Below are positions 1 to 63,704 of a stretch of DNA of 63,704 nucleotides, in pieces (position 1 is the stretch's first letter; every line of letters starts with the position of its first letter). The translations under genes were made by a program, and so were the position numbers. The stretch is from a virus. The notes under the pieces are model-generated. The model made no database searches and had not been told where the DNA came from. It saw nothing but the letters and a program-made list of their open reading frames with translations. Location of the stretch: the IMG/VR virus record IMGVR_UViG_3300032282_004893, positions 1 to 63,704 of that record; one strand, written 5' to 3'.

Positions 1-405
1 GTTACTCCTACATCTAGTATAACGCCAACGACTAGTATAACGCCAACGACTAGAATTACTCCGACAACGAGTATTACGCCTAGCGATACTCCTACATCTA
101 GTATAACTCCTAGTATTAGTTTAACTCCGACAAGGAGCATTACTCCGACAACGAGTATTACGCCTAGCGTTACTCCTACAAACAGCGTAACGCCGACAAC
201 TAGCGTAACACCGACTACTAGCGTAACGCCAACGACTAGCGTTACTCCTAGCGTTACTCCAACCAACAGCGTAACGCCGACTACTAGCGTAACACCGACT
301 ACTAGCGTAACGCCAACGACTAGCGTAACGCCGACGGCTAGCGTTACTATAACACCAAGCGCTACTCCTAGTACGACTCCAATACCAAGCATAACTCCAT
401 CAATT
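1..405 (+). repeat. In-frame tandem repeats encoding (S-V/I-T-P-T-T/S)n
   Basis: Imperfect tandem units of about 15-18 nt (core actagcgtaacgccgac) encode Ser-Val/Ile-Thr-Pro-Thr-Thr/Ser runs. Unit order and sequence vary, and the period always keeps the reading frame. There are no unique spacers, so this is a protein-level linker or stalk repeat and not CRISPR. Such Thr/Pro/Ser repeats are typically extended, flexible and often glycosylated. Glycosylation here is inference, but the genome is rich in glycosyltransferases. Confidence 0.85.
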
Positions 406-3150
406 TCAGTTTCTGGAGCAAAACCAAATGATGATAAAATATTTTTAGTTAATATTTTTAATATTATTGGAGCATTAACAAGAAAGCCGATTGCAGATCA
501 ATTAATAAATATAGATACCTCTATAAAAACAGCTTACTCGAAAGACATTGAAAATTTTGAGCAGTACGCTTCAATAAGTTTATTTAATAACAAAACAATA
601 ACTGATTTTTATAATAATGTAATAGTTAAGTCTTCATCAATCTTAGATCCAAATGCTAAAAATGCTGTATTAGATAAGGACATTAAAGAAATAAGATCGG
701 ATTTAATAAATATTTATCTTTTCTCGACTTATAGAAATGTTAGTCAAAAAGACTGCATCTCTTTAAATGCTGATGGCACTATAAATTTCGAAGATTTAAC
801 TGTTCTATCAAAGATTTATAATATAAATTCTACATCTGTTGATGTATTGCAACTTGGAGATCCAAATTTATCTAGTTATACAAATCAACAAGAATCAGCA
901 AAACCATATGCAGAAGTTAGAGAATGCGATGGAATTTTAGTTTCAAAATCTTATGTAAATGTTGATGGTCTAATAAAACAGATTTATCCTTGGGACTATA
1001 GCAGCTCTAAATATTCCAGCGCAACAGATAAAATAGTAACTTCATTTTATAAATGTAAGATTTATTTATTTGTAGTTAAGAATTACGAGCCGCAAAGCGC
1101 GACTTTCTCATACACAACATATCCTTTAGTGTTTAAATACTCTTCAATAGAGTACGAATACGCACAAGATTTTGATGATGTAACAGAAATTCAAACTGCC
1201 CAAAATATACAAGTAAATAAAATCTTCTATCCTTATTCTTTATTAATAAATAATAATATGGTGAAAAAAGGAAGCTTGATGGGCGCGGCTTTGCCAAAAT
1301 CTTTCTTAAACTTCCCTAAGATTTGCATAAATGATGACGGATACTTCAATGGGGATATGTCCGCTTTATCTTTGCCGCAAAATACAATGGCTTGTGATTT
1401 AGGCGGAAATTTAATGCTGCAATATAATAGTGGGCAAGTGTTAAAATTAGCAGATGCTCAATTATGTGGCGACCAAACAAGAAACGCATTTATTAAGGTT
1501 AATAACGTTCTTTCTCAGTCTTCTCCCATTTACAAAAATCTTCCAGTTGTATCTGGGGCGATAGATATATATGCTGACAATTTTTCATATTTATATTATA
1601 TTAAAAAGGACTCTTCTTTAGAACTAATCACTGGAGATGCATCTATAAAAAATCAAACCCAGTTATATTCTGGGCTGCCTTTAAATACAGACAATTATTT
1701 TGCTTATTCTTATAATGAAAAATACAAAGATTCAGCTTTTATATTTTCGTACGCTTTTAGAGCAGTGAGCGGAACTAGTTCTACTGATTTCTATTTAGAT
1801 GTGAAGCCAGAGGTAAAGAGGCCAAGATTAAGATTGCAAAATATAAATTCACTTAATAAAGTCGCTGTTATTTCAGATTTTGCTACTGGACTAATATATT
1901 CATTTAATGACGAAGCTGCAATCTCAACAGGAATTGTTGATTCTGGTAATGGAATAAATCAAATATCTTTTATTCCAACATCTGGAAAATATGGAACACT
2001 ACACATAGAAGCTAGAAATTATTTTTATGACTTTGATGACGGAAGCAGAAGTTTGTACTCTACGTCAGATTCGATTCAAGTAGGTAATTCTCCTGTGATA
2101 TCTGATTTTAGATTAGAGTTGCTAAGAAATGGAACGCTTACAAATTTTTATGATTCTAATCAAAATTCTATACCTGCAATATCTGGAGCAGTATTTGACC
2201 AACAAACTTTTGATAACTATAGATATTATAATCCATACACTAATAACAATCCTATACAATTTAAGTTATCTTACAATTATAATTACCAGATCGGTTTAAG
2301 AGTTGGAAACTCGGATATAAGAATGATCCCAAGCGGATCAAGCGCTACGTTCAGTAAACAGGACTTCTTCTCTTTATTGTCTAATGATGGATCTATTAAT
2401 ATAACTTCAATATTACAAGATGGGACAGAATTTGTAGCTCCATTTATTTTTAAAGATAGCTACAATATGAATCCAGCTTTATCTAATCTTACAATAAATA
2501 AAGTTACAATGTATAACGCCGAAGAAACAGATTTGACTTTTAGCTTCGACTATCAATATACAGAAATGATTAGATATGAAATATTAAATCAAGATGGCGT
2601 TGTAATTTATTCTGCGCCGTTCAAGACGAAATTCTCTTCTAGCGTAATTTCATATTCCATAAAAACTGACATCATTCCAATAGAAAATGTAGATAGTTTA
2701 ACCGTAAGAGTTACGCTAAAAAATACAACTGACTCATCTGGAAATGAATTATATAATACAGCGATTTCAAGTTCTAGTTCTTATATCTTGCCATTAAGGT
2801 TGCCAAGATTAAATGCTTCTTCGATAAGGTTCTTTTCCGACGCAGCCTTATCGAATGAAATATCCACAATGAGAAAAAATCAAACTATTTATGTTAAATT
2901 ACAATTATTTGATAAAAATGGTATAGAAATAAATGAAAACGATTACTATAAATATATAAATACAGATCCTAATTCTTTGCAATTCATATTCTCAAATCCA
3001 GAGAATTTAAATGACTATCAGAGAGGTGTAATTTTTAATAAGATATCTAATTATGTTTATTCATTATTTATTTCCCCAGACACAAGTTTTGCAAAAAATA
3101 CATCTTTAGTAAGCGTAAAATACACACCAATATACGAATATAAAAATTAA
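1..3150 (+). CDS. Partial large virion protein with Thr-Pro-Thr repeats
   Basis: The reading frame is open from the first base of the window to a TAA at 3148-3150, so the start lies upstream and at least 1049 codons are present. A shorter ORF beginning at the TTG at 847 is not a real start, because frame and composition continue unbroken upstream. Residues 1 to about 135 are Ser/Val/Ile-Thr-Pro-Thr repeats. A helical-looking segment follows, containing one EF-hand or dockerin-like loop (nt 763-798, LNADGTINFED, with the first ligand Asp replaced by Ser). The remaining roughly 770 residues are beta-rich, Ser/Asn/Tyr-rich and lack cysteine clusters, as in tail or fibre proteins. It is followed after 5 nt by another giant structural-type gene. 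The exact virion role is inferred. Confidence 0.85.
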   Translation, partial: VTPTSSITPTTSITPTTRITPTTSITPSDTPTSSITPSISLTPTRSITPTTSITPSVTPTNSVTPTTSVTPTTSVTPTTSVTPSVTPTNSVTPTTSVTPTTSVTPTTSVTPTASVTITPSATPSTTPIPSITPSISVSGAKPNDDKIFLVNIFNIIGALTRKPIADQLINIDTSIKTAYSKDIENFEQYASISLFNNKTITDFYNNVIVKSSSILDPNAKNAVLDKDIKEIRSDLINIYLFSTYRNVSQKDCISLNADGTINFEDLTVLSKIYNINSTSVDVLQLGDPNLSSYTNQQESAKPYAEVRECDGILVSKSYVNVDGLIKQIYPWDYSSSKYSSATDKIVTSFYKCKIYLFVVKNYEPQSATFSYTTYPLVFKYSSIEYEYAQDFDDVTEIQTAQNIQVNKIFYPYSLLINNNMVKKGSLMGAALPKSFLNFPKICINDDGYFNGDMSALSLPQNTMACDLGGNLMLQYNSGQVLKLADAQLCGDQTRNAFIKVNNVLSQSSPIYKNLPVVSGAIDIYADNFSYLYYIKKDSSLELITGDASIKNQTQLYSGLPLNTDNYFAYSYNEKYKDSAFIFSYAFRAVSGTSSTDFYLDVKPEVKRPRLRLQNINSLNKVAVISDFATGLIYSFNDEAAISTGIVDSGNGINQISFIPTSGKYGTLHIEARNYFYDFDDGSRSLYSTSDSIQVGNSPVISDFRLELLRNGTLTNFYDSNQNSIPAISGAVFDQQTFDNYRYYNPYTNNNPIQFKLSYNYNYQIGLRVGNSDIRMIPSGSSATFSKQDFFSLLSNDGSINITSILQDGTEFVAPFIFKDSYNMNPALSNLTINKVTMYNAEETDLTFSFDYQYTEMIRYEILNQDGVVIYSAPFKTKFSSSVISYSIKTDIIPIENVDSLTVRVTLKNTTDSSGNELYNTAISSSSSYILPLRLPRLNASSIRFFSDAALSNEISTMRKNQTIYVKLQLFDKNGIEINENDYYKYINTDPNSLQFIFSNPENLNDYQRGVIFNKISNYVYSLFISPDTSFAKNTSLVSVKYTPIYEYKN

Positions 3151-3155
3151 ATCAT

Positions 3156-6100
3156 ATGCCAATACAAGAAGATGGAATCATTGAAATATCGGATGGCGTA
3201 GATCAAGACCCCTTAAGCCCTCCAACAGTAAAAGATCTTTTCATTAAGATTGAAGATACTAGAGTTATAAATAATCTTAACAATATAATTGTTGATTCTG
3301 TTTATGTTAATTGGAGTGTGGAAAACGCGTCTTCAATAGAATTAAAAATTCAAAAAGTAAATAGTTCGATGGTTGTTTTTGGCGATGAGGAAGTTATAGA
3401 TGTATCTTTTTTTAATCAAAGAGATGGATATTTATTAGTTTTAGATAAAGATTTTGGATTAAAAATTACTATTGCTGCAAAAAATCCAAATACTGAGCCA
3501 AGTCAAGATTCAAGATCTATAATAATAAAAAAAGCCTCTTCTAATTCTATCCCATCGGATTCTATAGTTAATCAAGAAAATGGTTTTTTTATAGAAAAAG
3601 CTGGAAGCGATTATGATTTTAATGCTGTAAAACTTACTTTGCTTTTAGATAAAAAAGGAGGAGTATTTAGTTTTCCGGAAGATGGAGCTTCTTTAGATAT
3701 ATTTTTAAACTATACTTCTAATAGAAATAGATCTTGGACACCGATTGCTTTGAGTGGTGGATCTACAAAGGAGATAAAAGACGCTGGCGATAATATAATA
3801 AATTATAAATTTATATTTGGATCTAATGGTTCAATAAAAATAAATCCGCCTCAGAATGGGGGTACTATATTCTTTTATTGTAGGTTAGTTACAAAAAGTG
3901 CAGATGGGCAGGCAAATGAGTATAGAACAAAAGAAGAATTTTTGTTTTTTGACACAGTTGAGTTACAAACAAATCAAGCGAATGTAGTTTTAGATTCATC
4001 TTCATCAAAACCCGCAAAATTAAAATATGAAATCAAAACAACGATTTCAGAAATGTATGCGTTAGCAGAAAATATAGTAGGAAAAAATGGAGAAAAAATA
4101 AAAAATAATTTTATTCATTATTTTTTAGATTCTAAAAAATTTAAAGGAAAAAACTATTCAGATTCGTCTTTTGTTTATTATGTGGACGGTTCTTTAAGGT
4201 CTAGTTTTATATATGAAGCTTCTCCTAAAAATGGAACGAATACTCAAGGATATTTTTATCCAGCTTGTGTGTCTGAAATTTTACCATGTATAAATATTGT
4301 TTTAGATGCAAATGGAAAAAATAATTGCGTTACTTTATTTTGGAAAATAATTGATGATTTTTATGATTATACTTTTTTCAATGGAAACATAAATATAAAA
4401 ACAAATGAGTTAAAAATCTCAGTTGAATATTTAGATGCTGGAGTTTATAAAGAGATTTTATCTGACGTATTATTAAGTTATGGAGCAGATAAAAATTATG
4501 ATCCTGTAGAAAATAAATTTTTTATTAAAATCAGCAAAGACAATAGAGAATTAAAGAATGCGTCTTTATTTTTTAATATTTCAGAATTGGATAACCAAAA
4601 TAAAAATTTAAGAATCGTTGTAAAATCACATAAGGTTACAGTGTCTACTCCATTTTTAGGTACTTTTGATTATTCTTATAATAAGTTATTAATAACTCCA
4701 GAATGGACTCATCTTTTATATGATCAATTTATACCAAGTTCCAGCAGGGATTCTTTGGATAAAAAGTTTAGTATTAATTTAGATAGTCCTATTTTAAGAG
4801 GAATAGTATTACCAGATAAAGCATTCAAAATTTTTGATATTTTAAAAGGAATTAGTTATGGCAGTGGAATATCAGGAGATCCATTTGTAATTAAACAAGA
4901 TTACAAAATACTATATAAATTATTTACGGAAGTAAATGCTTTCTACTTAGATCCGATTAGAGAGGGAACAATAACTTATATAGATTTACCAAATAAATCT
5001 GATTCTGTATTTTTAATACCGCCATCATTAACTATTCCACCACCAAATCTAGATCAAATAAATGGAATACAGGCTAAAGCAGAAGTTGTATTAAATGAAT
5101 ATGGAAAAATAGGAGGAATAAAAATAATAGATCCGGGGAGTGGGTATTCATTTTTTAAAGATTCTCAAGCTAAAAGAGAGCAAACTTTCATAGATTTAAT
5201 TCCAGTAATAAAATCAACATATCAAATAGTATCTTCTAATTTAAATGTTAACAAGCAAACTTTAACTCTTGTAAATAATTCATTTTCTAGATTAAAAGCT
5301 AGTATTGATGGTGGGACTCTCTTGTCTCAAGCAGCTACTTCTTCGAGAGTACTGGATTCCGAACAGCAAGCAATATTAGAAGACTATAAGCAAAGAAATA
5401 ATTTTAAAGATGATTCTAATATAGAGGAAAGTCGAGATTCTATTGGATACAACAACACAAGGACGGTAATAAAAAATAATGTCTCGATACAAATTCTTGA
5501 TCCTGAGTGGTACGCAATATCATCATTATATGGAGAAAAATATAATAATCCATTAGAAAATTTATCTATTTATAATCAAGATACAGATCCAGCCGCAGAG
5601 TCAATAGATCCTTCTAGTTTGTCTCCAAATGTACAAAACGCTTCCGTCGCAATAGAAAATCCAGAAGGTCAGACCGTTGTGCAAAATAATACACAAATAC
5701 CGGGAACATCAACAACTTCGGAAACTTTTGCTTTAAATTATTTAACTATTTATACAGATTCTAGCCCCTCGATTTCTTTAATAAATAACGATAGCGCTCC
5801 TCCTTGGCTTACGCTCTTACCGAAAGAATATAGAAGCGATGGTTCACCTGCTTATGGAACTTTAGCGAATATGTTGCCAAGAGCTTATAATTTATACAAT
5901 AGATTATCAGTGGGAATTAATAATCTAAATGAAGTGAGAGTTATGATTCCGATGATTTGGGCTGTTGATTTTACTACCTCTTCAAAAGATTATTATTTAC
6001 CAATAGATCAAACGGAAGATGAGAATAAGATAATAGAATGGAGTCAAGATGGGACGAGAAAAACCTTTCAACAAACTTATAGCTATTATCAACCAATAAA

Positions 6101-6656
6101 CTCTTCAATAGGAGTTTCAGCGTCAAGAAGTGTTGGTAAAGTTTGGTATACAAATCTGGATAGGATAGATAGAGGTTTGGAAAACTCTAGTGCTAGCGAA
6201 TTTAAAATCTCTTCAGAATATGGAAGTTCAGCGTCTTTTGCTCCATTTGTGCATCCTTGGATGGAAAAAGCATTTCCAGAATTTTATTTAAGATCTTATA
6301 AGAGAAAGTTTTTAGGAATAGTGACTGAGCAGTCTTATTCGTGTTCGAGCTACACTCCTTATCAAGAAAATGGCATTTCTTATATATCTTGCGCTGGTGT
6401 ATGGGGAGATCCATACGCAAAGGCAACGTCAGCTTCAAGTATCCCAGTTGATATTGGAACCACAAATACTCGTTTTGAGTTTTTTGGAAATGGAACAATA
6501 TCAGCGTCACCAGATGGAACAGCCAGAGCTTTATCGGTACACAACGGAGCAAAAAATGGAAGAAGAATATTTTGCTCGGAAAGTTGTGGGACACAACACT
6601 ATAAAACAATAGATTTTAAATATACAAATATGTATCCGGGAACAGTAAGAATATGA
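3156..6656 (+). CDS. Large beta-rich virion/tail protein
   Basis: This is a 1166-residue protein starting at an ATG 5 nt after the preceding stop, so the two are probably co-transcribed. I recognise no enzyme. The composition (Ser, Asn, Tyr, Ile), alternating beta-strand patterns and a central IIDPGSGYS motif (nt about 5127-5150) resemble the turn-rich modules of phage tail or baseplate proteins. The C-terminal 250 residues contain several cysteines and many Gly/Ser/Tyr. Length and position beside the repeat protein support a structural role, such as tail fibre, baseplate wedge or neck appendage, which I cannot separate. It overlaps the next gene by 4 nt. Confidence 0.75.
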   Translation: MPIQEDGIIEISDGVDQDPLSPPTVKDLFIKIEDTRVINNLNNIIVDSVYVNWSVENASSIELKIQKVNSSMVVFGDEEVIDVSFFNQRDGYLLVLDKDFGLKITIAAKNPNTEPSQDSRSIIIKKASSNSIPSDSIVNQENGFFIEKAGSDYDFNAVKLTLLLDKKGGVFSFPEDGASLDIFLNYTSNRNRSWTPIALSGGSTKEIKDAGDNIINYKFIFGSNGSIKINPPQNGGTIFFYCRLVTKSADGQANEYRTKEEFLFFDTVELQTNQANVVLDSSSSKPAKLKYEIKTTISEMYALAENIVGKNGEKIKNNFIHYFLDSKKFKGKNYSDSSFVYYVDGSLRSSFIYEASPKNGTNTQGYFYPACVSEILPCINIVLDANGKNNCVTLFWKIIDDFYDYTFFNGNINIKTNELKISVEYLDAGVYKEILSDVLLSYGADKNYDPVENKFFIKISKDNRELKNASLFFNISELDNQNKNLRIVVKSHKVTVSTPFLGTFDYSYNKLLITPEWTHLLYDQFIPSSSRDSLDKKFSINLDSPILRGIVLPDKAFKIFDILKGISYGSGISGDPFVIKQDYKILYKLFTEVNAFYLDPIREGTITYIDLPNKSDSVFLIPPSLTIPPPNLDQINGIQAKAEVVLNEYGKIGGIKIIDPGSGYSFFKDSQAKREQTFIDLIPVIKSTYQIVSSNLNVNKQTLTLVNNSFSRLKASIDGGTLLSQAATSSRVLDSEQQAILEDYKQRNNFKDDSNIEESRDSIGYNNTRTVIKNNVSIQILDPEWYAISSLYGEKYNNPLENLSIYNQDTDPAAESIDPSSLSPNVQNASVAIENPEGQTVVQNNTQIPGTSTTSETFALNYLTIYTDSSPSISLINNDSAPPWLTLLPKEYRSDGSPAYGTLANMLPRAYNLYNRLSVGINNLNEVRVMIPMIWAVDFTTSSKDYYLPIDQTEDENKIIEWSQDGTRKTFQQTYSYYQPINSSIGVSASRSVGKVWYTNLDRIDRGLENSSASEFKISSEYGSSASFAPFVHPWMEKAFPEFYLRSYKRKFLGIVTEQSYSCSSYTPYQENGISYISCAGVWGDPYAKATSASSIPVDIGTTNTRFEFFGNGTISASPDGTARALSVHNGAKNGRRIFCSESCGTQHYKTIDFKYTNMYPGTVRI

Positions 6657-6916
6657 TATCTGAATCTTTTAAAAATTTACTAAAAGAAGGGCTAAAAATT
6701 CAAAACGGAATGATAAAAACAACGCAAAGAGCTTCTTCAGCAATAATAAATAATGGAAAGCTTGTCTCTACAAAAGATGAAGCTAAAGCTAGGCTTGATA
6801 TATGCAATAAATGCCCCAACCTTTCGAAAAAGGGGGGCAGATGCGAACTTTGTGGATGTTTCGTGGTAGCTAAAGTAAAGCTTGACTTTGAAACTTGCCC
6901 AGCCGGTAAATGGTAA
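6653..6916 (+). CDS. Small Cys-rich probable zinc-binding phage protein
   Basis: An 87-residue protein whose start overlaps the upstream stop by 4 nt (ATGA). The C-terminal half holds six cysteines in a C-x2-C...C-x2-C-x-C...C arrangement (CNKCP, CELCGC, CPAGKW), suggesting a metal-binding knuckle. Small proteins ending in this CPxGKW pattern are common next to structural genes of large phages (from memory). The function is unknown. It is the last plus-strand gene before the long minus-strand replication block, and its TAA abuts the stop of the convergent gene with no spacer. Confidence 0.7.
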   Translation: MISESFKNLLKEGLKIQNGMIKTTQRASSAIINNGKLVSTKDEAKARLDICNKCPNLSKKGGRCELCGCFVVAKVKLDFETCPAGKW

Positions 6917-7624
6917 TTACTTACTGGAAGACTTCTTTATACGATCTATAAGCTCGAAGATCTTTGGCTTTGGAATATCTGAAAGAGCAGTTATTTCTTC
7001 AGCTTTTTCATATTTCTCTTTAGATAATTTCTTTTTTAAGTCATCTAGAGAAATATTTTTTTCTTTCATTAGGTTAGAAAGAACTGCTGTTGGTGAAAGA
7101 GGGTTTTCTGGAGTAAGTTCTTCAAAATTAACTTTAGCTCCAATTTCATCTTGGCCAACGATATTAATCTTAAGGAAATTGCGGACGCATCGTACAAAGG
7201 CTCTATTTTCAGCTATTGCTGCTAAATAATTTCTAGCAAAGCTCTGTGTATTATCTGGAGAAGCGTCAGCGAGTGCTTCGAAGATGATTTCCTTCCCATT
7301 AGTTTCATAGTTACTGCTCCAACAAATTGTACAACCAGCTATAACATATGACGGACTTGCTGATGGAATAGAGTACCCAACAGAGGTGAAACCTCTAATC
7401 TGGGCTAGCTCTTTGATGCCGCCTAGAAGGATAAGAAGATCCTTGTCCTCAAGCTTTGATATGTCAGTCTCTTGGGTTCTTTGCTTATTAGGAACAAGAA
7501 ATTCTGGGCGAATCATTTTGCGCCAGTTTACAGATCCATCTTCATTGTAGACGTATGGAATTGGCGGATTCTCAAGAAGTCCATACTCATTTCTTGAAAA
7601 TATTTTTGGAGGAATAGAACTCAT
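6917..7624 (-). CDS. Probable single-strand annealing / recombination protein
   Basis: A 235-residue protein. ATG at 7624 is preferred over the TTG at 7642, which lies in the overlap with the upstream gene. The central region (about residues 70-165) has a conserved-looking core, with YVIAGCTICW and later RNYLAAIAENRAFVRCVR. It resembles the layout of Rad52/Sak-type annealing domains, a beta-sheet followed by an Ala/Arg-rich helix. A charged Lys/Glu helical tail ends the protein. Its place at the promoter-distal end of the replication and recombination operon fits. The assignment rests on pattern memory only; a DNA-binding hypothetical protein is the alternative. Confidence 0.45.
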   Translation of the reverse strand: MSSIPPKIFSRNEYGLLENPPIPYVYNEDGSVNWRKMIRPEFLVPNKQRTQETDISKLEDKDLLILLGGIKELAQIRGFTSVGYSIPSASPSYVIAGCTICWSSNYETNGKEIIFEALADASPDNTQSFARNYLAAIAENRAFVRCVRNFLKINIVGQDEIGAKVNFEELTPENPLSPTAVLSNLMKEKNISLDDLKKKLSKEKYEKAEEITALSDIPKPKIFELIDRIKKSSSK

Positions 7625-7638
7625 CTTTGTAGTATGGA

Positions 7639-8796
7639 TCAAATTTTTTCGTTAGTCAAGAAGTAAAAGCTGTCAGCCTCTTCTTTGAAAGAGTCGTCTA
7701 AGATTTGAGGCAAAGGGAAAGAGCCATTTCTAACATCTGGGTGATTAATTCCAGCCCGACAATGCCATTTGCTAGCGAACGTTTTCCCGCTTTTAATTAT
7801 TATTTTATTTGTTTTGAAGAAAACTTTTGATTTATCAAGCCCATCTAAAAATGATAAATCCATTTTATTTAGCTTGTTAATTATTTTATAATTTAAATAT
7901 TTTAGTTTTTCAGGCTCTAGGTCTTTATCGTTAAGGGATGTTATAATGTCATAATTAAATTTAAAAGACTCCAGTAAGTCTATAAAAGATGGATCTGAAC
8001 CTTTTTGAACTTTAAAATATATTTTTTTAATTGAATTTTTATAAGTTAGTAAAATATTTTTAGAAATATCTCTATTTGTTACTATGGAAGCGGGACCATT
8101 TTTTAATTGATCAGCAAGGTTTGCTTCTGAAAAAAATTCATCCATTCTAACTAATATTTCATTTTTTGAATCATTAGTTATTTTAAAACTGCAATCTGGA
8201 ATTAAATCCATAGTTGGAAATGAATAAACTTTCCCAATCGAAAGGGTTCTATCAAAATCATAATTTTCTTCAGGCGATAGTTTTGAAAGTATCTTTACTG
8301 CGATTTCTTCTGGTCTAATATTATTTATGAAATTACCAATAGGATTAAAAAAGTTTTTTGATGCTTTATTCGTATTGATGATTTCATTTTCGCCAAGCAG
8401 CAAATTGTCAACAAGATAATCTGTTTTTAAAAATATTTGCGGAATTCCTTTTTCAGAACAGATGAGAGAATAAAATTTTGAAGAACCACAATAAAGCATT
8501 GAGTGGTTTAGCATATAGGCTTTTTCAGACAAACTGGTTTCTTTGTCTATGCAAGTGCGGCTGAATGGTTGTTTTTTGTCGTCTACAAAATTAACTATCT
8601 CTATACTATTTTTAGATAAGAAAGGCTCAATTAATTGAACGACCCTACTCCAGAATACATAATTTAAATTTTGATCATCGTTTTGAGTTTCCAGCACTAT
8701 GTATTTAGTGAATGGTAGTGGGAAAAACTTCTGATAAATAAAACTATCATTAGGCTCGATGCCTGTAGTAGAAGAAAAAGATTTAAGTAAATTCAT
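7639..8796 (-). CDS. Glycosyltransferase-like protein of unknown specificity
   Basis: A 385-residue protein with no clear catalytic motif. Short alternating beta/helix stretches, and a segment like YCGSSKFYSLICSEKGIP that recalls the C-terminal nucleotide-sugar site of GT-B family 9 enzymes (S-x-FxHLAAAxGxP in heptosyltransferases), suggest a distant GT9-like fold. Its ATG overlaps the stop of the GT4-like gene just upstream by 4 nt, so the two are translationally coupled and probably act on the same glycan. Function unproven. Confidence 0.4.
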   Translation of the reverse strand: MNLLKSFSSTTGIEPNDSFIYQKFFPLPFTKYIVLETQNDDQNLNYVFWSRVVQLIEPFLSKNSIEIVNFVDDKKQPFSRTCIDKETSLSEKAYMLNHSMLYCGSSKFYSLICSEKGIPQIFLKTDYLVDNLLLGENEIINTNKASKNFFNPIGNFINNIRPEEIAVKILSKLSPEENYDFDRTLSIGKVYSFPTMDLIPDCSFKITNDSKNEILVRMDEFFSEANLADQLKNGPASIVTNRDISKNILLTYKNSIKKIYFKVQKGSDPSFIDLLESFKFNYDIITSLNDKDLEPEKLKYLNYKIINKLNKMDLSFLDGLDKSKVFFKTNKIIIKSGKTFASKWHCRAGINHPDVRNGSFPLPQILDDSFKEEADSFYFLTNEKI

Positions 8797-10658
8797 GGAA
8801 CTAAAACAGAATGAAAATTATTAATAGAAAAATTATCAAGGCAATAAATCGACTCAAAGTTATTTCTAAGAAATTCTAAATTGCTTAAATCTTTGCCTTG
8901 AACGAGAACTTCATGGACGTCAGTATTACCAAAGAATATTTCAGCAGAATCTTTATTTGTATGAACAAATATTTTTTTATTTGGTTGTTTTTTCTTTATA
9001 GAAGAAATGATTTTAGTTGATAAAAAAACATTCTCCTTGGAAGAATTTATACTAACAAAAATTCTGTCTTTCTTTTCGCTGTCTATGAATAAATTATCTA
9101 CAGTAGTATTTTTAAATTTTGCTACTTCTTGCCTAGCAACATCTCTAAAAAATCCAACAATAGCATCTCTGGGAACGCCAGAATTTATTTTTTCAATCCA
9201 GTGCGTTAGACCTTCGTCGTTATCTTTGACTATTCTGCCTAGAATTTTAAAATATAAAGTTTTAAGCCATAAAATATTATCTTCTATGTTATCTATATTT
9301 GCTTCTGGGTTAGCTTTTGAATTTTTACTGTCTTCTGGACAATATTCTGAAAAGGGTTGCGAATCTAAAAATTTTTCTATTTTTCCACCAATAAAAGAGG
9401 CGGAAAAATTTTCAATTACCCATTTCCTAGCGGTTCTTCCCATTTTTTGTTTTTGAGACGAATCCATTTTGAAAACAGTTTCTAGATTTTTAGCAATTGA
9501 TTTGGGGCAAGTTGAAGCTTTAATAAACTCCGTCCCGAATTCTCTATATTCACTCCAGTCTAGAGGAATTGATGCGGCTTCTGGACAGCACATTTCTTCT
9601 CCGCAGCTATAGTTTGTAACTAAAGTAATTAAGCCAGTAAGCTTCGCTTCTTGTATGGGTATTTCCTGACCGCCGCTAGTAAAGGGATGACAATAAACAT
9701 CCATGCAATTGTATATTTCATTTAATTGCTTTTCATTAACGCCGCAAGCAACACCAGTGGTTATTTGAGAATTATTAGTCCTGCAAAATTTACAACTGAC
9801 TTCAGGGCCAGAGAAATTTTTAATTTCATACGCTTTGCAATTTCTACAAACGTATGTAGTCAAAACATCCGACTCTGCAACTCCAGTTTCTTTGCATAGT
9901 TTATGAATATTCCAACCTTCTTGCCAATGAGTGTGTAGAAGTAATTTTGCTGAAATCTGAGGATTGACGTCTTTGAAAATTTTAAAACCCTGTAGCAGAT
10001 TAGGAACGGATTTTCTTAATTGATTTCTAAAAACAAATCCTATAATAAAATCTTTTTTTGGTATGTTGTTATTTTTTCTAATTTCATCCTTTTCTTCTTG
10101 AGGCAGCGGTTTGAAGTCGGAAATATAAATAGCTCCATGAAGGGTTTTAACGTGAGATAAACCGATCCTGTGCATTTCTTTCTCAGCAAAACTAGACCAT
10201 ACCCAATAGTTTTTAATTTTAGGAGCTTGAGATATGGCGGATGGAAGAAGCGGCAATGAATCTAAAGTGGTCCATATTACAGAATTAATTTTATTAAACC
10301 AAGGCTTATCAATGCAATAATCTACACCCCAAAAATCTTGAACTCCTATATAGAAATCTGGTTTTTCATTTTCTATTATTTTATCTATTTCAAATGCTCC
10401 ATATGAATATAGTCTAGTTTTATCTGGAGAACTATTAAAATCTTGAAGTTCTGGGCCTTGGCTTGGTACTACGCCAACGCTTCTCCAAGGGGTTCTTTCT
10501 AGCTCTGGATGATTTTTTGTTACTCCTCCAGCCAAGCTAATTATATCATACTTTCCAGTATTATATAAATAAGAAAGAATGGCCTTGGCATTTCTGCCAA
10601 AGCCAGTCTTACTAAGAGCAAAATCGCTATGAAAAACTATTTTCTTCTTTTTTACCAT
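8793..10658 (-). CDS. GT4-type glycosyltransferase with inserted zinc-finger-like element
   Basis: A 621-residue protein. The N-terminus (KIVFHSDFALSKTGFGR) is the first Rossmann unit of GT-B enzymes. The second domain carries FVFRNQLRKSVPNLL and, near residue 330, YCHPFTSGGQEIPIQEA, the group-1 glycosyltransferase signature for donor binding. Between these motifs lies a four-cysteine insertion (CRNC...CKFC, near residues 275-300) that standard GT4 enzymes lack. About 170 extra C-terminal residues follow and look like a further domain. It overlaps the SSB-like gene upstream by 7 nt. The sugar donor and acceptor are unknown. Confidence 0.75.
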   Translation of the reverse strand: MVKKKKIVFHSDFALSKTGFGRNAKAILSYLYNTGKYDIISLAGGVTKNHPELERTPWRSVGVVPSQGPELQDFNSSPDKTRLYSYGAFEIDKIIENEKPDFYIGVQDFWGVDYCIDKPWFNKINSVIWTTLDSLPLLPSAISQAPKIKNYWVWSSFAEKEMHRIGLSHVKTLHGAIYISDFKPLPQEEKDEIRKNNNIPKKDFIIGFVFRNQLRKSVPNLLQGFKIFKDVNPQISAKLLLHTHWQEGWNIHKLCKETGVAESDVLTTYVCRNCKAYEIKNFSGPEVSCKFCRTNNSQITTGVACGVNEKQLNEIYNCMDVYCHPFTSGGQEIPIQEAKLTGLITLVTNYSCGEEMCCPEAASIPLDWSEYREFGTEFIKASTCPKSIAKNLETVFKMDSSQKQKMGRTARKWVIENFSASFIGGKIEKFLDSQPFSEYCPEDSKNSKANPEANIDNIEDNILWLKTLYFKILGRIVKDNDEGLTHWIEKINSGVPRDAIVGFFRDVARQEVAKFKNTTVDNLFIDSEKKDRIFVSINSSKENVFLSTKIISSIKKKQPNKKIFVHTNKDSAEIFFGNTDVHEVLVQGKDLSNLEFLRNNFESIYCLDNFSINNFHSVLVP

Positions 10659-11227
10659 AGATCATCGTCCGAAGACTCCTGCTTGGGTGCCTCTTCCTTT
10701 TTTGGAGCGGCCTGAGCGGGAGCAGCGGTCGATTTATTATCTTGTTCCTTCATTGCCTTTTCAAAGATTTTTGCCAAAGACAACATAAAATAAGATTCAA
10801 GCTTGATAGCTTCGCCAAAAGTAAAACCGATTAGGAATGAAGTTTTATCTTGAGCATTTTCTCGGCTTTCCTTAGATACAGAAAGTGAGTAGCCAACTTG
10901 AGAAATCTGATTTGGATTATCCTTGCTGGCGCGATTGTATGGAGAAAACTTAATTCGAGTTACTTGTTTAGGAGAATCGTGAAAGCCGTTGAATTCAGCA
11001 TTTCTACGCATGGCTGAAATAATGTCTCCAATCTCAGTAGAACTGATTTTGACAGAGGCAGACATTTTTGGATTTTGAGCGTTTCCAGCGAAAGAGCCAC
11101 GCTTCTTGGCTTCATCCCAACTAGATTGCTTGATTAGGTTAATATAGACGCAGTCGTCCTTGGCTGAAAAGTTGAACGAACATCCAGTCCCAGTGTTTTT
11201 TGGATTCGGTTTATAAAATTGAATCAT
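10652..11227 (-). CDS. Putative single-stranded DNA-binding protein with acidic C-tail
   Basis: A 191-residue protein beginning MIQFYKPN. About 150 residues look like one beta-rich domain ending in a helix. A Pro/Ala/Lys-rich linker follows, then an acidic tip, SSDDDLW, like the protein-recruiting tails of SSBs (DDDIPF in bacteria). It lies directly downstream of the polymerase genes and has its own promoter-like element within the end of the polymerase gene. The fold may be Whirly/PC4-like or OB-like; I cannot decide. SSB function is inferred from the tail and the context. Confidence 0.55.
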   Translation of the reverse strand: MIQFYKPNPKNTGTGCSFNFSAKDDCVYINLIKQSSWDEAKKRGSFAGNAQNPKMSASVKISSTEIGDIISAMRRNAEFNGFHDSPKQVTRIKFSPYNRASKDNPNQISQVGYSLSVSKESRENAQDKTSFLIGFTFGEAIKLESYFMLSLAKIFEKAMKEQDNKSTAAPAQAAPKKEEAPKQESSDDDLW

Positions 11228-11234
11228 ACGATAT

Positions 11235-11263
11235 ATGATGCTCTTTTTACTCTAGATTGTCAA
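11235..11263 (-). promoter_or_regulatory. Early-type promoter for the SSB-like gene
   Basis: On the minus strand TTGACA (11258-11263) is followed after 17 nt by CATCAT (11235-11240), then by the ATG at 11227 after 7 nt. The -35-like box ends 30 nt before the start codon, so transcription would begin at or beside the ATG. The element lies inside the 3' end of the polymerase gene. Confidence 0.6.
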
Positions 11264-13814
11264 GATTTTTTTCTTTAAGCTCAGACAATTTTGTATATAT
11301 TTTTAGTGTTTGAACGCCGAAAGTTTCTGCGAAAACACAGTCTTGCTTTTTGGTTCCTTTAACGATAACTATGTCTTCAGTTTCGGGCAGATAATCGTTA
11401 TTTGCCGACTTGTTAAAGTCGATTTTATCATTAAAGGTAAGGATGGGAATTGATCCATACTCGTCAGACACAATCATCTTAAATGTTCTGGTTTTCTTTT
11501 CGTTTTTGGATACCCATTGGGAACTTTCTTCAACTTTGCCAACTATAAATACAGTAGAGTTATCTTGTTTATTTGGTAAGTCTTTCAATGTGACTAGATT
11601 AGGCATCTTCTGAGAGAATATCTCAAATAAAGATTTGTCGTAGCTGTATCCAAGAAGTTTAGTTTCATAAAACCAATTAGCAAAGCTTTCTGATTTATTA
11701 TTTTGCTGGTAGATCTTTAAATAAGGATCATATTTCTTTTTGATTGTCTGAAATCTAGATTCTTTAATTAAAAGCTTGCCATTTTCATTCTTTGTCTCTG
11801 ATAGCTTTTTAAGAACTTTAATTAAATCAAACTCAAATTCTGAACCAAATTGAATGGCTAACACTTTTTCCTTATCAGTAAGAATATTCCATAATTGAGC
11901 CTCTAGCACAACTCTGCTTCTTGAAGATGAGAATCCATCTAACGCACCGGCTTGAATTAAAGCTGAAACAACTCCAATAGATAGCCCGACTTCTTTTGCT
12001 GCCTCAAAAACTTCGAACTTGTTTGAATGATCTGATTTAAAGTTTTTAAGCTTTTCCATCGTTTTTTCAGAAATACCCTTGATCGAAGACAATCCGAATC
12101 TAATGTCTTCTCCTTGAATTGAAAAATCTGTTTCTGATTTTAAGATATGCGGGCCAAGAAGCTTTATGCCGAAATGCCTAAGTTCTTTCTGTATTTTTGA
12201 AATTTCTTCTAGAGGAGCAGGTTCATGCTTAGTCATCTCAAGCAGAGCGAGGAAAAAATGTTTTGGATACTTGAATTTTAAGTAAATAGTGCAAGCAGCC
12301 AATGCGGCATAACTCATTGAATGAGATTTATTGAAAGAGTAGTTTGCGGAGTTTTCTAAAATTCTCCACAGAATATCTCCAATCTCGGGAGCTAATTTAT
12401 TTTCCTTAATTTTTTCAGAAATCTTTTCTTGCCACTTCTTTACTTCTTCTACCTTCTTTTTGCCAACAATTCGACGCAAAACTTCAGCTTCATCAAGAGT
12501 GAAGCCAATCTTGTTGGACATTTTCATTAACTGCTCTTGGTAAAGAGCTACGCCGCCACTTGAGCTAAGAACAGAATCAAAGAAAGGATGAATTGGTTCG
12601 TAAACATTGTTGTTAGTAAAATTAGCGTATTGATCTACGAACTCCAAGGCTCCGGGGCGAGCCAATGCAAGTACACCACTTAATTCTTCTAGATTTTTCG
12701 GTTTAACTTTTTTACAAACCTTGAAATTTGTATCAGCTTCAATTTGAAAAATTCCATGAGGAGTTTTTAAATCGGCTAGTTGTTGATAAATGAACGGATC
12801 GTTAAAATCTATATCGTTAACGTTTATTCCAACTAACTTGCAGACTCTATCGACTATTGAAACGCTTCGCAAACCTAACAAGTCAAGTTTAACATTGAAC
12901 GTGGATGCCCAGTTCATGTCATAGCTAGAGACCTGTTCCTTGTCGCTAGTAAGTTCAGTAGGGCAGCTTTTATCCATCGGGTAGTACGAAAGCATCATGC
13001 CAGATGCATGAACGCTTTTATTTTTGATTAAACTTCTTAATTTAAGAGCGGTATTGTAAACCCTTGGATTTTCATTACACCATTTCTTGAACTCTTCCAC
13101 TTCGTCATAAGCGTCTTTCAGATCCATGACTTGGCCGAAAGTCTTCGGAATTAAAGAGCTTACGTCATTCATTTCTGTTTCTGTCTTTTCTTCTATTATT
13201 TTACCACATTCTTTGATTAGTAGTTTGCCACTCAAAGTGGTTAATGTTAAAATTTTAGAAGTCCTTCCAGAGAATAACTGCTCTAGGAATTTAATTACTT
13301 TATAGCGATTATAGTAGCAAATATCAATGTCAACATCGCACATTAAAGATCCATCAAGATAAGTAATGCCATCGACTACTTGCTTCTTGGCTCGAATCTT
13401 AGAGATGAAACGCTCAAAGAATAGTTCGTATTTGATTGGATCTACCTTGGTAACCCCCAACAAATAAAGAATAAGGCTGCCAGCAGCAGAGCCGCGTCCA
13501 AGACCAACAGGAATGGAGTTTTCGTTGCAATAATTAACAACAGTCCATACTAATAGAACATAATCTAGAAATCCAAGCTCTTTAATGGTTTCCAGTTCAT
13601 ACTTTACTCTTTCTGAATATTTAGAGTATTCTTCTTTCGGAATTTTTAATTTCTTAAAATTGCTTCTGCAAACTTGAATCAAAAAGTCATAGTTAGAAGA
13701 CTCTTCTTTTAGGCCGTATTGAGTCTTGAGCCGGTTCTCTATATTAAATTCTGGCAAACGAACGCCATACAATGGAAGCTTTATATTGTCAAACGCAGAT
13801 TCAAATTTATTCAT
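11247..13814 (-). CDS. dnaE: DNA polymerase III alpha, catalytic core without PHP domain
   Basis: An 855-residue C-family replicative polymerase. Residues 105-113 (GLGRGSAAG), 158-164 (MCDVDID, metal-binding D160 and D162) and NVKLDLLGLR with D311 match the palm motifs and three catalytic aspartates of E. coli DnaE. Finger and tandem helix-hairpin-helix regions follow, including ALYQEQ and NYSFNKSHS, and an OB-like segment lies near residues 735-800. The N-terminal PHP domain is missing; it is encoded as a separate gene at 14439-15206, with the proofreading exonuclease gene between. The start overlaps the exonuclease stop by 4 nt. This is presumably the phage replicase. Confidence 0.95.
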   Translation of the reverse strand: MNKFESAFDNIKLPLYGVRLPEFNIENRLKTQYGLKEESSNYDFLIQVCRSNFKKLKIPKEEYSKYSERVKYELETIKELGFLDYVLLVWTVVNYCNENSIPVGLGRGSAAGSLILYLLGVTKVDPIKYELFFERFISKIRAKKQVVDGITYLDGSLMCDVDIDICYYNRYKVIKFLEQLFSGRTSKILTLTTLSGKLLIKECGKIIEEKTETEMNDVSSLIPKTFGQVMDLKDAYDEVEEFKKWCNENPRVYNTALKLRSLIKNKSVHASGMMLSYYPMDKSCPTELTSDKEQVSSYDMNWASTFNVKLDLLGLRSVSIVDRVCKLVGINVNDIDFNDPFIYQQLADLKTPHGIFQIEADTNFKVCKKVKPKNLEELSGVLALARPGALEFVDQYANFTNNNVYEPIHPFFDSVLSSSGGVALYQEQLMKMSNKIGFTLDEAEVLRRIVGKKKVEEVKKWQEKISEKIKENKLAPEIGDILWRILENSANYSFNKSHSMSYAALAACTIYLKFKYPKHFFLALLEMTKHEPAPLEEISKIQKELRHFGIKLLGPHILKSETDFSIQGEDIRFGLSSIKGISEKTMEKLKNFKSDHSNKFEVFEAAKEVGLSIGVVSALIQAGALDGFSSSRSRVVLEAQLWNILTDKEKVLAIQFGSEFEFDLIKVLKKLSETKNENGKLLIKESRFQTIKKKYDPYLKIYQQNNKSESFANWFYETKLLGYSYDKSLFEIFSQKMPNLVTLKDLPNKQDNSTVFIVGKVEESSQWVSKNEKKTRTFKMIVSDEYGSIPILTFNDKIDFNKSANNDYLPETEDIVIVKGTKKQDCVFAETFGVQTLKIYTKLSELKEKNLDNLE

Positions 13815-14449
13815 ATCTCGACTTGAAATTTAATTTTATTCCACACTTTTAGATTTAACTCCAAATCTACAATAGCATTGTGGAGATTTTCGTAATCATG
13901 CTCTATGTTATAATCTTTTCCGAGAGAAGTTAAATTAGTTTTAATGCCTTTTCTATAAGTATGAAGCAACTTGTATTGATATTCTACAAGGGACTCTTTT
14001 GGCATTTTAGGAATTCCATATTTGATTCCTTTAGCCAAGCAATTAGTATCAAGGATTTTATTAACTAGATGGCTAGCTCGCATTCCTTTGAGTAAATACA
14101 TCTCTTTTATTAAATACAAGTCGAAGCCAAGAATATTATGACCAACAATATAGTCAGAACACTCAAGCCAATCCCTAACAGTACTAAACACATCATCAAA
14201 TTTCTTGCCAGTTGTTCTAATAAGTTCTTCTGGATATCTTGTGATTCTTCTCGCATCTTCAGATATTTTAAGGTTTGTGTCCCATTTAACAAGAAAATCT
14301 CGCTCGTCGACTTTTTTTCCGCCAACAGTGCTTAGCATCGCTATTTGCCAAGGTAGATTTTGACAGAAATTAAGGCAAAGATTAAGTGTTTCGCAGTCGA
14401 TAAAAACAAGTTTTTTAGACTTGTCAAATCTTAATAGTTCATTTTCCAT
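13811..14449 (-). CDS. dnaQ: DnaQ-like 3'-5' proofreading exonuclease
   Basis: A 212-residue DEDDh-family exonuclease with all motifs present: Exo I VFIDCET (D18, E20), Exo II VGHNILGFD (D110) and Exo III H190-NAIVD195. The size is close to the catalytic domain of bacterial epsilon subunits, and no clamp-binding tail is obvious. It overlaps the PHP gene upstream by 11 nt and the polymerase core downstream by 4 nt. The three probably form one translationally coupled replicase unit. Confidence 0.92.
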   Translation of the reverse strand: MENELLRFDKSKKLVFIDCETLNLCLNFCQNLPWQIAMLSTVGGKKVDERDFLVKWDTNLKISEDARRITRYPEELIRTTGKKFDDVFSTVRDWLECSDYIVGHNILGFDLYLIKEMYLLKGMRASHLVNKILDTNCLAKGIKYGIPKMPKESLVEYQYKLLHTYRKGIKTNLTSLGKDYNIEHDYENLHNAIVDLELNLKVWNKIKFQVEI

Positions 14450-15206
14450 ATTTTTCCTTGAATGATTCTGCGCAAAATTCGTTAGACGAAAAGTGGTCTA
14501 AGTTTGGTTTATTTAAAGTAGTTCTATTAGAAATACATCTGAAAGTTAAATACGTTAGAAAGTCTTCTTTGTTTTCGTAATACACAGATTGACTTTGCAC
14601 TATAGAAGACTTGTCGAGAATTGTATCGTTAACCTTACGACTCAAAATACCATCGAAAGGCAAATTATTATCTTCAACAAAATAAATCAAATCGCAAAAA
14701 CTAAAATCAGGAACGCAAATGCTATAAGTTAAGTTATTCTTAAAAATATAGGAGTCGTAAAATGGTATTGCCATTAGAAGATTATCTTTATTCCATAGCT
14801 CTTTTAGAACTTTACAATCTATTCTTGGGTAATAATAAAATCCAGTAGTGCTGGCTGTTGTGGATATTTTAATTAGATCCTTATACCCTTCAGCATTTTT
14901 GATAAAGATTATTACTTTGTGCTCTTTATCTTTTGACTCAGTGGTCTTATTATTTATATCATCACATATCGTGAGCCTAAGCCCAAACCTTAAATCAATC
15001 TTCGATTCTTCGCAAGACTTGTACGCCTCTAGAAAACCAGAAATAGAATCTTCAACCAAATATAGTTTGTTTAATTTAAGTTTTAAAGCAATATCTATTA
15101 TTGAGCTTGGTTCATGCTCTGAGCTAGACCCAGCCTTAGAAAGCGTCAAAATAGATTTCCCAAGACTATAATGGGATTTGAAAAGAGGAATGGCTGAGTA
15201 GTCCAT
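14439..15206 (-). CDS. Stand-alone PHP-like domain of DNA polymerase III alpha
   Basis: A 255-residue protein. The N-terminus (FKSHYSLGKSILTL) corresponds to the HxHS-x-YSxLDG start of DnaE PHP domains. Next come SSIIDIALKLKLNKLYLVED, like the PHP 'A...G....A.TD' strand, and FRFGLRL/E-like elements. It ends about where the palm of a full DnaE would begin. Several metal-binding His/Asp of active PHP domains appear absent, so its role is probably structural. Together with the 855-residue core it makes about 1100 residues, the normal DnaE length. It is the first gene after a promoter-like element and is followed by the exonuclease. Confidence 0.8.
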   Translation of the reverse strand: MDYSAIPLFKSHYSLGKSILTLSKAGSSSEHEPSSIIDIALKLKLNKLYLVEDSISGFLEAYKSCEESKIDLRFGLRLTICDDINNKTTESKDKEHKVIIFIKNAEGYKDLIKISTTASTTGFYYYPRIDCKVLKELWNKDNLLMAIPFYDSYIFKNNLTYSICVPDFSFCDLIYFVEDNNLPFDGILSRKVNDTILDKSSIVQSQSVYYENKEDFLTYLTFRCISNRTTLNKPNLDHFSSNEFCAESFKEKYGK

Positions 15207-15208
15207 GG

Positions 15209-15239
15209 GATATGGTGGGCGATAGGTTCAATAAGTCAA
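15209..15239 (-). promoter_or_regulatory. Early-type promoter for the split-polymerase operon
   Basis: TTGACT at 15234-15239 (minus strand) ends 27 nt before the ATG at 15206. A CCATAT/CATATC hexamer lies 18-19 nt downstream of it. The spacing matches the other TTGACT elements in the window and would give a nearly leaderless mRNA for the PHP-exonuclease-polymerase genes. Confidence 0.55.
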
Positions 15240-16202
15240 TCAAAAAGTTGGATCATCTTTGCGCCAAAATGGGCAACCTTTATAAGATGTTTTATTTATC
15301 AAAACAATATTCGAATCATTAAAAAGATCGTCTCTGTTAAAAGATGATTTAATAAATTTATCATTCTTATCGTAACCCATATAATAAGTAGCTGGAAGTC
15401 TGGATGGACAAATCCATTTTCCCTCTACGTCACTTCCACACATCCATTTCTTTTTTGGAGTACTCGCAGCTAAATTTTGAACAGCTCTTTTTTCATCAAA
15501 AGATGATATGTATCCAGCGACGTAACTAAGATAAGCCTTGAAACCCTCTAATTGCTCTACGGTTGGTTTTGGGGCTTCTTGAATTGGCTGTTTTTTAAAT
15601 TTAAGAAAAATAAATGAGACATCTGGAATATGGCCTTTAGTTTTAAATACAGCTAAAGAATACATCAAGTTTTGTAGGTTAAAGTCAATCTCTTCTTTAG
15701 AAAACTTACCTTTGCTTGATTTGTAGTCGTAAATTTTATAGTTTGTATCGCTAAATTTTGCAAGCTTGTCAATAAATCCATTGATAATATAATCTTCCTC
15801 TTCAAGTTTAAACTCTGATTCAGCTTCAACAAGCAAAGCTCCACTACAGAAAAAGTCGCTTTGAAGACCTGTTTGGATCATATTATAAATAAGATCTAAA
15901 TTTTCTTCGTCATTTACTTTGAGCTTTTTAGCGTGTTTTAGAATAAGTCTATGGATAGATGGATTTTTTATAACTCCAGCTTTGCCAGAGCATAGATCTT
16001 CAAAATATTTTTTATGCCTATCAGTAAGGAGTAGCTCAAATATTAAATGGCAAATTGTCCCCCTTGAAGCTCCAGCGTTAGAAATATCTGGAAGTTTAAG
16101 AATATATTTAGTATAGTAAAGCCAGCTACACCCTTCGGCGGTTTTTATTTTACTAGCGCTTAGTTTTACTTTTTCTTTATTAATTAAAGTGTCTTGTGCC
16201 AT
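15240..16202 (-). CDS. RecB-like PD-(D/E)XK nuclease
   Basis: A 320-residue protein of the RecB/Cas4-type nuclease family. KLSASKIKTAEGCSWLYY is the usual N-terminal S-x-S-x(5)-C-P-x-x-Y motif. GFIDKL and IYDYKSSKGK supply the metal-binding Asp and the D-x-K core, and QNLMYSLAV is the QxxxY motif. Four cysteines (one near the N-terminus, three in the C-terminal 60 residues: MCGSD, ICPS, GCPFW) could bind a 4Fe-4S cluster as in AddB/Cas4 relatives, but this is inference. It probably processes DNA ends in recombination or replication. It overlaps the primase gene by 19 nt. Confidence 0.85.
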   Translation of the reverse strand: MAQDTLINKEKVKLSASKIKTAEGCSWLYYTKYILKLPDISNAGASRGTICHLIFELLLTDRHKKYFEDLCSGKAGVIKNPSIHRLILKHAKKLKVNDEENLDLIYNMIQTGLQSDFFCSGALLVEAESEFKLEEEDYIINGFIDKLAKFSDTNYKIYDYKSSKGKFSKEEIDFNLQNLMYSLAVFKTKGHIPDVSFIFLKFKKQPIQEAPKPTVEQLEGFKAYLSYVAGYISSFDEKRAVQNLAASTPKKKWMCGSDVEGKWICPSRLPATYYMGYDKNDKFIKSSFNRDDLFNDSNIVLINKTSYKGCPFWRKDDPTF

Positions 16203-17116
16203 TGTAATATCTTTGCTTTGTCTAGCAGGTTTAAGTCTCCAAAGTCTTTCCCGCCAACAGGAAGATTGATTGAAATTTGATTTGTGTCAAAATAATTCAG
16301 TAATTTATTTTTTACAGCTTCCGCTGCTTCATTGCCAGCGTTGTTTGCTTGAGAGTCGTTATTAAAAGCTACAATTATTCTTTTAGGATTGATGGCGATT
16401 AAACTATAAATTATTTTAACAGAAAGATTGAGACCAAATGTAACTATGCAATTTTTGATTCCATTTTCTCTCAAAGCGAGCATGTCGCCAATGCTTTCCA
16501 CAAGAATTACGGATTTGCTTTCTTTGATATCTTCTAAATTTACCTTTAAAGGGTAAACCCATTCTTTTTTATCTCCTATGTGTTTCCATTTTGGCCTTCC
16601 GTCTAAAGACAAAGGACCTACGTCTCTACCTGAAAAACCGATAATATTATCTTTGTTATCAAATACTGGGAAGGTGTATCTATTATACATTTTACCAGTA
16701 GTAGCAAGGCCGCATTGAAATGGAAGTAAAGTAGACGCAGAAATGCCTCTATTTAACCAGTAAGAATCGTCTTTGGCCAATTTTAATAATAAAGATTTAT
16801 CAAAATATTGGATTTGAGAAGTTGTTATCTTGGGTTTTTCTATCTCTTTAGTATCATAATTAACTCCTTTGGAAGAGATCCAGCTTTTAGCTTCGGTTAT
16901 GTTTTTAAGCTTTAAAGTTATTTTAACTAGCTCCTCCAAGGACCCGCTTTTGCTTTCCTTGAAATCAACCCATTGACCAGAGTTTTTCCAGATGCGAAGT
17001 ACGTTATCGTTATCTGAGTCTCTATACAATGGCTTTGCTCTATATTCTCTTCCGTTATCGTTAAGAACATAGCCTAAATCCTGTAGGATTTGCCTAACAG
17101 ACTCGCAGTCGTTCAT
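16184..17116 (-). CDS. DnaG-type primase with TOPRIM domain, no zinc-ribbon cysteines
   Basis: A 310-residue primase. Residues about 100-190 form the DnaG N-terminal catalytic half (YWLNRGIS, FPVFDNKDNIIGFSGR). ILVESIGDMLAL (E207, D211) and VAFNNDSQANNAG supply the TOPRIM acidic residues. The N-terminal region keeps the outline of a CHC2 zinc domain (YRAKPLYRDSD...WVDFKES) but has no cysteine or histidine ligands there. It overlaps the DnaB-like helicase gene by 4 nt; helicase and primase are expected to act together at the fork. It lacks the DnaG C-terminal helicase-binding domain. Confidence 0.88.
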   Translation of the reverse strand: MNDCESVRQILQDLGYVLNDNGREYRAKPLYRDSDNDNVLRIWKNSGQWVDFKESKSGSLEELVKITLKLKNITEAKSWISSKGVNYDTKEIEKPKITTSQIQYFDKSLLLKLAKDDSYWLNRGISASTLLPFQCGLATTGKMYNRYTFPVFDNKDNIIGFSGRDVGPLSLDGRPKWKHIGDKKEWVYPLKVNLEDIKESKSVILVESIGDMLALRENGIKNCIVTFGLNLSVKIIYSLIAINPKRIIVAFNNDSQANNAGNEAAEAVKNKLLNYFDTNQISINLPVGGKDFGDLNLLDKAKILQWHKTL

Positions 17117-18576
17117 AGAAGTTCGCCATCTCCAGAATCGTCTAATTCGGGTCTTAAAGATCTAGCTTCAACAATATCTTCAAGAGTTCCCTTTTCTTCA
17201 ACATTAAAATTTGATATATTAAAGCTGATATAGTTAGGAATATACTTAGTTCTTTTGCCTTCTTTAATTCTAACTAAATCATGGTGACCGGCAGAATCTT
17301 TGCCTTGAAAGCGTGTAGCTAAAGGAATTAATTTGTGAGATCCAAATTCTTCTCCATCGTCAGCGATTTCTTCTACGGTTTTTCTTCTAAAAATACCTAC
17401 GAACGAAGCAAACCACTGTAAACGATCTGATTGAGAAATTGCACTACTATCATCAACGCCATTTTCTGCGCTTCTATTTAATTGGCAAGCTGTAAGAATT
17501 GGAATATTTAATTCAGAAGCAAGTTCTTTCAAAGCGTTCACCTTATCGCCAATCAACTGATACTCTTGTTTGTTTTTATCCATTTCTCCAGTCAGTTTTA
17601 TATAGTCATAAACGATAACGCATGGATTTCCTCTGCCAACTTTCGCAAAGTACCATCGGCGAATAATTGAAATAACCTCTTCAATTGGTTTGCCAGAGAC
17701 CTGAACGTGATCTACTTGATTCTGTATTTTAATTATATCAGATTTCTTTTCTTGAAAAAGATTGTATAGATTTGTGTTTTTCTTCCAATTTCCAGTTTCT
17801 AGATACCAAACAGGAATCTGCGTGATTGAGGAGGCTATTCTGAACTTCATATCTAGAGTAGACATTTCAGTATCAAGAACTAAGGCTCTGCAACCTTTAT
17901 TAATTGTTGTGGTTTTTATTGCTAGATCATTTAAGATAGTTGATTTGCCATGCTTTGGGCGACTAACCCAAGCGTATAAGTTTCCGGGCCTTACGCCACC
18001 ATAAAGGCGATTAAAGTTTTGATATGGAGTCTCTAGTCCATTTTCTTTGATTGGATTATTGCCTCTTTCCTCAATGATCTCTATAACATTAGAAGTTATA
18101 TCTTCTGGCTTATCATTTTCGTTAGCATAAAGAGATATTTTTTTATTATAGATCTGGTCTGATTCGGTGATAATTGACTCAAGATCTTTTTCCGCACAAC
18201 TATGCGCGAATTTCTTGATGTTTTCGCCGGTCTCTTCCAGCTCTCTTCTTACTCTAAATTTAACTAATTCTTTTGCAGCTTCAATCAATCCATTCTTTGT
18301 TGTCGGGATTAAGCATATGCTGTTGACATAATCAAAAACATTGATGCTTTGATCTTTAAATGTAATGCCTAGGTTTTGCGCTTTTTGAGCTACAAGAACT
18401 TTATCTACAGTTGAGCCATTTTCAAAGCAGTCTTTGAAGACACAAAAAATAGTATAATGAACGTCATTGACAAAATCATTTTCATTAATAAAAGAACGAA
18501 CATCGCCAAATGAATCGTGATGCCTAATTAAGCCTGAAAGAATGTATTTTTCTAACTGCAAAGAATAAATTGCCAT
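17113..18576 (-). CDS. dnaB: DnaB-like replicative helicase
   Basis: A 487-residue protein with a DnaB N-terminal helical domain (residues 1-130) and a RecA-type motor. Walker A is SRPKHGKST (about 205-213), Walker B is CVIVYDYIKL, and TACQLNRS followed by the SDRLQW region corresponds to motif 3/4 of DnaB. The normal DnaB length is about 450-490. It lies directly upstream of the primase with a 4-nt overlap, reproducing the classic helicase-primase pairing, and would unwind phage DNA as a hexamer. Confidence 0.93.
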   Translation of the reverse strand: MAIYSLQLEKYILSGLIRHHDSFGDVRSFINENDFVNDVHYTIFCVFKDCFENGSTVDKVLVAQKAQNLGITFKDQSINVFDYVNSICLIPTTKNGLIEAAKELVKFRVRRELEETGENIKKFAHSCAEKDLESIITESDQIYNKKISLYANENDKPEDITSNVIEIIEERGNNPIKENGLETPYQNFNRLYGGVRPGNLYAWVSRPKHGKSTILNDLAIKTTTINKGCRALVLDTEMSTLDMKFRIASSITQIPVWYLETGNWKKNTNLYNLFQEKKSDIIKIQNQVDHVQVSGKPIEEVISIIRRWYFAKVGRGNPCVIVYDYIKLTGEMDKNKQEYQLIGDKVNALKELASELNIPILTACQLNRSAENGVDDSSAISQSDRLQWFASFVGIFRRKTVEEIADDGEEFGSHKLIPLATRFQGKDSAGHHDLVRIKEGKRTKYIPNYISFNISNFNVEEKGTLEDIVEARSLRPELDDSGDGELL

Positions 18577-18577
18577 A

Positions 18578-18994
18578 TTATAATATTATATTAAATTTCT
18601 CAAGGAAAAACTTTTCATTTAAAGAATCAACTTCATTGTCGTAGATCTCAACAAGAATAAATTTATTCAATGTGAGCCAGTTTTCCTTGGCGACATCTCG
18701 CTTAATTGATTTTAAATAATTTAAACGAGAATCGTTATGAAAAAACTTATTGTAAGCAGAGTGCTGTGGGCCGTGGACCTCAACAGCAATCTTGCGAGTT
18801 GCGTTCAAAATGTCAACTTTTAATCGACTTCCAAACACAGGAAACTCCTCGTAGACAATATGGTTTTGCCAATATTTTCTAAGGAACTGCTTGGTTTTAA
18901 ATTGTATTTTAGATCTGGAGGCGGCGTCCCAGTCTATAGTATATTGAGATACATTTTTGCTTACAACCTTGCCAAAAGCATTATAGAGCTTCAT
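18578..18994 (-). CDS. Small PD-(D/E)XK / VSR-like endonuclease
   Basis: A 138-residue protein. VDILNATRKIAVEVHGPQH has the Asp-(hydrophobic strand)-Glu-x-His arrangement of VSR/DUF559-type nucleases, and an upstream Lys-rich helix and downstream R...K...W pattern fit. It lies between recA and dnaB with 1-4 nt spacing, so a role in recombination, branch cleavage or DNA repair is likely. The biochemical substrate is unknown. Confidence 0.65.
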   Translation of the reverse strand: MKLYNAFGKVVSKNVSQYTIDWDAASRSKIQFKTKQFLRKYWQNHIVYEEFPVFGSRLKVDILNATRKIAVEVHGPQHSAYNKFFHNDSRLNYLKSIKRDVAKENWLTLNKFILVEIYDNEVDSLNEKFFLEKFNIIL

Positions 18995-20103
18995 TTCTTT
19001 AGGACGCTAATAAATTTATCAAACAAATATTTAGTGATGTTTGGGTTTTCCTCAAGGAAATTTTTGAGATTGGCTTCTCCTTGATGTTGTTTTGGAAACT
19101 CTAAATTATTATCAGCAAGCTCTTTGACAAGCTCGTCAGTTATAGTTATCCAAGCTCCTTTTGCATGAGCGAACTCCCAAGCAAGCAATTGGTCCACAAT
19201 CTCATATTCAATCCAAACGCTAGAGCCGTTTTTGCGCCCATATTTAATTGGATACCGAACTTCTCTGCCAGATTTCTCATTTGGAGTTTTTTTGAAAACT
19301 ATTTTGCACCAATGCCCGACAGGATTACCATCTTGTTTGGCGTTTGCATAAATAAAGTCTTTGTTCCAACGCTGCTGGAATTCTAGGATCCAGTCAGAAT
19401 AATGAAGGGCTGCGTTTCCGCCGCTGGCATTAGTAACTTTTGGATCACCCTTCTCGTAAGGATTAATCTTAATTGAAGATCTGACTTGAGAAATTATGAA
19501 ACAAATGTGACCTCTGGAAGAAAAAGCGGCGGCCATCTTACGAAGTAGGTCCGCAGTTAGGAGCGCGGCTCCAGCAGTCTTGTTAGCTTCAGTGGATGAC
19601 TTTGCTAAATCGTTTCTTGGTACTAAAGCGTCAAGGCTATCAAGAATGAAGAAATATAAATTATTGTCATCGTTATCTTTGATTAGCCTTCGCATCATGT
19701 CGATGACAAATTCATAATCATTAGTTGGAATTACTTTCCAACGGTCTGGATCTGTGCTTACTCCAGATCTTTCAATGATTGCTTCACTAAGTCTGCCTTC
19801 AGATTTTATATAAATAATACATCCTTTTTCTGGATGAAGATCTTGAAAGCTTTTAGCGAAAGCCAGAGCGTTGCTTGTTTTGCCGCCTTCTGTGACACCG
19901 GAAGATCTTACGATACCGGGATGGATTCCTCCGCCCATTTCAATATCTAAAGTTAAACTGCCGCTGCTAACTACATAATCAATATTATTATCAAAAGCAT
20001 AATGATGTTCTTTATTATCTTTTAAGATAGAATCTAAAACACGAAGTTTGTTAGATGATGATTCTTCTTGTATTTCGGAGGTTTCTTTTTTGGGTCGTGC
20101 CAT
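18991..20103 (-). CDS. RecA/UvsX-like strand-exchange protein
   Basis: A 370-residue RecA-fold protein. Walker A is GVTEGGKTS (69-77), YFFILDSLDAL is Walker B, and CFIISQVRSS corresponds to RecA motif 4 with the L1/L2 region around NASGGNAA. The C-terminal 90 residues diverge from bacterial RecA, as is usual in phage UvsX. It would catalyse homologous pairing, repair and recombination-dependent replication. It overlaps the small nuclease downstream by 4 nt and lies 1 nt after a small unknown gene. Confidence 0.9.
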   Translation of the reverse strand: MARPKKETSEIQEESSSNKLRVLDSILKDNKEHHYAFDNNIDYVVSSGSLTLDIEMGGGIHPGIVRSSGVTEGGKTSNALAFAKSFQDLHPEKGCIIYIKSEGRLSEAIIERSGVSTDPDRWKVIPTNDYEFVIDMMRRLIKDNDDNNLYFFILDSLDALVPRNDLAKSSTEANKTAGAALLTADLLRKMAAAFSSRGHICFIISQVRSSIKINPYEKGDPKVTNASGGNAALHYSDWILEFQQRWNKDFIYANAKQDGNPVGHWCKIVFKKTPNEKSGREVRYPIKYGRKNGSSVWIEYEIVDQLLAWEFAHAKGAWITITDELVKELADNNLEFPKQHQGEANLKNFLEENPNITKYLFDKFISVLKK

Positions 20104-20104
20104 A

Positions 20105-20461
20105 TTATTTATTGAATAAATTTAAAAACTGTTTAAGTGATGTGGGCTTTTTTACAACTTCTGTAAGCGGAGCTACAGTTTCATTTTCTAATGTGATTTT
20201 AGGCTTTTCAAAAGACAAGGACTCGTATTTTTTAATGGCTTCCAAAAATTTTTTACCGTTTTCTCCTAAAAACCACGTCAAAGAAATCAACTTTGTTCTT
20301 CCTTTGAGGCCAATTAAAAAATCAAATCCGTATTTTTTAATTAATTGACCAGCCACGCGCATTTCGTTAGGCCAGTTGCAATTCTTGGTGTCTACAAGAA
20401 AAGCAGAAATAAGCAATTGATGGTTGCTAAGTTTTCTGGGTTTTTTGATCTTGTCCACCAC
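20105..20461 (-). CDS. Unknown basic protein upstream of recA-like gene
   Basis: A 118-residue protein starting at GTG 20461, Lys-rich and without recognised motifs. The N-terminal half looks helical (LSNHQLLISAF, MRVAGQLIKKYG) and the C-terminal half is extended, ending in a KQFLNLF helix. It is 1 nt upstream of the recA-like gene, so it may be a recombination accessory protein such as a UvsY-like mediator. That is position-based inference only. A weak TTGACT element precedes it. Confidence 0.6.
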   Translation of the reverse strand: MVDKIKKPRKLSNHQLLISAFLVDTKNCNWPNEMRVAGQLIKKYGFDFLIGLKGRTKLISLTWFLGENGKKFLEAIKKYESLSFEKPKITLENETVAPLTEVVKKPTSLKQFLNLFNK

Positions 20462-20468
20462 AGAATGG

Positions 20469-20497
20469 AGTGTGGCTTGAAATCAGAGATTAGTCAA
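20469..20497 (-). promoter_or_regulatory. Possible early-type promoter for the RecA operon
   Basis: TTGACT (20492-20497, minus) ends 30 nt before the GTG at 20461, the distance seen at the other elements, but the hexamer at the expected -10 place (CACACT) is poor. It overlaps the 3' end of the dehydratase gene. Confidence 0.35.
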
Positions 20498-21541
20498 GAG
20501 GGAAATATCGTGCAAGACCATTTTGCTGACAAGGTCTTTAAATGAAGACTTTGGACTCCATCCAAGCTCTTCTATGGCTGGATTTGAATTGCCGAGAAGT
20601 AGATCGACCTCTGCTGGTCGATAAAATTTAGGATTTATTTTAACTAAAATAGATGAAGATGGATCATTTTTAATGGCGTATTCGGTGGTGACGCTGTACT
20701 CCTCGCTCGTTCCTTGACCATGCCAAGCCCCTTGAATGCCTGCTGTTGAAAATGCAAGCTCAACAAATTCTCTAATTGAATGAGTTTCATTTGAAGAAAG
20801 GACATAATCTTTAGGAGAGTCTCTGTTTAACATTTTCCATACCCCATCAACAAAGTCTTCGCTGTCTGACCAGTCTCTTTTAGAGTCTAGATTTCCAAGT
20901 TCAATAGCCTCAAATACTTCTCCTTTATTAATAGCATTTATTATTCTAGCTACTCCTTTAGTTATTTTTCTTGTAACAAACTCTTCTCCTCTTTTTGTCC
21001 CTTCATGATTAAATAAAATGCCATGAACGGCGTAAAGGTTGTAAGACTCTCTGTAGACCTTGACAATATGCCTAGCGGCAGCTTTAGAGGCTCCATATGG
21101 GCTTCTTGGGCGAATAGGATGGGCGATATCTTGAGGGGCGTAGGCTACGTCTCCGAACTCTTCACTTGACCCAGCAGAATAAAACCTGCAAGCTGGTCGA
21201 TGTTTTCTTATAGCTTCAAGGCATCTTGCGACTCCAGTGGCATTTGTATCAAATGTTTGCAATGGTATTTCCCAACTGCAACCAACAAAGCTTTGCGCAC
21301 CAAAATTAATAAAGTAATCTGGTTGTATTTCTTTAACTAGAGAATCTATTGAAACACTATCGCAAAGATCGGCATAAACAAACTTAAATCTACTATTTTT
21401 AATAAACGACTGACAGTTTACAAAATTTGGATTAGAACTTCTTCTTATTGTTCCAAATATTTCATGGTTAGTATTTTTTAATAAATACTCGACCATGTTT
21501 GCCCCGTCTTGCCCTAAAACGCCGGTTATTAAAACTCTCAT
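20483..21541 (-). CDS. gmd: GDP-mannose 4,6-dehydratase-like SDR
   Basis: A 352-residue extended SDR. GVLGQDG (7-13) is the NAD(P)-binding glycine motif, SAGSSEEFG and YGASKAAA hold the catalytic Ser/Thr, Glu and Tyr-x3-Lys, and NHEGTKRGEEFVTRK is diagnostic of GDP-mannose 4,6-dehydratases. It converts GDP-mannose to GDP-4-keto-6-deoxymannose. Close relatives (DmhA type) act on GDP-heptose, and the neighbouring heptose-type kinase makes that a real alternative. It is the last gene of the glycan-synthesis island. Confidence 0.92.
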   Translation of the reverse strand: MRVLITGVLGQDGANMVEYLLKNTNHEIFGTIRRSSNPNFVNCQSFIKNSRFKFVYADLCDSVSIDSLVKEIQPDYFINFGAQSFVGCSWEIPLQTFDTNATGVARCLEAIRKHRPACRFYSAGSSEEFGDVAYAPQDIAHPIRPRSPYGASKAAARHIVKVYRESYNLYAVHGILFNHEGTKRGEEFVTRKITKGVARIINAINKGEVFEAIELGNLDSKRDWSDSEDFVDGVWKMLNRDSPKDYVLSSNETHSIREFVELAFSTAGIQGAWHGQGTSEEYSVTTEYAIKNDPSSSILVKINPKFYRPAEVDLLLGNSNPAIEELGWSPKSSFKDLVSKMVLHDISLLTNL

Positions 21542-21542
21542 A

Positions 21543-21857
21543 TCAAAACTTTACTCTTCCAATAATTATATCTTTAAGCATTACCCAGTCCGCTGCCTTA
21601 GCCCAGATTGGATTTTTAAATGCGGCTGGTTTATTTTTCTCTATGAAAAAATGACCGCTCCAAGCAAATGGATAAACAATAAATGGAAGCGCTATAAACA
21701 TGGGAAGAAAAAACAAAGACTTCCAAAAAACGAGTCTGATACAAAGAATAAAATAACCAATTGTAAACAACTGACCCAGAACATGAAGTCTTCTGTTCCA
21801 CTTATTTTGATGGAGTGTTAGATACATTTCGTAATATTCTTTAAATGTCATATTCAT
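21543..21857 (-). CDS. DUF962/Mpo1-like small membrane protein
   Basis: A 104-residue protein with two or three hydrophobic segments. FKEYYEMYLTLHQNKWNRRLHVLG and FAWSGHFFIEKNKPAAF each match, in pieces, the H-x3-N-x3-R-x2-H and G-H-x-x-x-E-x-N-x-P signatures of the Mpo1/DUF962 family. These are iron-dependent membrane enzymes that oxidise 2-hydroxy fatty acids in yeast. All expected His residues are present. It overlaps the HAD-nucleotidyltransferase gene by 4 nt. Why a phage carries it is unclear; a lipid-linked glycan or membrane role is conceivable. Confidence 0.75.
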   Translation of the reverse strand: MNMTFKEYYEMYLTLHQNKWNRRLHVLGQLFTIGYFILCIRLVFWKSLFFLPMFIALPFIVYPFAWSGHFFIEKNKPAAFKNPIWAKAADWVMLKDIIIGRVKF

Positions 21858-22582
21858 GATTTTAATAATTCGCTAGATGAATATATTTTAGGAAGATCAA
21901 GAACTATTTCTAAAATATTATTTTCTTTGCAAGTTACGGACTCGGCGGAGTCTAGGTTTCCGTGTTTTCTGTCTCCACTGTTAAAAAACATGATTTTACA
22001 ATCTTGATACTTACTTTTAATTAATTTTAGAGTTCGGCATTGAGTTTTATCTTGATCTATAGAAACTATAGCTTCGTCTACACTTTTAAGATTTTTTAAT
22101 ATATCTTGCCTATGCGACTCTGACATAAACGATTTGCTACCTTTTAGTAAAACTTGATGATCATTATTTATAATAGCTATTAAATAAGAGCAGTTCTTTT
22201 TTGCTTCATTTATGTATTCTAGATGCCCGGAGTGGATGGGGTTGAAGTATCCAGATACAACGCCTATAGTTTTATTTTTTATTGATTTTCTCCAATCAAC
22301 AGCATTTAGGCCCTTATCGTCAATAAAAATATCGCCGTTTGGTTTACCTTTATCTATAAGTTCGTGGTATTTAACGCCCCAATGGTTTAGTTGTTTTACT
22401 GTTAGTTCATGCCAGTTTAATCCTGATGAAGCCCCTCTGGCGGTAAATAAGATTATTATATTTCCATTTTCATAGAGATAATTTATTTCTTTTACAGCTT
22501 CTGGAAATGGCTCAGCTTTTTCGTACTCTCTTTTTTCATTTGTGGAACATATAGTTCCATCTATGTCAATAACATATCTCAT
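21854..22582 (-). CDS. Fused HAD phosphatase and HxGH nucleotidyltransferase
   Basis: A 242-residue protein starting at ATG 22582 (MRYVIDIDGT). An ORF extending to 22627 would only overlap the upstream gene further. Residues 1-115 are a HAD phosphatase: DIDGTI, then FTARG, and FIDDKG with the acidic pair. Residues about 122-240 are a cytidylyltransferase-like domain with GYFNPIHSGHLEY (HxGH) and AIINNDH, as in RfaE2/HldE-C. It could remove the 7-phosphate and add a nucleotide to a heptose-1,7-bisphosphate made by the GHMP kinase gene that overlaps it by 17 nt. The pathway role is inferred. Confidence 0.82.
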   Translation of the reverse strand: MRYVIDIDGTICSTNEKREYEKAEPFPEAVKEINYLYENGNIIILFTARGASSGLNWHELTVKQLNHWGVKYHELIDKGKPNGDIFIDDKGLNAVDWRKSIKNKTIGVVSGYFNPIHSGHLEYINEAKKNCSYLIAIINNDHQVLLKGSKSFMSESHRQDILKNLKSVDEAIVSIDQDKTQCRTLKLIKSKYQDCKIMFFNSGDRKHGNLDSAESVTCKENNILEIVLDLPKIYSSSELLKS

Positions 22583-23540
22583 TTGTATTATCAAATATAG
22601 TAGAAGCTCCGGAATCGTCGAAGTCAAAATCTAAAACGCTGTTTCCAAATGTTTCTTTAATTCTTTTCTTTACATTGGGATTGCAAATAACTAACACAAA
22701 ACCGCATCCACCAGCGCCAAGGAGTTTGGCCCCATAAGCTCCGAGGCCAATGCATGTAGTAATAATGTTGTTTACAGAGCTGGTGGCTATTTGGTTTGAT
22801 ATCTTACGTTTCTCCATCCAAGATTGATATAGCAGGTTTCCTATTTCACGAATATTTTCATTTATGAAAGAGCTATAAGCAGCTTTTGCTAATTGGAGTA
22901 TTTCTAGTTTGTTTTGATTTTCGTGAGACTTGGCGACGTCGCTAGACTGTCTTTGCTCATTAGAGTAAATTAAAACCATTGATCTTTGAAGCTCTCGTTT
23001 GAACTCCTCTGTAACTGGCAGGGGCTTAACAAGAAAGTCGCCATTGGTTTTAATATTTATTGTATTAAGTCCTCCATAAGCGGACCATATTTGATCTTGA
23101 ATACCGCCACTTTCGTTGAGGGTTGTTCTTTCTATTTCTATAGCGTCTTTTGCTAGCGTTTTTTTAGAAGTTTCTAGTTTAAGAAATTTTCTAATTAAAT
23201 AACTCATTCCGACGCAATAAGAGGATGACCCTCCTAGGCCTGTTCTAGAAGGTATATCGGAAAAAGAAATAAATTCTATAGGAGATTTAATTTTAAAATA
23301 TTTTAACGTTTCTCTTATAAGTGGATTTTCTATTTCTTCTAATGTTTTAACTCTTTCAAACTTTGAATAACTTATTGTCGTTTCTTCGGATAAAATTTTT
23401 GGTTTTTCTCTTATAGAAAGATATGCATATTTATTTATAGCGCAGCCAATTATAAAAGATTCATGCTTCTCGTAAAAATCTTTATAATCAGTCGAGCCAC
23501 CAAAAAATGAAACTCTAAATGGAGATTTCGCTAAAATCAT
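22566..23540 (-). CDS. GHMP sugar kinase, heptose-7-phosphate kinase-like
   Basis: A 324-residue GHMP kinase. The N-terminus (AKSPFRVSFFGGSTDY) and the ATP loop SRTGLGGSSSYCVG are like D-glycero-D-manno-heptose-7-phosphate 1-kinase HddA, as are ESGGIQDQ and the C-terminal GAKLLGAGGCGF motif. HddA makes the alpha-1,7-bisphosphate used for GDP-heptose. The next gene encodes a HAD plus nucleotidyltransferase, which would supply the following two steps. A fucose or other sugar kinase is the main alternative. Confidence 0.85.
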   Translation of the reverse strand: MILAKSPFRVSFFGGSTDYKDFYEKHESFIIGCAINKYAYLSIREKPKILSEETTISYSKFERVKTLEEIENPLIRETLKYFKIKSPIEFISFSDIPSRTGLGGSSSYCVGMSYLIRKFLKLETSKKTLAKDAIEIERTTLNESGGIQDQIWSAYGGLNTINIKTNGDFLVKPLPVTEEFKRELQRSMVLIYSNEQRQSSDVAKSHENQNKLEILQLAKAAYSSFINENIREIGNLLYQSWMEKRKISNQIATSSVNNIITTCIGLGAYGAKLLGAGGCGFVLVICNPNVKKRIKETFGNSVLDFDFDDSGASTIFDNTNEICY

Positions 23541-24712
23541 GACGGCAAGCTATTTACAAGAGAAGTGAGTTGTAAGATATGTTCTTTGGGAAGCTCTGGA
23601 TAATTTCCTATATACCATCCGAAACTATGGCAATGATCTGTAATAGGAAAATTAAGATAATAATTATCGAAGAGCTTTTTTAGATACGGCTGACGCAATT
23701 GATTGCCGCCTCCAGATAAACCTCTTCTAAATTCTATCCCTGCATTTTTTAAAGCTATTTCAACATTTAATGCTAGCGTTGGGCTTGGCTGTCTTAAAAT
23801 AAGGGTAAATGCATAATTAGAATTTCCTTCTCTATCAAATCCTGTAAAAAATTTGGTGGGATCTAAATTATCTAAGAACAGATTTAAGTTTTCTGCTCTA
23901 ATTTTATTATTTTTATCTAAATTAGGTAGCTGGTTCAAAGCTAATACGGCGTTGATTTCTGTAGACCTAAAATTATGAGCGGCCTCTAGGAATACAAAGT
24001 CTTTATTTAAATCTGGGTGTTGATTTAAAATTTTACTCTTTAGATTTTCATCAGTTGTTTCTCTTAACATTCCGTGAGAGCGGAAAGCTCTGATAAGTTG
24101 ATATATATCATGATTGTTGGTGCTAATCATGCCGCCCTCAATAGAAGTCATGTGATGGGCGTAATAAAAAGAAAAATTAGAAATATCTCCAAAGGTTCCT
24201 ACTTTTTGACCTTTAAATGTGGCTCCATGAGATTCGCAAACATCTTCAATCAATAGAATATTCTTTTCCTTACATAACTTAAGAAGCTCGTCACTTAGGC
24301 CATTATATCCTAAAATGTGTATTAGCAAAATAGCTTTAGTTTTTGGAGTGATTTTAGCTTTTATTTGCTCAATATCTAAGGCTAGATTGTTAAGTGTGAT
24401 GTCGCAAAATACTGGAGTGAAATCATTCTGTAAAATTGCAGCAACATCTGAAACCCAAGCCATGGGGGGTACAATAACTTCCCCGCCTTCAGGGAACATA
24501 TACTTAAGATAAAGCAGGGACAACTCGTTAGCGGCGCTGCCTGAGTTTACCATTATATTATATTTAGTCCCAAGCCATTCTCCCCACTTAGTTTCGAACT
24601 CTCTTACTTTAGAAGAGTTGGTGAGAATAGGGAGTGGATCTTGAGATAGGAAATCAATAATTGAATTCGCGTCTGATCGCGAAATATTGTTATGCATTAA
24701 TGGCCATTTCAT
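23537..24712 (-). CDS. ColD-like PLP enzyme (DegT family, His for Lys)
   Basis: A 391-residue DegT/DnrJ-fold type I PLP protein. GSAANELS (58-65) and IEDVCESHGA (PLP-ring Asp at about 157) are intact. At the internal aldimine site the protein reads YYAHHMTSIEGG, with His187 where aminotransferases have Lys. This is the hallmark of the sugar 3-dehydratases ColD (His188) and RfbH/E1. ColD removes the 3-OH of GDP-4-keto-6-deoxymannose, the product of Gmd, towards colitose. Its stop and the kinase start overlap by 4 nt. The substrate is inferred from the Gmd-like neighbour. Confidence 0.85.
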   Translation of the reverse strand: MKWPLMHNNISRSDANSIIDFLSQDPLPILTNSSKVREFETKWGEWLGTKYNIMVNSGSAANELSLLYLKYMFPEGGEVIVPPMAWVSDVAAILQNDFTPVFCDITLNNLALDIEQIKAKITPKTKAILLIHILGYNGLSDELLKLCKEKNILLIEDVCESHGATFKGQKVGTFGDISNFSFYYAHHMTSIEGGMISTNNHDIYQLIRAFRSHGMLRETTDENLKSKILNQHPDLNKDFVFLEAAHNFRSTEINAVLALNQLPNLDKNNKIRAENLNLFLDNLDPTKFFTGFDREGNSNYAFTLILRQPSPTLALNVEIALKNAGIEFRRGLSGGGNQLRQPYLKKLFDNYYLNFPITDHCHSFGWYIGNYPELPKEHILQLTSLVNSLPS

Positions 24713-24727
24713 ACAGTATTAGTTTTA

Positions 24728-25522
24728 TTAAGTTAAAGAATTAGATATTTCTAAAAACTTTGTTCTTTTTTCTATTATCTCTTTTAGAAGAGAGCTAACG
24801 CCATCGGGCGGACAATATCTTCTGTGCAACGCGTTACGATTAGAAGCCATTCTTTTGGTTCCTGAATCTGATTCCATAGTTTTATTATGAATGGATTTAT
24901 GTAAAATATTAATTTTTTCTCTATAATTTAAAATAGTAAATTTATTAGATTCTTTTGCAAGTTTATATAATTTTACATCACCTTCCCACGTTGGATATTC
25001 TCTAGGGTAAAATTCTCCCAAATCAAAGCAGTAATTAGAAGAAAGAATAGGAAAACAACAGCATTCAAATATTTCTTCTTCGTGTATTCGTTTGTTTTGT
25101 TTCCAGTGGGTGTCGTCAGATATAGAAATATAATAATATTTATTAGATAAAAAATCAGACTGAAATTTTTGAGAATAAATTATTTTTTCAAGTTCTAAAT
25201 CCCAATTTTTAGTATCGATAGAGCAATCATTTCCTAAAATCCATTTAAAATAAGATTGCTCGCTAAGATCTAACCCGAGGCTGTAATAGTGGTTAGGAAG
25301 GTCTAATGATTTTTCCTGTTTTCTAGATATAAATTTAAATTCATAAGAAAGTTTTAGAGCTGTTTTTTGAAAAAGGTTTATTGTTTCTATATCGTCATGA
25401 TCGCAAACTCCAACAACATCTATTTTTTCTTTGTTTTTTGTAAATTTTTCTATAGACAAGAGTAATTGCTCAGTGGAATCTAATCTAGATCTGGCAGGAA
25501 AAATAATTGATACGGTATTCAT
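24728..25522 (-). CDS. Putative GT-A fold glycosyltransferase
   Basis: A 264-residue protein beginning VSIIFPARSRLDSTEQLL, the usual first strand of GT-A/GT2 enzymes (nucleotide-binding). A possible acidic metal site (VCDHDD, or WILGNDCS) follows. The C-terminal half is His/Asn/Lys-rich with several cysteines. It sits in a run of four small GT-A-like genes of similar size (24728-27954). Donor and acceptor are unknown. Confidence 0.6.
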   Translation of the reverse strand: MNTVSIIFPARSRLDSTEQLLLSIEKFTKNKEKIDVVGVCDHDDIETINLFQKTALKLSYEFKFISRKQEKSLDLPNHYYSLGLDLSEQSYFKWILGNDCSIDTKNWDLELEKIIYSQKFQSDFLSNKYYYISISDDTHWKQNKRIHEEEIFECCCFPILSSNYCFDLGEFYPREYPTWEGDVKLYKLAKESNKFTILNYREKINILHKSIHNKTMESDSGTKRMASNRNALHRRYCPPDGVSSLLKEIIEKRTKFLEISNSLT

Positions 25523-25528
25523 AATATA

Positions 25529-26500
25529 TTAAAAAAAACTACATTTTATAGTTTCGTAATCTAGCTGTTCTTTTGTTAAATAAAGATTATTTTTTAAGAA
25601 CTGCTTTAATCTTTCTGGATCTTTAGATTTACCGTCTGGATGATAGCATTCAGGACGATGAGGAAGAATTCTATTGCATTCTTCATACCCAAAACCGCAT
25701 TCAACAGCTTCTGGATCTTGTACGATTTTAAAAATTGTTTCAGGAGCGGGAGCAATAAAAGTATGGCACCAAGCTGGAAATTGCACTAATTCTGGCCTAA
25801 ATCCAGAACTTGCGCCATCCATGCTTGTTTGATGGTGCGCAATGACATCTTTATGAGCAATAAATTTCTTATTAACACTAGCACATAAATAAGAAAAAAC
25901 AGATTCCGTACAGCAAGAAGCGAAAATATCGGGTATTAATTTTTGATTAAAATTTTCGTATAAAGAATGATCAAATATTTGACAATGCAAATTTAAAGTT
26001 TTGCCTATTGGAATAATTAAATGATCGTTTTTGAAAAGAGAACCTTGAATAGATTCGTCATTAGAAAATTGACTTTCATTAAACCATACGAATGCCCCGC
26101 TGTCAGAATCTGTCCTTGAGCAAGTCATTGCATATTCTTTAGAACAATGCAAACTATAAAGCTTTTCTATAGCGTTTAAATCATGCTCAAGGCTTATTCC
26201 TGAATCGATATATAAATATCCACTAAATGGCCCAAATCTTTTAACGCATTCTTGGGCTGTTTTATTAAATGTTACGTTTACTGGAAGCTTTTCATCTATA
26301 AAACAATAATTTATTAAATCACCAAAAGAATCTCTTAAGTAGTTTTTAGTGTTTTCGCTATTAAGGCACGAAGACACTACTATTTTTATATTTTTTTTAG
26401 TTTGATTTAAAAAACTAGTTATTGAATTTTTATAATAGAAAATATTTTCTCTTCCAGAAATGCCGCATGTATTATATACTAGTAAAAGATCGTTATTCAT
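25529..26500 (-). CDS. Putative GT-A glycosyltransferase
   Basis: A 323-residue protein with an N-terminal segment (LLLVYNTCGISGR...SITSFLNQTKK) like GT2 family enzymes and YLYIDSGISL in the place of a D-x-D/D-D metal site. The C-terminal domain is Cys- and His-rich. It overlaps the next upstream GT gene by 4 nt. Part of a probable glycan assembly line; specificity unknown. Confidence 0.55.
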   Translation of the reverse strand: MNNDLLLVYNTCGISGRENIFYYKNSITSFLNQTKKNIKIVVSSCLNSENTKNYLRDSFGDLINYCFIDEKLPVNVTFNKTAQECVKRFGPFSGYLYIDSGISLEHDLNAIEKLYSLHCSKEYAMTCSRTDSDSGAFVWFNESQFSNDESIQGSLFKNDHLIIPIGKTLNLHCQIFDHSLYENFNQKLIPDIFASCCTESVFSYLCASVNKKFIAHKDVIAHHQTSMDGASSGFRPELVQFPAWCHTFIAPAPETIFKIVQDPEAVECGFGYEECNRILPHRPECYHPDGKSKDPERLKQFLKNNLYLTKEQLDYETIKCSFF

Positions 26501-27240
26501 AGTTGAAAATTATATGTTGTATTTGGTAAATGGGAAATAGAAACTAAAGATTTAAAAATTGACTCATCGTAATTATCAAAACTTAAATTGCTTTTTTCTG
26601 AATTAAATTTTTGATTGCATTCCATATAAATATCTGGGCCTAATTTTTCCGTTGGTCTTTCGCCGTTTATCATCTCTTCGTAGAATCCGAGCCAATGATC
26701 AACCCAATGATGAATGAAACATGTATTAAATATTACATTTTCCATGTGTTTTTCTATAGATAGTCTTTCTATAGCAAAAAAATGCCATACATTATAGGGT
26801 CTTCCATTTTTAATTGAGCAAAGCGGATTGTCTGGCCATATATTTCCAGTATGGCGCTTTATCCTTTTATCGTAATAATTTTTTTCTGGACCACCTAGAT
26901 GATGTGTTAAATTGCATATTCTAAAATCTAAACTTTGAAAATCATCATTAGAAAAATAGTCTTTTATTTTTAGAAAATCTTGCTTTACGCAATGGTCATC
27001 TGGTAAAATTATAACGTAATCGTTTTGAGATTCTTTGTACGCTTTATTAAAACCATAAACAGATCCATTATTTTTGTCGTCTTCAACCCATTTTATATTT
27101 GAGCTTTCTTTTATTTTATTTTTGGAACAGACAATTATTTCATAATTAGAATCATCCAAATCTGTTATTGATTTAATAGTATTTTCTAAAGCAAAATTCG
27201 ATTTGTTGCTGGCTATAATATAAGATAGTTTGTTTTTCAT
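26497..27240 (-). CDS. GT2-like glycosyltransferase
   Basis: A 247-residue protein. LSYIIASNKSNFALENTIKS opens a GT-A Rossmann-like domain, and YVIILPDDHC supplies the acidic pair expected for divalent metal and nucleotide-sugar binding. A Trp/His-rich stretch (FIHHWVDHWLGF) may line the acceptor site and is echoed (FLHHYADNFLPF) in the neighbouring gene, so the two look like diverged duplicates. Specificity unknown. Confidence 0.68.
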   Translation of the reverse strand: MKNKLSYIIASNKSNFALENTIKSITDLDDSNYEIIVCSKNKIKESSNIKWVEDDKNNGSVYGFNKAYKESQNDYVIILPDDHCVKQDFLKIKDYFSNDDFQSLDFRICNLTHHLGGPEKNYYDKRIKRHTGNIWPDNPLCSIKNGRPYNVWHFFAIERLSIEKHMENVIFNTCFIHHWVDHWLGFYEEMINGERPTEKLGPDIYMECNQKFNSEKSNLSFDNYDESIFKSLVSISHLPNTTYNFQL

Positions 27241-27954
27241 TCAATCCTCTCTTTCATTATAGCAAAGAGTGTTATTTTTAAAAAATTTCTTTACGAGTTT
27301 TTCGTAAGTTTCGAAATCTTTCGAATCATTAACTGTATAAGACGTTGGTTTTTCAGAAATTCTATTTAAAGAAGATCCAAGACAAAAAATTGGCTCGCCA
27401 TCTATTTTAGATATAAAAAAAGGCAAAAAGTTATCAGCGTAATGATGCAAGAAAGATTGATTAAAAATCACTCCTTGGAGATAATTTTCAACTGTTTCTC
27501 TATCAAATACTGGATATCCCATGATCATTTCGGTCGGCTCGTTATATATATTTTCAATGGGTGGTATTCTTGTGGCTGTTAATTTATTTAAATTTAAAGG
27601 GGCTCCTATAGCTGTTATTTTTAATTTTCTATTGTTAAAAATGTTAGATTTTAATAATTCTATGGCGTCTAAACAACCATCTGAAAGTTTATGATCGTCA
27701 TTTAAAATAAAAATATATTTGCCTTTAGACGCTTTGTACATTTCATTATAGCACTTAACAGTATTCCCATATTTTTTATTAGTATCTATTATATTAATTA
27801 TTCTATCGTCTTTTATTTGTTCGAATGAAGATATAATTATTTCAAAAGAATATTTTTTATAATGATTGGTGGTAGTGTCGATAATATTATCTACTACTTT
27901 TTTACATAAAACATCATAATTTTCGCCATTTACTATAAGAAAAGAAATATCCAT
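27241..27954 (-). CDS. GT2-like glycosyltransferase, paralogue of neighbour
   Basis: A 237-residue GT-A-like protein with YIFILNDDHKLSDGC in the metal-binding position. It also has FNQSFLHHYADNF, which parallels FNTCFIHHWVDHW in the gene at 26497-27240. The shared motif order, similar length and zero intergenic space point to local duplication. It probably adds a successive sugar to the same glycan. No membrane segments are seen, so it should be cytoplasmic. Confidence 0.65.
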   Translation of the reverse strand: MDISFLIVNGENYDVLCKKVVDNIIDTTTNHYKKYSFEIIISSFEQIKDDRIINIIDTNKKYGNTVKCYNEMYKASKGKYIFILNDDHKLSDGCLDAIELLKSNIFNNRKLKITAIGAPLNLNKLTATRIPPIENIYNEPTEMIMGYPVFDRETVENYLQGVIFNQSFLHHYADNFLPFFISKIDGEPIFCLGSSLNRISEKPTSYTVNDSKDFETYEKLVKKFFKNNTLCYNERED

Positions 27955-27955
27955 A

Positions 27956-28852
27956 TTATTTTGCGGTTATAATTTCAATAAGATTTTTAGCTTTTTCTTT
28001 ATGTATGTTGCTGGAATGTTTTAATTTATAATTCCTGAGAGAATTGAGTCTTTTCTGTATTAATTTTTCTCTATTGGAGCAAATATCAGTTATTTGATTT
28101 ATTTCATTATAATTTATAGAATTTAATTTATTACAATATTCATCCATTCCCCATCCGTCCGAAACAATCAGGCAAAGACCAAAAGACATAGCGTTAGTTA
28201 AAGAGCAGGAGTGGACTTGTCTTGATGGAAGTAAGAAAATATCTGATTTATAGTATAGTTCTTGAAGTTCATTTTCTGAAATATATTCTTTGATTATATT
28301 TACTTTATCTGGGAATAGATTTTTGCATTTTAGATTTTTATTAGTTCTAAAAGTCAAATTAATATTAATATTATTTTGAAGAAGATAACATGCTATGTCA
28401 TCCACTTTATCTCCGCCTCTTTCGAAAAAATTATTATCGTTTATGTCTATCCAGCTACCCCAAGCTATAAGATTAATAGGCCTATCAGATTTTAAAGATT
28501 CTATATTTTGTAAAATAATAGAATAGTTTTTATCTGGAGAAGATAAGTCTAGATGATATGTATTGCAATTATATTTTTCAAATACTTGCTCGCATGTGTT
28601 TTTTATATGACTAATAAAACCGAGAAAATTTTTATTGTTTATGATTTCTTCTCTTCGAAAAGTTTTGAATTCTTCTAAATATAGAAAAAATGGTTTTTTA
28701 TAAAACTCTTCGTTTGAATAAAATGGCAAATTCATGCCAGAATGAGGGTCGTCAAGTCCTATAATATTGCAATCAAAGTCTATACTTTTAAAAGTATTTC
28801 TTAATACATTATATAAAGTATGATCGTTTTTAATTGCGAAAATGTTTATCAT
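27956..28852 (-). CDS. GT4-like glycosyltransferase
   Basis: A 298-residue protein. ATG at 28852 is chosen over an in-frame start at 28885, which lies in the upstream gene. The C-terminal half has YKSDIFLLPSRQVHSCSLTNAMSFG, a degenerate version of the GT4 donor-binding E-x7-E region. An N-terminal Rossmann-like half precedes it. At about 300 residues it is shorter than the usual 360-400. It overlaps no gene but is 1 nt from its upstream neighbour. Confidence 0.6.
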   Translation of the reverse strand: MINIFAIKNDHTLYNVLRNTFKSIDFDCNIIGLDDPHSGMNLPFYSNEEFYKKPFFLYLEEFKTFRREEIINNKNFLGFISHIKNTCEQVFEKYNCNTYHLDLSSPDKNYSIILQNIESLKSDRPINLIAWGSWIDINDNNFFERGGDKVDDIACYLLQNNININLTFRTNKNLKCKNLFPDKVNIIKEYISENELQELYYKSDIFLLPSRQVHSCSLTNAMSFGLCLIVSDGWGMDEYCNKLNSINYNEINQITDICSNREKLIQKRLNSLRNYKLKHSSNIHKEKAKNLIEIITAK

Positions 28853-28853
28853 A

Positions 28854-29384
28854 TTATTTTTCGTTGTAAAAATCTCCCCATTCAACTAAAATTGTAGATT
28901 TGCCATCTGTTCTATTCAAGGCTTTCTCATAAGCAGGAAATATGTCTTCAGGCTCATCTAGCCTAATAACGTCAATATTAGACAGCATCAATTTAAAAGC
29001 CTCTGTAAAATCTCCAACATGTTGATGCTGGGGGTGCATTGGGCGGATAGATCCAATTCCTGTTCTAATTATAGCTTTTGTTTTATAATCAGAAATCATT
29101 TGGATCTTGTCAAGATGACTAACTACTTGGTTGGTCGCCAATAAAAAGAAATTCCATCTTGGATAAATGCTGATTGGTATTTTTCCAGATAAAGCAAGCC
29201 CATTTGTGATTCCAGCTTGTAAGTCTTCGCAAACTGGAAGCTCTAGTTTCTTAGAATCTGGAACATCTTTCAGGGTATTAGTCATTGCAGTCCCAGCGTA
29301 TTCAACGGCCTGACCAATAAAAATAGTGTCTGGATGAGAAGCCAGAAAATTCATTGATCTTTTTAATTCGTCAAAATATTTCAT
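28854..29384 (-). CDS. TPP-enzyme E1 beta-like subunit (pyrimidine domain only)
   Basis: A 176-residue protein similar to the N-terminal (Pyr) domain of 2-oxoacid dehydrogenase E1-beta/transketolase-like subunits. ELPVCEDLQAGITNGLALSG contains the catalytic Glu region, and MHPQHQHVGDF resembles the substrate-loop His segment. The C-terminal transketolase-C domain of normal E1-beta (about 325 residues) is missing. It lies 1 nt after an E1-alpha-like gene, so the two probably form a compact heteromer. In a sugar cluster it might transfer a two-carbon (acyl or ketol) unit, but no substrate can be named. Confidence 0.75.
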   Translation of the reverse strand: MKYFDELKRSMNFLASHPDTIFIGQAVEYAGTAMTNTLKDVPDSKKLELPVCEDLQAGITNGLALSGKIPISIYPRWNFFLLATNQVVSHLDKIQMISDYKTKAIIRTGIGSIRPMHPQHQHVGDFTEAFKLMLSNIDVIRLDEPEDIFPAYEKALNRTDGKSTILVEWGDFYNEK

Positions 29385-29385
29385 A

Positions 29386-29994
29386 TTAAAATTGAACTCT
29401 TTGCCCAGCGCCAGCGTGGGGCCATTTAGTTTCGTACTTATAGTAGTGAATGTATTTGTTATAAACTCCTTCGTAAGTTAATCTAATTGAATTCCATGTT
29501 TTTTTAGTATCTGTGCATACGGATTTTCCATTGTCCTCAATAATGAATCTTACTGGAAGATCGTGATTTTTAACATATTTATAGCATTCTTCAAAAGATC
29601 CAGTTTCAGATGTCATGTCTCCTACGAAACAATGTATTTTTTCTGAAGATCCATTTCTTTTAGAAGCTATTCCAAGGCCGACTGCTATAGGTAATATTCC
29701 AGTCACAATAGCGGAAGAAAACACTTTATATTCAGGAAAGCAAAGAGAAATAGATTTGCCATCCATAATACTTTGTTTGACTTGATCTTGAGGGACTCCC
29801 TTTAGAAGGCATTGATAATGACTTCTCCAAGTACAAAGAACCCAATCTTCATCTTTTATATCTTGAAAAACATTTATAATGCTATCTTCGTTTCCATTAT
29901 ATAGATGAACTGGAGATTTTATTTTGCCAGAATTAAATTCTTTGGCAATATCTTCTTCAAATTCAATCAATTCTTCTTTTGAATATTTTTTCAT
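29386..29994 (-). CDS. TPP-enzyme E1 alpha-like subunit (PP domain)
   Basis: A 202-residue protein like E1-alpha of branched-chain/pyruvate dehydrogenases. WRSHYQCLLKGVP matches the YRxHxxxLxxG segment. VGDMTSETGSFEECYKY...IEDN is the GDG-x(25-30)-N thiamine-diphosphate/Mg motif, with GDM for GDG. The protein is about 130 residues shorter than bacterial E1-alpha and ends shortly after the TPP site. It is paired with the beta-like gene downstream. It is presumably cytoplasmic and acts in building a branched or modified sugar (inferred). Confidence 0.78.
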   Translation of the reverse strand: MKKYSKEELIEFEEDIAKEFNSGKIKSPVHLYNGNEDSIINVFQDIKDEDWVLCTWRSHYQCLLKGVPQDQVKQSIMDGKSISLCFPEYKVFSSAIVTGILPIAVGLGIASKRNGSSEKIHCFVGDMTSETGSFEECYKYVKNHDLPVRFIIEDNGKSVCTDTKKTWNSIRLTYEGVYNKYIHYYKYETKWPHAGAGQRVQF

Positions 29995-31515
29995 TTAATT
30001 GTAAATTTTACGTTTGAGTTTTACTTGTAACATATTTTTGATATTTTCACAAGCCCTTATTCCAAATTTATTTTTTATCTTTTCTAAAAATTTTGAATCG
30101 TTATGATATTCTTCGAAAGCTAAATCTCTAAATTTTAAAATTTCAGCAGCGCTCAAAGTTTCTGTAGGAAGAGGCATAGTGTCGTATCCATGAAAAGAAA
30201 ACGCTTCATACTTATCTGGAACTTGTATGTTTTTAGATATAGCGTCTTTGTAAAGTTGGCTGCCGGGAAGAGCCATTGCTGCGTAGGCATTCCAACCTGC
30301 TGTGCAAAGTTCTTTTGAGAACTCTAAAGTCTTTCTCATACTTTCTAAAGTATCTCCGGGAAGTCCAAAAATATAATTAGCCATTACTTCTATTCCAGAA
30401 TCGTGGACTTGAGATATTACTTTTCTTATGTCAACTTCTTCGAATTTTCCTTTAGATACTTCTAGTCTTACTGATTTTTCTGCGCTTTCTATGCCAAGAG
30501 CAAGCCATCTGATTCCAGCAGATCTAACTAGCTTTAAAAGCTCTGGATTGCGTACAGTATCTATTCTTGAATAAGCCCACATCATTAAATCTTTACCGTA
30601 TCCACGATCTCTAAGCATTTCACATAAAGGGGCATAAAATTTTTTATTGAGTAAGAACATTTCGTCAGTTATTTTTATTGTTCTAACTCCCATGGAATAT
30701 AGTTTGTCAAACTCTTTAATTATAAATTCAGGAGTCCAATACCTCATTCCACTATATTTACCAGCAACGCCTACTTCTTCATTATCATTTCTATTGATAA
30801 TATTTATCATGCAGAAATTACATGCGAATTGGCATCCTAGAGAAGTTTGAATTGCTGCGTAAGGAGTCCTTTTCGATTCGTCATATTCAGAATGCCATAG
30901 CGGAGATCTATACAAGTCGAGAGGAGATTTATCAAATGGCAAGAGATCCCAAGCGTATCCCGGTAAATCTATATCCATTCTGTCGTTTGGAACAACTTTT
31001 TCTGGAGGATTTATTGTTACTACTCCATTTTTTCTCCAAACTATGCCTTTAATTTCTTCTAAGTTAGAAAAATCATTTAAAGCAGCAAGATTTCTTATGG
31101 CATAAACACCTTCATTTGTGCAAGCGAAATCTATAGACTCTTCTTCTTTTAAGCATTTAATAGGAAGAGCTTGGACATAAGAGCCGATATAGCAAATTGG
31201 AATTTTTACATTTTTTGATTTTAAAAATTTAGAAACAAAAACAGCTCCAGACATATTTACTGTCCCAGCATTTACATTTTGCCCGTATACGACAAAACAT
31301 AAAAGCTTGGGTTTCAGTTCATTTATTCTGTCTAGAATAGACTCGTTGCTAAGTCTTTCGGCGTTGATATCTAATATTCCGACTTTAAATCCGATTGACC
31401 TACAAGATTCAGCCAATAATAATGCCCAAGTAGGAGGTTCTATTGCAGAATAAGATTCAGAAAGACTTTGATAAATTCCAGAAGAGTTGCCGGGAGATAT
31501 GAATAGTATGTCCAT
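29995..31515 (-). CDS. B12-binding-domain radical SAM enzyme
   Basis: A 506-residue protein, start ATG 31515 (MDILFISPG). The N-terminal 170 residues form a Rossmann-like cobalamin-binding domain without the DxHxxG motif, usual for this family. SLGCQFACNFC is the radical-SAM Cx3Cx2C cluster (residues about 228-238). IKITDEMFLLN and LGIESAEKSV follow the barrel pattern of B12 radical-SAM enzymes. Family members methylate unactivated carbons or rearrange substrates. A cobalamin- and SAM-dependent methylation or isomerisation of a glycan precursor is inferred. Confidence 0.85.
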   Translation of the reverse strand: MDILFISPGNSSGIYQSLSESYSAIEPPTWALLLAESCRSIGFKVGILDINAERLSNESILDRINELKPKLLCFVVYGQNVNAGTVNMSGAVFVSKFLKSKNVKIPICYIGSYVQALPIKCLKEEESIDFACTNEGVYAIRNLAALNDFSNLEEIKGIVWRKNGVVTINPPEKVVPNDRMDIDLPGYAWDLLPFDKSPLDLYRSPLWHSEYDESKRTPYAAIQTSLGCQFACNFCMINIINRNDNEEVGVAGKYSGMRYWTPEFIIKEFDKLYSMGVRTIKITDEMFLLNKKFYAPLCEMLRDRGYGKDLMMWAYSRIDTVRNPELLKLVRSAGIRWLALGIESAEKSVRLEVSKGKFEEVDIRKVISQVHDSGIEVMANYIFGLPGDTLESMRKTLEFSKELCTAGWNAYAAMALPGSQLYKDAISKNIQVPDKYEAFSFHGYDTMPLPTETLSAAEILKFRDLAFEEYHNDSKFLEKIKNKFGIRACENIKNMLQVKLKRKIYN

Positions 31516-31517
31516 AA

Positions 31518-32123
31518 TTATAATTGTTTTATCCAAGTATTAAATCCAATAAGCTCAATATCATATCCAAAATGATCAAAAGTAGCTTGAATAACCCCTT
31601 GATGTCTTGGCGGGTTTCCAGTGCAATCTTTATTTAAAATATTAGGATCTTTTGTTTCGTTAACAAATTCAAATCCTTCAAAATCATGACCGCATAAAAA
31701 ACCTCCTTTTTTAACTTTTGGAATACATAACTTAATATCAGAATATACGCTATCATATGCGTGGTCGGCGTCTATAAAGCAAATATCTAAAGAGTTATCT
31801 GGTATTAAAGGAATCATGTCTTGACTTTTGCCATCTTTTATTTCAATTATATCAAGATATTCAGAAAGATTGGTTTTGAATTGTTTCAAAATTAATTCAT
31901 GATTATCTTCATTATACCCATGCGGTCCTACTACGTTAAGATTTCCTTTAAACCAGTCTACTATATATATTTTTCCTTTATTTTTTTTTATTGTTTTTAC
32001 ATAGCCAATCGTTGTAGAGCCATCGAAAGAACCAATTTCAGCAACTGTGATTCCGTTTTTTGCATTTTTATGTATTAAATTAGTAAAAGCAAAATTTTGC
32101 TCTGTTATAAAATTTTTTATCAT
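31518..32123 (-). CDS. Class I SAM-dependent methyltransferase
   Basis: A 201-residue Methyltransf_24-like protein. VAEIGSFDGSTTIGY is motif I, LDICFIDADHAYDSVYSD is motif IV with the D-x-D-H seen in metal-assisted O-methyltransferases, and GGFLCGHDF follows. Related enzymes often methylate sugars in O-antigen or antibiotic clusters. Its stop overlaps the start of the radical-SAM gene region, and its start overlaps the SDR stop by 4 nt. Confidence 0.8.
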   Translation of the reverse strand: MIKNFITEQNFAFTNLIHKNAKNGITVAEIGSFDGSTTIGYVKTIKKNKGKIYIVDWFKGNLNVVGPHGYNEDNHELILKQFKTNLSEYLDIIEIKDGKSQDMIPLIPDNSLDICFIDADHAYDSVYSDIKLCIPKVKKGGFLCGHDFEGFEFVNETKDPNILNKDCTGNPPRHQGVIQATFDHFGYDIELIGFNTWIKQL

Positions 32124-33055
32124 AGATTTGTGAAATCTTTATTTTTATATTTTATTATTTGTTGATATCCACAAATCAACTCACTGATTCCAGCCTCTAA
32201 AGAAAAATTTGGGCTCCATCCGTAAGACTCTATCTTTTCGTTTGATACCCTATAATTCCTTTGATCGAAATCTTTTTTAAATTCATTTTGAACAATAACT
32301 AGTTCAGGAACAAATTTTTTGATCGTTTCAACGAGTTGTAGTTTATTAAGATTAGCGTCAGAAAGACCAACATTAAAAGCGTTGTTGTTGCAATTCAGAT
32401 AGCGATTAACCATGAAAGAAAATGCTTTGGCTACGTCTCTGACATGAATATAGTTTCTTATAAAATGAGATTCAAAAAGAACCAAATAACCATCAGTTAA
32501 TGATTTATATACCAAATCGTTAACAAGAAGATCCATTCTCATTCTGTAAGACATTCCAAAAACTGTGGCAAGCCTTAGCGCTATTCCATTTCCAGAGTCT
32601 AATAGAGCTTTTTCTGCATCACATTTAGTTTCAGCGTAAAGAGAAAGAGGTTTAAATGGACTACTTTCAGTAATAATTTCAGTAGAAGACCCATACTGGC
32701 TATTAGTATTCGGCAATATGATTCTGTGTCTAGGGCTAGAGAATTTAATTACATTTTTTATTTGATTAAGATTAATGTCTATAGCTGCTTGAGGATTAAC
32801 TTTGCAAGCTGGCATCCCAACTATTGCAGCTAGTGGAATAACAACTTCGTTCTCTTTTACAAACTTTTCCAAAAGCGCGGAATTTCTTACGTCGCCAAGA
32901 ATAAACTTAAAAGATTTGTTGTGAAAAAATCCACTCAGAGAAAGTTGGTTGTAACATAAATTATCCAAAACTGTTACCTCATGCCCTTCTTTGAGTAAGG
33001 TTTCAGTAAGCACTGATCCTAAATAGCCAGCTCCTCCTGTAATTAAAATTTTCAT
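32120..33055 (-). CDS. NAD-dependent sugar epimerase/dehydratase (SDR)
   Basis: A 311-residue extended SDR. GGAGYLGSVL (7-16) binds NAD(P), ILPNTNSQYG holds the Ser/Thr, and YAETKCDAEK is the catalytic Tyr-x3-Lys. The length and C-terminal NYRVSNEKIESYGWSP match sugar-nucleotide epimerases and reductases. It could be the final C4-reductase or C5-epimerase of the pathway started by Gmd and the ColD-like enzyme (as ColC or fucose synthase do), but no residue proves this. Confidence 0.87.
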   Translation of the reverse strand: MKILITGGAGYLGSVLTETLLKEGHEVTVLDNLCYNQLSLSGFFHNKSFKFILGDVRNSALLEKFVKENEVVIPLAAIVGMPACKVNPQAAIDINLNQIKNVIKFSSPRHRIILPNTNSQYGSSTEIITESSPFKPLSLYAETKCDAEKALLDSGNGIALRLATVFGMSYRMRMDLLVNDLVYKSLTDGYLVLFESHFIRNYIHVRDVAKAFSFMVNRYLNCNNNAFNVGLSDANLNKLQLVETIKKFVPELVIVQNEFKKDFDQRNYRVSNEKIESYGWSPNFSLEAGISELICGYQQIIKYKNKDFTNL

Positions 33056-33561
33056 ATTGTGTATTTTATAATTTCTTTTAGTAAATCTTTTCCATCTTTA
33101 TAGTTTTCAAGCCACTTATTTTCTTGATTTTTCTCTCCTATTATATCTGAAATATACTTAAAACACAAAAAATTTACACCCATTGTTTGGCATGTTTTTG
33201 CTAACGCAAAAGCTTCCATATCAACACAATTAGCGTGTTTATTTGGGGTTTCAGTTACAAAATTATCAAAAGTAAGACATGTGTTTTTAGAAGCTTGAAA
33301 TACTATATGTTCTTCCACATAGTTTGGATAGCTTAATTGTCCATCTATAAAAATACCGCATTCGATAACAGAACCTTTTCTATGATTTATTCCGCCAGCA
33401 GAACCAACGTTTATGACTAGTTGAGTTTGCGGATTTTTATTAAGATAATTGCAAATGCTTAAAGTAGCATTTACTTTTCCTACTCCAGTATAAATGACTG
33501 GAAATTCATTATCGAATGGAAATTCGGGCTTTATTGCCGTTGCTATAATAAAATTTTTCAT
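33052..33561 (-). CDS. MTA/SAH nucleosidase-like protein, shortened
   Basis: A 169-residue member of the nucleoside phosphorylase superfamily. TGVGKVNA, LVINVGSAGG and VDMEAFALA correspond to the three blocks of 5'-methylthioadenosine/S-adenosylhomocysteine nucleosidase, including the catalytic Glu of the MEA motif. It is about 60 residues shorter than bacterial MtnN. It would remove SAH and 5'-deoxyadenosine made by the neighbouring methyltransferase and radical-SAM enzyme, a coherent but unproven role. It is coupled by 4-nt overlaps on both sides. Confidence 0.78.
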   Translation of the reverse strand: MKNFIIATAIKPEFPFDNEFPVIYTGVGKVNATLSICNYLNKNPQTQLVINVGSAGGINHRKGSVIECGIFIDGQLSYPNYVEEHIVFQASKNTCLTFDNFVTETPNKHANCVDMEAFALAKTCQTMGVNFLCFKYISDIIGEKNQENKWLENYKDGKDLLKEIIKYTI

Positions 33562-34094
33562 TGATCTCTTTGGGAAAGTATAGGGTTTTTAATAGGCCAA
33601 AAAATATTATAAGATGGATCGTTCCATTTAACATGGATTTGATCCTTTTGGGCTACATATTTATGTGTTAATTTATAATGAAATAAACACTCTTCAGAAA
33701 CGCAAAGGTGAGCGTTAACGCAACCATTTGGAACCAAAATTTGCAATTTATTATGCTCGTTTAAATTAAACGCCTGATGTATGCCATAAGTCTTTGAGTT
33801 TTTTCTAGTATCTAGTACAACAAAGTAAATAGATCCTTTTAGGCAGTCTATGAGTTTCCATGCGAATTGATCTCCGTGAAAGCCTCTAAGTGAGTTTTTA
33901 CTAGATTTGGAATAACTATCTATTAAGAACTTTGGTTGTTGCTTTTGCCATTCTTCACTGGAAGAAAATATTTCTTGATACTTTTCGTCGTCGTATCCTT
34001 CAAAGTTTTCGCCTCTGAAATCATAAAATGATTCAGGCTTTAATATAAAAAGATCTTGTATATTTGAAGTGGAGCTAAGATTTTCTAGTTTCAT
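33558..34094 (-). CDS. RmlC-like sugar 3,5-epimerase
   Basis: A 178-residue cupin of the dTDP-4-dehydrorhamnose 3,5-epimerase family. It has SKNSLRGFH (catalytic His), DTRKNSKTYG, LVPNGCVNAHLC and YKLTHKYV, ending in the W...P.LSQRD signature. It epimerises C3 and/or C5 of a nucleotide-bound 4-keto-6-deoxy sugar. No RmlA/B/D is visible, so the substrate is probably the Gmd product (GDP-linked), as in DdahB of deoxyheptose pathways. It overlaps the GT gene by 20 nt. Confidence 0.88.
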   Translation of the reverse strand: MKLENLSSTSNIQDLFILKPESFYDFRGENFEGYDDEKYQEIFSSSEEWQKQQPKFLIDSYSKSSKNSLRGFHGDQFAWKLIDCLKGSIYFVVLDTRKNSKTYGIHQAFNLNEHNKLQILVPNGCVNAHLCVSEECLFHYKLTHKYVAQKDQIHVKWNDPSYNIFWPIKNPILSQRDQ

Positions 34095-34800
34095 TTATTT
34101 TAGATTTTAGCTTCTGTACTTCTTTAGATATATCTAGAGAATATGGATCGACAGAATTTCTAGCAGAATTCATTCTCATTTCTGCGGCGGTTATATCTGG
34201 ATTTATTACCGCTTCAACAGTTCTGTGTAAAATGTGGTCTATTTGAAGATTTGATAAATCGATAACTCTATCAATAGAATCATAAACTCTATATATAGAA
34301 GAGTCTCCGCCTAGGCCAACAAAAGAGTCGTACATGAAAAAACCAATAGTATTAACAGCCTCTCTAGATATAATTGGAAATGAACAGTAGCCTTTTGAAT
34401 GATCTCTATCTGCGCTATTGCAAGATGTTTTGCAATAATAAATATTGTCGGTTATATTGTTTTCTTGCTTATATTTATTGATGTTTTCTTCGGCAATCAA
34501 ATCCCAGTCTTGGGTGATTATCTGAATGTCATCATTGCAAACAAAAATATTATCTCCTCTAGAAAGGAATACTAGTTCGTTTATTGATTTATGAAGATTG
34601 GTTGGTCTATTACCACAAAAAAATTTAACATTTAAATTAAATTTATACTCAGCAAGTTTTAAGGATTCGGGGTCGTCGTTATCAATCCTTATTAAAATTT
34701 CTACATCTTCTTTGCTTTTTGTTTTTTCAAAGATAGACTTTATGAAATTAAAAAGAAACTGAGGTCTTTTTCTGGAATTAAGAATTAGGCTGAACTTCAT
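34075..34800 (-). CDS. GT2-like glycosyltransferase
   Basis: A 241-residue GT-A-fold protein. SLILNSRKRPQFLFNFIKS begins the nucleotide-binding half, IRIDNDDPES and IFVCNDDIQ are acidic Asn-Asp-Asp sites, and a C-terminal Arg/Asp-rich helix follows. Its overlaps with the RmlC-like and GT9-like genes indicate an operon for glycan assembly. Donor unknown. Confidence 0.7.
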   Translation of the reverse strand: MKFSLILNSRKRPQFLFNFIKSIFEKTKSKEDVEILIRIDNDDPESLKLAEYKFNLNVKFFCGNRPTNLHKSINELVFLSRGDNIFVCNDDIQIITQDWDLIAEENINKYKQENNITDNIYYCKTSCNSADRDHSKGYCSFPIISREAVNTIGFFMYDSFVGLGGDSSIYRVYDSIDRVIDLSNLQIDHILHRTVEAVINPDITAAEMRMNSARNSVDPYSLDISKEVQKLKSKINETRKS

Positions 34801-35599
34801 TTAATTGAAGATTGCTGTGAAGATTTTCTAGTATGAATTTTTCTATGGCTTCTTGATCGTCATTGATATTTTTAGTTTTAAAGACTTTCATTACTCCATC
34901 TTTGGCGTACTGATTAACAAACATTAAATCTCTAATCTCATCAGGGAAGTCTCCAATAATACAAATAGTATTTATCTTTTGCATGGAAGACATAGATTTG
35001 AAACAACTGTCTAAACCAATAAGTGTTTTACAATATTTAACAGCAGACAAACTATACAATATATTGTCAAACGATACAAATTTTACATTTTCAGATTCTT
35101 CTAATCCATAATTCGAAAGCTCTTTTGGTGATCCAAATATCAAATAATTATAGTTGTTGCTAATAATATTTTTTGTTAGCTGTAATGGAATTATTTTAGC
35201 TGGTAGATTAAACTCGTTATAAACTGAAGTAGCAAATCCACTTCTGAATGGGTGTATTCCTATGATATCTTTTTTAGAAGAGAAAGAATTAGCCAAATTT
35301 TCTGCTGCTAAATTGGCTTCTTCGCCAAAATCAAAAGAAGAATAAAATGCCCTAGGAGTTTCTTGTATGTCGTTTTGATTTTCTTTGGCGTGAACTTCTT
35401 TGATAGCGTCTACTTGAGAGTTATGGCTATCCATGTCGTCGAACTGGTAAAAAGAACAATTTGTGGCTCCAGCGTGATCAAATATTTGCTTTACACCTTT
35501 AAAATGAGAATGAACTATGTATTCTGCTTGTGGATAATTTTTAATAAACCAAAAATGCTGTAGCAAGTCTCCGATTCCGCCTCTAATATAAAACTTCAT
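34778..35599 (-). CDS. GT9 (heptosyltransferase)-like protein
   Basis: A 273-residue protein with an N-terminal GGIGDLLQH, as in GT9 enzymes (GxxGD-x2). A later region reads IGIHPFRSG and TLIGLDSCFKSMSSMQKI, the latter resembling the D-[ST]-x2-x-H-[LM]-A-x-A donor-binding motif of ADP-heptosyltransferases. A heptosyltransferase-like enzyme would fit the heptose-kinase-like gene in the same island. It is the first gene of the island, downstream of a strong hairpin. Confidence 0.65.
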   Translation of the reverse strand: MKFYIRGGIGDLLQHFWFIKNYPQAEYIVHSHFKGVKQIFDHAGATNCSFYQFDDMDSHNSQVDAIKEVHAKENQNDIQETPRAFYSSFDFGEEANLAAENLANSFSSKKDIIGIHPFRSGFATSVYNEFNLPAKIIPLQLTKNIISNNYNYLIFGSPKELSNYGLEESENVKFVSFDNILYSLSAVKYCKTLIGLDSCFKSMSSMQKINTICIIGDFPDEIRDLMFVNQYAKDGVMKVFKTKNINDDQEAIEKFILENLHSNLQLNEVQPNS

Positions 35600-35614
35600 A
35601 GGTAAAAATATATT

Positions 35615-35652
35615 AAGGTCTAACTATGGAATTTTCCATAAAATTAGACCTT
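35615..35652 (-). terminator. Long hairpin between the ribonucleotide reductase and glycan genes
   Basis: A 9-bp outer stem (AAGGTCTAA / TTAGACCTT, 35615-35623 with 35644-35652) encloses a 7-bp inner stem (TATGGAA / TTCCATA). On the minus strand it follows the reductase stop by about 20 nt and is trailed by an A/T-rich tract. A terminator is likely. It could also protect or attenuate the glycan operon mRNA. Confidence 0.65.
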
Positions 35653-35672
35653 AACTTTATTGTTTTTAATTG

Positions 35673-37643
35673 TTAGCGAATAGGGCAAGCGCCAGAAGAG
35701 CATTCAGCCATATCAAGCATTTCACTGCTGTTTATAGATAAGGATGAGATAGGCTTAACTTTAGAAGAAGCTGACAGATAAGTTTCTTCATCAATTTCTT
35801 GATAGGGAGCTTGTTTAAACCCATGATTTTTAAATAATAAAAAGCTAACGCTCTTAATATTATGCTCGTAGTTATTTTTTAGCCAGATTTTTAAGGATTC
35901 AAGTTCTTCTGGTTTATAATACGCTGTTACAGAAACGGCGTTATCAGACCAGTCTGTCTGTAGTTTCTTAACCATGTCAAGCTGCTTCAGTACGTCCATA
36001 TCCTTGGCAAGTATGGAGCCTTCAGGAGTTTTACATGGGAAATAGACTACTACAGTATCCCTATTTTCTGTGCCATCAAAATTAACCAAAAACTCAACAT
36101 GATAACCCATGTCCTTGCAGATTTGGACTAGATTATCAGAACTAGACATGCGCACGGTCCTCATGTAATACTGACTGAAGGCCGGGTGAACTCCGGGGGT
36201 TGCTCCGCCAAGAAGACTTAGCGTCCCAGAAGGCTTGACAGTCGTGAGCTTAATGCTCTCAGGCCATCCGCGATGCTTGCTCCAAGCTTTATCGAAAGAG
36301 CGTAAAGAAATATAACAGTCATCAAGCCAATCAAGCTTGTGTAAAGACTGACAAACGCCAGTAATACCAAGGCCGAGACGCATATTTTTATGGACAATTT
36401 TGTTAGTTTCTTCATGGATGAAAGGCAAGGAAGCTATTGCTTTTTGAGTTTTATAAAGAAGTGTGGCGCAATCAATTAGTTCTTCTTTAGATTCGATATT
36501 GTTTAAATATAGTTCGCACAGGTTACAACATTCGTAATTTGAAAGACTTATCTCAGCGCATGGGTTAGTCATTTCGCAATTATCAAAATCTGTAGGATAC
36601 ATTGAATTGTTGGAGATGAGCCCATCTTTAATTCTTCCAAATTTTTGAGACAATGGAAGATTAAAAAACCCATAAGGCTCTCCATTAGCATATCCGCTAT
36701 CTTGATTTATTTCATATCCGTTTTTCCAAACCTCTTCAAGCACATGACTATAGCTATCGGCGTATATCGTGTTGTTGCTCATAGCTCTCCAATTGGGAAC
36801 GTTTCCAGTTCCCCAGTTTTTAGCGCGAAGATATAAGATGTCGTCTGGATCGCCTAGAGCAATCTCAGCGCTTCTACGAACATTGCCAGCAACAACAATG
36901 CTGCCGATGATATTGCAAATATCCAAAACATCAATTGAACGAAGTTTTTTTCCTTCTCTGGATTGAAATATCTTTGTGATTTTATCGATTCCATCAATAA
37001 GGATTTGTGGACCGCTAGCTTTTCCCCCAAAGCCCTTGATCGGCTCACCATACCCACGAATAAGGATCGTAGAGTAAGAGAACGATTTGCCAGACACATA
37101 GAACGCATCAAGAACATTCGAAAGTAAGTTAACCCACCCTTCGCGCTTGTCTGGAACGATATAATCAGCATCTTTAGTGCCTTCATGTATAACAGTTACA
37201 CCTTTCTTTATTTTGGGGAGTTCATGAACATCTTCTCTGCGAATGCTATAGCCAACTCCGCCTCCAAGCATCAAGTTTTCAAAAAGGAATAAAAATGCTT
37301 TTGGCTCTCTCATGGCAACTGCCCAGCAATTTAAAAGAGAATTAGCCCCAAACCTATCAACAGTAGAGGTGCCTAGTTGCCATAGCATTCTTCCAGCAAA
37401 ATTGCATTTAAGATTAAAAACATAATCATAAATTCTCTCAGCTTCGTCTTTGGTATATCCTGCGCCGATTTTTTGCGCACCATTAACGCAGCGCTCTACC
37501 GTTTCAAACCATTCCTCTGTGGAGCCATCGTCCTTGTTTCTAGCGTAGGTTCTTTTGTATACAATATAACCTAATCCGTTAAAACCCCAGTTCGGTTGTC
37601 TGTTTTTATATTTATTTAAGAAGTCTTTTGAAATGATGCTCAT
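35673..37643 (-). CDS. nrdJ: Adenosylcobalamin-dependent (class II) ribonucleotide reductase
   Basis: A 656-residue monomeric reductase of the Lactobacillus RTPR type. NCWAV near residue 105 and NPCAEISL hold the redox and catalytic Asn/Cys/Glu residues. NYECCNLCEL follows, and the C-terminus ECSSGACPIR has the CxxxxC pair that is re-reduced by thioredoxin. VKPSGTLSLLGGATPG is the conserved substrate-phosphate loop. It makes dNTPs for phage replication without oxygen or iron, but needs host coenzyme B12. It has its own promoter-like element and is followed by a hairpin. Confidence 0.95.
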   Translation of the reverse strand: MSIISKDFLNKYKNRQPNWGFNGLGYIVYKRTYARNKDDGSTEEWFETVERCVNGAQKIGAGYTKDEAERIYDYVFNLKCNFAGRMLWQLGTSTVDRFGANSLLNCWAVAMREPKAFLFLFENLMLGGGVGYSIRREDVHELPKIKKGVTVIHEGTKDADYIVPDKREGWVNLLSNVLDAFYVSGKSFSYSTILIRGYGEPIKGFGGKASGPQILIDGIDKITKIFQSREGKKLRSIDVLDICNIIGSIVVAGNVRRSAEIALGDPDDILYLRAKNWGTGNVPNWRAMSNNTIYADSYSHVLEEVWKNGYEINQDSGYANGEPYGFFNLPLSQKFGRIKDGLISNNSMYPTDFDNCEMTNPCAEISLSNYECCNLCELYLNNIESKEELIDCATLLYKTQKAIASLPFIHEETNKIVHKNMRLGLGITGVCQSLHKLDWLDDCYISLRSFDKAWSKHRGWPESIKLTTVKPSGTLSLLGGATPGVHPAFSQYYMRTVRMSSSDNLVQICKDMGYHVEFLVNFDGTENRDTVVVYFPCKTPEGSILAKDMDVLKQLDMVKKLQTDWSDNAVSVTAYYKPEELESLKIWLKNNYEHNIKSVSFLLFKNHGFKQAPYQEIDEETYLSASSKVKPISSLSINSSEMLDMAECSSGACPIR

Positions 37644-37651
37644 AATAAGGG

Positions 37652-37679
37652 GTAATGATTACACATTAATGACGTTCAA
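37652..37679 (-). promoter_or_regulatory. Early-type promoter for nrdJ
   Basis: TTGAAC (37674-37679, minus) and CATTAC (37652-37657) are 16 nt apart, and the ATG at 37643 follows after 8 nt. The -35 to start distance of 30 nt matches the other elements in the window. A GTGTAAT string lies within the spacer, probably by chance. Confidence 0.45.
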
Positions 37680-37684
37680 TAGAA

Positions 37685-38056
37685 TTAGTCAAGTTGAATT
37701 TTCGGCATTTCTGAAGGGTTTATTTTTTCTTTGTATTTCATTCCTTTTCTTTTTTTAGAATAAGACTCTTCAGCTTTCTTTTTTACAGGGTCTTCGCCAT
37801 GAATTTTAGCTCTTTTGTCGCTTAATTCTTTGGAATAGTCCCAAATTTCTCCCATTGTACCTTTCATTTTACCAGTCTTTTCTACAAATTGAGTAGCGGA
37901 TTCTGGGTTGATTTGAGAATCAATAGATGCATTAGGTACTGTAAACACTCTTTCATACTCAATTCCATTCTCTGAGTATTTATGATCTTCGTTCATGAAT
38001 TGGAAAACTTGAACAATAGAACCATTTTTAGGATTTTTAAAAAGGTAGAATGGCAT
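37685..38056 (-). CDS. Conserved-looking small phage protein, FmdB-like start without cysteines
   Basis: A 123-residue basic protein. The start MPFYLFKNPKNG resembles the first strand of FmdB zinc ribbons (MPxYxYxC), but the whole protein has no cysteine. A middle segment ends in TVPNASIDSQ, and a Lys-rich tail (EESYSKKRKGMKYKEK) follows. Similar proteins occur beside structural or nucleotide genes in marine T4-like phages (from memory). The function is unknown. Confidence 0.65.
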   Translation of the reverse strand: MPFYLFKNPKNGSIVQVFQFMNEDHKYSENGIEYERVFTVPNASIDSQINPESATQFVEKTGKMKGTMGEIWDYSKELSDKRAKIHGEDPVKKKAEESYSKKRKGMKYKEKINPSEMPKIQLD

Positions 38057-38057
38057 A

Positions 38058-39140
38058 TTAAATCATCAATAAAAGTTTGTTTGCTAAATCAGAATATTTA
38101 AATTCTTCTTTGATCTTCAATCCGCTTTCATTTACTCTATTTTCTTTTACTCTAGCTATCGCTAACTCGCATCCATATATGAAAGCTTCGTCATCAAAGT
38201 CATAAATATAACCTTGATTAAAAGAAGAGCCTTTTTGGAAAAACTTGTCATCATAAACTTCAATTTTTCCATTTGGCTCTACAAGAACTGAGTTTTCATT
38301 CGTGGCCCATTCTTTATATGCAGTTGCATTTAATATAACAGCGTGTTTTCCTAAAGCTACAGATTGGAACTCTGGCAAGCCCCAGCCCTCACCGCCAGAC
38401 ATTCCAATAACAATATCTGAAGAGTTCAAATAATCATTATATATTGAATTCTTCGGCATATGATTTAAGAATGATATATTAAAGAAAGACTGACTTTCCA
38501 ATATATTTCCATATATTAATTTAAGTTCGTTAGGATCAGGATAAAATTGATTATGGATTGCGCACTGTAGCGCGTAACGCTTGTCTTTGCCGAATTTTTT
38601 AGCCCACGCTTTTATAATTTTAGCGTGGTGCTTACGTTTTTCAAATTTACCGCAAAGATTAAATGTTATTCTTTCGTCGTCAAAATATTTTTTGTTTGTC
38701 GGTTTGAAATGAAGAGAATCAAAACCAAGTTTGCACATTTCAGTTTTTAATCCGTGATGTTCAAAAATAGATTTTGTAAAAGAAGATGTGACACAAAGCT
38801 TGCTGTATTTTGCTATATTTATTTCAGCTTTAGTAAGTTGATCTGTTTCATGAAAAGTAAGTAAGACTTGATTGTCTGAGTAAGTTCTCCACGAATCATT
38901 AATATGCCACAGCCTGATAATAGGAGTTTCTCTGCTGTGTTTAAATAAAGATAATTGATGATTAGAAGTTATCCATTTTATGAATCCTTCATCAAAGTCG
39001 TAAGCCGAAATATCTATTGGGTGATCAGAAGCTTTGAAAATAGATGGGTGAAGGCCCATCTTATAAAATTCGTAAAGTAAATTAAAACTTACTTGACCGA
39101 AACTTAAGCTATTTAATGGAAGCTGTACAGAAAAGTTCAT
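38058..39140 (-). CDS. GT4-family glycosyltransferase
   Basis: A 360-residue GT-B protein. The N-terminal domain has SLSFGQVSFNLL as the first glycine-rich turn. The C-terminal domain starts FNLCGKFEKRKHHAKIIKAW, and SSDIVIGMSGGEGWGLPEFQSVALGK is, in its parts, the group-1 donor site with both glutamates. It transfers a sugar from a nucleotide donor with retention; substrates are unknown. Its ATG lies directly after the T-run of a terminator hairpin, leaving no room for a conventional leader. Confidence 0.85.
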   Translation of the reverse strand: MNFSVQLPLNSLSFGQVSFNLLYEFYKMGLHPSIFKASDHPIDISAYDFDEGFIKWITSNHQLSLFKHSRETPIIRLWHINDSWRTYSDNQVLLTFHETDQLTKAEINIAKYSKLCVTSSFTKSIFEHHGLKTEMCKLGFDSLHFKPTNKKYFDDERITFNLCGKFEKRKHHAKIIKAWAKKFGKDKRYALQCAIHNQFYPDPNELKLIYGNILESQSFFNISFLNHMPKNSIYNDYLNSSDIVIGMSGGEGWGLPEFQSVALGKHAVILNATAYKEWATNENSVLVEPNGKIEVYDDKFFQKGSSFNQGYIYDFDDEAFIYGCELAIARVKENRVNESGLKIKEEFKYSDLANKLLLMI

Positions 39141-39170
39141 AAAAAAACCTACCTATTGTTATAGGTAGGT
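39141..39170 (-). terminator. Rho-independent terminator touching the next start codon
   Basis: A perfect 10-bp stem (ACCTACCTAT / ATAGGTAGGT, 39147-39156 and 39161-39170) with a TGTT loop is followed on the minus strand by seven T residues (39147-39141) and then immediately by the ATG of the GT4 gene at 39140. It closes the transcript from 39202-39504. It also raises the question of how the next gene is transcribed. Confidence 0.85.
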
Positions 39171-39201
39171 GAAAAAGATTTTCTATATTTTTTAGTCCTT
39201 T

Positions 39202-39504
39202 TTATAGGACATCAGCTTCGTCGAGCACTGGCTCTGGCTTAGCGATCTTTTTGCTTTCGTGTTTAACAGGCTGGGCGGAATTCGCATTATCTTCAGACTT
39301 CTTCTCCGAAAGATATATCCTGAAGTCCGGAGCCTTATCCGTCTTCTTATCCTTGTTGGAAAAAATGACAACGTCAATTTTCCCCTCCAATGATGTCTGG
39401 ATATGGCCGGTCATATATTTCTGGCTCTTATCTTTGCTGAGTTTAGTCCATAATGCACCAACCTCGCGTCTGTTCCACTTGTTTTCGTTTGCGTTCTCGT
39501 TCAT
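39202..39504 (-). CDS. DUF736-like small protein
   Basis: A 100-residue protein. WNRREVGALWTKLSKD, TGHIQTS and APDFRIYLSE match the pattern of DUF736/related single-domain proteins (G-x-L-W-k...y.sG.i...PD.RvylSe). The last 30 residues are a Lys/Glu/Pro-rich acidic tail ending DEADVL. It may bind single-stranded DNA, given the beta-rich core and acidic tip, but this is a guess. It has a good promoter upstream and a terminator downstream, so it is probably a strongly expressed single-gene unit. Confidence 0.65.
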   Translation of the reverse strand: MNENANENKWNRREVGALWTKLSKDKSQKYMTGHIQTSLEGKIDVVIFSNKDKKTDKAPDFRIYLSEKKSEDNANSAQPVKHESKKIAKPEPVLDEADVL

Positions 39505-39511
39505 TCAATAT

Positions 39512-39540
39512 AATATGGGTCAAAGACTTACAAAAGTCAA
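39512..39540 (-). promoter_or_regulatory. Early-type promoter of the DUF736-like gene
   Basis: TTGACT (39535-39540, minus), 17-nt spacer, CATATT (39512-39517), then 7 nt to the ATG at 39504. The -35 box ends 30 nt before the start codon, giving a nearly leaderless mRNA. It overlaps the last codons of the sigma-factor gene. Confidence 0.65.
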
Positions 39541-40148
39541 ACAAAATCGACAAAATCTTTGCTCGTAACTTTATTTTTCAAGAAAATTCTTGTCTTTTCG
39601 TGAAGATTGATTGCTGTTTGAGTGCTAACCCCAAGTTTTTTGGCGATAGAATTCCAAGTAGCCAGCTTCTCCTCTCCTGAGAAATACCTAAGCTCATACA
39701 CCTTTTTTATCCTTTCATCTTTGAGAGAAGACAGCAGAGAATTTAAATACTCAAATGTCTCATTGTTTTTATCAAAAGATAATACAATATCCTTGTTATT
39801 AAAGAAATCTATTTTATTATCCTCAGAAACTATATATTTCTTGTTTGAGTTAATATAATTCAAAAAATGATACTTGACGCAGTTGCAAAACCAAGTTGAA
39901 AACTTCGTTTTCTGCTTCGCATCGAAAGATTTTACTGCTTTATAAAGAATAAAGTCCTTCTCAGCTTTAATATCACTTATATTCATTCCAGCCCTCATCA
40001 AGGCTGAAGAATATTTCTGAACTATCGAGTAGTAAAAGTTATCGTATCCTTTTGATAGAGATACGAAACTATCGTTACAGTTAAGATCTTTAATTTTCTT
40101 TATTAATCTTAACTCATCCTTGTTAATATTGTTTTTTACTTTAGCCAT
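39537..40148 (-). CDS. Phage sigma-70-like RNA polymerase sigma factor
   Basis: A 203-residue protein. AVKSFDAKQKTKFSTWFCNCVKYHFLNYI is, in pieces, a sigma region 2 (Y/F-D-x-x-x-x-x-K-F-x-T-W). The C-terminal part (LKDERIKKVYELRYF...TWNSIAKKLGVSTQTAINL) is a region 4 helix-turn-helix. Regions 1 and 3 are absent, as in small phage sigma factors such as T4 gp55. It should direct host RNA polymerase to phage (probably late) promoters. AAAGGA, 9 nt before the ATG, is a Shine-Dalgarno sequence that is occluded in a predicted hairpin; a long structured leader precedes it. Confidence 0.82.
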   Translation of the reverse strand: MAKVKNNINKDELRLIKKIKDLNCNDSFVSLSKGYDNFYYSIVQKYSSALMRAGMNISDIKAEKDFILYKAVKSFDAKQKTKFSTWFCNCVKYHFLNYINSNKKYIVSEDNKIDFFNNKDIVLSFDKNNETFEYLNSLLSSLKDERIKKVYELRYFSGEEKLATWNSIAKKLGVSTQTAINLHEKTRIFLKNKVTSKDFVDFV

Positions 40149-40150
40149 AG

Positions 40151-40177
40151 TGTTTTCCTTTTAGACATTGGAAAACA
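40151..40177 (-). promoter_or_regulatory. Hairpin sequestering the Shine-Dalgarno of the sigma gene
   Basis: On the minus strand TGTTTTCC pairs with GGAAAACA (8 bp, 11-nt loop). The 3' arm includes most of the AAAGGA ribosome-binding site of the sigma gene, 9 nt before its ATG. When folded it should block translation. The 5' arm directly follows the second copy of the repeated module GGCGATGGCT, so module folding could control the hairpin. Confidence 0.6.
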
Positions 40178-40226
40178 GCCATCGCCTTTATAACTTTTCC
40201 CTGAGTTGGCTTTTAAGAAATAGCAG
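40175..40226 (-). repeat. Repeated RNA module, copy B (sigma-proximal)
   Basis: Minus strand: CTGCTA...CTTAAAAGCC-AACTCA-GGGAAAA...GGCGATGGCTGT. It shares its block order and sequence with copy A at 40373-40416, with an 8-nt insertion (GTTATAAA-like) after GGGAAAA. AGCCA and TGGCT inside the module can pair. Confidence 0.7.
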
Positions 40227-40372
40227 GTCAACTGAAATTGTTAGATTTCAGTTTATTTAACCCAATCCTACCCGCTTCAGTCATCGCATCCCCGGCTTTA
40301 GTGAGTCCGTGTAGCTCGCGACTAAGATTGGCTATTTTCTGCTAACTGTTTACGGTTGACTTTTTTTTCGAC

Positions 40373-40416
40373 ACAGCCATCGCCTTTTCCCTTGAGAGGA
40401 TTTAAGTTTCTAGCAG
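40373..40416 (-). repeat. Repeated RNA module, copy A
   Basis: Minus strand: CTGCTA...ACTTAAATCC-TCTCA-AGGGAAAA-GGCGATGGCTGT. Its CTGCTA can pair with TAGCAG about 75 nt downstream, closing a stem around the module. The same TAGCAG could instead pair with CTGCTA of copy B, so two mutually exclusive folds are possible. Confidence 0.7.
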
Positions 40417-40590
40417 TTTTTCACAGGGGCCTTTAGGACGCCGCTTCTCCCGAACTAACGCTGGGATTTCTCCCAACCGCCTGTGGTCTTTTTACGGGCT
40501 TGTTGTCTCTTACGAGTTTTAAATGGGTTTCCCCAAGTGAGCATGGTTTTGCTCTAGCTACCACCAACACCGCACAGTAAGTTAAAAAGA

Positions 40591-40618
40591 ACAATGATCC
40601 GTTTCCCTTGAAAGTCAA
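40591..40618 (-). promoter_or_regulatory. Promoter upstream of the structured RNA
   Basis: TTGACT (40613-40618, minus), 16-nt spacer, CATTGT (40591-40596), the same pair of boxes seen upstream of several protein genes. No start codon lies at the usual distance, so here it would initiate a non-coding transcript or the long leader of the sigma gene. Confidence 0.6.
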
Positions 40619-40619
40619 G

Positions 40620-41027
40620 TTACTTCTGCAAATCTTTTGGCGAAACTTTAGATGCAATAAATATTAAATTTTTAATATCTTTTTCCGTTATATTTTTCGG
40701 ATCGCTCTTTTCGGCTTCGTTTTGGAGAACTTCGCAGACGTTATTTATTACACTCGAAATTCCAGCAGCAAGAAGATAGTTGAGTTCGATTTGCTGAGAA
40801 AATGCCTCTAGCGACTTAAATAAAATCCAGTAATCAGATCCTCCAACTGAACAGCTTCTGAGCAGACCAGAAGTTTCCATATCCTTCAACGCACATCTTA
40901 AAGCGGCTTCGTCTTCCTCTTCGTTTTCTGTAACCATTACGATTTCTTTAAAATGGGTTTTTAAATTTAAAACAGTTTTTTTGTTGAAAAACTCATTGAT
41001 TAACTGATAAGCATCTAAAATAGTCAT
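40620..41027 (-). CDS. Unknown acidic protein
   Basis: A 135-residue, mostly helical protein with an acidic run (ENEEEDE) near residue 35. The first half has a winged-helix-like spacing (ALRCALKDMETSGLLRSCSVGGSDYWILF: helix, turn, two strands). No family is recognised. It is divergent from the dUTPase gene, and each has its own promoter-like element in the 76-nt gap. It may be a small early regulator, inferred from fold impression and position only. Confidence 0.6.
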   Translation of the reverse strand: MTILDAYQLINEFFNKKTVLNLKTHFKEIVMVTENEEEDEAALRCALKDMETSGLLRSCSVGGSDYWILFKSLEAFSQQIELNYLLAAGISSVINNVCEVLQNEAEKSDPKNITEKDIKNLIFIASKVSPKDLQK

Positions 41028-41034
41028 ATTAACA

Positions 41035-41061
41035 GTATTACAATAAAATAAAAAAAATCAA
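41035..41061 (-). promoter_or_regulatory. Possible promoter of the minus-strand divergent gene
   Basis: TTGATT (41056-41061, minus) ends 28 nt before the ATG at 41027. A TAATAC/AATACT hexamer occupies the -10 place after a 15-16-nt spacer. It partly abuts the plus-strand promoter, forming a compact divergent control region. Confidence 0.45.
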
Positions 41062-41069
41062 CTTTTAAA

Positions 41070-41098
41070 TTGACTTTTGTTCTTTCATATCCCATAAT
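41070..41098 (+). promoter_or_regulatory. Early-type promoter of the dUTPase gene
   Basis: TTGACT (41070-41075), exactly 17 nt, CATAAT (41093-41098), then 5 nt to the GTG start at 41104. This is the clearest example of the class. The start codon lies where transcription should begin, and no Shine-Dalgarno sequence is present. Confidence 0.7.
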
Positions 41099-41103
41099 CA
41101 AGC

Positions 41104-41523
41104 GTGGATGTTTTTATAAAACTTTTAAGTGACGTGGCTAAAACCCCGACCCAAGGGACAGCTTTTTCGGCTGGGTATGACCTTTACTCCGCAGAAAGCA
41201 CAACGATTGCCAGATTTGCAAGAAAGTTAATCAAGACAAATATTAGCTTGGCTATTCCCATTAATTATTATGGAAGGATAGCTCCTAGGTCTGGTTTAGC
41301 TTTTAAAAACGGTATAGATGTTATGGCTGGAGTTATAGACTCCGACTATAGAGGTGATATTGGTGTAATATTATATAACACGGACGAAAAGGAATTCGTA
41401 GTTAATGTTGGCGACAAGATCGCTCAAATAATCATAGAACCATGCGCTTATTCAAACTTTGTAATATCAAAAGAATTGCCAGCTTCTAAGCGTGGAGATG
41501 GTGGTTATGGACATACTGGCTAA
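41104..41523 (+). CDS. dut: dUTPase
   Basis: A 139-residue trimeric dUTP pyrophosphatase starting at GTG. All five motifs are visible: AGYDLYSAE, APRSGLAFK, GVIDSDYRGDIGV, DKIAQIII, and the C-terminal glycine-rich RGDGGYGHTG arm with Asp and Gly-Tyr-Gly-His in place of the usual SGGFGST pattern. It lowers dUTP and supplies dUMP during phage DNA synthesis. It is the first gene of a plus-strand early cluster. Confidence 0.95.
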   Translation: MDVFIKLLSDVAKTPTQGTAFSAGYDLYSAESTTIARFARKLIKTNISLAIPINYYGRIAPRSGLAFKNGIDVMAGVIDSDYRGDIGVILYNTDEKEFVVNVGDKIAQIIIEPCAYSNFVISKELPASKRGDGGYGHTG

Positions 41524-41839
41524 CATTTCTAACGCAGCCGCTTGTTCTGCTGTATCTTTCTTGATTTACAAGACTGATTTCATAGCTGAATATGGAAAGC
41601 TTATTGGCTTATCTAAGCCTTTAAGGTTAAGCGAGTATTTCTGTCATAAAATATTAAGCGGCGGCAAGGCGTCTTATTTTGATTTTCTAAAGTCCAAATA
41701 CGATAATTTTATCGCTAGATTACTATCATGTCCTTTTTGCTTAGGGTTCTGGCTTTGCTTGATCGCAAGTAAATTTAAAATTGATGTTTTAACGTGCTAC
41801 TTCTTTTACGTTTTATTTTACAAGATCATAAACAAGTAA
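41507..41839 (+). CDS. DUF1360-like membrane protein
   Basis: A 110-residue protein, start ATG 41507 inside the end of the dUTPase gene (17-nt overlap). A hydrophobic N-terminal segment, a central basic loop, and LLSCPFCLGFWLCLI followed by another hydrophobic helix resemble DUF1360-type membrane proteins (CxxCxGxW). It is likely in the inner membrane. The function is unknown. Confidence 0.65.
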   Translation: MDILANISNAAACSAVSFLIYKTDFIAEYGKLIGLSKPLRLSEYFCHKILSGGKASYFDFLKSKYDNFIARLLSCPFCLGFWLCLIASKFKIDVLTCYFFYVLFYKIINK

Positions 41840-41840
41840 A

Positions 41841-42152
41841 ATGACAAAAATATTAGAAATAAATGGCTTCTTTTCCTTTTGCCAATTTCTGGCAAAGCAC
41901 CCAGAAGAAATAATAAAAAATAAAGAATTAGAAAATCTTTTAGATTTTTGTTTTAAAGCCGTATCAAACTGTAATTGCTCCGAGAAAGACAAGGAGGAAG
42001 CCGTGTTCTTAAATGAAGAGTTTGAAAAAAGAATGTTATCTATGCCTGAAGACTGCATAAATAATATAGGCAACCTATTTTGTTCTAATGGTAACTATAG
42101 CGAAGGATATATAGTTTTTCCAAACTCAAACAATAAAATCAAAATTAAATGA
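41841..42152 (+). CDS. Unknown acidic protein
   Basis: A 103-residue protein 1 nt after the membrane-protein gene. It is Glu/Asn/Phe/Cys-rich and mostly helical, without a known motif. Its TGA overlaps the next ATG (ATGA). Function not recognised. Confidence 0.6.
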   Translation: MTKILEINGFFSFCQFLAKHPEEIIKNKELENLLDFCFKAVSNCNCSEKDKEEAVFLNEEFEKRMLSMPEDCINNIGNLFCSNGNYSEGYIVFPNSNNKIKIK

Positions 42153-42328
42153 ACGACATTAAAATTCAAATAAACAAAAAACTAATTGGCAAATCAGTTA
42201 AGGTTTTAGATGAAGGTTTTGAATGGATTGGCGAAGTTGTAGATGTTAGAGACGAAGAGTCTTTCGTTGTTTCTAACGGAGAATCTTTATCTGTTGTCGA
42301 TATTTTTAATATAAGATCTCTCGATTAG
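42149..42328 (+). CDS. Small SH3-like unknown protein
   Basis: A 59-residue protein. MNDIKIQINKKLIG opens it, followed by SVKVLDEGFEWIGEVVDV, a pattern of short beta-strands with a K-V-x-D...G-x-V-x-D arrangement typical of small SH3/KOW-like barrels. The start overlaps the previous stop (ATGA). The gene is real by coupling and codon continuity; the function is unknown. Confidence 0.6.
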   Translation: MNDIKIQINKKLIGKSVKVLDEGFEWIGEVVDVRDEESFVVSNGESLSVVDIFNIRSLD

Positions 42329-42335
42329 GTGTAAT
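42329..42335 (+). promoter_or_regulatory. GTGTAAT motif (possible late promoter)
   Basis: GTGTAAT lies 8 nt before the ATG at 42344. The same string or close variants stand 7-11 nt before the starts at 45973 and 53656 (minus strand) and 61621 (plus strand). It may be a -10-like element for a phage sigma factor. Confidence 0.45.
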
Positions 42336-42343
42336 AAACAAAT

Positions 42344-42547
42344 ATGCCATTACCTAATCCAAGAAAAGGCCAAGACCAAAACGCGTTTATGTCTAAATGC
42401 ATGGGAGACGAAACAATAAAGAAAGAGTTTCCCAATCAAAAACAAAGAATAGCCGTTTGCTTGAGCCAATTTAAGAGGAAAAAAGCTACAGCTTCCGAAG
42501 ACACAGATTGGGACAGCATCTTCGACGAAGATTTCATTTTATTTTAA
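42344..42547 (+). CDS. Small conserved-type phage protein (MPLPxP start)
   Basis: A 67-residue protein beginning MPLPNPRKGQDQNAFMSKCM with KKEFPNQKQRIAVCLSQF after it. This F-x-x-x-C-M...EFP-x-Q-K-Q-x-A-V-C pattern recurs in small proteins, or N-termini of proteins, encoded near virion genes in many tailed phages (from memory). The C-terminus is acidic. The function is unknown. It is preceded by a GTGTAAT motif and followed by a bidirectional terminator. Confidence 0.65.
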   Translation: MPLPNPRKGQDQNAFMSKCMGDETIKKEFPNQKQRIAVCLSQFKRKKATASEDTDWDSIFDEDFILF

Positions 42548-42557
42548 TAAAAAAAGA

Positions 42558-42577
42558 GGCGCGTTTTTCAACGCGCC
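42558..42577. terminator. Bidirectional rho-independent terminator
   Basis: An 8-bp stem GGCGCGTT / AACGCGCC with a TTTC loop. Read on plus it is followed by a T-rich tract; read on minus by CTCTTTTTTT. It lies between two convergent genes and should stop both. Confidence 0.85.
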
Positions 42578-42595
42578 CTTGTTTTTAAATGAATG

Positions 42596-42820
42596 TTAAC
42601 GCTTTCCGGTGTTTCCTGAATTACCGGCACTTCCGCCCTTTCCGACATTGCCAGTAGAGCCTCCGTTACCGACATTTCCAGTAGAGCCTCCCTTACCGAC
42701 ATTTCCAGTAGAGCCTCCTTTACCGACATTACCAGCATTACCAGCGGATGATGTATTGCCGACATTTCCGACGTTTCCAGTCTTAGCTGCGGCCTTTTTT
42801 TGCTTTTTTGTCTTACTCAT
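42596..42820 (-). CDS. Gly-Asn-Val repeat protein, collagen-like low complexity
   Basis: A 74-residue protein. A short Lys/Ala-rich basic start is followed by a GNVGN / GKGGST nine-residue repeat (GNVGKGGST in tandem, about four copies), nearly all Gly, Asn, Ser, Thr and Val. Gly-x-y spacing is collagen-like in places, but Pro is absent. The opposite strand has a Pro-rich ORF that I treat as an antisense shadow, because this strand has an ATG, an A/T-rich -10-like TAATAT, and a terminator. It may be a minor virion decoration or a DNA-binding protein; unknown. Confidence 0.6.
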   Translation of the reverse strand: MSKTKKQKKAAAKTGNVGNVGNTSSAGNAGNVGKGGSTGNVGKGGSTGNVGNGGSTGNVGKGGSAGNSGNTGKR

Positions 42821-42865
42821 AACGTAATATATTAAACTAACTATTCTAAAAATCTAAAAAAAATC

Positions 42866-42896
42866 TTGACTTTTTTATTTCGGAGAAGCTCATTAT
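42866..42896 (+). promoter_or_regulatory. Early-type promoter of the HNH gene
   Basis: TTGACT (42866-42871) ends 29 nt before the GTG start at 42901, and CATTAT lies at 42891-42896 (19-nt spacer). No Shine-Dalgarno sequence precedes the gene, so translation would be leaderless. Confidence 0.6.
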
Positions 42897-42900
42897 TAGT

Positions 42901-43515
42901 GTGGCAGGAATAGAAGATAAACCTCTTTGTTTATGCTTGAATAAAAGATGGCAGCGGATTGGTATAAAATCCGTCAGGCAAGCTTTTAATGAATTGGTTA
43001 GCCCATTTTGTTCTGCTTTAAATATTGTTTATAGGCAAAATGAAGATGGTTCATTTGATTTCAATGATGTATTAGACATTCAAGCCCTTAAATGGGAAGA
43101 TTGGATTAAACTTCCAATTCGCTCTTGTGATTTTGAGATCAGAACCAGCAAATTAACAATCAGAGTTCCAACAGTTATCGTTTCTTCCAGATACTCTGAA
43201 ATGCCTGAAAAAAGATACAATCCAACCAAACATAATATTTGGATTAGAGATAATGGAACTTGTCAGTATTCTGGTAAAAAACTACAGAAAGAAGAAGCCA
43301 ACATTGACCACCCAATGCCAAAATCGAGAGGAGGCCCAAATACTTGGGAAAACATGGTGCTTTGCCATAAAGATATAAATTCCAAAAAGGGCAGCAAAAC
43401 CCCAGAAGAAGCTGGTCTTAAATTAATAAGACAGCCTAAAAAATTGCAACCTACGTTGTTTTGTGACGCTTTAAAGTTTAATAACCATATAGATTGGGCT
43501 TTATTTTCAAAATGA
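42901..43515 (+). CDS. HNH endonuclease
   Basis: A 204-residue protein starting at GTG. The C-terminal half carries the HNH fold: DNGTCQYSGK, ANIDHPMPKSRGG (catalytic Asp-His), WENMVLCHKDINSKKG (Asn and the last His). Only one Cys remains of each usual zinc CxxC pair (CQYSG, CHKD), so zinc binding may be partial. The N-terminal half is a beta-rich domain of unknown role. It may be a homing or packaging-related nuclease. It overlaps the kinase gene by 4 nt. Confidence 0.85.
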   Translation: MAGIEDKPLCLCLNKRWQRIGIKSVRQAFNELVSPFCSALNIVYRQNEDGSFDFNDVLDIQALKWEDWIKLPIRSCDFEIRTSKLTIRVPTVIVSSRYSEMPEKRYNPTKHNIWIRDNGTCQYSGKKLQKEEANIDHPMPKSRGGPNTWENMVLCHKDINSKKGSKTPEEAGLKLIRQPKKLQPTLFCDALKFNNHIDWALFSK

Positions 43516-44183
43516 AAAAAATAATAGGAATATCAGGGTTAGCTGGCGACGGCAAGGATACTGTTTGTGAAATGTTTTCAGCATTTTTTAAAATTGCTGG
43601 ATTTGAATTTCAAAGAATATCCTTAGCAGATAAACTTAAGGAAAAGTGCGCTCCAGCAATGAAGGAGATGTTCAAGATCGATCCTACTAACTGCCCCAGA
43701 GAAGACAAGGATAAGATAAGAGACTACCTTGTATTTTACGCTAAGGTAGCGAGAATAGAGTCTAAAGGAAAGTTTTGGACATCTATTGTTGACGAAATCA
43801 TAAAAAAAGACAATATTAAACCCAAAACCAATAAAATATATTGCATTCCAGATATTCGTCATGCTTATTATCCAGAAGACGAGGCTCAATGGGTCAAAAA
43901 AAACGATGGTATCTTAGTTCATGTTAAAAAATACACCATAGAAAGCCCATCTCCCTTTAGAATCAAGTATTCACAACCCATAAATCAAGAAGAAGCATTC
44001 AATACGCCAATAGTTGAAAAACTTGCTGATTTCGTCTTGGAATTAAGCGATTGCTCCCCACTTAAACCATCTCAAAATATTACCAGCATTCAAGCAGTGT
44101 CAGAGACATTTCGCATGATCATCGACTCAATTGAAGCGTCAAAAAGTCACTCTAAGTCGCTAAAATCAGGAAAAAACGCCTAA
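43512..44183 (+). CDS. Deoxynucleoside monophosphate kinase-like P-loop protein
   Basis: A 223-residue protein, start ATG 43512 overlapping the HNH stop. GISGLAGDGKDTV is the P-loop (G-x4-GKD-T), as in T4 gp1-type dNMP kinases. The helical lid has ADKLKEKCA and the LVFYAKVARIESKGKFWTS region, and IYCIPDIRHAYYPEDEAQW is the Asp-x-R-x-x-x-E motif of this family. It would phosphorylate dNMPs to dNDPs, next to dUTPase in function. The C-terminal 40 residues are a Ser/Lys-rich extension. Confidence 0.8.
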   Translation: MKKIIGISGLAGDGKDTVCEMFSAFFKIAGFEFQRISLADKLKEKCAPAMKEMFKIDPTNCPREDKDKIRDYLVFYAKVARIESKGKFWTSIVDEIIKKDNIKPKTNKIYCIPDIRHAYYPEDEAQWVKKNDGILVHVKKYTIESPSPFRIKYSQPINQEEAFNTPIVEKLADFVLELSDCSPLKPSQNITSIQAVSETFRMIIDSIEASKSHSKSLKSGKNA

Positions 44184-44220
44184 AACAAGCTGGCATATCA
44201 AATGCTAAAAAAAATTGTCT

Positions 44221-44556
44221 ATGAATACATTACATAAATCAACTGAAGAAGCAATAAAGAAAATCAACAGTTATGCAACCCTGTCTTTGTGGGAAGAGAC
44301 TGAGTCAAGTTATGATTTTGAACTTGATGTTCCGGGTTTTTCTAAGCCTGAAATAGCCGTCTCTACTAAGGGAACCATGCTGAGTGTTTCTATCACGCCA
44401 AACGAGAAGAATAAAAGAGAAGCTTTCAGCGCAGAATATCGTCTTCCGCAAATCGCCAATTTAGGAGAAACACAGGCTACCCTAGAGAACGGAGTCTTGT
44501 TCGTTAGCGTCCCTAAAAAAGAGCAGGAAAAAGCCAAGCCTATTTGCATAAAATAA
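44221..44556 (+). CDS. Hsp20/alpha-crystallin small heat-shock protein
   Basis: A 111-residue protein, start ATG 44221 (an in-frame TTG lies 6 nt upstream). FELDVPGFSKPEI begins the alpha-crystallin beta-sandwich, and ATLENGVLFVSVPKKE is its conserved A-x-L-x-N-G-V-L end. A short C-terminal IC-I-like tail (KPICIK) stands for the I-x-I oligomerisation motif. Hsp20 homologues are known in T4-like phages and may help virion protein folding. Confidence 0.93.
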   Translation: MNTLHKSTEEAIKKINSYATLSLWEETESSYDFELDVPGFSKPEIAVSTKGTMLSVSITPNEKNKREAFSAEYRLPQIANLGETQATLENGVLFVSVPKKEQEKAKPICIK

Positions 44557-44557
44557 C

Positions 44558-44586
44558 TTGACTTTATTATAGAAAAGATTCATAAT
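44558..44586 (+). promoter_or_regulatory. Early-type promoter of a 62-aa gene
   Basis: TTGACT (44558-44563), 17 nt, CATAAT (44581-44586), then 8 nt to the ATG at 44595. It is the same pair of boxes as at 41070-41098. Confidence 0.7.
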
Positions 44587-44594
44587 TCATTGAT

Positions 44595-44783
44595 ATGAAT
44601 AAGTACACTATTACAGTAACGGAATCAGATAGCGGCAGACTTGCTATTATCAGCGTGTCTCAGCTAACCAAGGTTAATCAGCACAAGACCATTTCTAAGC
44701 CGTTGGCTAGAAACGCTTTTGGCTTTGCTGACGCCTCAGACCCGCAAACGCTCACCAAGCGAGCGGCAAGGAAGTCGCGCTGA
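44595..44783 (+). CDS. Unknown small basic protein
   Basis: A 62-residue protein, beta-like at the start (YTITVTES) and basic at the end (KRAARKSR). No family is recognised. It has its own promoter and a strong terminator, so it is a single-gene early transcript of the kind that often encodes a host-takeover protein. That role is inferred only from the arrangement. Confidence 0.6.
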   Translation: MNKYTITVTESDSGRLAIISVSQLTKVNQHKTISKPLARNAFGFADASDPQTLTKRAARKSR

Positions 44784-44789
44784 ATCCAA

Positions 44790-44814
44790 GGGGGCGAAAG
44801 CCCCCGTTTTTTTT
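44790..44814 (+). terminator. Strong rho-independent terminator
   Basis: GGGGGC-GAAA-GCCCCC stem-loop with a GNRA tetraloop, followed by G and eight T residues (44807-44814). It ends the single-gene transcript upstream. Confidence 0.93.
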
Positions 44815-44816
44815 AC

Positions 44817-45032
44817 ATGGATAAAATTGACATCATTTTGAAAACTTGCGACTTTTATAAAAAAGAATGCAAGAAAGTATTAGCCGAAAGCATAAAATGC
44901 AAAACTGTAAAAGAAAAGAAAGACAACCTAGTAAAATTAAAAACCCTAAAAGCTAAAATAATATTTGAAATTGAGCAAATAAACAAAATAATAAAAGAAT
45001 CACAAGACGGGGATGAGTGGAAAGATGGCTGA
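44817..45032 (+). CDS. Unknown helical Lys-rich protein overlapping a tRNA
   Basis: A 71-residue, charged and helical protein (coiled-coil-like Lys/Glu/Ile periodicity). The ATG at 44817 is 2 nt after the terminator T-run. Its last four codons and stop overlap the first 14 nt of the tRNA-Ser gene on the same strand. Function unknown. It has no visible promoter of its own. Confidence 0.5.
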   Translation: MDKIDIILKTCDFYKKECKKVLAESIKCKTVKEKKDNLVKLKTLKAKIIFEIEQINKIIKESQDGDEWKDG

Positions 45033-45108
45033 GTGGCCTAAAGCGCGGGTTTGCTAAACCCGTGAACTTTAATCGGTTCCGAGGGTTCGAATCCCTCTCT
45101 TTCCGCCA
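45019..45108 (+). tRNA. tRNA-Ser (GCT)
   Basis: A complete class II cloverleaf. The acceptor stem is GGAAAGA / TCTTTCC and the anticodon stem-loop is CGGGT-TTGCTAA-ACCCG, with GCT at 45053-45055. A long variable arm (GAAC...GTTC), T-arm GAGGG-TTCGAAT-CCCTC, discriminator G and an encoded CCA (45106-45108) complete it. It reads AGC/AGU serine codons. The CCA is followed directly by the stop of the convergent gene, so there is no spare base on either side. Confidence 0.95.
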
Positions 45109-45630
45109 TTAAAACGCTGTATATCCGTAAGTTCTTCCAGACCTTAAATAAGGATAAAACTCTGGGAAAGAGCCAGCCACAATATCGTCTCCAACAACTT
45201 GTTTTGGGTCCAACCTTCTAGCTCTGTAAGCACCAATCAAAAACTTAAGCTCTTCTTCCTCTTGTTTTTTCTCTGCTGAAACTGTTCTTATTAATTGTCC
45301 TCTGTCTACTTTTCTTACTTTGAATTCTCCCTCTTGAACTTCCACTACAGGGTCTGAATCTGTAACCGATAATTTAGATCTTATAACCACAGAGTATCTA
45401 TAAACCATGTATAATTTTTTTAAAATTGCCACTGCATTTATATCTATTTCAGCGCTATTATTGTCTGCGTCTGTTATTTCGTAATCGCTAGAAATGACAA
45501 AATTAGAATACAACAAACTATTTAAATATCCAACGTTTGCCCTAACCCAATAAGAGATAGCGGCTATACTTAAATCGGATGGTTCCCCTAAATCAAAATA
45601 AATTTCTTGAGCTATATCAACTACTTTCAT
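45109..45630 (-). CDS. Probable virion head-tail adaptor-like protein
   Basis: A 173-residue acidic protein. The start (VVDIAQEIYFDLGEPSDLSIAAISYWVRANVGYLN, in parts) looks like the helical start of phage head-completion/adaptor proteins. The C-terminal part has a basic segment and FPEFYPYLRSGRTYGY. No catalytic motif. It is the second gene of a two-gene minus-strand operon preceded by a GTGTAAT motif, suggesting late expression with other virion genes. The assignment is by pattern only. Confidence 0.5.
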   Translation of the reverse strand: MKVVDIAQEIYFDLGEPSDLSIAAISYWVRANVGYLNSLLYSNFVISSDYEITDADNNSAEIDINAVAILKKLYMVYRYSVVIRSKLSVTDSDPVVEVQEGEFKVRKVDRGQLIRTVSAEKKQEEEELKFLIGAYRARRLDPKQVVGDDIVAGSFPEFYPYLRSGRTYGYTAF

Positions 45631-45631
45631 A

Positions 45632-45973
45632 TTAGTATGTTATTTCTGGGTTTATTGTGAATTTTCCATAATCTATAACTTTAGAATAGTTAACCCCAGA
45701 ATATATTTCTATGCTATATAAAGCTTTTGTAACTGGGGTTCCAGTTGTTTCGTTTCTTCCCAATTCTACTTCTACCAATCCGCTAACATAAGAAGACCCT
45801 AGATTTCCAGATACTATTGTTGGATTTAAATTAATTAATATTCCAGAACTTCCATAACTATACCTTACAAACCCAGAAATAGTGTACCCACTCAAATTAA
45901 GAGCCGATCCATTCTCATCTACTCCTGTAAGCCGTTTGTAAAAGTAATTGCCTTTTGTTATGGCTAAATCCAT
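45632..45973 (-). CDS. Probable minor virion protein
   Basis: A 113-residue beta-rich protein. ATG 45973 (MDLAITKG) is preferred to an in-frame ATG at 45982, because the GTGTAAT motif then sits 7 nt upstream as at other genes. DLAITKGNYFYKRL and Gly/Ser-rich strands resemble the first domain of phage tail/baseplate BppU-like proteins. It lies 1 nt upstream of the adaptor-like gene. Function inferred. Confidence 0.5.
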   Translation of the reverse strand: MDLAITKGNYFYKRLTGVDENGSALNLSGYTISGFVRYSYGSSGILINLNPTIVSGNLGSSYVSGLVEVELGRNETTGTPVTKALYSIEIYSGVNYSKVIDYGKFTINPEITY

Positions 45974-45980
45974 AATATAC

Positions 45981-45987
45981 ATTACAC
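45981..45987 (-). promoter_or_regulatory. GTGTAAT motif (possible late promoter)
   Basis: GTGTAAT on the minus strand, 7 nt before the ATG at 45973. The preceding bases (TTAAG) match those before the copy at 53665-53671. Confidence 0.5.
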
Positions 45988-46050
45988 CTTAAAACAAAAA
46001 CTTAATTAATTTATAAAAAAGCAAGCCTCAAAAAATAGCAGATTTTCGGC

Positions 46051-46081
46051 TTGACAAAATTTATAAACTGACCACCATTGT
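46051..46081 (+). promoter_or_regulatory. Early-type promoter of the deaminase gene
   Basis: TTGACA (46051-46056) ends 29 nt before the GTG at 46086, and CATTGT lies at 46076-46081 (19-nt spacer; ACCATT lies at 17). No Shine-Dalgarno sequence is seen. Confidence 0.55.
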
Positions 46082-46085
46082 ATCG

Positions 46086-46469
46086 GTGAAGCAGAAATTG
46101 GCAAAAAGAGCCATTCAAATTGCTCAAAATTTATGTCCCATCAATCGCGAGATGCGGGCTAGTCATGTTGCGTTTTTAATCAAATCGAGTAAAATTGAAA
46201 AAATAGGAGTAAATAAAAGAAGAACTCACCCAGAAATATCCAATCACCCTTATCACGAAGGACACGTTGGTATTCACGCGGAGTTGGATTGCATTTTAAA
46301 AGTTGACAAAGAAGATCTTTCTAGCTATAAAATGTTAGTTCTGAGAGTGGATAAAAAAGGGAAACTTTCCATGAGCAAGCCCTGTCCCGGCTGCCAAAGC
46401 CTTTTGAAACAATTTAATGTGTCAGAAACTTGGTACAGCAATAAAAATGGAGAAATAGAAAAATTATGA
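46086..46469 (+). CDS. Cytidine/deoxycytidylate deaminase-like protein
   Basis: A 127-residue protein starting at GTG. GIHAELDCIL provides the zinc-binding His and catalytic Glu (HAE), and KPCPGCQSLL the PCxxC zinc pair of the deaminase superfamily. It is shorter than T4 dCMP deaminase (about 190) and lacks its allosteric region, so the substrate (free nucleotide, base, or nucleic acid) is open. The stop overlaps the next start by 4 nt. Confidence 0.78.
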   Translation: MKQKLAKRAIQIAQNLCPINREMRASHVAFLIKSSKIEKIGVNKRRTHPEISNHPYHEGHVGIHAELDCILKVDKEDLSSYKMLVLRVDKKGKLSMSKPCPGCQSLLKQFNVSETWYSNKNGEIEKL

Positions 46470-47215
46470 AAATTTCCAGCAACAACAAAAAAATCCTTAT
46501 CTTTTCTGATCCGCATCAAGAATTAGATAAGGTAAAGAAAATAATACAAGCTGAAAAAGCCGACATAAATGTTTGCTTAGGCGATTGGTTTGATAGTCAT
46601 TTTCGCGACGACGATAAGGATTGTCAAAATGCAGCAGCTTATTTAAAAGAAGAGTTTTTGCCGAGCAATAATAATATCACTCTTTTTGGTAATCATGACA
46701 TTCATTATCTATTCAACAATAGATATACGATTTGTAGCGGTTATGAAGACAGAAAAGCAAATATTATTGACAAAACGATAGGAAAAAACAAAGAAGAATT
46801 CGTTAGAAAATTTTCTTGGTTTTTCTATATCGATGAATTTCTTTGCACTCATGCTGGTTTACATAAAATGTTTATTAAGCCTTTCGTTTATAGCCAAGAA
46901 GATTTGTATGATTATTTAACAATCCAAACAAATGAGGCAAATATAAATATAAGGACAAATCAAAATCACTGGATTTATGCCGCAGGTAGGGCTAGAGGTG
47001 GAAGTCAAACCAAAGGCGGTCTTGTGTGGTTAGATTTTGATTCTGAATTTAGCCCCATAGAAGATATAAACCAAATAGTCGGCCACACGCACCGCAAGCA
47101 AGGCAGGATTAAATCCTACGCTGGAACAGAAAACTACTGCATAGACACTAACCTTAATCAATGGATTACAATATCTAATGGTAAAATGGAAACCAAAAAC
47201 TACTCTGATTTATGA
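46466..47215 (+). CDS. Calcineurin-like metallophosphoesterase
   Basis: A 249-residue protein with the full metallophosphatase set: IFSDPHQE (D-x-H), CLGDWFDSH (GD-x-x-D), FGNHDIHY (GNHD), CTHAGLH (H) and VGHTHRKQG (GHxH). It binds two metals and hydrolyses phosphodiesters or monoesters; the phage substrate is unknown (RNA ends, cyclic nucleotides and nucleotides are all possible). Operon neighbours are a deaminase and small unknown genes. Confidence 0.9.
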   Translation: MKISSNNKKILIFSDPHQELDKVKKIIQAEKADINVCLGDWFDSHFRDDDKDCQNAAAYLKEEFLPSNNNITLFGNHDIHYLFNNRYTICSGYEDRKANIIDKTIGKNKEEFVRKFSWFFYIDEFLCTHAGLHKMFIKPFVYSQEDLYDYLTIQTNEANINIRTNQNHWIYAAGRARGGSQTKGGLVWLDFDSEFSPIEDINQIVGHTHRKQGRIKSYAGTENYCIDTNLNQWITISNGKMETKNYSDL

Positions 47216-47856
47216 GCTATCAACTATATTTTGATTTTAGAACTCCAGAGCAGAAAGCTGCTCATGACGCGTCCGTGAAAGAAATAAATACAGAGCTAGA
47301 CGATATCTTTGATGAAGAAGAGCGTTTAGATAAATTCTTAGATCTTATCCCTTTTGGCGTCGGGCATAAGGTTCGTGAATTTTATTATTCTTGCAGATGG
47401 AATATTAAATGCACTTATCAAAAAATTCGCTATGGAGTTTCTGACGACGATATTTTTTCATTATATGATAATATATCTAAATTTCTTATTCCAAGATTGC
47501 AGTACTTTAAAAAGCATGGTAAAAAAGGAATTCCAGTAGAATTTGTTCCCCATGATTACCATCTTCTTTCCGAAAGCGAAATGAAGATCGCAGATGAAAA
47601 AGCCGACAGAGAATGGGGTTCTATTCTTGATGAAATTATTTTTGCTTTTGATTATACTATCGACAGTGATAAATACGCTCCATTTCCTGAAATCTTGATG
47701 AAAGATCCTTTTGATAAAATTAATTTCAATCGAGATAGAACTCCAGAAGAAAAAGAAGCTTGGAACAATTATATAGCTCTTTGTAATCAACTTAATGAGC
47801 GCAAGAAAAAGGGCTTAGAACTTTTCGCAAAACATTTTGATAATTTATGGGTTTAA
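47212..47856 (+). CDS. Unknown acidic protein
   Basis: A 214-residue protein, acidic and helical, with many Phe/Tyr/Asp/Lys and no catalytic motif. A middle segment (VGHKVREFYYSCRWNIKCTYQKIRYG, in parts) looks like a conserved core of a family of phage and bacterial hypothetical proteins. The C-terminus is helical. Translationally coupled to the phosphoesterase (4-nt overlap). Function not recognised. Confidence 0.65.
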   Translation: MSYQLYFDFRTPEQKAAHDASVKEINTELDDIFDEEERLDKFLDLIPFGVGHKVREFYYSCRWNIKCTYQKIRYGVSDDDIFSLYDNISKFLIPRLQYFKKHGKKGIPVEFVPHDYHLLSESEMKIADEKADREWGSILDEIIFAFDYTIDSDKYAPFPEILMKDPFDKINFNRDRTPEEKEAWNNYIALCNQLNERKKKGLELFAKHFDNLWV

Positions 47857-47872
47857 TAATATTATAAAAAAA

Positions 47873-48529
47873 ATGAACTTCACACTAGAATCAATAGATC
47901 CAGAATTGGATAAATTAATAAACAAGTATGGATCTGATAAAAATCTTAGCAAGTATAATTTAGTTTATTCTAAGCTTTTTAAAGATATTAAATTAGATGT
48001 GACTTCAGTTTTAGAAATCGGAGTTGGCAGTTTAACTTCCGAAAGCTCAAGTTTTGCTGGCATCAAAAGATTTTTTCCAAACTATTCTCCCGGTGCGTCT
48101 TTAAGGGTTTGGCGTGATTATTTCCCCAACGCTTTCATTCATGGCGTTGATATAGGAGAAGACTGCTTAATAGAAGAGGACAGGATAAAAACTTTTATTT
48201 TTTCTTCTACTCGCCACGACAAGTGTTTGGAGCATTTATTTGAATATAAATATGATATTATAATAGATGACGGAGATCATCAAGGATTGAGCCAACTTTT
48301 AACTTTTAAAAATCTAATTCCTTTGTTAAAGGAAAACGGATATTATTTTATAGAAGATGTTGGCGGTTGCGGTGGCTATTTAGCGACAGACGGAACCTCT
48401 TATAATCCTCAGCTATTTGGTGAATATAAAGATGAATTTTATAAAACTGTAGAAAGATATGAGCAAAAAGCTTATGTAAATACAAGACCAATTATAATAA
48501 CAAAAAATCCAATGACTTTTGGTTTATAG
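47873..48529 (+). CDS. SAM-dependent methyltransferase (paralogue 1)
   Basis: A 218-residue protein, start ATG 47873. YGSDKN, VLEIGVGS (motif I), LRVWRDYFPNAFIHGVDIGED (motif II) and YDIIIDDGDHQ (motif IV, with metal-binding-like D-D-G-D-H) are those of class I O-methyltransferases acting on sugars or macrolides. It is strongly similar, motif by motif, to the gene at 49306-49953, from which it is separated by two small genes and a cupin. It may methylate a glycan made by the phage. Confidence 0.85.
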   Translation: MNFTLESIDPELDKLINKYGSDKNLSKYNLVYSKLFKDIKLDVTSVLEIGVGSLTSESSSFAGIKRFFPNYSPGASLRVWRDYFPNAFIHGVDIGEDCLIEEDRIKTFIFSSTRHDKCLEHLFEYKYDIIIDDGDHQGLSQLLTFKNLIPLLKENGYYFIEDVGGCGGYLATDGTSYNPQLFGEYKDEFYKTVERYEQKAYVNTRPIIITKNPMTFGL

Positions 48530-48542
48530 TTTTATTTCTAAA

Positions 48543-48767
48543 ATGAAATTTACATTAGAACAACGCAAATTTATTAAAGAAACCAAAGAAAAAGTAAAGG
48601 AGCTGGAAATCCAACAGCAAAATTTATATAATAATATGCTTAAAGAATTAGACGTGGACCCACAAGTCGAAGACTGGATGTTTGATTATATTTATAATTC
48701 TTTTGGCTCAATAAAAAATATTGAAACTCTAATCACAAAATCAAAATGCAAGATGACAGACCAATAA
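48543..48767 (+). CDS. Small coiled-coil unknown protein
   Basis: A 74-residue protein starting at ATG 48543, with a Glu/Lys-rich coiled-coil in the first 45 residues and an acidic, Tyr-rich second half. No family is recognised. It lies between the methyltransferase and a small unknown gene in the same direction. Confidence 0.5.
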   Translation: MKFTLEQRKFIKETKEKVKELEIQQQNLYNNMLKELDVDPQVEDWMFDYIYNSFGSIKNIETLITKSKCKMTDQ

Positions 48768-48769
48768 AT

Positions 48770-48949
48770 ATGATAAAGATTTCTCCAAAAGAAGAAAAAA
48801 ATTATAAATTAGTCAAAGAAGGCCAAGATTTCGAAATTGGAGATTTAATTCATCTTGTTGATGATGAGTATGTTAAATTGAATAATGATAATCAACTTTT
48901 AAAAACAAAAATAACTAGGTACAGCAAAGTATTAAGAAAGGTAAAATGA
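48770..48949 (+). CDS. Small unknown protein
   Basis: A 59-residue protein (ATG 48770; an in-frame ATG at 48746 would overlap the previous gene). Beta-like GQDFEIGDLIHLVDDEYVKL suggests a small barrel. Its TGA overlaps the cupin start (ATGA). Function unknown. Confidence 0.5.
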   Translation: MIKISPKEEKNYKLVKEGQDFEIGDLIHLVDDEYVKLNNDNQLLKTKITRYSKVLRKVK

Positions 48950-49302
48950 GAATTGAAAGACTACATATTGTTCCCAAGGGCTGGGGATTCGAAAAATGGA
49001 TTGTAAATAATGATAAATACTGTGGCAAAATTCTTTACATGGTTAAAGACCGCAGATGTAGTTGGCATTATCATAAGATAAAAGACGAGACTTTTTATGT
49101 CCAGAGCGGAGAATTAATTTTATATTATGGATGGAGTGATGAAATCGCTCTAGCTAGCTCTACAATATTAAAGCCGGGGGATCATTTTCATATTCCAGTA
49201 GGATTAAAGCATCAAATGGTAGCTTCGCAAGACACTGAACTATTTGAATTCAGCACCCAGCACCTTGACGAAGACTCTTATAGGATAGAAAAAGGAGATT
49301 GA
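48946..49302 (+). CDS. Cupin-domain protein (phosphomannose isomerase-like)
   Basis: A 118-residue single cupin. WHYHKIKDETFYVQSGEL is the first motif (His-x-His, Glu) and PGDHFHIPVGLKHQMV the second (two His). The pattern fits small sugar- or lipid-binding cupins of the mannose-6-phosphate isomerase type. It sits between two paralogous methyltransferases, pointing to a small sugar-modifying unit, which is inference. Confidence 0.85.
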   Translation: MRIERLHIVPKGWGFEKWIVNNDKYCGKILYMVKDRRCSWHYHKIKDETFYVQSGELILYYGWSDEIALASSTILKPGDHFHIPVGLKHQMVASQDTELFEFSTQHLDEDSYRIEKGD

Positions 49303-49305
49303 TTT

Positions 49306-49953
49306 ATGTATAGAAAATTTCAATCTAAAGACCCACTGCTCGATAGTTTAATAGAAAAATACGGGTCAGACAAAAATTTAAGTGAATATAATTTAATATA
49401 TGCTGAAATATTTCAAAAAATAAGATTCGATGTAAAATCAGTTTTGGAAATTGGTATCGGCAGTATGATTTCGCCGCACTCTAGATTCGATGGAATAAAA
49501 ACTCACTACCCACACTATTCTCCCGGCGGTTCTTTAAGGGTTTGGAGAGATTATTTCCCAAACGCTTTTGTTCATGGAGTAGATATTGGAGAAGATTGCC
49601 TTATAGAAGAAGAGAGAATAAAAACATTTATTTTTTCTTCAACCTTACATTATAAATGCTTAGAAAATTTATTTAATTATAAGTACGATATAATAATCGA
49701 TGATGGCGACCATCTTGGTTTAAGCCAACTTCTTACATTCAAAAATCTAGCTCCTCTTTTGAAAGAAAATGGTTATTATATTATTGAAGATGTTGGAGGC
49801 GGAGGTGGGTATCCAGTTACTGACGGCAGTCATTATAATCCTAATTTGCTAATAGAATTCAAAGATGAATTTTACAAAACAGCAGAGAAACATCAATTAA
49901 CAGTCTACGCAAACAAAAGACCTCTAGTATTATCTAGAAACCATGTCGAATAA
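49306..49953 (+). CDS. SAM-dependent methyltransferase (paralogue 2)
   Basis: A 215-residue protein with the same block order as the gene at 47873-48529: YGSDKN, VLEIGIGS, LRVWRDYFPNAFVHGVDIGED, YDIIIDDGDHLG, IIEDVGG. Most of the central 150 residues look identical or conservative, so the two arose by duplication. A good Shine-Dalgarno (AAAGGAGA, 8 nt before the ATG) is present, unusual in this window. Confidence 0.85.
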   Translation: MYRKFQSKDPLLDSLIEKYGSDKNLSEYNLIYAEIFQKIRFDVKSVLEIGIGSMISPHSRFDGIKTHYPHYSPGGSLRVWRDYFPNAFVHGVDIGEDCLIEEERIKTFIFSSTLHYKCLENLFNYKYDIIIDDGDHLGLSQLLTFKNLAPLLKENGYYIIEDVGGGGGYPVTDGSHYNPNLLIEFKDEFYKTAEKHQLTVYANKRPLVLSRNHVE

Positions 49954-49967
49954 ATCAAATTGAAAAA

Positions 49968-50153
49968 ATGGATTCCGTTGTAAAAATATCCACTCCTTGC
50001 ATAAGATATTGCAAGTTGAAGGATGGTTTTTGCGAAGGATGCGGGAGAAGCTGGGAACAAATTAGAGATTGGACTTCTTACTCTGAAAATACAAGGTTAG
50101 AGGTCATGAAAAGCTTAATCCCAAGATCTAAAATAAAAAGTAAATTTGACTAA
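49968..50153 (+). CDS. DUF1289-like Cys-rich protein
   Basis: A 61-residue protein. STPCIRYCKLKDGFCEGCGRSWEQI shows, in parts, the C-x3-C...C-x2-CGR-t-x-x-E-I-x-x-W pattern of DUF1289 proteins (often annotated as Fe-S or metal-binding). Four cysteines are intact. Function unknown in phages. Confidence 0.8.
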   Translation: MDSVVKISTPCIRYCKLKDGFCEGCGRSWEQIRDWTSYSENTRLEVMKSLIPRSKIKSKFD

Positions 50154-50176
50154 TATTTTGTGTAAGTAAGGTTGTT

Positions 50177-51481
50177 ATGTCCAGCTTTACTCAAGATTAT
50201 CCAGAGCATATTGGGTGTCATACAATTTATGATCCTCTAATAGATAAATATAGACCTATTTCTAGTGCTGATTTTTCTAACGGAAGCATAGCTGGGATTG
50301 ATAAAGATGCATTTGGTCGTCAAAGAGTTTCTAATCCTTTTACTTTATTCGATAGCTCCCATAGATTTAAAGACAATAATCTTTGGTGTACCGCAACTTC
50401 AGGAGTCGCCACAGGAACTTTTAACGCTAATCAAGGTTTAGTTGATTTAACAATTGGCAGTGGCGTTAACAATGAAATAATAAGAGAAACAACTAAAGTA
50501 TTCTCCTATCAACCGGGCAAATCTTTATTAATAATGAATACTTTTGCAATGGAGCCAACCAAATCTGGTCTTTGCCAAAGAGTTGGCTATTACGGCTCTG
50601 GAAATGGAATGTATTTTGAATCTAGTGGTTCAGCTTTAAATTTTGTTGAAAGAACTTCTGTAAGCGGCTCTTTAATAGAAACTAGAATACCTCAATCATC
50701 TTGGAACGGAGATAAGCTTGATGGAACTGGCAGTTCTGGTTTAACTATTGATATTTCAAAAGCTCAAATTTCTTGGATGGATGTTGAATGGTTAGGAGTA
50801 GGTTCTGTTAGAAATGGATTTATAATTAATGGTAAGTTTATTTTAAGTCATACATTCCATCATGCTAATATAATAAATACCACTTATATTACTACAGCAT
50901 CGCTTCCTATTCGTTATGAAATTAAAAATGCTGCTGCAACATCTGGGAATAGCACTCTTAAACAAATTTGCTCTACTGTTATTTCTGAAGGTGGATACGA
51001 ACTTAATGGATTACAACAAGCAGTAACAATACCAATTACATCTGCTACTTCTTTAGGCACAGCCGGTACTTATTATCCTGTTATTAGTTTAAGATTGAAA
51101 AGCGGATTTTTGGATGGCGTTGTAATTTTAACAGCCTTATCTCTGATGGGAGTTGGAAATGGAATTAATTATAGTTGGCAAGTCAAAGCTTCAGGAACTA
51201 CTTCAGGAGGATCTTGGATTTCTGCTGGAACAGATAGCTGTGTTGAGTATAATCTTACTGGAACATCTCATAGCGGAGGAAGAATTTTAGCCGGTGGATT
51301 TTTAAATTCTTCAAATCAAGGATCTCCAACAATCGATATTCTTAAAGAAGCTCTTTTCAAGTTCCAGTTAGAGCGAAATGGACTTACTTCTACCCCTTAC
51401 GAGATTACTCTTGTTGTAACTGCTGCTACAAACACTCAAACTGTTTTCGCCTCTATGGACTGGGAAGAAATTAGCAGATAA
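50177..51481 (+). CDS. Virion fibre or surface protein
   Basis: A 434-residue protein. It is Ser/Thr/Gly-rich with repeated short beta-strands, and DKDAFGRQRVSNPFTLFDSSHRF (in parts) near residue 50 is a motif seen in structural proteins of large marine phages (from memory). No enzyme motif. It has neither signal peptide nor transmembrane segment. A GTGTAAG variant stands 10 nt upstream. It is probably part of the tail or capsid surface. Confidence 0.65.
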   Translation: MSSFTQDYPEHIGCHTIYDPLIDKYRPISSADFSNGSIAGIDKDAFGRQRVSNPFTLFDSSHRFKDNNLWCTATSGVATGTFNANQGLVDLTIGSGVNNEIIRETTKVFSYQPGKSLLIMNTFAMEPTKSGLCQRVGYYGSGNGMYFESSGSALNFVERTSVSGSLIETRIPQSSWNGDKLDGTGSSGLTIDISKAQISWMDVEWLGVGSVRNGFIINGKFILSHTFHHANIINTTYITTASLPIRYEIKNAAATSGNSTLKQICSTVISEGGYELNGLQQAVTIPITSATSLGTAGTYYPVISLRLKSGFLDGVVILTALSLMGVGNGINYSWQVKASGTTSGGSWISAGTDSCVEYNLTGTSHSGGRILAGGFLNSSNQGSPTIDILKEALFKFQLERNGLTSTPYEITLVVTAATNTQTVFASMDWEEISR

Positions 51482-51703
51482 TTAACTTTTCATAATCTTG
51501 GAGGAGAAGTACCCAGCTACTGCTCCTCCCGCTGCCACAATGCCCGCTAGATAATATCTAAAAAACTCTAGCGCGGCAACTCTTTTTTCTACTTCTTTGC
51601 TCTGGTCTTTCATTTCAGAGATATCAGAAGAAATTTTATCTAGTTTAGCTTCCATCCTTGAGAAGACGGCGTCATAACTATTTTGGCGATATTCTTCTGG
51701 CAT
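51482..51703 (-). CDS. XhlA-like small membrane protein
   Basis: A 73-residue protein. A charged coiled-coil (SRMEAKLDKISSDISEMKDQ, residues about 15-45) is followed by one C-terminal transmembrane helix (YLAGIVAAGGAVAGYF) and a short basic tail. This is the layout of XhlA-type lysis accessory proteins that act with holins. It is preceded by a GTGTAAA variant and lies beside a holin-like gene. Confidence 0.65.
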   Translation of the reverse strand: MPEEYRQNSYDAVFSRMEAKLDKISSDISEMKDQSKEVEKRVAALEFFRYYLAGIVAAGGAVAGYFSSKIMKS

Positions 51704-51741
51704 AAGTATATCTATTTACACTTTTTTTATTGTTTTAGAAA

Positions 51742-52062
51742 TCAAATTTTCTTTCTTTTTCTTTTTTGGATTTTGTTTGGTTTTCCTACCTTTTCTAATA
51801 GTTTTTCGCTTACTAATTCAACTAATTTTAACCCTAAAAATCCAGCAATAAAAGCAACTCCATTTTGATGTTTGACGTTAACGATATTTAAAGTATCTAC
51901 AAGTACAGGAGTTAAGAAATTTGCCGCAGACATTCCGCCTACAAGAGAAAGAATTACAGATTTTGCATCTGTTTTTGAATTTTTAGTGGCCATTAATATA
52001 GCGCCAAACATCCCACTTATTAAAAATCCTATCTGGATACCCATTTTTTGAAGTTGATCCAT
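51742..52062 (-). CDS. Holin-like membrane protein
   Basis: A 106-residue protein with two or three hydrophobic segments (residues about 8-25, 37-52 and 68-83), Gly/Ala-rich as in holins, and a very basic C-terminal tail (KIQKRKRKKI), typical of the cytoplasmic end of holins. It would form membrane lesions at the end of infection. No endolysin is found in this window. Confidence 0.6.
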   Translation of the reverse strand: MDQLQKMGIQIGFLISGMFGAILMATKNSKTDAKSVILSLVGGMSAANFLTPVLVDTLNIVNVKHQNGVAFIAGFLGLKLVELVSEKLLEKVGKPNKIQKRKRKKI

Positions 52063-52064
52063 AT

Positions 52065-52715
52065 TTATTGTTTTCTCTTTTTTATGGGCTTCTTTTTTAT
52101 GGGTTTGCTTTTTGTAGAAGTGGGGTTTTCTTGTTTAATTAAGTAAACTAGAGCTAAAACTATTCCTGCCAAGCAATAGAGATATATATTTAATAATTTA
52201 GCCTCATCTTTAATAATCTTTTCAGAGCTGTCGTTGATCAAACCCCTGAAAGAATTAATGTTATCGTATATCTTTTTCTTATAGTCTAAGTATTTGTCTC
52301 CGAAGAACGCTTTGTTATCCATCTTTTCAAACGCAGCATTCTCTACATCTTTTGCTAAATCATTACTTATATCAAGACCTTTGCGGAACTCTTTTAGCTC
52401 TTCTTGAGTCAACATTTTGCTAATGACTATTTCTTCATTGAAGTATTTTTCTCTTTCTTTTAAGTGGCTATTGAATTGATCTAAGAATTTTTTATCAGAT
52501 GTTGTAGTATAAGCGGCTCCTAAATAAGTTAATTGATCAGTTGACCTCCTCAAATATAAAGTAATGTCTCTTCCAAATCTAAACCTAGCATAGCCCTGCT
52601 CTATATCTTTAAGACTAGATAGAGCAAGGATAACTATAATACCAGTTGGCAGAAGAGCGAAGAATAAATATTTCTTTATATTTAAAACCAAAACATTCAC
52701 TGTTATTTTATCCAC
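52065..52715 (-). CDS. Chemoreceptor-like four-helix sensor membrane protein
   Basis: A 216-residue protein. TM1 is near residues 14-33 and TM2 near 174-192, with about 140 mostly helical residues between them, predicted periplasmic. The segment LYLRRSTDQLTYLGAAYTTTSDKKFL resembles, in parts, the start of sensor domains of chemoreceptors and histidine kinases (S-x-D-L-T...A-R-x-Y-x-x-T-G-D). No signalling domain follows, only a Lys/Pro-rich basic tail. Its place next to a holin-like gene suggests control of lysis timing or superinfection, by inference. Confidence 0.65.
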   Translation of the reverse strand: MDKITVNVLVLNIKKYLFFALLPTGIIVILALSSLKDIEQGYARFRFGRDITLYLRRSTDQLTYLGAAYTTTSDKKFLDQFNSHLKEREKYFNEEIVISKMLTQEELKEFRKGLDISNDLAKDVENAAFEKMDNKAFFGDKYLDYKKKIYDNINSFRGLINDSSEKIIKDEAKLLNIYLYCLAGIVLALVYLIKQENPTSTKSKPIKKKPIKKRKQ

Positions 52716-53656
52716 TTTTGTTCTTTTAATATCTCCTCTATTAAATCTTTTTCATGGCTGTCCATTTCTTTATCAAATCTCTTTAACAGTTCTGATAATG
52801 GATATACTCTATCTGGAGATTCTTTTTGTTTTTCTTTCAATTCTTGAATTACATCTACAATTTTAACCAATGGAGACTTGAATTCTTCTACTTTTTCTTT
52901 TGTAGCGAAATTGCACATTTCAAAAGCTTTGGGAGTCAATGCTTTAACGATAGAGATGACTGAAGATCCTAACATATTAAATATTGAAAATGCAGCACCA
53001 GCAGCAGGATGTACTGTTGCAAGAAGTCTAAGAATAACAAATACCACCGTAAATATAAGTATCGCAGTCAAAGCACTAAAAACGAACTTCTTTAATCCCC
53101 AAAATACTGCATTAAGGCCAAACATTCCGCTCATTGAATCTAATACAGCTTTATTTTGATCTGCTTCTTTGGCCACTTCTTTGGCTTTATCGGTCAATTG
53201 CCAGAGTTGATCATCGTATTGTTCGTTCAACTCTACTTTTTCTTTTTGTAATTTATTAATTAGCTCGTCCCTTTTAAGGAGCAGCTCTTGCCCTTTCTTG
53301 CGTTCTTCTTCTACTGCGGAATTAAGCAAATCTACGGTAGCTTTTATTCTGTTTATTTCATCAATGTGGGGAGAGCCGACAATAGAAACCACTCTTTCAT
53401 TTAAAGATTTTGCCGTATCTACTTGAATTGGCGGATTAGTTACTTGATTAAGCGAATATTGAATGCCTTGAGCAAGAGCAGAGGTTTGTATTTTTTTTCC
53501 CTTGTCATTCTTTTCTATCTCTACTACAGTAGCGTCTACTTTCTTCTCTTCTTTAGCTATAGCTTTTTGATTGCCATCTATTTGCTTTGCTGGCTTGATT
53601 GTTGAAAAACAACCAGAAAGCAATAACGCCATTAAAATAACCAAAAGTCTTTTCAT
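52703..53656 (-). CDS. Lipoprotein with coiled coil and C-terminal membrane segments
   Basis: A 317-residue protein, start ATG 53656 (8 nt after GTGTAAT). It has a lipoprotein signal MKRLLVILMALLLSGC with the lipobox LSGC, then a charged linker and a long coiled-coil (about residues 100-165). Hydrophobic segments follow around 195-235 (FVFSALTAILIFTVVFVIL, in parts), then a Glu/Lys-rich helical end. A protein anchored at both ends and spanning the envelope could act like a spanin or a tail-interaction barrier. It is coupled to the sensor gene (13-nt overlap). Confidence 0.65.
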   Translation of the reverse strand: MKRLLVILMALLLSGCFSTIKPAKQIDGNQKAIAKEEKKVDATVVEIEKNDKGKKIQTSALAQGIQYSLNQVTNPPIQVDTAKSLNERVVSIVGSPHIDEINRIKATVDLLNSAVEEERKKGQELLLKRDELINKLQKEKVELNEQYDDQLWQLTDKAKEVAKEADQNKAVLDSMSGMFGLNAVFWGLKKFVFSALTAILIFTVVFVILRLLATVHPAAGAAFSIFNMLGSSVISIVKALTPKAFEMCNFATKEKVEEFKSPLVKIVDVIQELKEKQKESPDRVYPLSELLKRFDKEMDSHEKDLIEEILKEQKWIK

Positions 53657-53664
53657 CAAAATTC

Positions 53665-53671
53665 ATTACAC
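53665..53671 (-). promoter_or_regulatory. GTGTAAT motif (possible late promoter)
   Basis: GTGTAAT on the minus strand, 8 nt before the ATG at 53656, preceded by TTTAA as at other copies. It lies just downstream of a terminator, as expected for the start of a new transcript. Confidence 0.5.
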
Positions 53672-53683
53672 TTAAATAAAAAA

Positions 53684-53703
53684 CCCGCAGATTTCTCTAC
53701 GGG
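53684..53703 (-). terminator. Rho-independent terminator after the EF-hand gene
   Basis: Stem CCCGTAGA / TCTGCGGG (minus strand, one mismatch) with a GAAA loop, followed by TTTTTTATTT. It closes the EF-hand gene transcript. Confidence 0.8.
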
Positions 53704-53710
53704 ATTTTAT

Positions 53711-53956
53711 TTAATCTTTTTTAGAAGGAGAACGCCCTTTTGGGCCTTTGTGTCGAGGCGCAAATTTTTTCTTGTCTTCTTCTGAGATTTTTGATCTCTC
53801 TTCTTTGTCTAGTTTTCCGTCTTTATTCGTGTCGTACTTGGCTAAAAATTCTTTTGGAGGCCCCTTTTTTTCTTGACTTTTTGGCGGTTTTGGTCCATCT
53901 TGAGCTAGGGCTGTCAGCGAGAGACCTAAGAGTATCGTATATAATAGATATTTCAT
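53711..53956 (-). CDS. Secreted single EF-hand protein
   Basis: An 81-residue protein, start ATG 53956. An N-terminal signal peptide MKYLLYTILLGLSLTALAQ ends at AQ-DG. A Pro/Lys-rich stretch, one canonical EF-hand loop (DTNKDGKLDKEE) and a basic Pro/Gly/Lys tail follow. Proteins with this layout (G-P-P-K-E-F-x-x-x-Y-D-x-N-x-D-G) are common in Verrucomicrobiota and Planctomycetota (from memory), so it was probably acquired from the host. It would be exported to the periplasm and bind calcium. Single-gene transcript. Confidence 0.75.
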   Translation of the reverse strand: MKYLLYTILLGLSLTALAQDGPKPPKSQEKKGPPKEFLAKYDTNKDGKLDKEERSKISEEDKKKFAPRHKGPKGRSPSKKD

Positions 53957-54022
53957 AGTTATTCTATATGACACTTAACAGACTTACAAAGTAACATCTT
54001 TTACATTAACTTTACAAAAAAT

Positions 54023-54244
54023 ATGAAAGCCATACTAGAGTTTAACTTGCCAGACGAGGAGTTTGACTTCAAAAGAGCCACTCAAGGGAAGTATCTTTAT
54101 TTTGCAATTTGCGAATTTGATGACGAACTTAGGAATTGGATCAAACATGGCCATAAATTCAAGGGCGCGGACGAAGCTTTAAACGAAATCCGCAGTATGC
54201 TTCATCGTGGTTTGCAAGACGAAAATATTTCTATCCATGATTAA
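54023..54244 (+). CDS. Small conserved-type phage protein
   Basis: A 73-residue acidic protein. FNLPDEEFDF...AICEFDDELRNWIKHG has the pattern of small hypothetical proteins that accompany nucleotide or replication genes in many phages. It is followed by an 8-nt overlap with the next gene. Function unknown. Confidence 0.65.
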   Translation: MKAILEFNLPDEEFDFKRATQGKYLYFAICEFDDELRNWIKHGHKFKGADEALNEIRSMLHRGLQDENISIHD

Positions 54245-54788
54245 TGAAAATCTTTTATTCAGAGATTTCGCATTGAAGTGCGCCAGAGCATTTGGCCCCT
54301 GCTTTTATCAACGCGAAGACAATCTTGAAAATCTCCCACAATTAAGAATTGCAGACACATCATATTACGAGGAAAAGATAAAAAAAGCTAAAGCTTTTAA
54401 GAAACCTACAAAAGCAGAATACAATTTATACATCGCGAAGGAAAAAGAACATCTTGAGGCTGAGTTAAAAATAAATAAAAAGAGAATAGATGCTTACAAA
54501 CTAATGTTGGTAAATGTTAAAAAATGGCAACCGCCAACAAAAGATCATGTTAGATTTAAAGAATTCATGATCGAGCAATTAGAGAGCAGTTTAAATTTTG
54601 ACTCTTGCGGGTATTATGAAACGCAATTAAAAAAAATAAAAGCCTTGACTTACAAAGATTATTGCAATATTTTAAAAGAAGGCGCAGACAACGACATCAA
54701 ACACTATGCTGAAGAAATAGAAAAAGAAAAAGCTAAAACAGAAAAAAGCAATAAGTGGCTTACTGATCTATTTGATAGTTTAAAATGA
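54237..54788 (+). CDS. Unknown Lys/Glu-rich helical protein
   Basis: A 183-residue protein, start ATG 54237. Almost wholly helical and charged, with repeats of YEEKIKKAKAFKKPT-like and YETQLKKIKALTYKD-like segments (residues about 38-52 and 131-145), suggesting an internal duplication. No family is recognised. 4-nt overlap with the next gene. Confidence 0.55.
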   Translation: MINENLLFRDFALKCARAFGPCFYQREDNLENLPQLRIADTSYYEEKIKKAKAFKKPTKAEYNLYIAKEKEHLEAELKINKKRIDAYKLMLVNVKKWQPPTKDHVRFKEFMIEQLESSLNFDSCGYYETQLKKIKALTYKDYCNILKEGADNDIKHYAEEIEKEKAKTEKSNKWLTDLFDSLK

Positions 54789-54994
54789 TTAATTATGCTA
54801 TCGCTGACGGTAAACGACCAAATCGTTATTATTACGGTATTGGTACTACTGTCTCTACCAACCCGAAAGACAAGGGAATTTTATTATCTTTGAAAGATTC
54901 TCATTCAATGAGCGAGACTCGCGCTTATATACCTATCGGTGAATTAGATAATTTTATTAATAACCTGCTTAAGCATAAGAAAGAGTTACAATGA
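54785..54994 (+). CDS. Unknown small protein
   Basis: A 69-residue protein with Tyr/Ser/Lys-rich beta-like first half and helical end (IGELDNFINNLLKHKKEL). Coupled on both sides by ATGA overlaps. Function unknown. Confidence 0.5.
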   Translation: MINYAIADGKRPNRYYYGIGTTVSTNPKDKGILLSLKDSHSMSETRAYIPIGELDNFINNLLKHKKELQ

Positions 54995-55077
54995 ATACAG
55001 TCAAACTTTCAGATAAACATTTAGAAGTAATTCGTGACGCGCTTGAGACTTATAAATGTAAATGTTCGCGTATATAA
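54991..55077 (+). CDS. Very small ORF with ALETY motif
   Basis: 28 codons encoding a peptide with VKLSDKHLEVIRDALETYK. The start overlaps the previous stop (ATGA). It resembles the start of the partial gene at 63513-63704 (VNLTDAHLSVINAALETYY), which supports its being a real but perhaps truncated member of a small family. Function unknown. Confidence 0.5.
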   Translation: MNTVKLSDKHLEVIRDALETYKCKCSRI

Positions 55078-55097
55078 ATCAAGAAAGAAACTAGATT

Positions 55098-55682
55098 ATG
55101 GGAATGTTTGACGATATAATTTGCAAATATAAACTTCCGATGCCGGAAGACCCCAAGGGGTACTCTGGCTCCGAAAGATTTCAGACGAAAGACCTTGACA
55201 ATTGCCTTTCCTTGTTCAAAATTGAAGAAGACGGCACGATATGGGTTGAAACGTATGAGAACAAAATAATTAGCGGAAACCCTAAAGGCAAATCTATCTT
55301 TGACAGAGTCGGTTATGTTGAAAAAATTAATGTTGCATGGAAACAACTATTTGACACTGATACCATAGAGATTTACAATTACAGCCAAAGCAATGGCGAC
55401 TATGATTATTGGATCAGTTATAAACTTGTTTTTTACAATGGAGTTATTTCTAGCGTACATCTTTTGGAATTTAAAGCATCAGACAACTCAAGTAGAAAAT
55501 TAAGAGATAAGGAGTTTGAAGAAGAATTAAAGCAAAGAGCTAAACTAGTTGCAACTTTAAGATATCGCATACTATATCGCCCTTGGAACAAAGCGATAAA
55601 TTTTATTTTTTGCAATTTGCGCGAAATCACTCAAAAACTTGGGTCAACTCTTTGGAAGGTTGAGTCTTTTTTAAAAATATAA
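55098..55682 (+). CDS. MGMFDDI-type hypothetical protein
   Basis: A 194-residue protein. The N-terminus MGMFDDIICKYKLP and the following FQTKDLD are typical of a widespread family of phage and mobile-element hypothetical proteins (from memory) that normally have two conserved cysteines; here only one stands in the first segment. The second half is Lys/Arg-rich. Function unknown. Confidence 0.7.
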   Translation: MGMFDDIICKYKLPMPEDPKGYSGSERFQTKDLDNCLSLFKIEEDGTIWVETYENKIISGNPKGKSIFDRVGYVEKINVAWKQLFDTDTIEIYNYSQSNGDYDYWISYKLVFYNGVISSVHLLEFKASDNSSRKLRDKEFEEELKQRAKLVATLRYRILYRPWNKAINFIFCNLREITQKLGSTLWKVESFLKI

Positions 55683-55691
55683 AATTACGCC

Positions 55692-56180
55692 ATGAGTCCA
55701 AAACTTGACGAATATCTTAAAAAAAAGTTCCCCAAAATTTATGGCGAGCCTGAAAGGGAATCTTGTTTTACTATGTTTGGTTTTGAGTGTGACGACGGTT
55801 GGTTTAGAATCTTGCTGTGGTTGAGCGATTATGTTCAGCGGTATATTGATTCTGAAAACGATTGGGCAGCAAAGTATCCAGACCAAGCCAAGCCTGTTGA
55901 GCAGATAAAAGCTCTTCAAGTTAAAGAAAAATTTGGTACACTTAGGTTTTACTATGGTGGAGGGGACGATAAGATTTCGGCTATTGTTTCTTTTGTAGAG
56001 TTTATAAGTGGTAAAATTTGCGAAAGGACAGGAGCTTTTGAAGATATAGGGCGCAATACTAAAGGGTGGATCAAAACTCAACATATTAGTTTGTCTCGCG
56101 ATAATAAAGATTTTAATTATATTGAAGACGAAGAATTGCGCAATCTTCTTGCCGAACATCGCTTCACAACTAAACCATAA
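55692..56180 (+). CDS. Unknown conserved-type protein (KEKFGTLRFYY motif)
   Basis: A 162-residue protein. ECDDGWFRILLWLSDYVQRYI and VKEKFGTLRFYYGGGDD match, in parts, a family of small phage or prophage hypothetical proteins (G-W-F...Q-x-K-E-K-F-G-x-L-R-F-Y). These usually have C-terminal CxxTG zinc motifs; only C-E-R-T-G remains here. Function unknown. Confidence 0.7.
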   Translation: MSPKLDEYLKKKFPKIYGEPERESCFTMFGFECDDGWFRILLWLSDYVQRYIDSENDWAAKYPDQAKPVEQIKALQVKEKFGTLRFYYGGGDDKISAIVSFVEFISGKICERTGAFEDIGRNTKGWIKTQHISLSRDNKDFNYIEDEELRNLLAEHRFTTKP

Positions 56181-56198
56181 TAGCCTATAGTATTCCAT

Positions 56199-56360
56199 AT
56201 GGAAGACATAAGCGATTTAATAGCAAGACTTAAGGCTTACAATGATTGGCGCACAGGCAAGATTGACGAATATCCTGTTGTAGCATCTCAGATAACAAAA
56301 GATTTAAAAAAAGTAATAGAAATCTTATCAAAATTAAAAGATGAAACAACCGACTTTTGA
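56199..56360 (+). CDS. Unknown small helical protein
   Basis: A 53-residue protein starting at ATG 56199. DLIARLKAYNDWRTG at the start is typical of small phage proteins with this L-I-x-x-L-x-x-x-x-x-W-R-x-G motif. It overlaps the next gene by 20 nt. Real by motif, function unknown. Confidence 0.55.
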   Translation: MEDISDLIARLKAYNDWRTGKIDEYPVVASQITKDLKKVIEILSKLKDETTDF

Positions 56361-56709
56361 CATCGACGATTGTCCCACCCAAGAAACCTTAGACGCTATT
56401 AAAAGCTGGGAAATTCTTTCTAAAAAAGATTTTGCAGAATTTATTGTTTATATTGGGTCTTGCATCGACCAACATTATGGCAGAATGACTATTGCGCCAA
56501 ATTACAAAAAACTTGAAGCATTTGGTTTTGAGCCATTCACCGCCTTAGAAATTGCAACTGGCGGTTGGAGCATAAATGAAGTTGTCGTTAGTCATATCAA
56601 TCAAAATCTTTATGTTTTGGGTATGATGCTTGTTGCTGAAATTCGAGGCGGGTTATTCGTTTATAATTATAAAGCATTCAATTTTAATGATGAAAATAGT
56701 AATCAATAA
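56341..56709 (+). CDS. Unknown acidic protein
   Basis: A 122-residue protein, helical with conserved-looking WEILSKKDFAEFI and FGFEPFTALEIATGGWSINE. No family is recognised. It overlaps its neighbours on both sides (20 nt each), indicating co-translation. Confidence 0.6.
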   Translation: MKQPTFDIDDCPTQETLDAIKSWEILSKKDFAEFIVYIGSCIDQHYGRMTIAPNYKKLEAFGFEPFTALEIATGGWSINEVVVSHINQNLYVLGMMLVAEIRGGLFVYNYKAFNFNDENSNQ

Positions 56710-57037
56710 ATGCTATGGCGGGTTCAGCCTTAGCGATGCAGCAATAATGCTTTACGGCAAGAAAGCTGGAATTAACATTATAAAAGACGAAAAAAATTCT
56801 TCTTCTTTTATTTCTCATTATTATATTGATGAAATTAAAGATGATAATTATTTCAGTGATCATCGTATCGAAAGAACCGATCCGATACTTATTGAAGTAG
56901 TTAAAGAGCTTGGTGAAGCGGCAGATGGTCGTTGCGCTAAACTAAAAGTACTAGAGATTCCTGATGGTGTTAAATGGCATATTGAAGAATATGATGGTAC
57001 TGAGTGGATTGCTGAACAACACAGAACTTGGAAATAA
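56690..57037 (+). CDS. MKIVINKCYGGFSLS-type conserved protein
   Basis: A 115-residue protein, start ATG 56690. The N-terminal MKIVINKCYGGFSLSDAA is the signature of a very widespread phage hypothetical family. A second block, RTDPILIEVVKELGEAADG, and the C-terminal IPDGVKWHIEEYDG are also typical. The function is unknown despite its frequency. It lies 2 nt before the next gene. Confidence 0.8.
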   Translation: MKIVINKCYGGFSLSDAAIMLYGKKAGINIIKDEKNSSSFISHYYIDEIKDDNYFSDHRIERTDPILIEVVKELGEAADGRCAKLKVLEIPDGVKWHIEEYDGTEWIAEQHRTWK

Positions 57038-57039
57038 TT

Positions 57040-57927
57040 ATGAAAGAAATTAAAGAAGTAAAAGTCTATATCTGCCCCGAGACCGGCAAGAAGTGCCGTT
57101 CCCGCGCAGAAGCAGAGCGTAGTGCTGCCGCAGCAATCAAGGCTAAAGAAGACGCTATAATTGCAGCAGAGCAAAATAAACTAGCTCAAGAATCTAATCT
57201 CGAAAAGAAAGATTGGGTTCGTTTAAATGCTACAAATGTTTCAGAAATTGAAAACCTAATTGTACAAAAAGCAAAAGAATTCTGGGGATTTGATTGCGAG
57301 GTTGATATTAATGTTACTTTTGGTCAAGTGAGTAACTCTCATGGTGCGCCGATTGGAAAGAAAACTAATTGGAGTAGGCAAAATAAAGACTATCCTACTA
57401 GTTTCCTTGGCTGGTCTGGTGGCGTTAAAGGATCTATTAAAAATTACAAAAAGAGTAAAAATAGCAGCGAGTCTGTTAGTTCTCTTCTTTTTGGTAATTA
57501 TGCTGGAGGCACTGGCTTCAGAGGTTTCCATACTAGTTCAGGATGCCCCGGTGACACAGGGGGTCAATATCCTATGGATATTGGTTTCTATTTCTTCCTT
57601 GAAGACTTTCCTAAGCTCGCTGAATCTTATGAGCTATTCAAGATAGAGTATCAAAAAATTATTGATCATAAATACAAGCTACAATCTCAAGATAATGCCG
57701 CGAATATTTATGCTGATAGTCGTCAAGATGTTCTTGATCTTGAGGCCCAAGCATATGAATTAAGCAAAAAAGCCAACATATTGAAGAGCCAGCATAGTCA
57801 AAAATATACCCTTGACAATCCTGTCCAAGCCCCCACAATAGACCCGCAACTCGACACTATCAAAGAAAATTTCCGCACTTATTTCGGATACGGAGAATTC
57901 AAAGATTATTATGGAAACGAAGATTAA
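57040..57927 (+). CDS. Unknown protein with Ala/Glu coiled-coil and Gly-rich centre
   Basis: A 295-residue protein, start ATG 57040 (an upstream in-frame ATG at 57028 overlaps the previous gene). KVYICPETGKKCRSRAEAERSAAA (in parts) opens it with a C-x6-C pair. The centre is Gly/Ser/Phe-rich (GGTGFRGFHTSSGCPGDTGGQYPMD) and the final 90 residues are helical. It might be a virion or host-interaction protein. Function not recognised. Confidence 0.6.
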   Translation: MKEIKEVKVYICPETGKKCRSRAEAERSAAAAIKAKEDAIIAAEQNKLAQESNLEKKDWVRLNATNVSEIENLIVQKAKEFWGFDCEVDINVTFGQVSNSHGAPIGKKTNWSRQNKDYPTSFLGWSGGVKGSIKNYKKSKNSSESVSSLLFGNYAGGTGFRGFHTSSGCPGDTGGQYPMDIGFYFFLEDFPKLAESYELFKIEYQKIIDHKYKLQSQDNAANIYADSRQDVLDLEAQAYELSKKANILKSQHSQKYTLDNPVQAPTIDPQLDTIKENFRTYFGYGEFKDYYGNED

Positions 57928-58477
57928 AAATCTAAACGCAGAATTCAAAAAAGCAACCAAAGCTCAGAAAAGAGTAATGATTGCTCAGGATGTTCTTGCC
58001 CAACTCAAGGCTAAGAGGTATGTTGCTGAGTCTGGATGTTGGGTGCAACCAAATTACAATCCTACTGCTACTTGGGCAGATATTAAATATACCGACTCTG
58101 TTCAAGAGTTATTCGTAGAAAAGAAAATCGAATCTTGCAATGTGTGCGCTCTTGGGGGACTCTTTATGAGTTGCACAAATTTCAATAATAATACTTTACT
58201 TGAAGATCTTGATGATGTTTCAGAAAATTTGGGAAATTTAATTGATGAAGAAGAGAACCTGTCTAACAAACTTAATAAAATATTCAGCACTTCTCAACTA
58301 AAATTGATCGAAATATATTTTGAAGCAAATGGCGGACTCTTTCGAGATTATGATGAAGATGATCGTATTGAAGTATTTTATAATAAAAATTCATCTGACA
58401 AAAAGCGTCTCCAATTGATCATGGAGAATATTGTAGAAAATGAGGGAACTTTTGTTCCTGAAAAGCTGAAGATATGA
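57911..58477 (+). CDS. Unknown acidic protein
   Basis: A 188-residue protein. GCWVQPN in the first third and CNVCALGGLFMSC in the second contain clustered cysteines (C-x2-C...C) that could bind metal. The rest is Asp/Glu/Leu-rich. Its start overlaps the previous gene by 17 nt and its end the next by 4 nt. A family with this CxVCALGG motif is common in phages (from memory), function unknown. Confidence 0.65.
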   Translation: METKIKNLNAEFKKATKAQKRVMIAQDVLAQLKAKRYVAESGCWVQPNYNPTATWADIKYTDSVQELFVEKKIESCNVCALGGLFMSCTNFNNNTLLEDLDDVSENLGNLIDEEENLSNKLNKIFSTSQLKLIEIYFEANGGLFRDYDEDDRIEVFYNKNSSDKKRLQLIMENIVENEGTFVPEKLKI

Positions 58478-58803
58478 AAAGCTATTTGCACCTTTTTATT
58501 GATCCCAAAAAGTATCCCAAAGATATAACTTGGGCATATCTTCCTGATAAGGAATACATCTTAATTAGAACACTTGATCATTTTATAAGACATATAGAAA
58601 CAAATGGCATTCCAGATTTTATATCTATGGATTGCAAACTAGGAAAAGATTGCGCCAAGTGGCTTGGTGAATATTGTCAAAAATTCAATTTTGATATTCC
58701 ATCCTACATGGTGCATAGCAAAAATAAAATCAAAAGCAAAGAAGTATCCAACATTTTAGCTTTCCACATATTTTCTAAAAATGACAAAAAACAAATACTT
58801 TAA
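58474..58803 (+). CDS. Receiver-like 'cyclic-phosphate processing' domain protein
   Basis: A 109-residue protein. ITWAYLPDKEYILIRTLDHFIRHI, then GIPDFISMDCKLGKDCAKWLG and YMVHSKNKIKS follow, in parts, the strand and acidic-site order of the predicted cyclic-phosphate-processing receiver family (R-T-x-x-E-F...P-D-x-I-S-F-D-x-D-L-G...V-H-S-x-N). The key Asp pair is D-C-K-L-G rather than D-x-D-L-G, so activity may be lost. These domains are often linked with anti-phage signalling, which is family knowledge, not shown here. Confidence 0.55.
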   Translation: MKSYLHLFIDPKKYPKDITWAYLPDKEYILIRTLDHFIRHIETNGIPDFISMDCKLGKDCAKWLGEYCQKFNFDIPSYMVHSKNKIKSKEVSNILAFHIFSKNDKKQIL

Positions 58804-59422
58804 ATTAATTATTGCAACTGTCGTTTCGGCATCCATTTTTTTAATTTGTTCTGCATTTAATGCCGATTATAACGACTCTAAGATCAAATCAAAAAAGCTA
58901 TCTTTGAATAGCCCGAAACCAAACCCAAAATTTATATCAACTACAAATGAAATAACAATTATAGAAGGTCTTCCTTTCGTATTGAGATCAGATGTATTTG
59001 GAAAAACCTTTAGTTGGCAAAAAGATGGTTACTTATTAAAATCTGAGACAAATAATTTTTTTGTAATGGATTCTGCTGTCGAAGGAGATGCTGGACAATA
59101 TACTTTGCGCTCAGAAAATAAAGTTGTTGTATTTAATGCCTCTTTTAAAAGAACAATAAAGATCCTTATCAACGATCAAGAAATAGAAAATTTCTACGAT
59201 TCCAATGGCAGAGTTGAAGCACTAGAAAATTCTATTATTACTTTAATTCCTTTTATTGAAGGTTTACCTATTAGATACACACTTGATGGATCTGAGCCAA
59301 CTAGCAAATCTGCTTTGTACACTGGACCAATAACTATTCGTAAAAAAATCTATCTAAGAGCAAAGATAGAAATCCCAGAGACTGATTCGACAAGAGTAAA
59401 AATTTTGTACGAATTATTTTGA
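58781..59422 (+). CDS. Exported protein with Ig-like and chitobiase-C-like domains
   Basis: A 213-residue protein. An N-terminal membrane or signal segment (LIIATVVSASIFLICSAF) is followed by an Ig-like region with FSWQKDGYLL and GDAGQYTLRSEN (the D-x-G-x-Y-x-C motif without Cys). A C-terminal block, IRYTLDGSEPTSKSALYTGPITI, is in parts the chitobiase/Fn3-associated signature (Y-T-x-D-G-S-x-P). Such pairs are frequent in secreted Verrucomicrobiota proteins (from memory). It may be a surface-exposed or virion adhesion protein. It overlaps the previous gene by 23 nt. Confidence 0.7.
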   Translation: MTKNKYFKLIIATVVSASIFLICSAFNADYNDSKIKSKKLSLNSPKPNPKFISTTNEITIIEGLPFVLRSDVFGKTFSWQKDGYLLKSETNNFFVMDSAVEGDAGQYTLRSENKVVVFNASFKRTIKILINDQEIENFYDSNGRVEALENSIITLIPFIEGLPIRYTLDGSEPTSKSALYTGPITIRKKIYLRAKIEIPETDSTRVKILYELF

Positions 59423-59480
59423 GTGCTTATTATTTTCTTTTGAGCAATCGTAATAAAAACTTACATATATAACACTAATT

Positions 59481-59690
59481 ATGGCATACATACATAAAGA
59501 AGACCTATTTTGGAACGCAATATTTATTGTGATTATTGGTTTAGTTGTTTATTCTTGCATTTACATTAGAGATAGAAATAATACCATAAAAGTAATAGAT
59601 AACTGCCAATATCTCCAGCAATATAATGGTCATGGTTGGAATCTAACCCATAAAGGCAATTGCACCAATATCTACCATCTTAAAAAATAA
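59481..59690 (+). CDS. Small single-pass membrane protein
   Basis: A 69-residue protein with a transmembrane helix near residues 12-30 (AIFIVIIGLVVYSCIYI) and a soluble C-terminal 38 residues with two cysteines. A motif ATATAACACTAATT before the ATG shares TAACACTAATT with the region before the IscU-like gene (61610-61620). Function unknown. Confidence 0.65.
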   Translation: MAYIHKEDLFWNAIFIVIIGLVVYSCIYIRDRNNTIKVIDNCQYLQQYNGHGWNLTHKGNCTNIYHLKK

Positions 59691-60327
59691 TTTTGTCGCT
59701 TTTGATTAAATTATCTTTTGCCCATAATGGTTGTAGGTTAGTATAATGGCAAGCCATCAACAATTGTTGCCTATCTGTCAAATCAAATGATGCTAGTGGC
59801 TTGATATGATCTATATGCCAACCTTCAAAACTCCAATTATCCCAAGTCATACCAGACTGAAACTTAGATTCTAAATGAGTCTTAAATTCATTAATAGTAC
59901 ATCCCAAATCTTTTACAGCACTACCATTTTTATAATTGCCATGTAACGCCCTATACAATCTGCGTCTTAATACGCGGGACAGTTTAAATTGTATATCTGT
60001 TTTCATGCGATTATTACGATTTTTATTACGCTGAGCGTTTACTTTATCTCGGTTAGCTTTCCTATAAGCTTTGGTATAAGCTATCCGTTTATCTCGGTTA
60101 GCCTCATAATAAACTTTCATTTTATCTCGGTGAGCTTCGTAATTAGCTTCGTAATAAGCTTTGCTATAGGCTTTCATTCTGTCTTTCGCTTTGTTTTTGT
60201 TAGCTAAGTAGAAAGCCTTTGCTATAGCTATTTTTTTTTCTCGGTTAGCCTTATAATAAGCTTTAGAATAAGCTTTGATATGTTCTCGCAATTCTTCTGG
60301 AGTGCTGTAAAGTTTCTTCCGTCCCAT
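59680..60327 (-). CDS. HNH endonuclease with helical repeat region
   Basis: A 215-residue protein, start ATG 60327 (MGRKKLY); an upstream in-frame start at 60381 is less likely. Residues 12-110 are tandem copies of K-A-Y-Y-x-A-N-R-x-K (at least six), a basic helical repeat. The C-terminal 60 residues carry the HNH nuclease core: GWHIDHIKPLASF (catalytic Asp-His) and NLQPLWAKDNLIKSDK (Asn). It may be a free-standing homing endonuclease. It is the only minus-strand gene here and overlaps its convergent neighbour by 11 nt. Confidence 0.82.
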   Translation of the reverse strand: MGRKKLYSTPEELREHIKAYSKAYYKANREKKIAIAKAFYLANKNKAKDRMKAYSKAYYEANYEAHRDKMKVYYEANRDKRIAYTKAYRKANRDKVNAQRNKNRNNRMKTDIQFKLSRVLRRRLYRALHGNYKNGSAVKDLGCTINEFKTHLESKFQSGMTWDNWSFEGWHIDHIKPLASFDLTDRQQLLMACHYTNLQPLWAKDNLIKSDKIIF

Positions 60328-60438
60328 AAAATTTGATTTTAATCTATCATGATTATAATATGTGTTTGAATAAAAATACATTCAAAAATTGCGACTGGGA
60401 AAAATAACGTAGAAAAATTTAACAATTATAAAAACAAT

Positions 60439-60798
60439 ATGAGCCGCGAATTCATCTATAGAATCAGGAGCATAAAAGAAAAAAAGTACATAATGACTGG
60501 CTCTCTCTACGGTGTAGAGGGAGTTGCTCATTTAACGGGATGCTTCAATCGCGCCGAACATATTATTGAAGAATATACCGGAATGAAAGATATCAATTTA
60601 AACAAAATCTTTGAAGGCGATATTCTTGATTTCACCGCTAGGTATAAACTAAAGGGCGAAGTGCCTGTTATTTATTATGGCGGATCTTATGGGTGCATTA
60701 TTACTGATGATAGTGATTTTAGAGAATTTTGGAATTTAAGTCATATCGTTCAGCAATATTATCCAAAAATAGTTGGCACTATTTACGATAATGAGTAA
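60439..60798 (+). CDS. YopX-like protein, paralogue 1
   Basis: A 119-residue protein. EYTGMKDINLNKIFEGDIL is the YopX signature (Q/E-Y-T-G-L-x-D-x-x-G-x-x-I-x-x-G-D-I), preceded by R-E-x-I-Y-R-x-R and followed by a beta-rich half ending VGTIYDN. YopX proteins are widespread small phage proteins of unknown function, probably oligomeric. First of three tandem copies. Confidence 0.88.
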   Translation: MSREFIYRIRSIKEKKYIMTGSLYGVEGVAHLTGCFNRAEHIIEEYTGMKDINLNKIFEGDILDFTARYKLKGEVPVIYYGGSYGCIITDDSDFREFWNLSHIVQQYYPKIVGTIYDNE

Positions 60799-60799
60799 T

Positions 60800-61174
60800 A
60801 TGAGAGAACTAAAATTTAGAATCTATTCTTTTGTTTCTAAGTATTTTATTTATTTTGATGTGTATGAAGGAGTGCCTCAAGGTATCGCTGGCGGCGTAAG
60901 TGAGCCGCAAGAATATACAGGACTGAAAGACAAAGATGGCAAAGAAATTTATTGCGGCGACATAGTTGAACTACATACAGCAGCAAATGATAAAGCCAAA
61001 GGTATTAAAGATAATCATTGTGGATTGTATGAAATATACTGGGATCGTTGCTATAAATTAAAAGCTATAAAACCCAATTGGTTCTTTATACCAAACTTTG
61101 AAAGTCCAGCGGCTGATTATAATATTATGAAAGTTGTCGGTAATGTATTTGAGAATCCAGAGCTATTAAAATAA
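60800..61174 (+). CDS. YopX-like protein, paralogue 2
   Basis: A 124-residue protein starting MRELKFRIY. It has EYTGLKDKDGKEIYCGDIVEL, the best match of the three to YopX, and ends VVGNVFENPELL. The start (ATG 60800) is chosen by homology to paralogue 3, which begins with nearly the same codons (MRELKYRVY); ATG 60791 is in frame too. Function unknown. Confidence 0.9.
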   Translation: MRELKFRIYSFVSKYFIYFDVYEGVPQGIAGGVSEPQEYTGLKDKDGKEIYCGDIVELHTAANDKAKGIKDNHCGLYEIYWDRCYKLKAIKPNWFFIPNFESPAADYNIMKVVGNVFENPELLK

Positions 61175-61175
61175 T

Positions 61176-61607
61176 ATGAGAGAACTAAAATACCGAGTAT
61201 ATATACCAGAGTTTAGTAAATATGTATATTTTGGGCTTAATGACTTTGATTATTCTGATAGATATTTAACTAATGACGAATATCCAATCCAGCAATACAC
61301 TGGAATGAAAGATAAATACGGCAAACCCATTTACGAAGGCGACGTTATTCGTGGAATATTTGATTTTGGCCCCGCTGGCTTTAAAGAAGAAATACTTCCT
61401 GTGCATTGGGATAATGAAAGAGGTTATCAATGGGATTATTGGAGGTTGATGACTATTGAAGTTCTTGGTAACTTGCATGAGTGGCCTTGTCGTAAACCTA
61501 AGAGCTTTGATCACAATGGTGAGTGCCTAACTTGTGACGCATGGGCCACAGATTGCCCATTTCTTAAATTTTGCCCTTCTCCTAAATTAATATTAAAACA
61601 ACAATAG
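61176..61607 (+). CDS. YopX-like protein, paralogue 3 with Cys-rich tail
   Basis: A 143-residue protein starting MRELKYRVY. QYTGMKDKYGKPIYEGDVI is the YopX core and VLGNLHEWP the end of the domain. Unlike its two neighbours it has a 35-residue C-terminal extension with five cysteines (CLTCDAWATDCPFLKFCPSP), possibly metal-binding. The stop is adjacent to the IscU-like gene's upstream motif. Confidence 0.88.
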   Translation: MRELKYRVYIPEFSKYVYFGLNDFDYSDRYLTNDEYPIQQYTGMKDKYGKPIYEGDVIRGIFDFGPAGFKEEILPVHWDNERGYQWDYWRLMTIEVLGNLHEWPCRKPKSFDHNGECLTCDAWATDCPFLKFCPSPKLILKQQ

Positions 61608-61613
61608 TGTAAC
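61607..61613 (+). promoter_or_regulatory. GTGTAAC motif (possible late promoter)
   Basis: GTGTAAC overlaps the stop of the YopX gene and lies 7 nt before the ATG at 61621. The next bases (ACTAATT) equal those before the gene at 59481. Confidence 0.4.
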
Positions 61614-61620
61614 ACTAATT

Positions 61621-62037
61621 ATGAGCGAATCTTATACTCTATACAATCCTACAGTCATGGAACATTTTATTAATCCCCGCAACATGGGCGACATGAAGGA
61701 TGCTGATGGCATTGGCGAAGTAGGAGCCGCTGCTTGTGGAGATATCATGAAAATTTCTCTCAAAATTAAAGACGGAAAGATCTGTGATGCTCGCTTCAAG
61801 ACTTTCGGTTGCGGTTCTGCTATCGCTAGTTCCAGCATGGCAACCGAACTTATTAAAGGTCGAACCATAGAAGAAGCTATGAACTTTTCAAATCAAGAAG
61901 TCGTAGATGCTCTTGGAGGTTTGCCGCCTGTAAAAATTCATTGTTCTGTTCTTGCTGAAGAAGCATTGAAAGCCGCTCTTGAAGACTATACAAAGCGTAA
62001 TCATTTGCAGCCCGAAGCGTGTGACGCTACGTTATGA
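61621..62037 (+). CDS. iscU: IscU/NifU-N type Fe-S cluster scaffold
   Basis: A 138-residue full-length scaffold. The N-terminus NPTVMEHFINPRNMG and the three cluster cysteines are intact: AACGD, FGCGSAIASSS and KIHCSVLAEEAL. The protein assembles a 2Fe-2S cluster on these cysteines with sulphur from a cysteine desulphurase (family knowledge). The C-terminus ends near LQPEACDA. No other Fe-S assembly gene is in the window, so it would use host IscS. Possible clients here include the radical-SAM enzyme and the RecB-like nuclease. Confidence 0.93.
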   Translation: MSESYTLYNPTVMEHFINPRNMGDMKDADGIGEVGAAACGDIMKISLKIKDGKICDARFKTFGCGSAIASSSMATELIKGRTIEEAMNFSNQEVVDALGGLPPVKIHCSVLAEEALKAALEDYTKRNHLQPEACDATL

Positions 62038-62153
62038 AATCAAATACTAAAAAATACACAATACCCCAAAAGATAATGCTGGGGTTAATTACTTTTATTT
62101 TTGTGGGACTTCCTATTGGTTTTTGGGCGTGGATAGTATACTATTTATACTAG
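62034..62153 (+). CDS. Very small membrane protein
   Basis: 39 residues with a basic N-terminus (MKSNTKKYTIPQKI) and one transmembrane helix (LGLITFIFVGLPIGFWAWIV). The start overlaps the IscU stop (ATGA). It is a plausible real gene by coupling and topology, function unknown. Confidence 0.55.
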   Translation: MKSNTKKYTIPQKIMLGLITFIFVGLPIGFWAWIVYYLY

Positions 62154-62154
62154 C

Positions 62155-62391
62155 ATGAAAATAAACATCATTAACGACGAAAAGAATTTTAGATTTTTAT
62201 ATATTGAACTCTACTTTCCAATCATAGGCAGAATCAATAAATTTAACGAATGGACTGATCAATACTTTTTTGGATTTAAAATTAGTTTTCCCACTGAGGT
62301 ATATTATTTAAATGATCGCGAAGGTTTTTGGCATTTTTCCTTGACTTTCTTGGGTTTCGGGGCGAAGATTGTGAATCAAAATGGATTTTGA
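62155..62391 (+). CDS. Small conserved-type phage protein
   Basis: A 78-residue aromatic-rich beta protein. FRFLYIELYFPIIGRINKFNEW and ending GFWHFSLTFLGFGAKI, patterns typical of small phage hypothetical proteins of this length. It overlaps the next gene by 11 nt. Function unknown. Confidence 0.6.
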   Translation: MKINIINDEKNFRFLYIELYFPIIGRINKFNEWTDQYFFGFKISFPTEVYYLNDREGFWHFSLTFLGFGAKIVNQNGF

Positions 62392-62704
62392 CGCGACAAA
62401 AGCTCCAAGAACACACGCAACTTGGAAAAAAGCTTATGATGCCCAAGAGCTTGCGAAACTCATGGTCGAGCTTTCTGTGCAACTTGAAGTTGAATTAAAT
62501 GTTGCTACAGTAAACGAAGCAATTGCAGAAAATAAAGTACATATTCTTGAAAAAGAATTAGAAAAAGCAAATAATCGCATCAATCGGCTGGAGGATATTA
62601 TCAACAGAGCATCTTTAGCGTTCTTTTCAGACTCGTCTCACAGAAAGGTTTCTATTGCAATGCATACAATTTTGGAAGAATTTAGAAGGGAAACTAAGTC
62701 GTGA
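62381..62704 (+). CDS. Coiled-coil unknown protein
   Basis: A 107-residue protein with a long helical coiled-coil in the middle (IAENKVHILEKELEKANNRINRLE, in parts) and charged ends. Overlaps both neighbours (11 and 4 nt). Function unknown; perhaps a structural or scaffolding accessory. Confidence 0.55.
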   Translation: MDFDATKAPRTHATWKKAYDAQELAKLMVELSVQLEVELNVATVNEAIAENKVHILEKELEKANNRINRLEDIINRASLAFFSDSSHRKVSIAMHTILEEFRRETKS

Positions 62705-63042
62705 AACGAGTTCCAGATAAATGCCCGTTTTGCGAGTCGTCTATCATGGTTCATGTAGGAAACCTGCTGGTTTCAGAGAATGGCGAATTTGCTACCTACG
62801 AATGCAAGACAGTCCAAGATGTCAGGTTGACTAATCATTGGAAAAGAGTTAATCAATCTGATGGCTGTCGTAGGCGTGAAATTGAATTACTGATGAAGCA
62901 GCGTGATGCAGCGAATAAACGCATCAAGCGACTAGAAAAAGCTGGCGACAAAATGCACAATTGGTTAATGTCTAAAAATCGTATTGGTTGTGATATGGAA
63001 ATAGCTAGTGAATGGACAATGGCTAAGAAAAACAAACCATGA
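62701..63042 (+). CDS. Small zinc-ribbon-like protein
   Basis: A 113-residue protein starting at GTG 62701. KCPFCESSIM and YECKT carry a C-x2-C...C arrangement of Lar-type phage zinc ribbons, but only three Cys of four are clear (another follows in GCRR). A helical basic region (IELLMKQRDAANKRIKRLEKAG) follows. Function unknown, possibly nucleic-acid binding. Confidence 0.6.
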   Translation: MKRVPDKCPFCESSIMVHVGNLLVSENGEFATYECKTVQDVRLTNHWKRVNQSDGCRRREIELLMKQRDAANKRIKRLEKAGDKMHNWLMSKNRIGCDMEIASEWTMAKKNKP

Positions 63043-63209
63043 ACAAAAAACTTATCAAAAAACTCTTAGAATATATCGACGCTAGAATTGCTGAGAAATC
63101 ATGCGATGCAAGAAATTCATCTGATGGAGGACTTCTTGAGGCGACGAATACATGGCGCATTAAAGATGAATTGTATGAAATTATACAATCTATGGAGGAC
63201 AAGCAATGA
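63039..63209 (+). CDS. Unknown small helical protein
   Basis: A 56-residue acidic protein (start ATG 63039 overlapping the previous stop, end overlapping the next start). Two helices (LIKKLLEYIDARIAEK and RIKDELYEIIQSM) are likely. No family is recognised. Confidence 0.5.
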   Translation: MNKKLIKKLLEYIDARIAEKSCDARNSSDGGLLEATNTWRIKDELYEIIQSMEDKQ

Positions 63210-63496
63210 TTTCTTGTAAACGCTGCTTTTCATACGCAATTAACCATCATTCTCATGGGCGAGATGGGACAGAAAAAGAATTGTGCGATGTGTGTTATTG
63301 GAGGCAACTCGCTGAAATACGCCTTGCATATTTGCAATTGATTGAAAAAAATGTTGATATATTAAAGCCCCGCATTGAACAATTAGAATCTTTTGTTAAT
63401 AGGTTTTTAGATCCTGAAGATTTAGGATATTCTGTTAATCATTTCTTGCGTGATGATGCAAGAGAAGCTTTAGGAATGAAACGAGTGGAATCATAA
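63206..63496 (+). CDS. Small Cys/His protein with helical tail
   Basis: A 96-residue protein. CKRCFSYAINHHSHGRDG and CDVCYW hold two C-x2-C pairs with an intervening His cluster, a likely zinc finger. A long helix (AEIRLAYLQLIEKNVDILKPRIEQLE) follows. Function unknown; a regulator or nucleic-acid-binding protein is plausible. Confidence 0.6.
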   Translation: MISCKRCFSYAINHHSHGRDGTEKELCDVCYWRQLAEIRLAYLQLIEKNVDILKPRIEQLESFVNRFLDPEDLGYSVNHFLRDDAREALGMKRVES

Positions 63497-63512
63497 ATAA
63501 AGATAATCGTAC

Positions 63513-63704
63513 ATGAGCAAAAAAACTTCTAAAAAAGAAAAAGACAAGATCAATGTCGTTAATCTAACAGATGCTCATTTATCTGTTATTAATGCCGCGC
63601 TTGAGACTTATTATAGATTAAAGTCTGGGCAGATTGATATGGCACTTGACATTGCTTACAATTACAAAATAAAGCATGAACAGTCATCAGCTATTTCCAC
63701 AATA
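63513..63704 (+). CDS. Partial gene with ALETY motif (runs off the window)
   Basis: The frame is open from ATG 63513 to the last base (64 codons, no stop). After a basic start (MSKKTSKKEKDK) it reads VVNLTDAHLSVINAALETYYRL, paralleling the 28-codon ORF at 54991-55077. A helical segment with IAYNYKIKHEQ follows. The C-terminus is outside the window. Function unknown. Confidence 0.55.
   Translation, partial: MSKKTSKKEKDKINVVNLTDAHLSVINAALETYYRLKSGQIDMALDIAYNYKIKHEQSSAISTI

Follow-up and report, generated by a model that had tools for sequence, protein, structure and literature searches.

A two-transmembrane protein with a predicted receptor-like four-helix domain adjoins a holin gene in uncultured phages and may tune lysis timing

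The DNA analysed here (hereafter the window) is the complete 63.7 kb virus record IMGVR_UViG_3300032282_004893 (63,704 nucleotides, 33.6% GC). Only 8 of its 72 genes are preceded by a Shine-Dalgarno-like motif and the upstream regions are AT-rich, which hints at a Bacteroidota-type host; phages of the L098 or L123 type, two of the related contigs, probably infect environmental Bacteroidota. Both open reading frames that the initial annotation had singled out, 52065-52715 and 52703-53659, are present on the minus strand. The first is open up to 52715, and its likely true start is the GTG at 52700, since the relatives begin with MNxLVxNIKKYL; the resulting 211-aa product (52065..52700, minus strand) is hereafter called the sensor-like protein. 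Its first transmembrane (TM) segment, TM1, covers residues 12-30 (52611..52667, minus strand), as judged from hydropathy and from a helix in the fold model, and TM2, assigned by hydropathy, covers residues 170-188 (52137..52193, minus strand). Between them, residues 31-169 (52194..52610, minus strand) form a loop of about 139 residues that is predicted from the model, hydropathy and conservation to be a periplasmic four-helix domain, in agreement with the initial description of a two-TM protein with a loop of about 140 residues. A Lys-rich C-terminal tail of 20 residues, predicted to be cytoplasmic, follows TM2. The same topology was found in 28 of 28 aligned members, each with two TMs separated by 130-147 residues and a positively charged tail at the C-terminus. 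A cytoplasmic signalling output is missing: the aligned members stop about 20 Lys-rich residues past TM2, and the protein is therefore severed from any signalling domain, as had been proposed. The gene is under strong purifying selection (dN/dS 0.03-0.21 in close pairs), which, together with homologues down to 37% identity, indicates that it is real. Elsewhere in the window, the translations of 47837-48529 and 49306-49953 look alike by eye, both methyltransferase-like with a VLEIGxGS motif, which suggests a duplication.

Iterated searches, run to convergence, recovered the sensor-like family from 44 IMG/VR contigs at 37-97% identity, in four clades, and an uncharacterised BFVD entry (A0A6J7WR66; 42% identity, E 1e-11) is also a member. 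No meaningful match to the 211-aa protein was obtained in Pfam, PHROGs or NCBIfam, no convincing relative was found among approximately 50,700 named phages, and a sequence search of the PDB gave chance matches only, such as an RNase P protein at E 0.02. None of the 28 family members searched matched a receptor family, Pfam did not find PF12729 in the window, and sequence comparison showed no relationship to methyl-accepting chemotaxis protein (MCP), CHASE3 or histidine-kinase domains. Bacterial chromosomal relatives were absent from two genome-contig scans, which require near-exact peptide words and which a distant bacterial ancestor would escape. A profile comparison by hhalign of the family against E. 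coli Tar/Tsr/Tap and NarX/NarQ gave probabilities below 1%, a comparison without power because the Tar-type and Nar-type domains were themselves joined at only 1.7%.

A likeness to receptors appeared at the level of predicted structure. An AlphaFold2 model built from an eight-sequence alignment (pLDDT 78, pTM 0.62) is an antiparallel four-helix bundle whose helices 1 and 4 run on into both TM helices. Foldseek against the PDB returned weak E-values (best 0.07), with McpS and NarQ heading the list. Among the 50 best VIA-align rows against the PDB, 42 were, by our own count, bacterial receptor or histidine-kinase input domains, including HK9 (Z 14.2, rmsd 2.2 Å over 120 residues), NarQ (181 residues including the TMs, 3.6 Å), MCP2201, KinB, PcaY_PP, TorS, Tar and Tsr. 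Helical bundles reach about Z 13 by chance, and the consistency of the list therefore weighs more than any single Z. Among viral models in BFVD, the first match after one family member was a protein annotated as HlyB-like with a four-helix-bundle (4HB) MCP domain; T4 RI and T were not among the structural matches listed, which proves nothing. As far as the fold is concerned, the initial reading of the loop as a four-helix chemoreceptor-type ligand domain is thus supported, the predicted structure and topology being those of a sensor-type fold with two TMs. Common descent from a bacterial receptor is at most a possibility, since the sequence searches gave no link and the profile comparison failed to join even Tar-type to Nar-type domains.

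Conservation within the loop is concentrated: 31 of the 35 loop positions invariant across 28 sequences fall in residues 50-83 and 108-144, a split chosen after inspection of the data that comprises about half of the loop and corresponds in the model to the membrane-distal half of the bundle. The first of these segments (52452..52553, minus strand) carries the pattern LRxSTDxLTYxxxAYTxT...F...F.xHLxxR, as read from the invariant residues in the alignment; R51, D55, Y59 and Y64 are among the invariant distal positions. Tar and Tsr bind their ligands at the membrane-distal end, and the conserved distal half of the modelled domain argues for a conserved periplasmic contact or ligand. The protein resembles the input domains of Tsr, Tar, MCP2201, PcaY_PP, NarQ, HK9, KinB and TorS in predicted fold, length, flanking TM pair, periplasmic placement and a conserved distal half, where several of those receptors bind ligand; it differs from them in lacking HAMP, kinase and methyl-accepting output as well as detectable sequence homology, and in adjoining a holin in phages.

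This holin, recognised as holin-like in the initial annotation, is a 106-aa protein (51742..52062, minus strand) that matches PHROG 2359 at E 4.4e-12, with relatives' holins matching the same family at 1e-13; it is the constant neighbour and presumed partner of the sensor-like protein. In 40 of 41 records (40 IMG/VR contigs and the window) the sensor-like gene and a PHROG 2359-type holin gene lie side by side in the same orientation, and in the single exception 53 nt separate the start of the sensor-like gene from the end of the contig; many of the contigs are closely related, and such linkage counts are not independent events. The sensor-like gene comes first in 10 records, with gaps of 0-3 nt, and the holin comes first in 30, mostly with a 4-nt overlap, so that the adjacency has survived rearrangement. 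Endolysin genes lie near the sensor-like gene in many records (an M15 peptidase no more than about 0.24 kb away, GH19 enzymes mostly within 1-2.5 kb, a GH24-like enzyme at 3.5 kb); in the window itself, no M15, GH19 or GH24-type endolysin was found. The earlier placement of the sensor-like gene in a lysis block is therefore put on a firmer footing by holin adjacency and nearby endolysins. On the far side of the holin lies a gene for a 73-aa coiled-coil protein with a C-terminal hydrophobic segment (51482..51703, minus strand), whose counterpart follows the holin in several relatives; the XhlA-like label given to it in the initial annotation is weak (PF10779, E 0.065). Two further kinds of protein were observed in this setting. 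Repetitive proteins rich in Ala and Gly, about 290-336 aa long, lie beside the holin/sensor pair in two clades (L002:5071-5994, L008:5003-6007, L103:2034-2999, L128:6615-7625; the one tested matched neither Pfam nor PHROGs), and proteins of about 190-199 aa with an N-terminal TM helix are encoded directly upstream of the holin, also in two clades (L098:1891-2490, L118:5097-5666; no family match for the former), and are possible spanins.

In the converse scan, we took the 80 best holin contigs and classified the gene beside the holin. It was sensor-like in 41, encoded an unrelated three-TM protein in 31 and was neither in five, and three contigs were too short; the sensor-like and three-TM proteins never occurred together beside the holin (0 of 80). 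The three-TM proteins (91-129 aa; among others L161:1103-1393, L181:4284-4673, L199:4267-4542 and L200:3941-4297) come from phages without the sensor-like protein, where their genes lie next to this holin gene and frequently overlap it; the family has no Pfam match, and one member tested has no PHROG match. On a quick holin tree with modest to weak branch support, the sensor label requires two changes and all three labels require three, and the mutual exclusivity of the slot therefore reflects few events. Since the holin occurs in many phages without the sensor-like protein, the latter is not essential to holin function generally.

The main rival to a regulator of the holin is a co-holin, that is, a class II-like two-TM pore subunit with N-in/C-in topology and an enlarged periplasmic loop, required together with the 106-aa holin for hole formation. 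A pair of TMs with cytoplasmic termini is indeed the topology of a class II holin, the constant, stoichiometric-style pairing with overlapping genes would suit such a subunit, and the three-TM slot protein could be another co-holin elsewhere. However, class II holin loops are much shorter than the approximately 139 residues found here, the invariant residues lie in the loop and hardly at all in the TMs (0 of 19 residues in TM1 and three in TM2, across 28 sequences), which is the reverse of what a pore-forming pair would lead one to expect, and five holin contigs carry neither partner. We consider the co-holin explanation unlikely. The same comparative data bear on a second alternative, in which the protein serves superinfection exclusion or guards the envelope and rides in the late operon with no action on the holin. 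Exclusion proteins are commonly membrane proteins with periplasmic domains, and a receptor-like domain could bind parts of an incoming phage; against this, the sensor-like protein tracks the holin through four clades and in either gene order, and it never accompanies the three-TM slot protein, which leaves a mere passenger role quite improbable.

The second reading frame of the locus, upstream of the sensor-like gene, encodes a 318-aa lipoprotein (52703..53659, minus strand, ATG at 53656), identified from its relatives, alignment and model. The initial annotation had described a lipoprotein with coiled-coil and membrane segments, and the alignment of 20 relatives accords with this: the lipobox with an invariant Cys is followed by a predicted long helix, one or two TM segments and a C-terminal domain, with a mean column identity of 81%, although the model is poor (pLDDT 62, pTM 0.22). 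The tight coupling of this lipoprotein to the sensor did not hold up, however. The lipoprotein was found in 79 loci, and a sensor-like gene lay nearby in only six contigs of that set; the two genes directly adjoin in the window and in one further contig (L020), and in the remaining genomes with both, another gene lies between them. Within the same clade, three sensor contigs (L005-L007) lack the lipoprotein locally, as do the other clades shown. Of the pair whose recurrence beside holins in other phages had been suggested as a check, the sensor-like gene was constantly found there, and the lipoprotein was often separated from it or absent. This synteny rules the lipoprotein out as the sensor's constant partner; it is a widespread, separate envelope protein, which may bridge the envelope. 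It was also considered as a classical u-spanin: a lipobox is present, but a C-terminal TM end is not, about 80-95 conserved residues extending beyond the membrane segment or segments.

One could still suppose that the lipoprotein joins the sensor-like protein in a single device across the envelope, acting in a spanin-like manner or presenting a ligand, as their adjacency in two genomes, the lipobox, the long predicted helix and the membrane segment might suggest; the outer-membrane lipoprotein QseG with the histidine kinase QseE (PDB 9m08) offers a comparison and was among the VIA-align matches listed. Given the 79 loci against six contigs, the frequent intervening gene, the sensor contigs that do without it and the C-terminal extension unlike that of a u-spanin, we give this arrangement very little credence. 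Several other genes accompany the lipoprotein. It is usually followed by other genes, such as those for a short one-TM protein and an ankyrin-repeat protein; the former (L022:7030-7407, L003:5619-5999) resembles the beta domain of the MscS channel by eye, has no Pfam match and is conserved beside the lipoprotein, and the latter (L022:7425-9203, 592 aa) weakly matches a nucleotide cyclase in its C-terminal part (PF00211, 7e-5). Two contigs encode near the lipoprotein a protein with an N-terminal TM and a PAS domain (L011:9204-9803, where PAS was matched, and L015:9189-9806), possibly another phage membrane sensor, and a small protein in the window (53711-53974) with an apparent signal peptide and one weak EF-hand match stays close to the lipoprotein in several relatives.

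Among described lysis regulators, lambda S107, with two TM helices, and P2 LysA, an antiholin in its own right (PMC11413866), are membrane-integral like the sensor-like protein. S107 arises from the lambda holin gene itself as an alternative product, LysA has four TMs, and to our knowledge neither has a large periplasmic input domain like that predicted for the sensor-like protein. In T4, RI acts on the holin T from the periplasm upon superinfection (PMC11413866, PMC8385771) and consists of a single N-terminal signal/TM segment and a small periplasmic domain (PMC11413866). Both would be phage proteins that use a helical domain in the periplasm to detect an event there and then act on the holin. 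The differences are considerable: RI is small, lacks a lasting pair of TMs and carries a signal peptide that can be cleaved, as opposed to two TMs and a bundle of about 139 residues, and T crosses the membrane once and has a large domain in the periplasm, as opposed to the short PHROG 2359 holin, which has no such domain. No sequence link between the sensor-like pair and RI/T was found, and membership of the RI antiholin family was rejected on the two TMs and the loop of 130-147 residues. The proposed device would share periplasmic input and holin output with RI, but its construction would follow that of the input half of chemoreceptors or histidine kinases. A further parallel is the TeaA/ArrA lysis-inhibition pair of ICP1, a non-T4 phage in which an antiholin was sought among TM proteins near the holin (PMC7182436). 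ICP1 TeaA (gp137), gp136, gp138 and gp139 gave no match to the sensor or holin profiles and differ in topology; ArrA itself is not surely among them. N4 is named as another lysis-inhibiting (LIN) phage in an abstract (PMC12642591). The lysis-inhibition systems that the literature search turned up (T4, ICP1: PMC7182436) use other proteins, and nothing relevant on a phage holin combined with a chemoreceptor or sensor domain was found in the library searched.

We therefore return to the reading of the 211-aa protein as a phage-encoded holin partner, a membrane sensor of antiholin-like type that tunes lysis timing, to which we assign a probability of roughly 0.58. The gene pairing makes an action on the holin likely, and the fold together with the conserved distal half makes periplasmic sensing likely. 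The protein would be anchored in the inner membrane, its two ends cytoplasmic and its receptor-type four-helix domain in the periplasm, and the tight linkage, usually with overlapping genes, suggests that it may contact the holin within the membrane. There it could restrain the holin or set its trigger: binding of a periplasmic signal by the conserved membrane-distal half would shift the TM helices and thereby change the trigger time. Candidate signals include a small molecule, cell-wall material, and protein or DNA of a superinfecting phage. Linkage alone does not tell an inhibitor from an activator; by analogy with T4 RI we favour a delaying over a triggering role, the direction being a guess. 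A bolder formulation, in which a chemoreceptor-type input domain without kinase output is wired directly to the holin through its TM helices, reads a periplasmic or environmental cue and lets the phage set its lysis time as a new class of device, is tentative, and we think it somewhat likelier to be wrong than right. The earlier interpretation is thus partly supported: it was right in kind, in proposing an antiholin-type sensor, and wrong on the partner, because the holin and not the lipoprotein is the conserved neighbour.

Experimental evidence that phages control lysis by sensing comes from very few systems (T4, N4 and ICP1), and the sensor-holin pairing suggests an undescribed way for a phage to time the bursting of its host. 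With a sequence-defined family of receptor-like fold beside a named holin family in many uncultured phages, the question of what phages sense before lysis would become one that can be asked, and phage lysis sensing would become approachable with two small genes. A second, new holin partner, the three-TM slot protein, is predicted as well.
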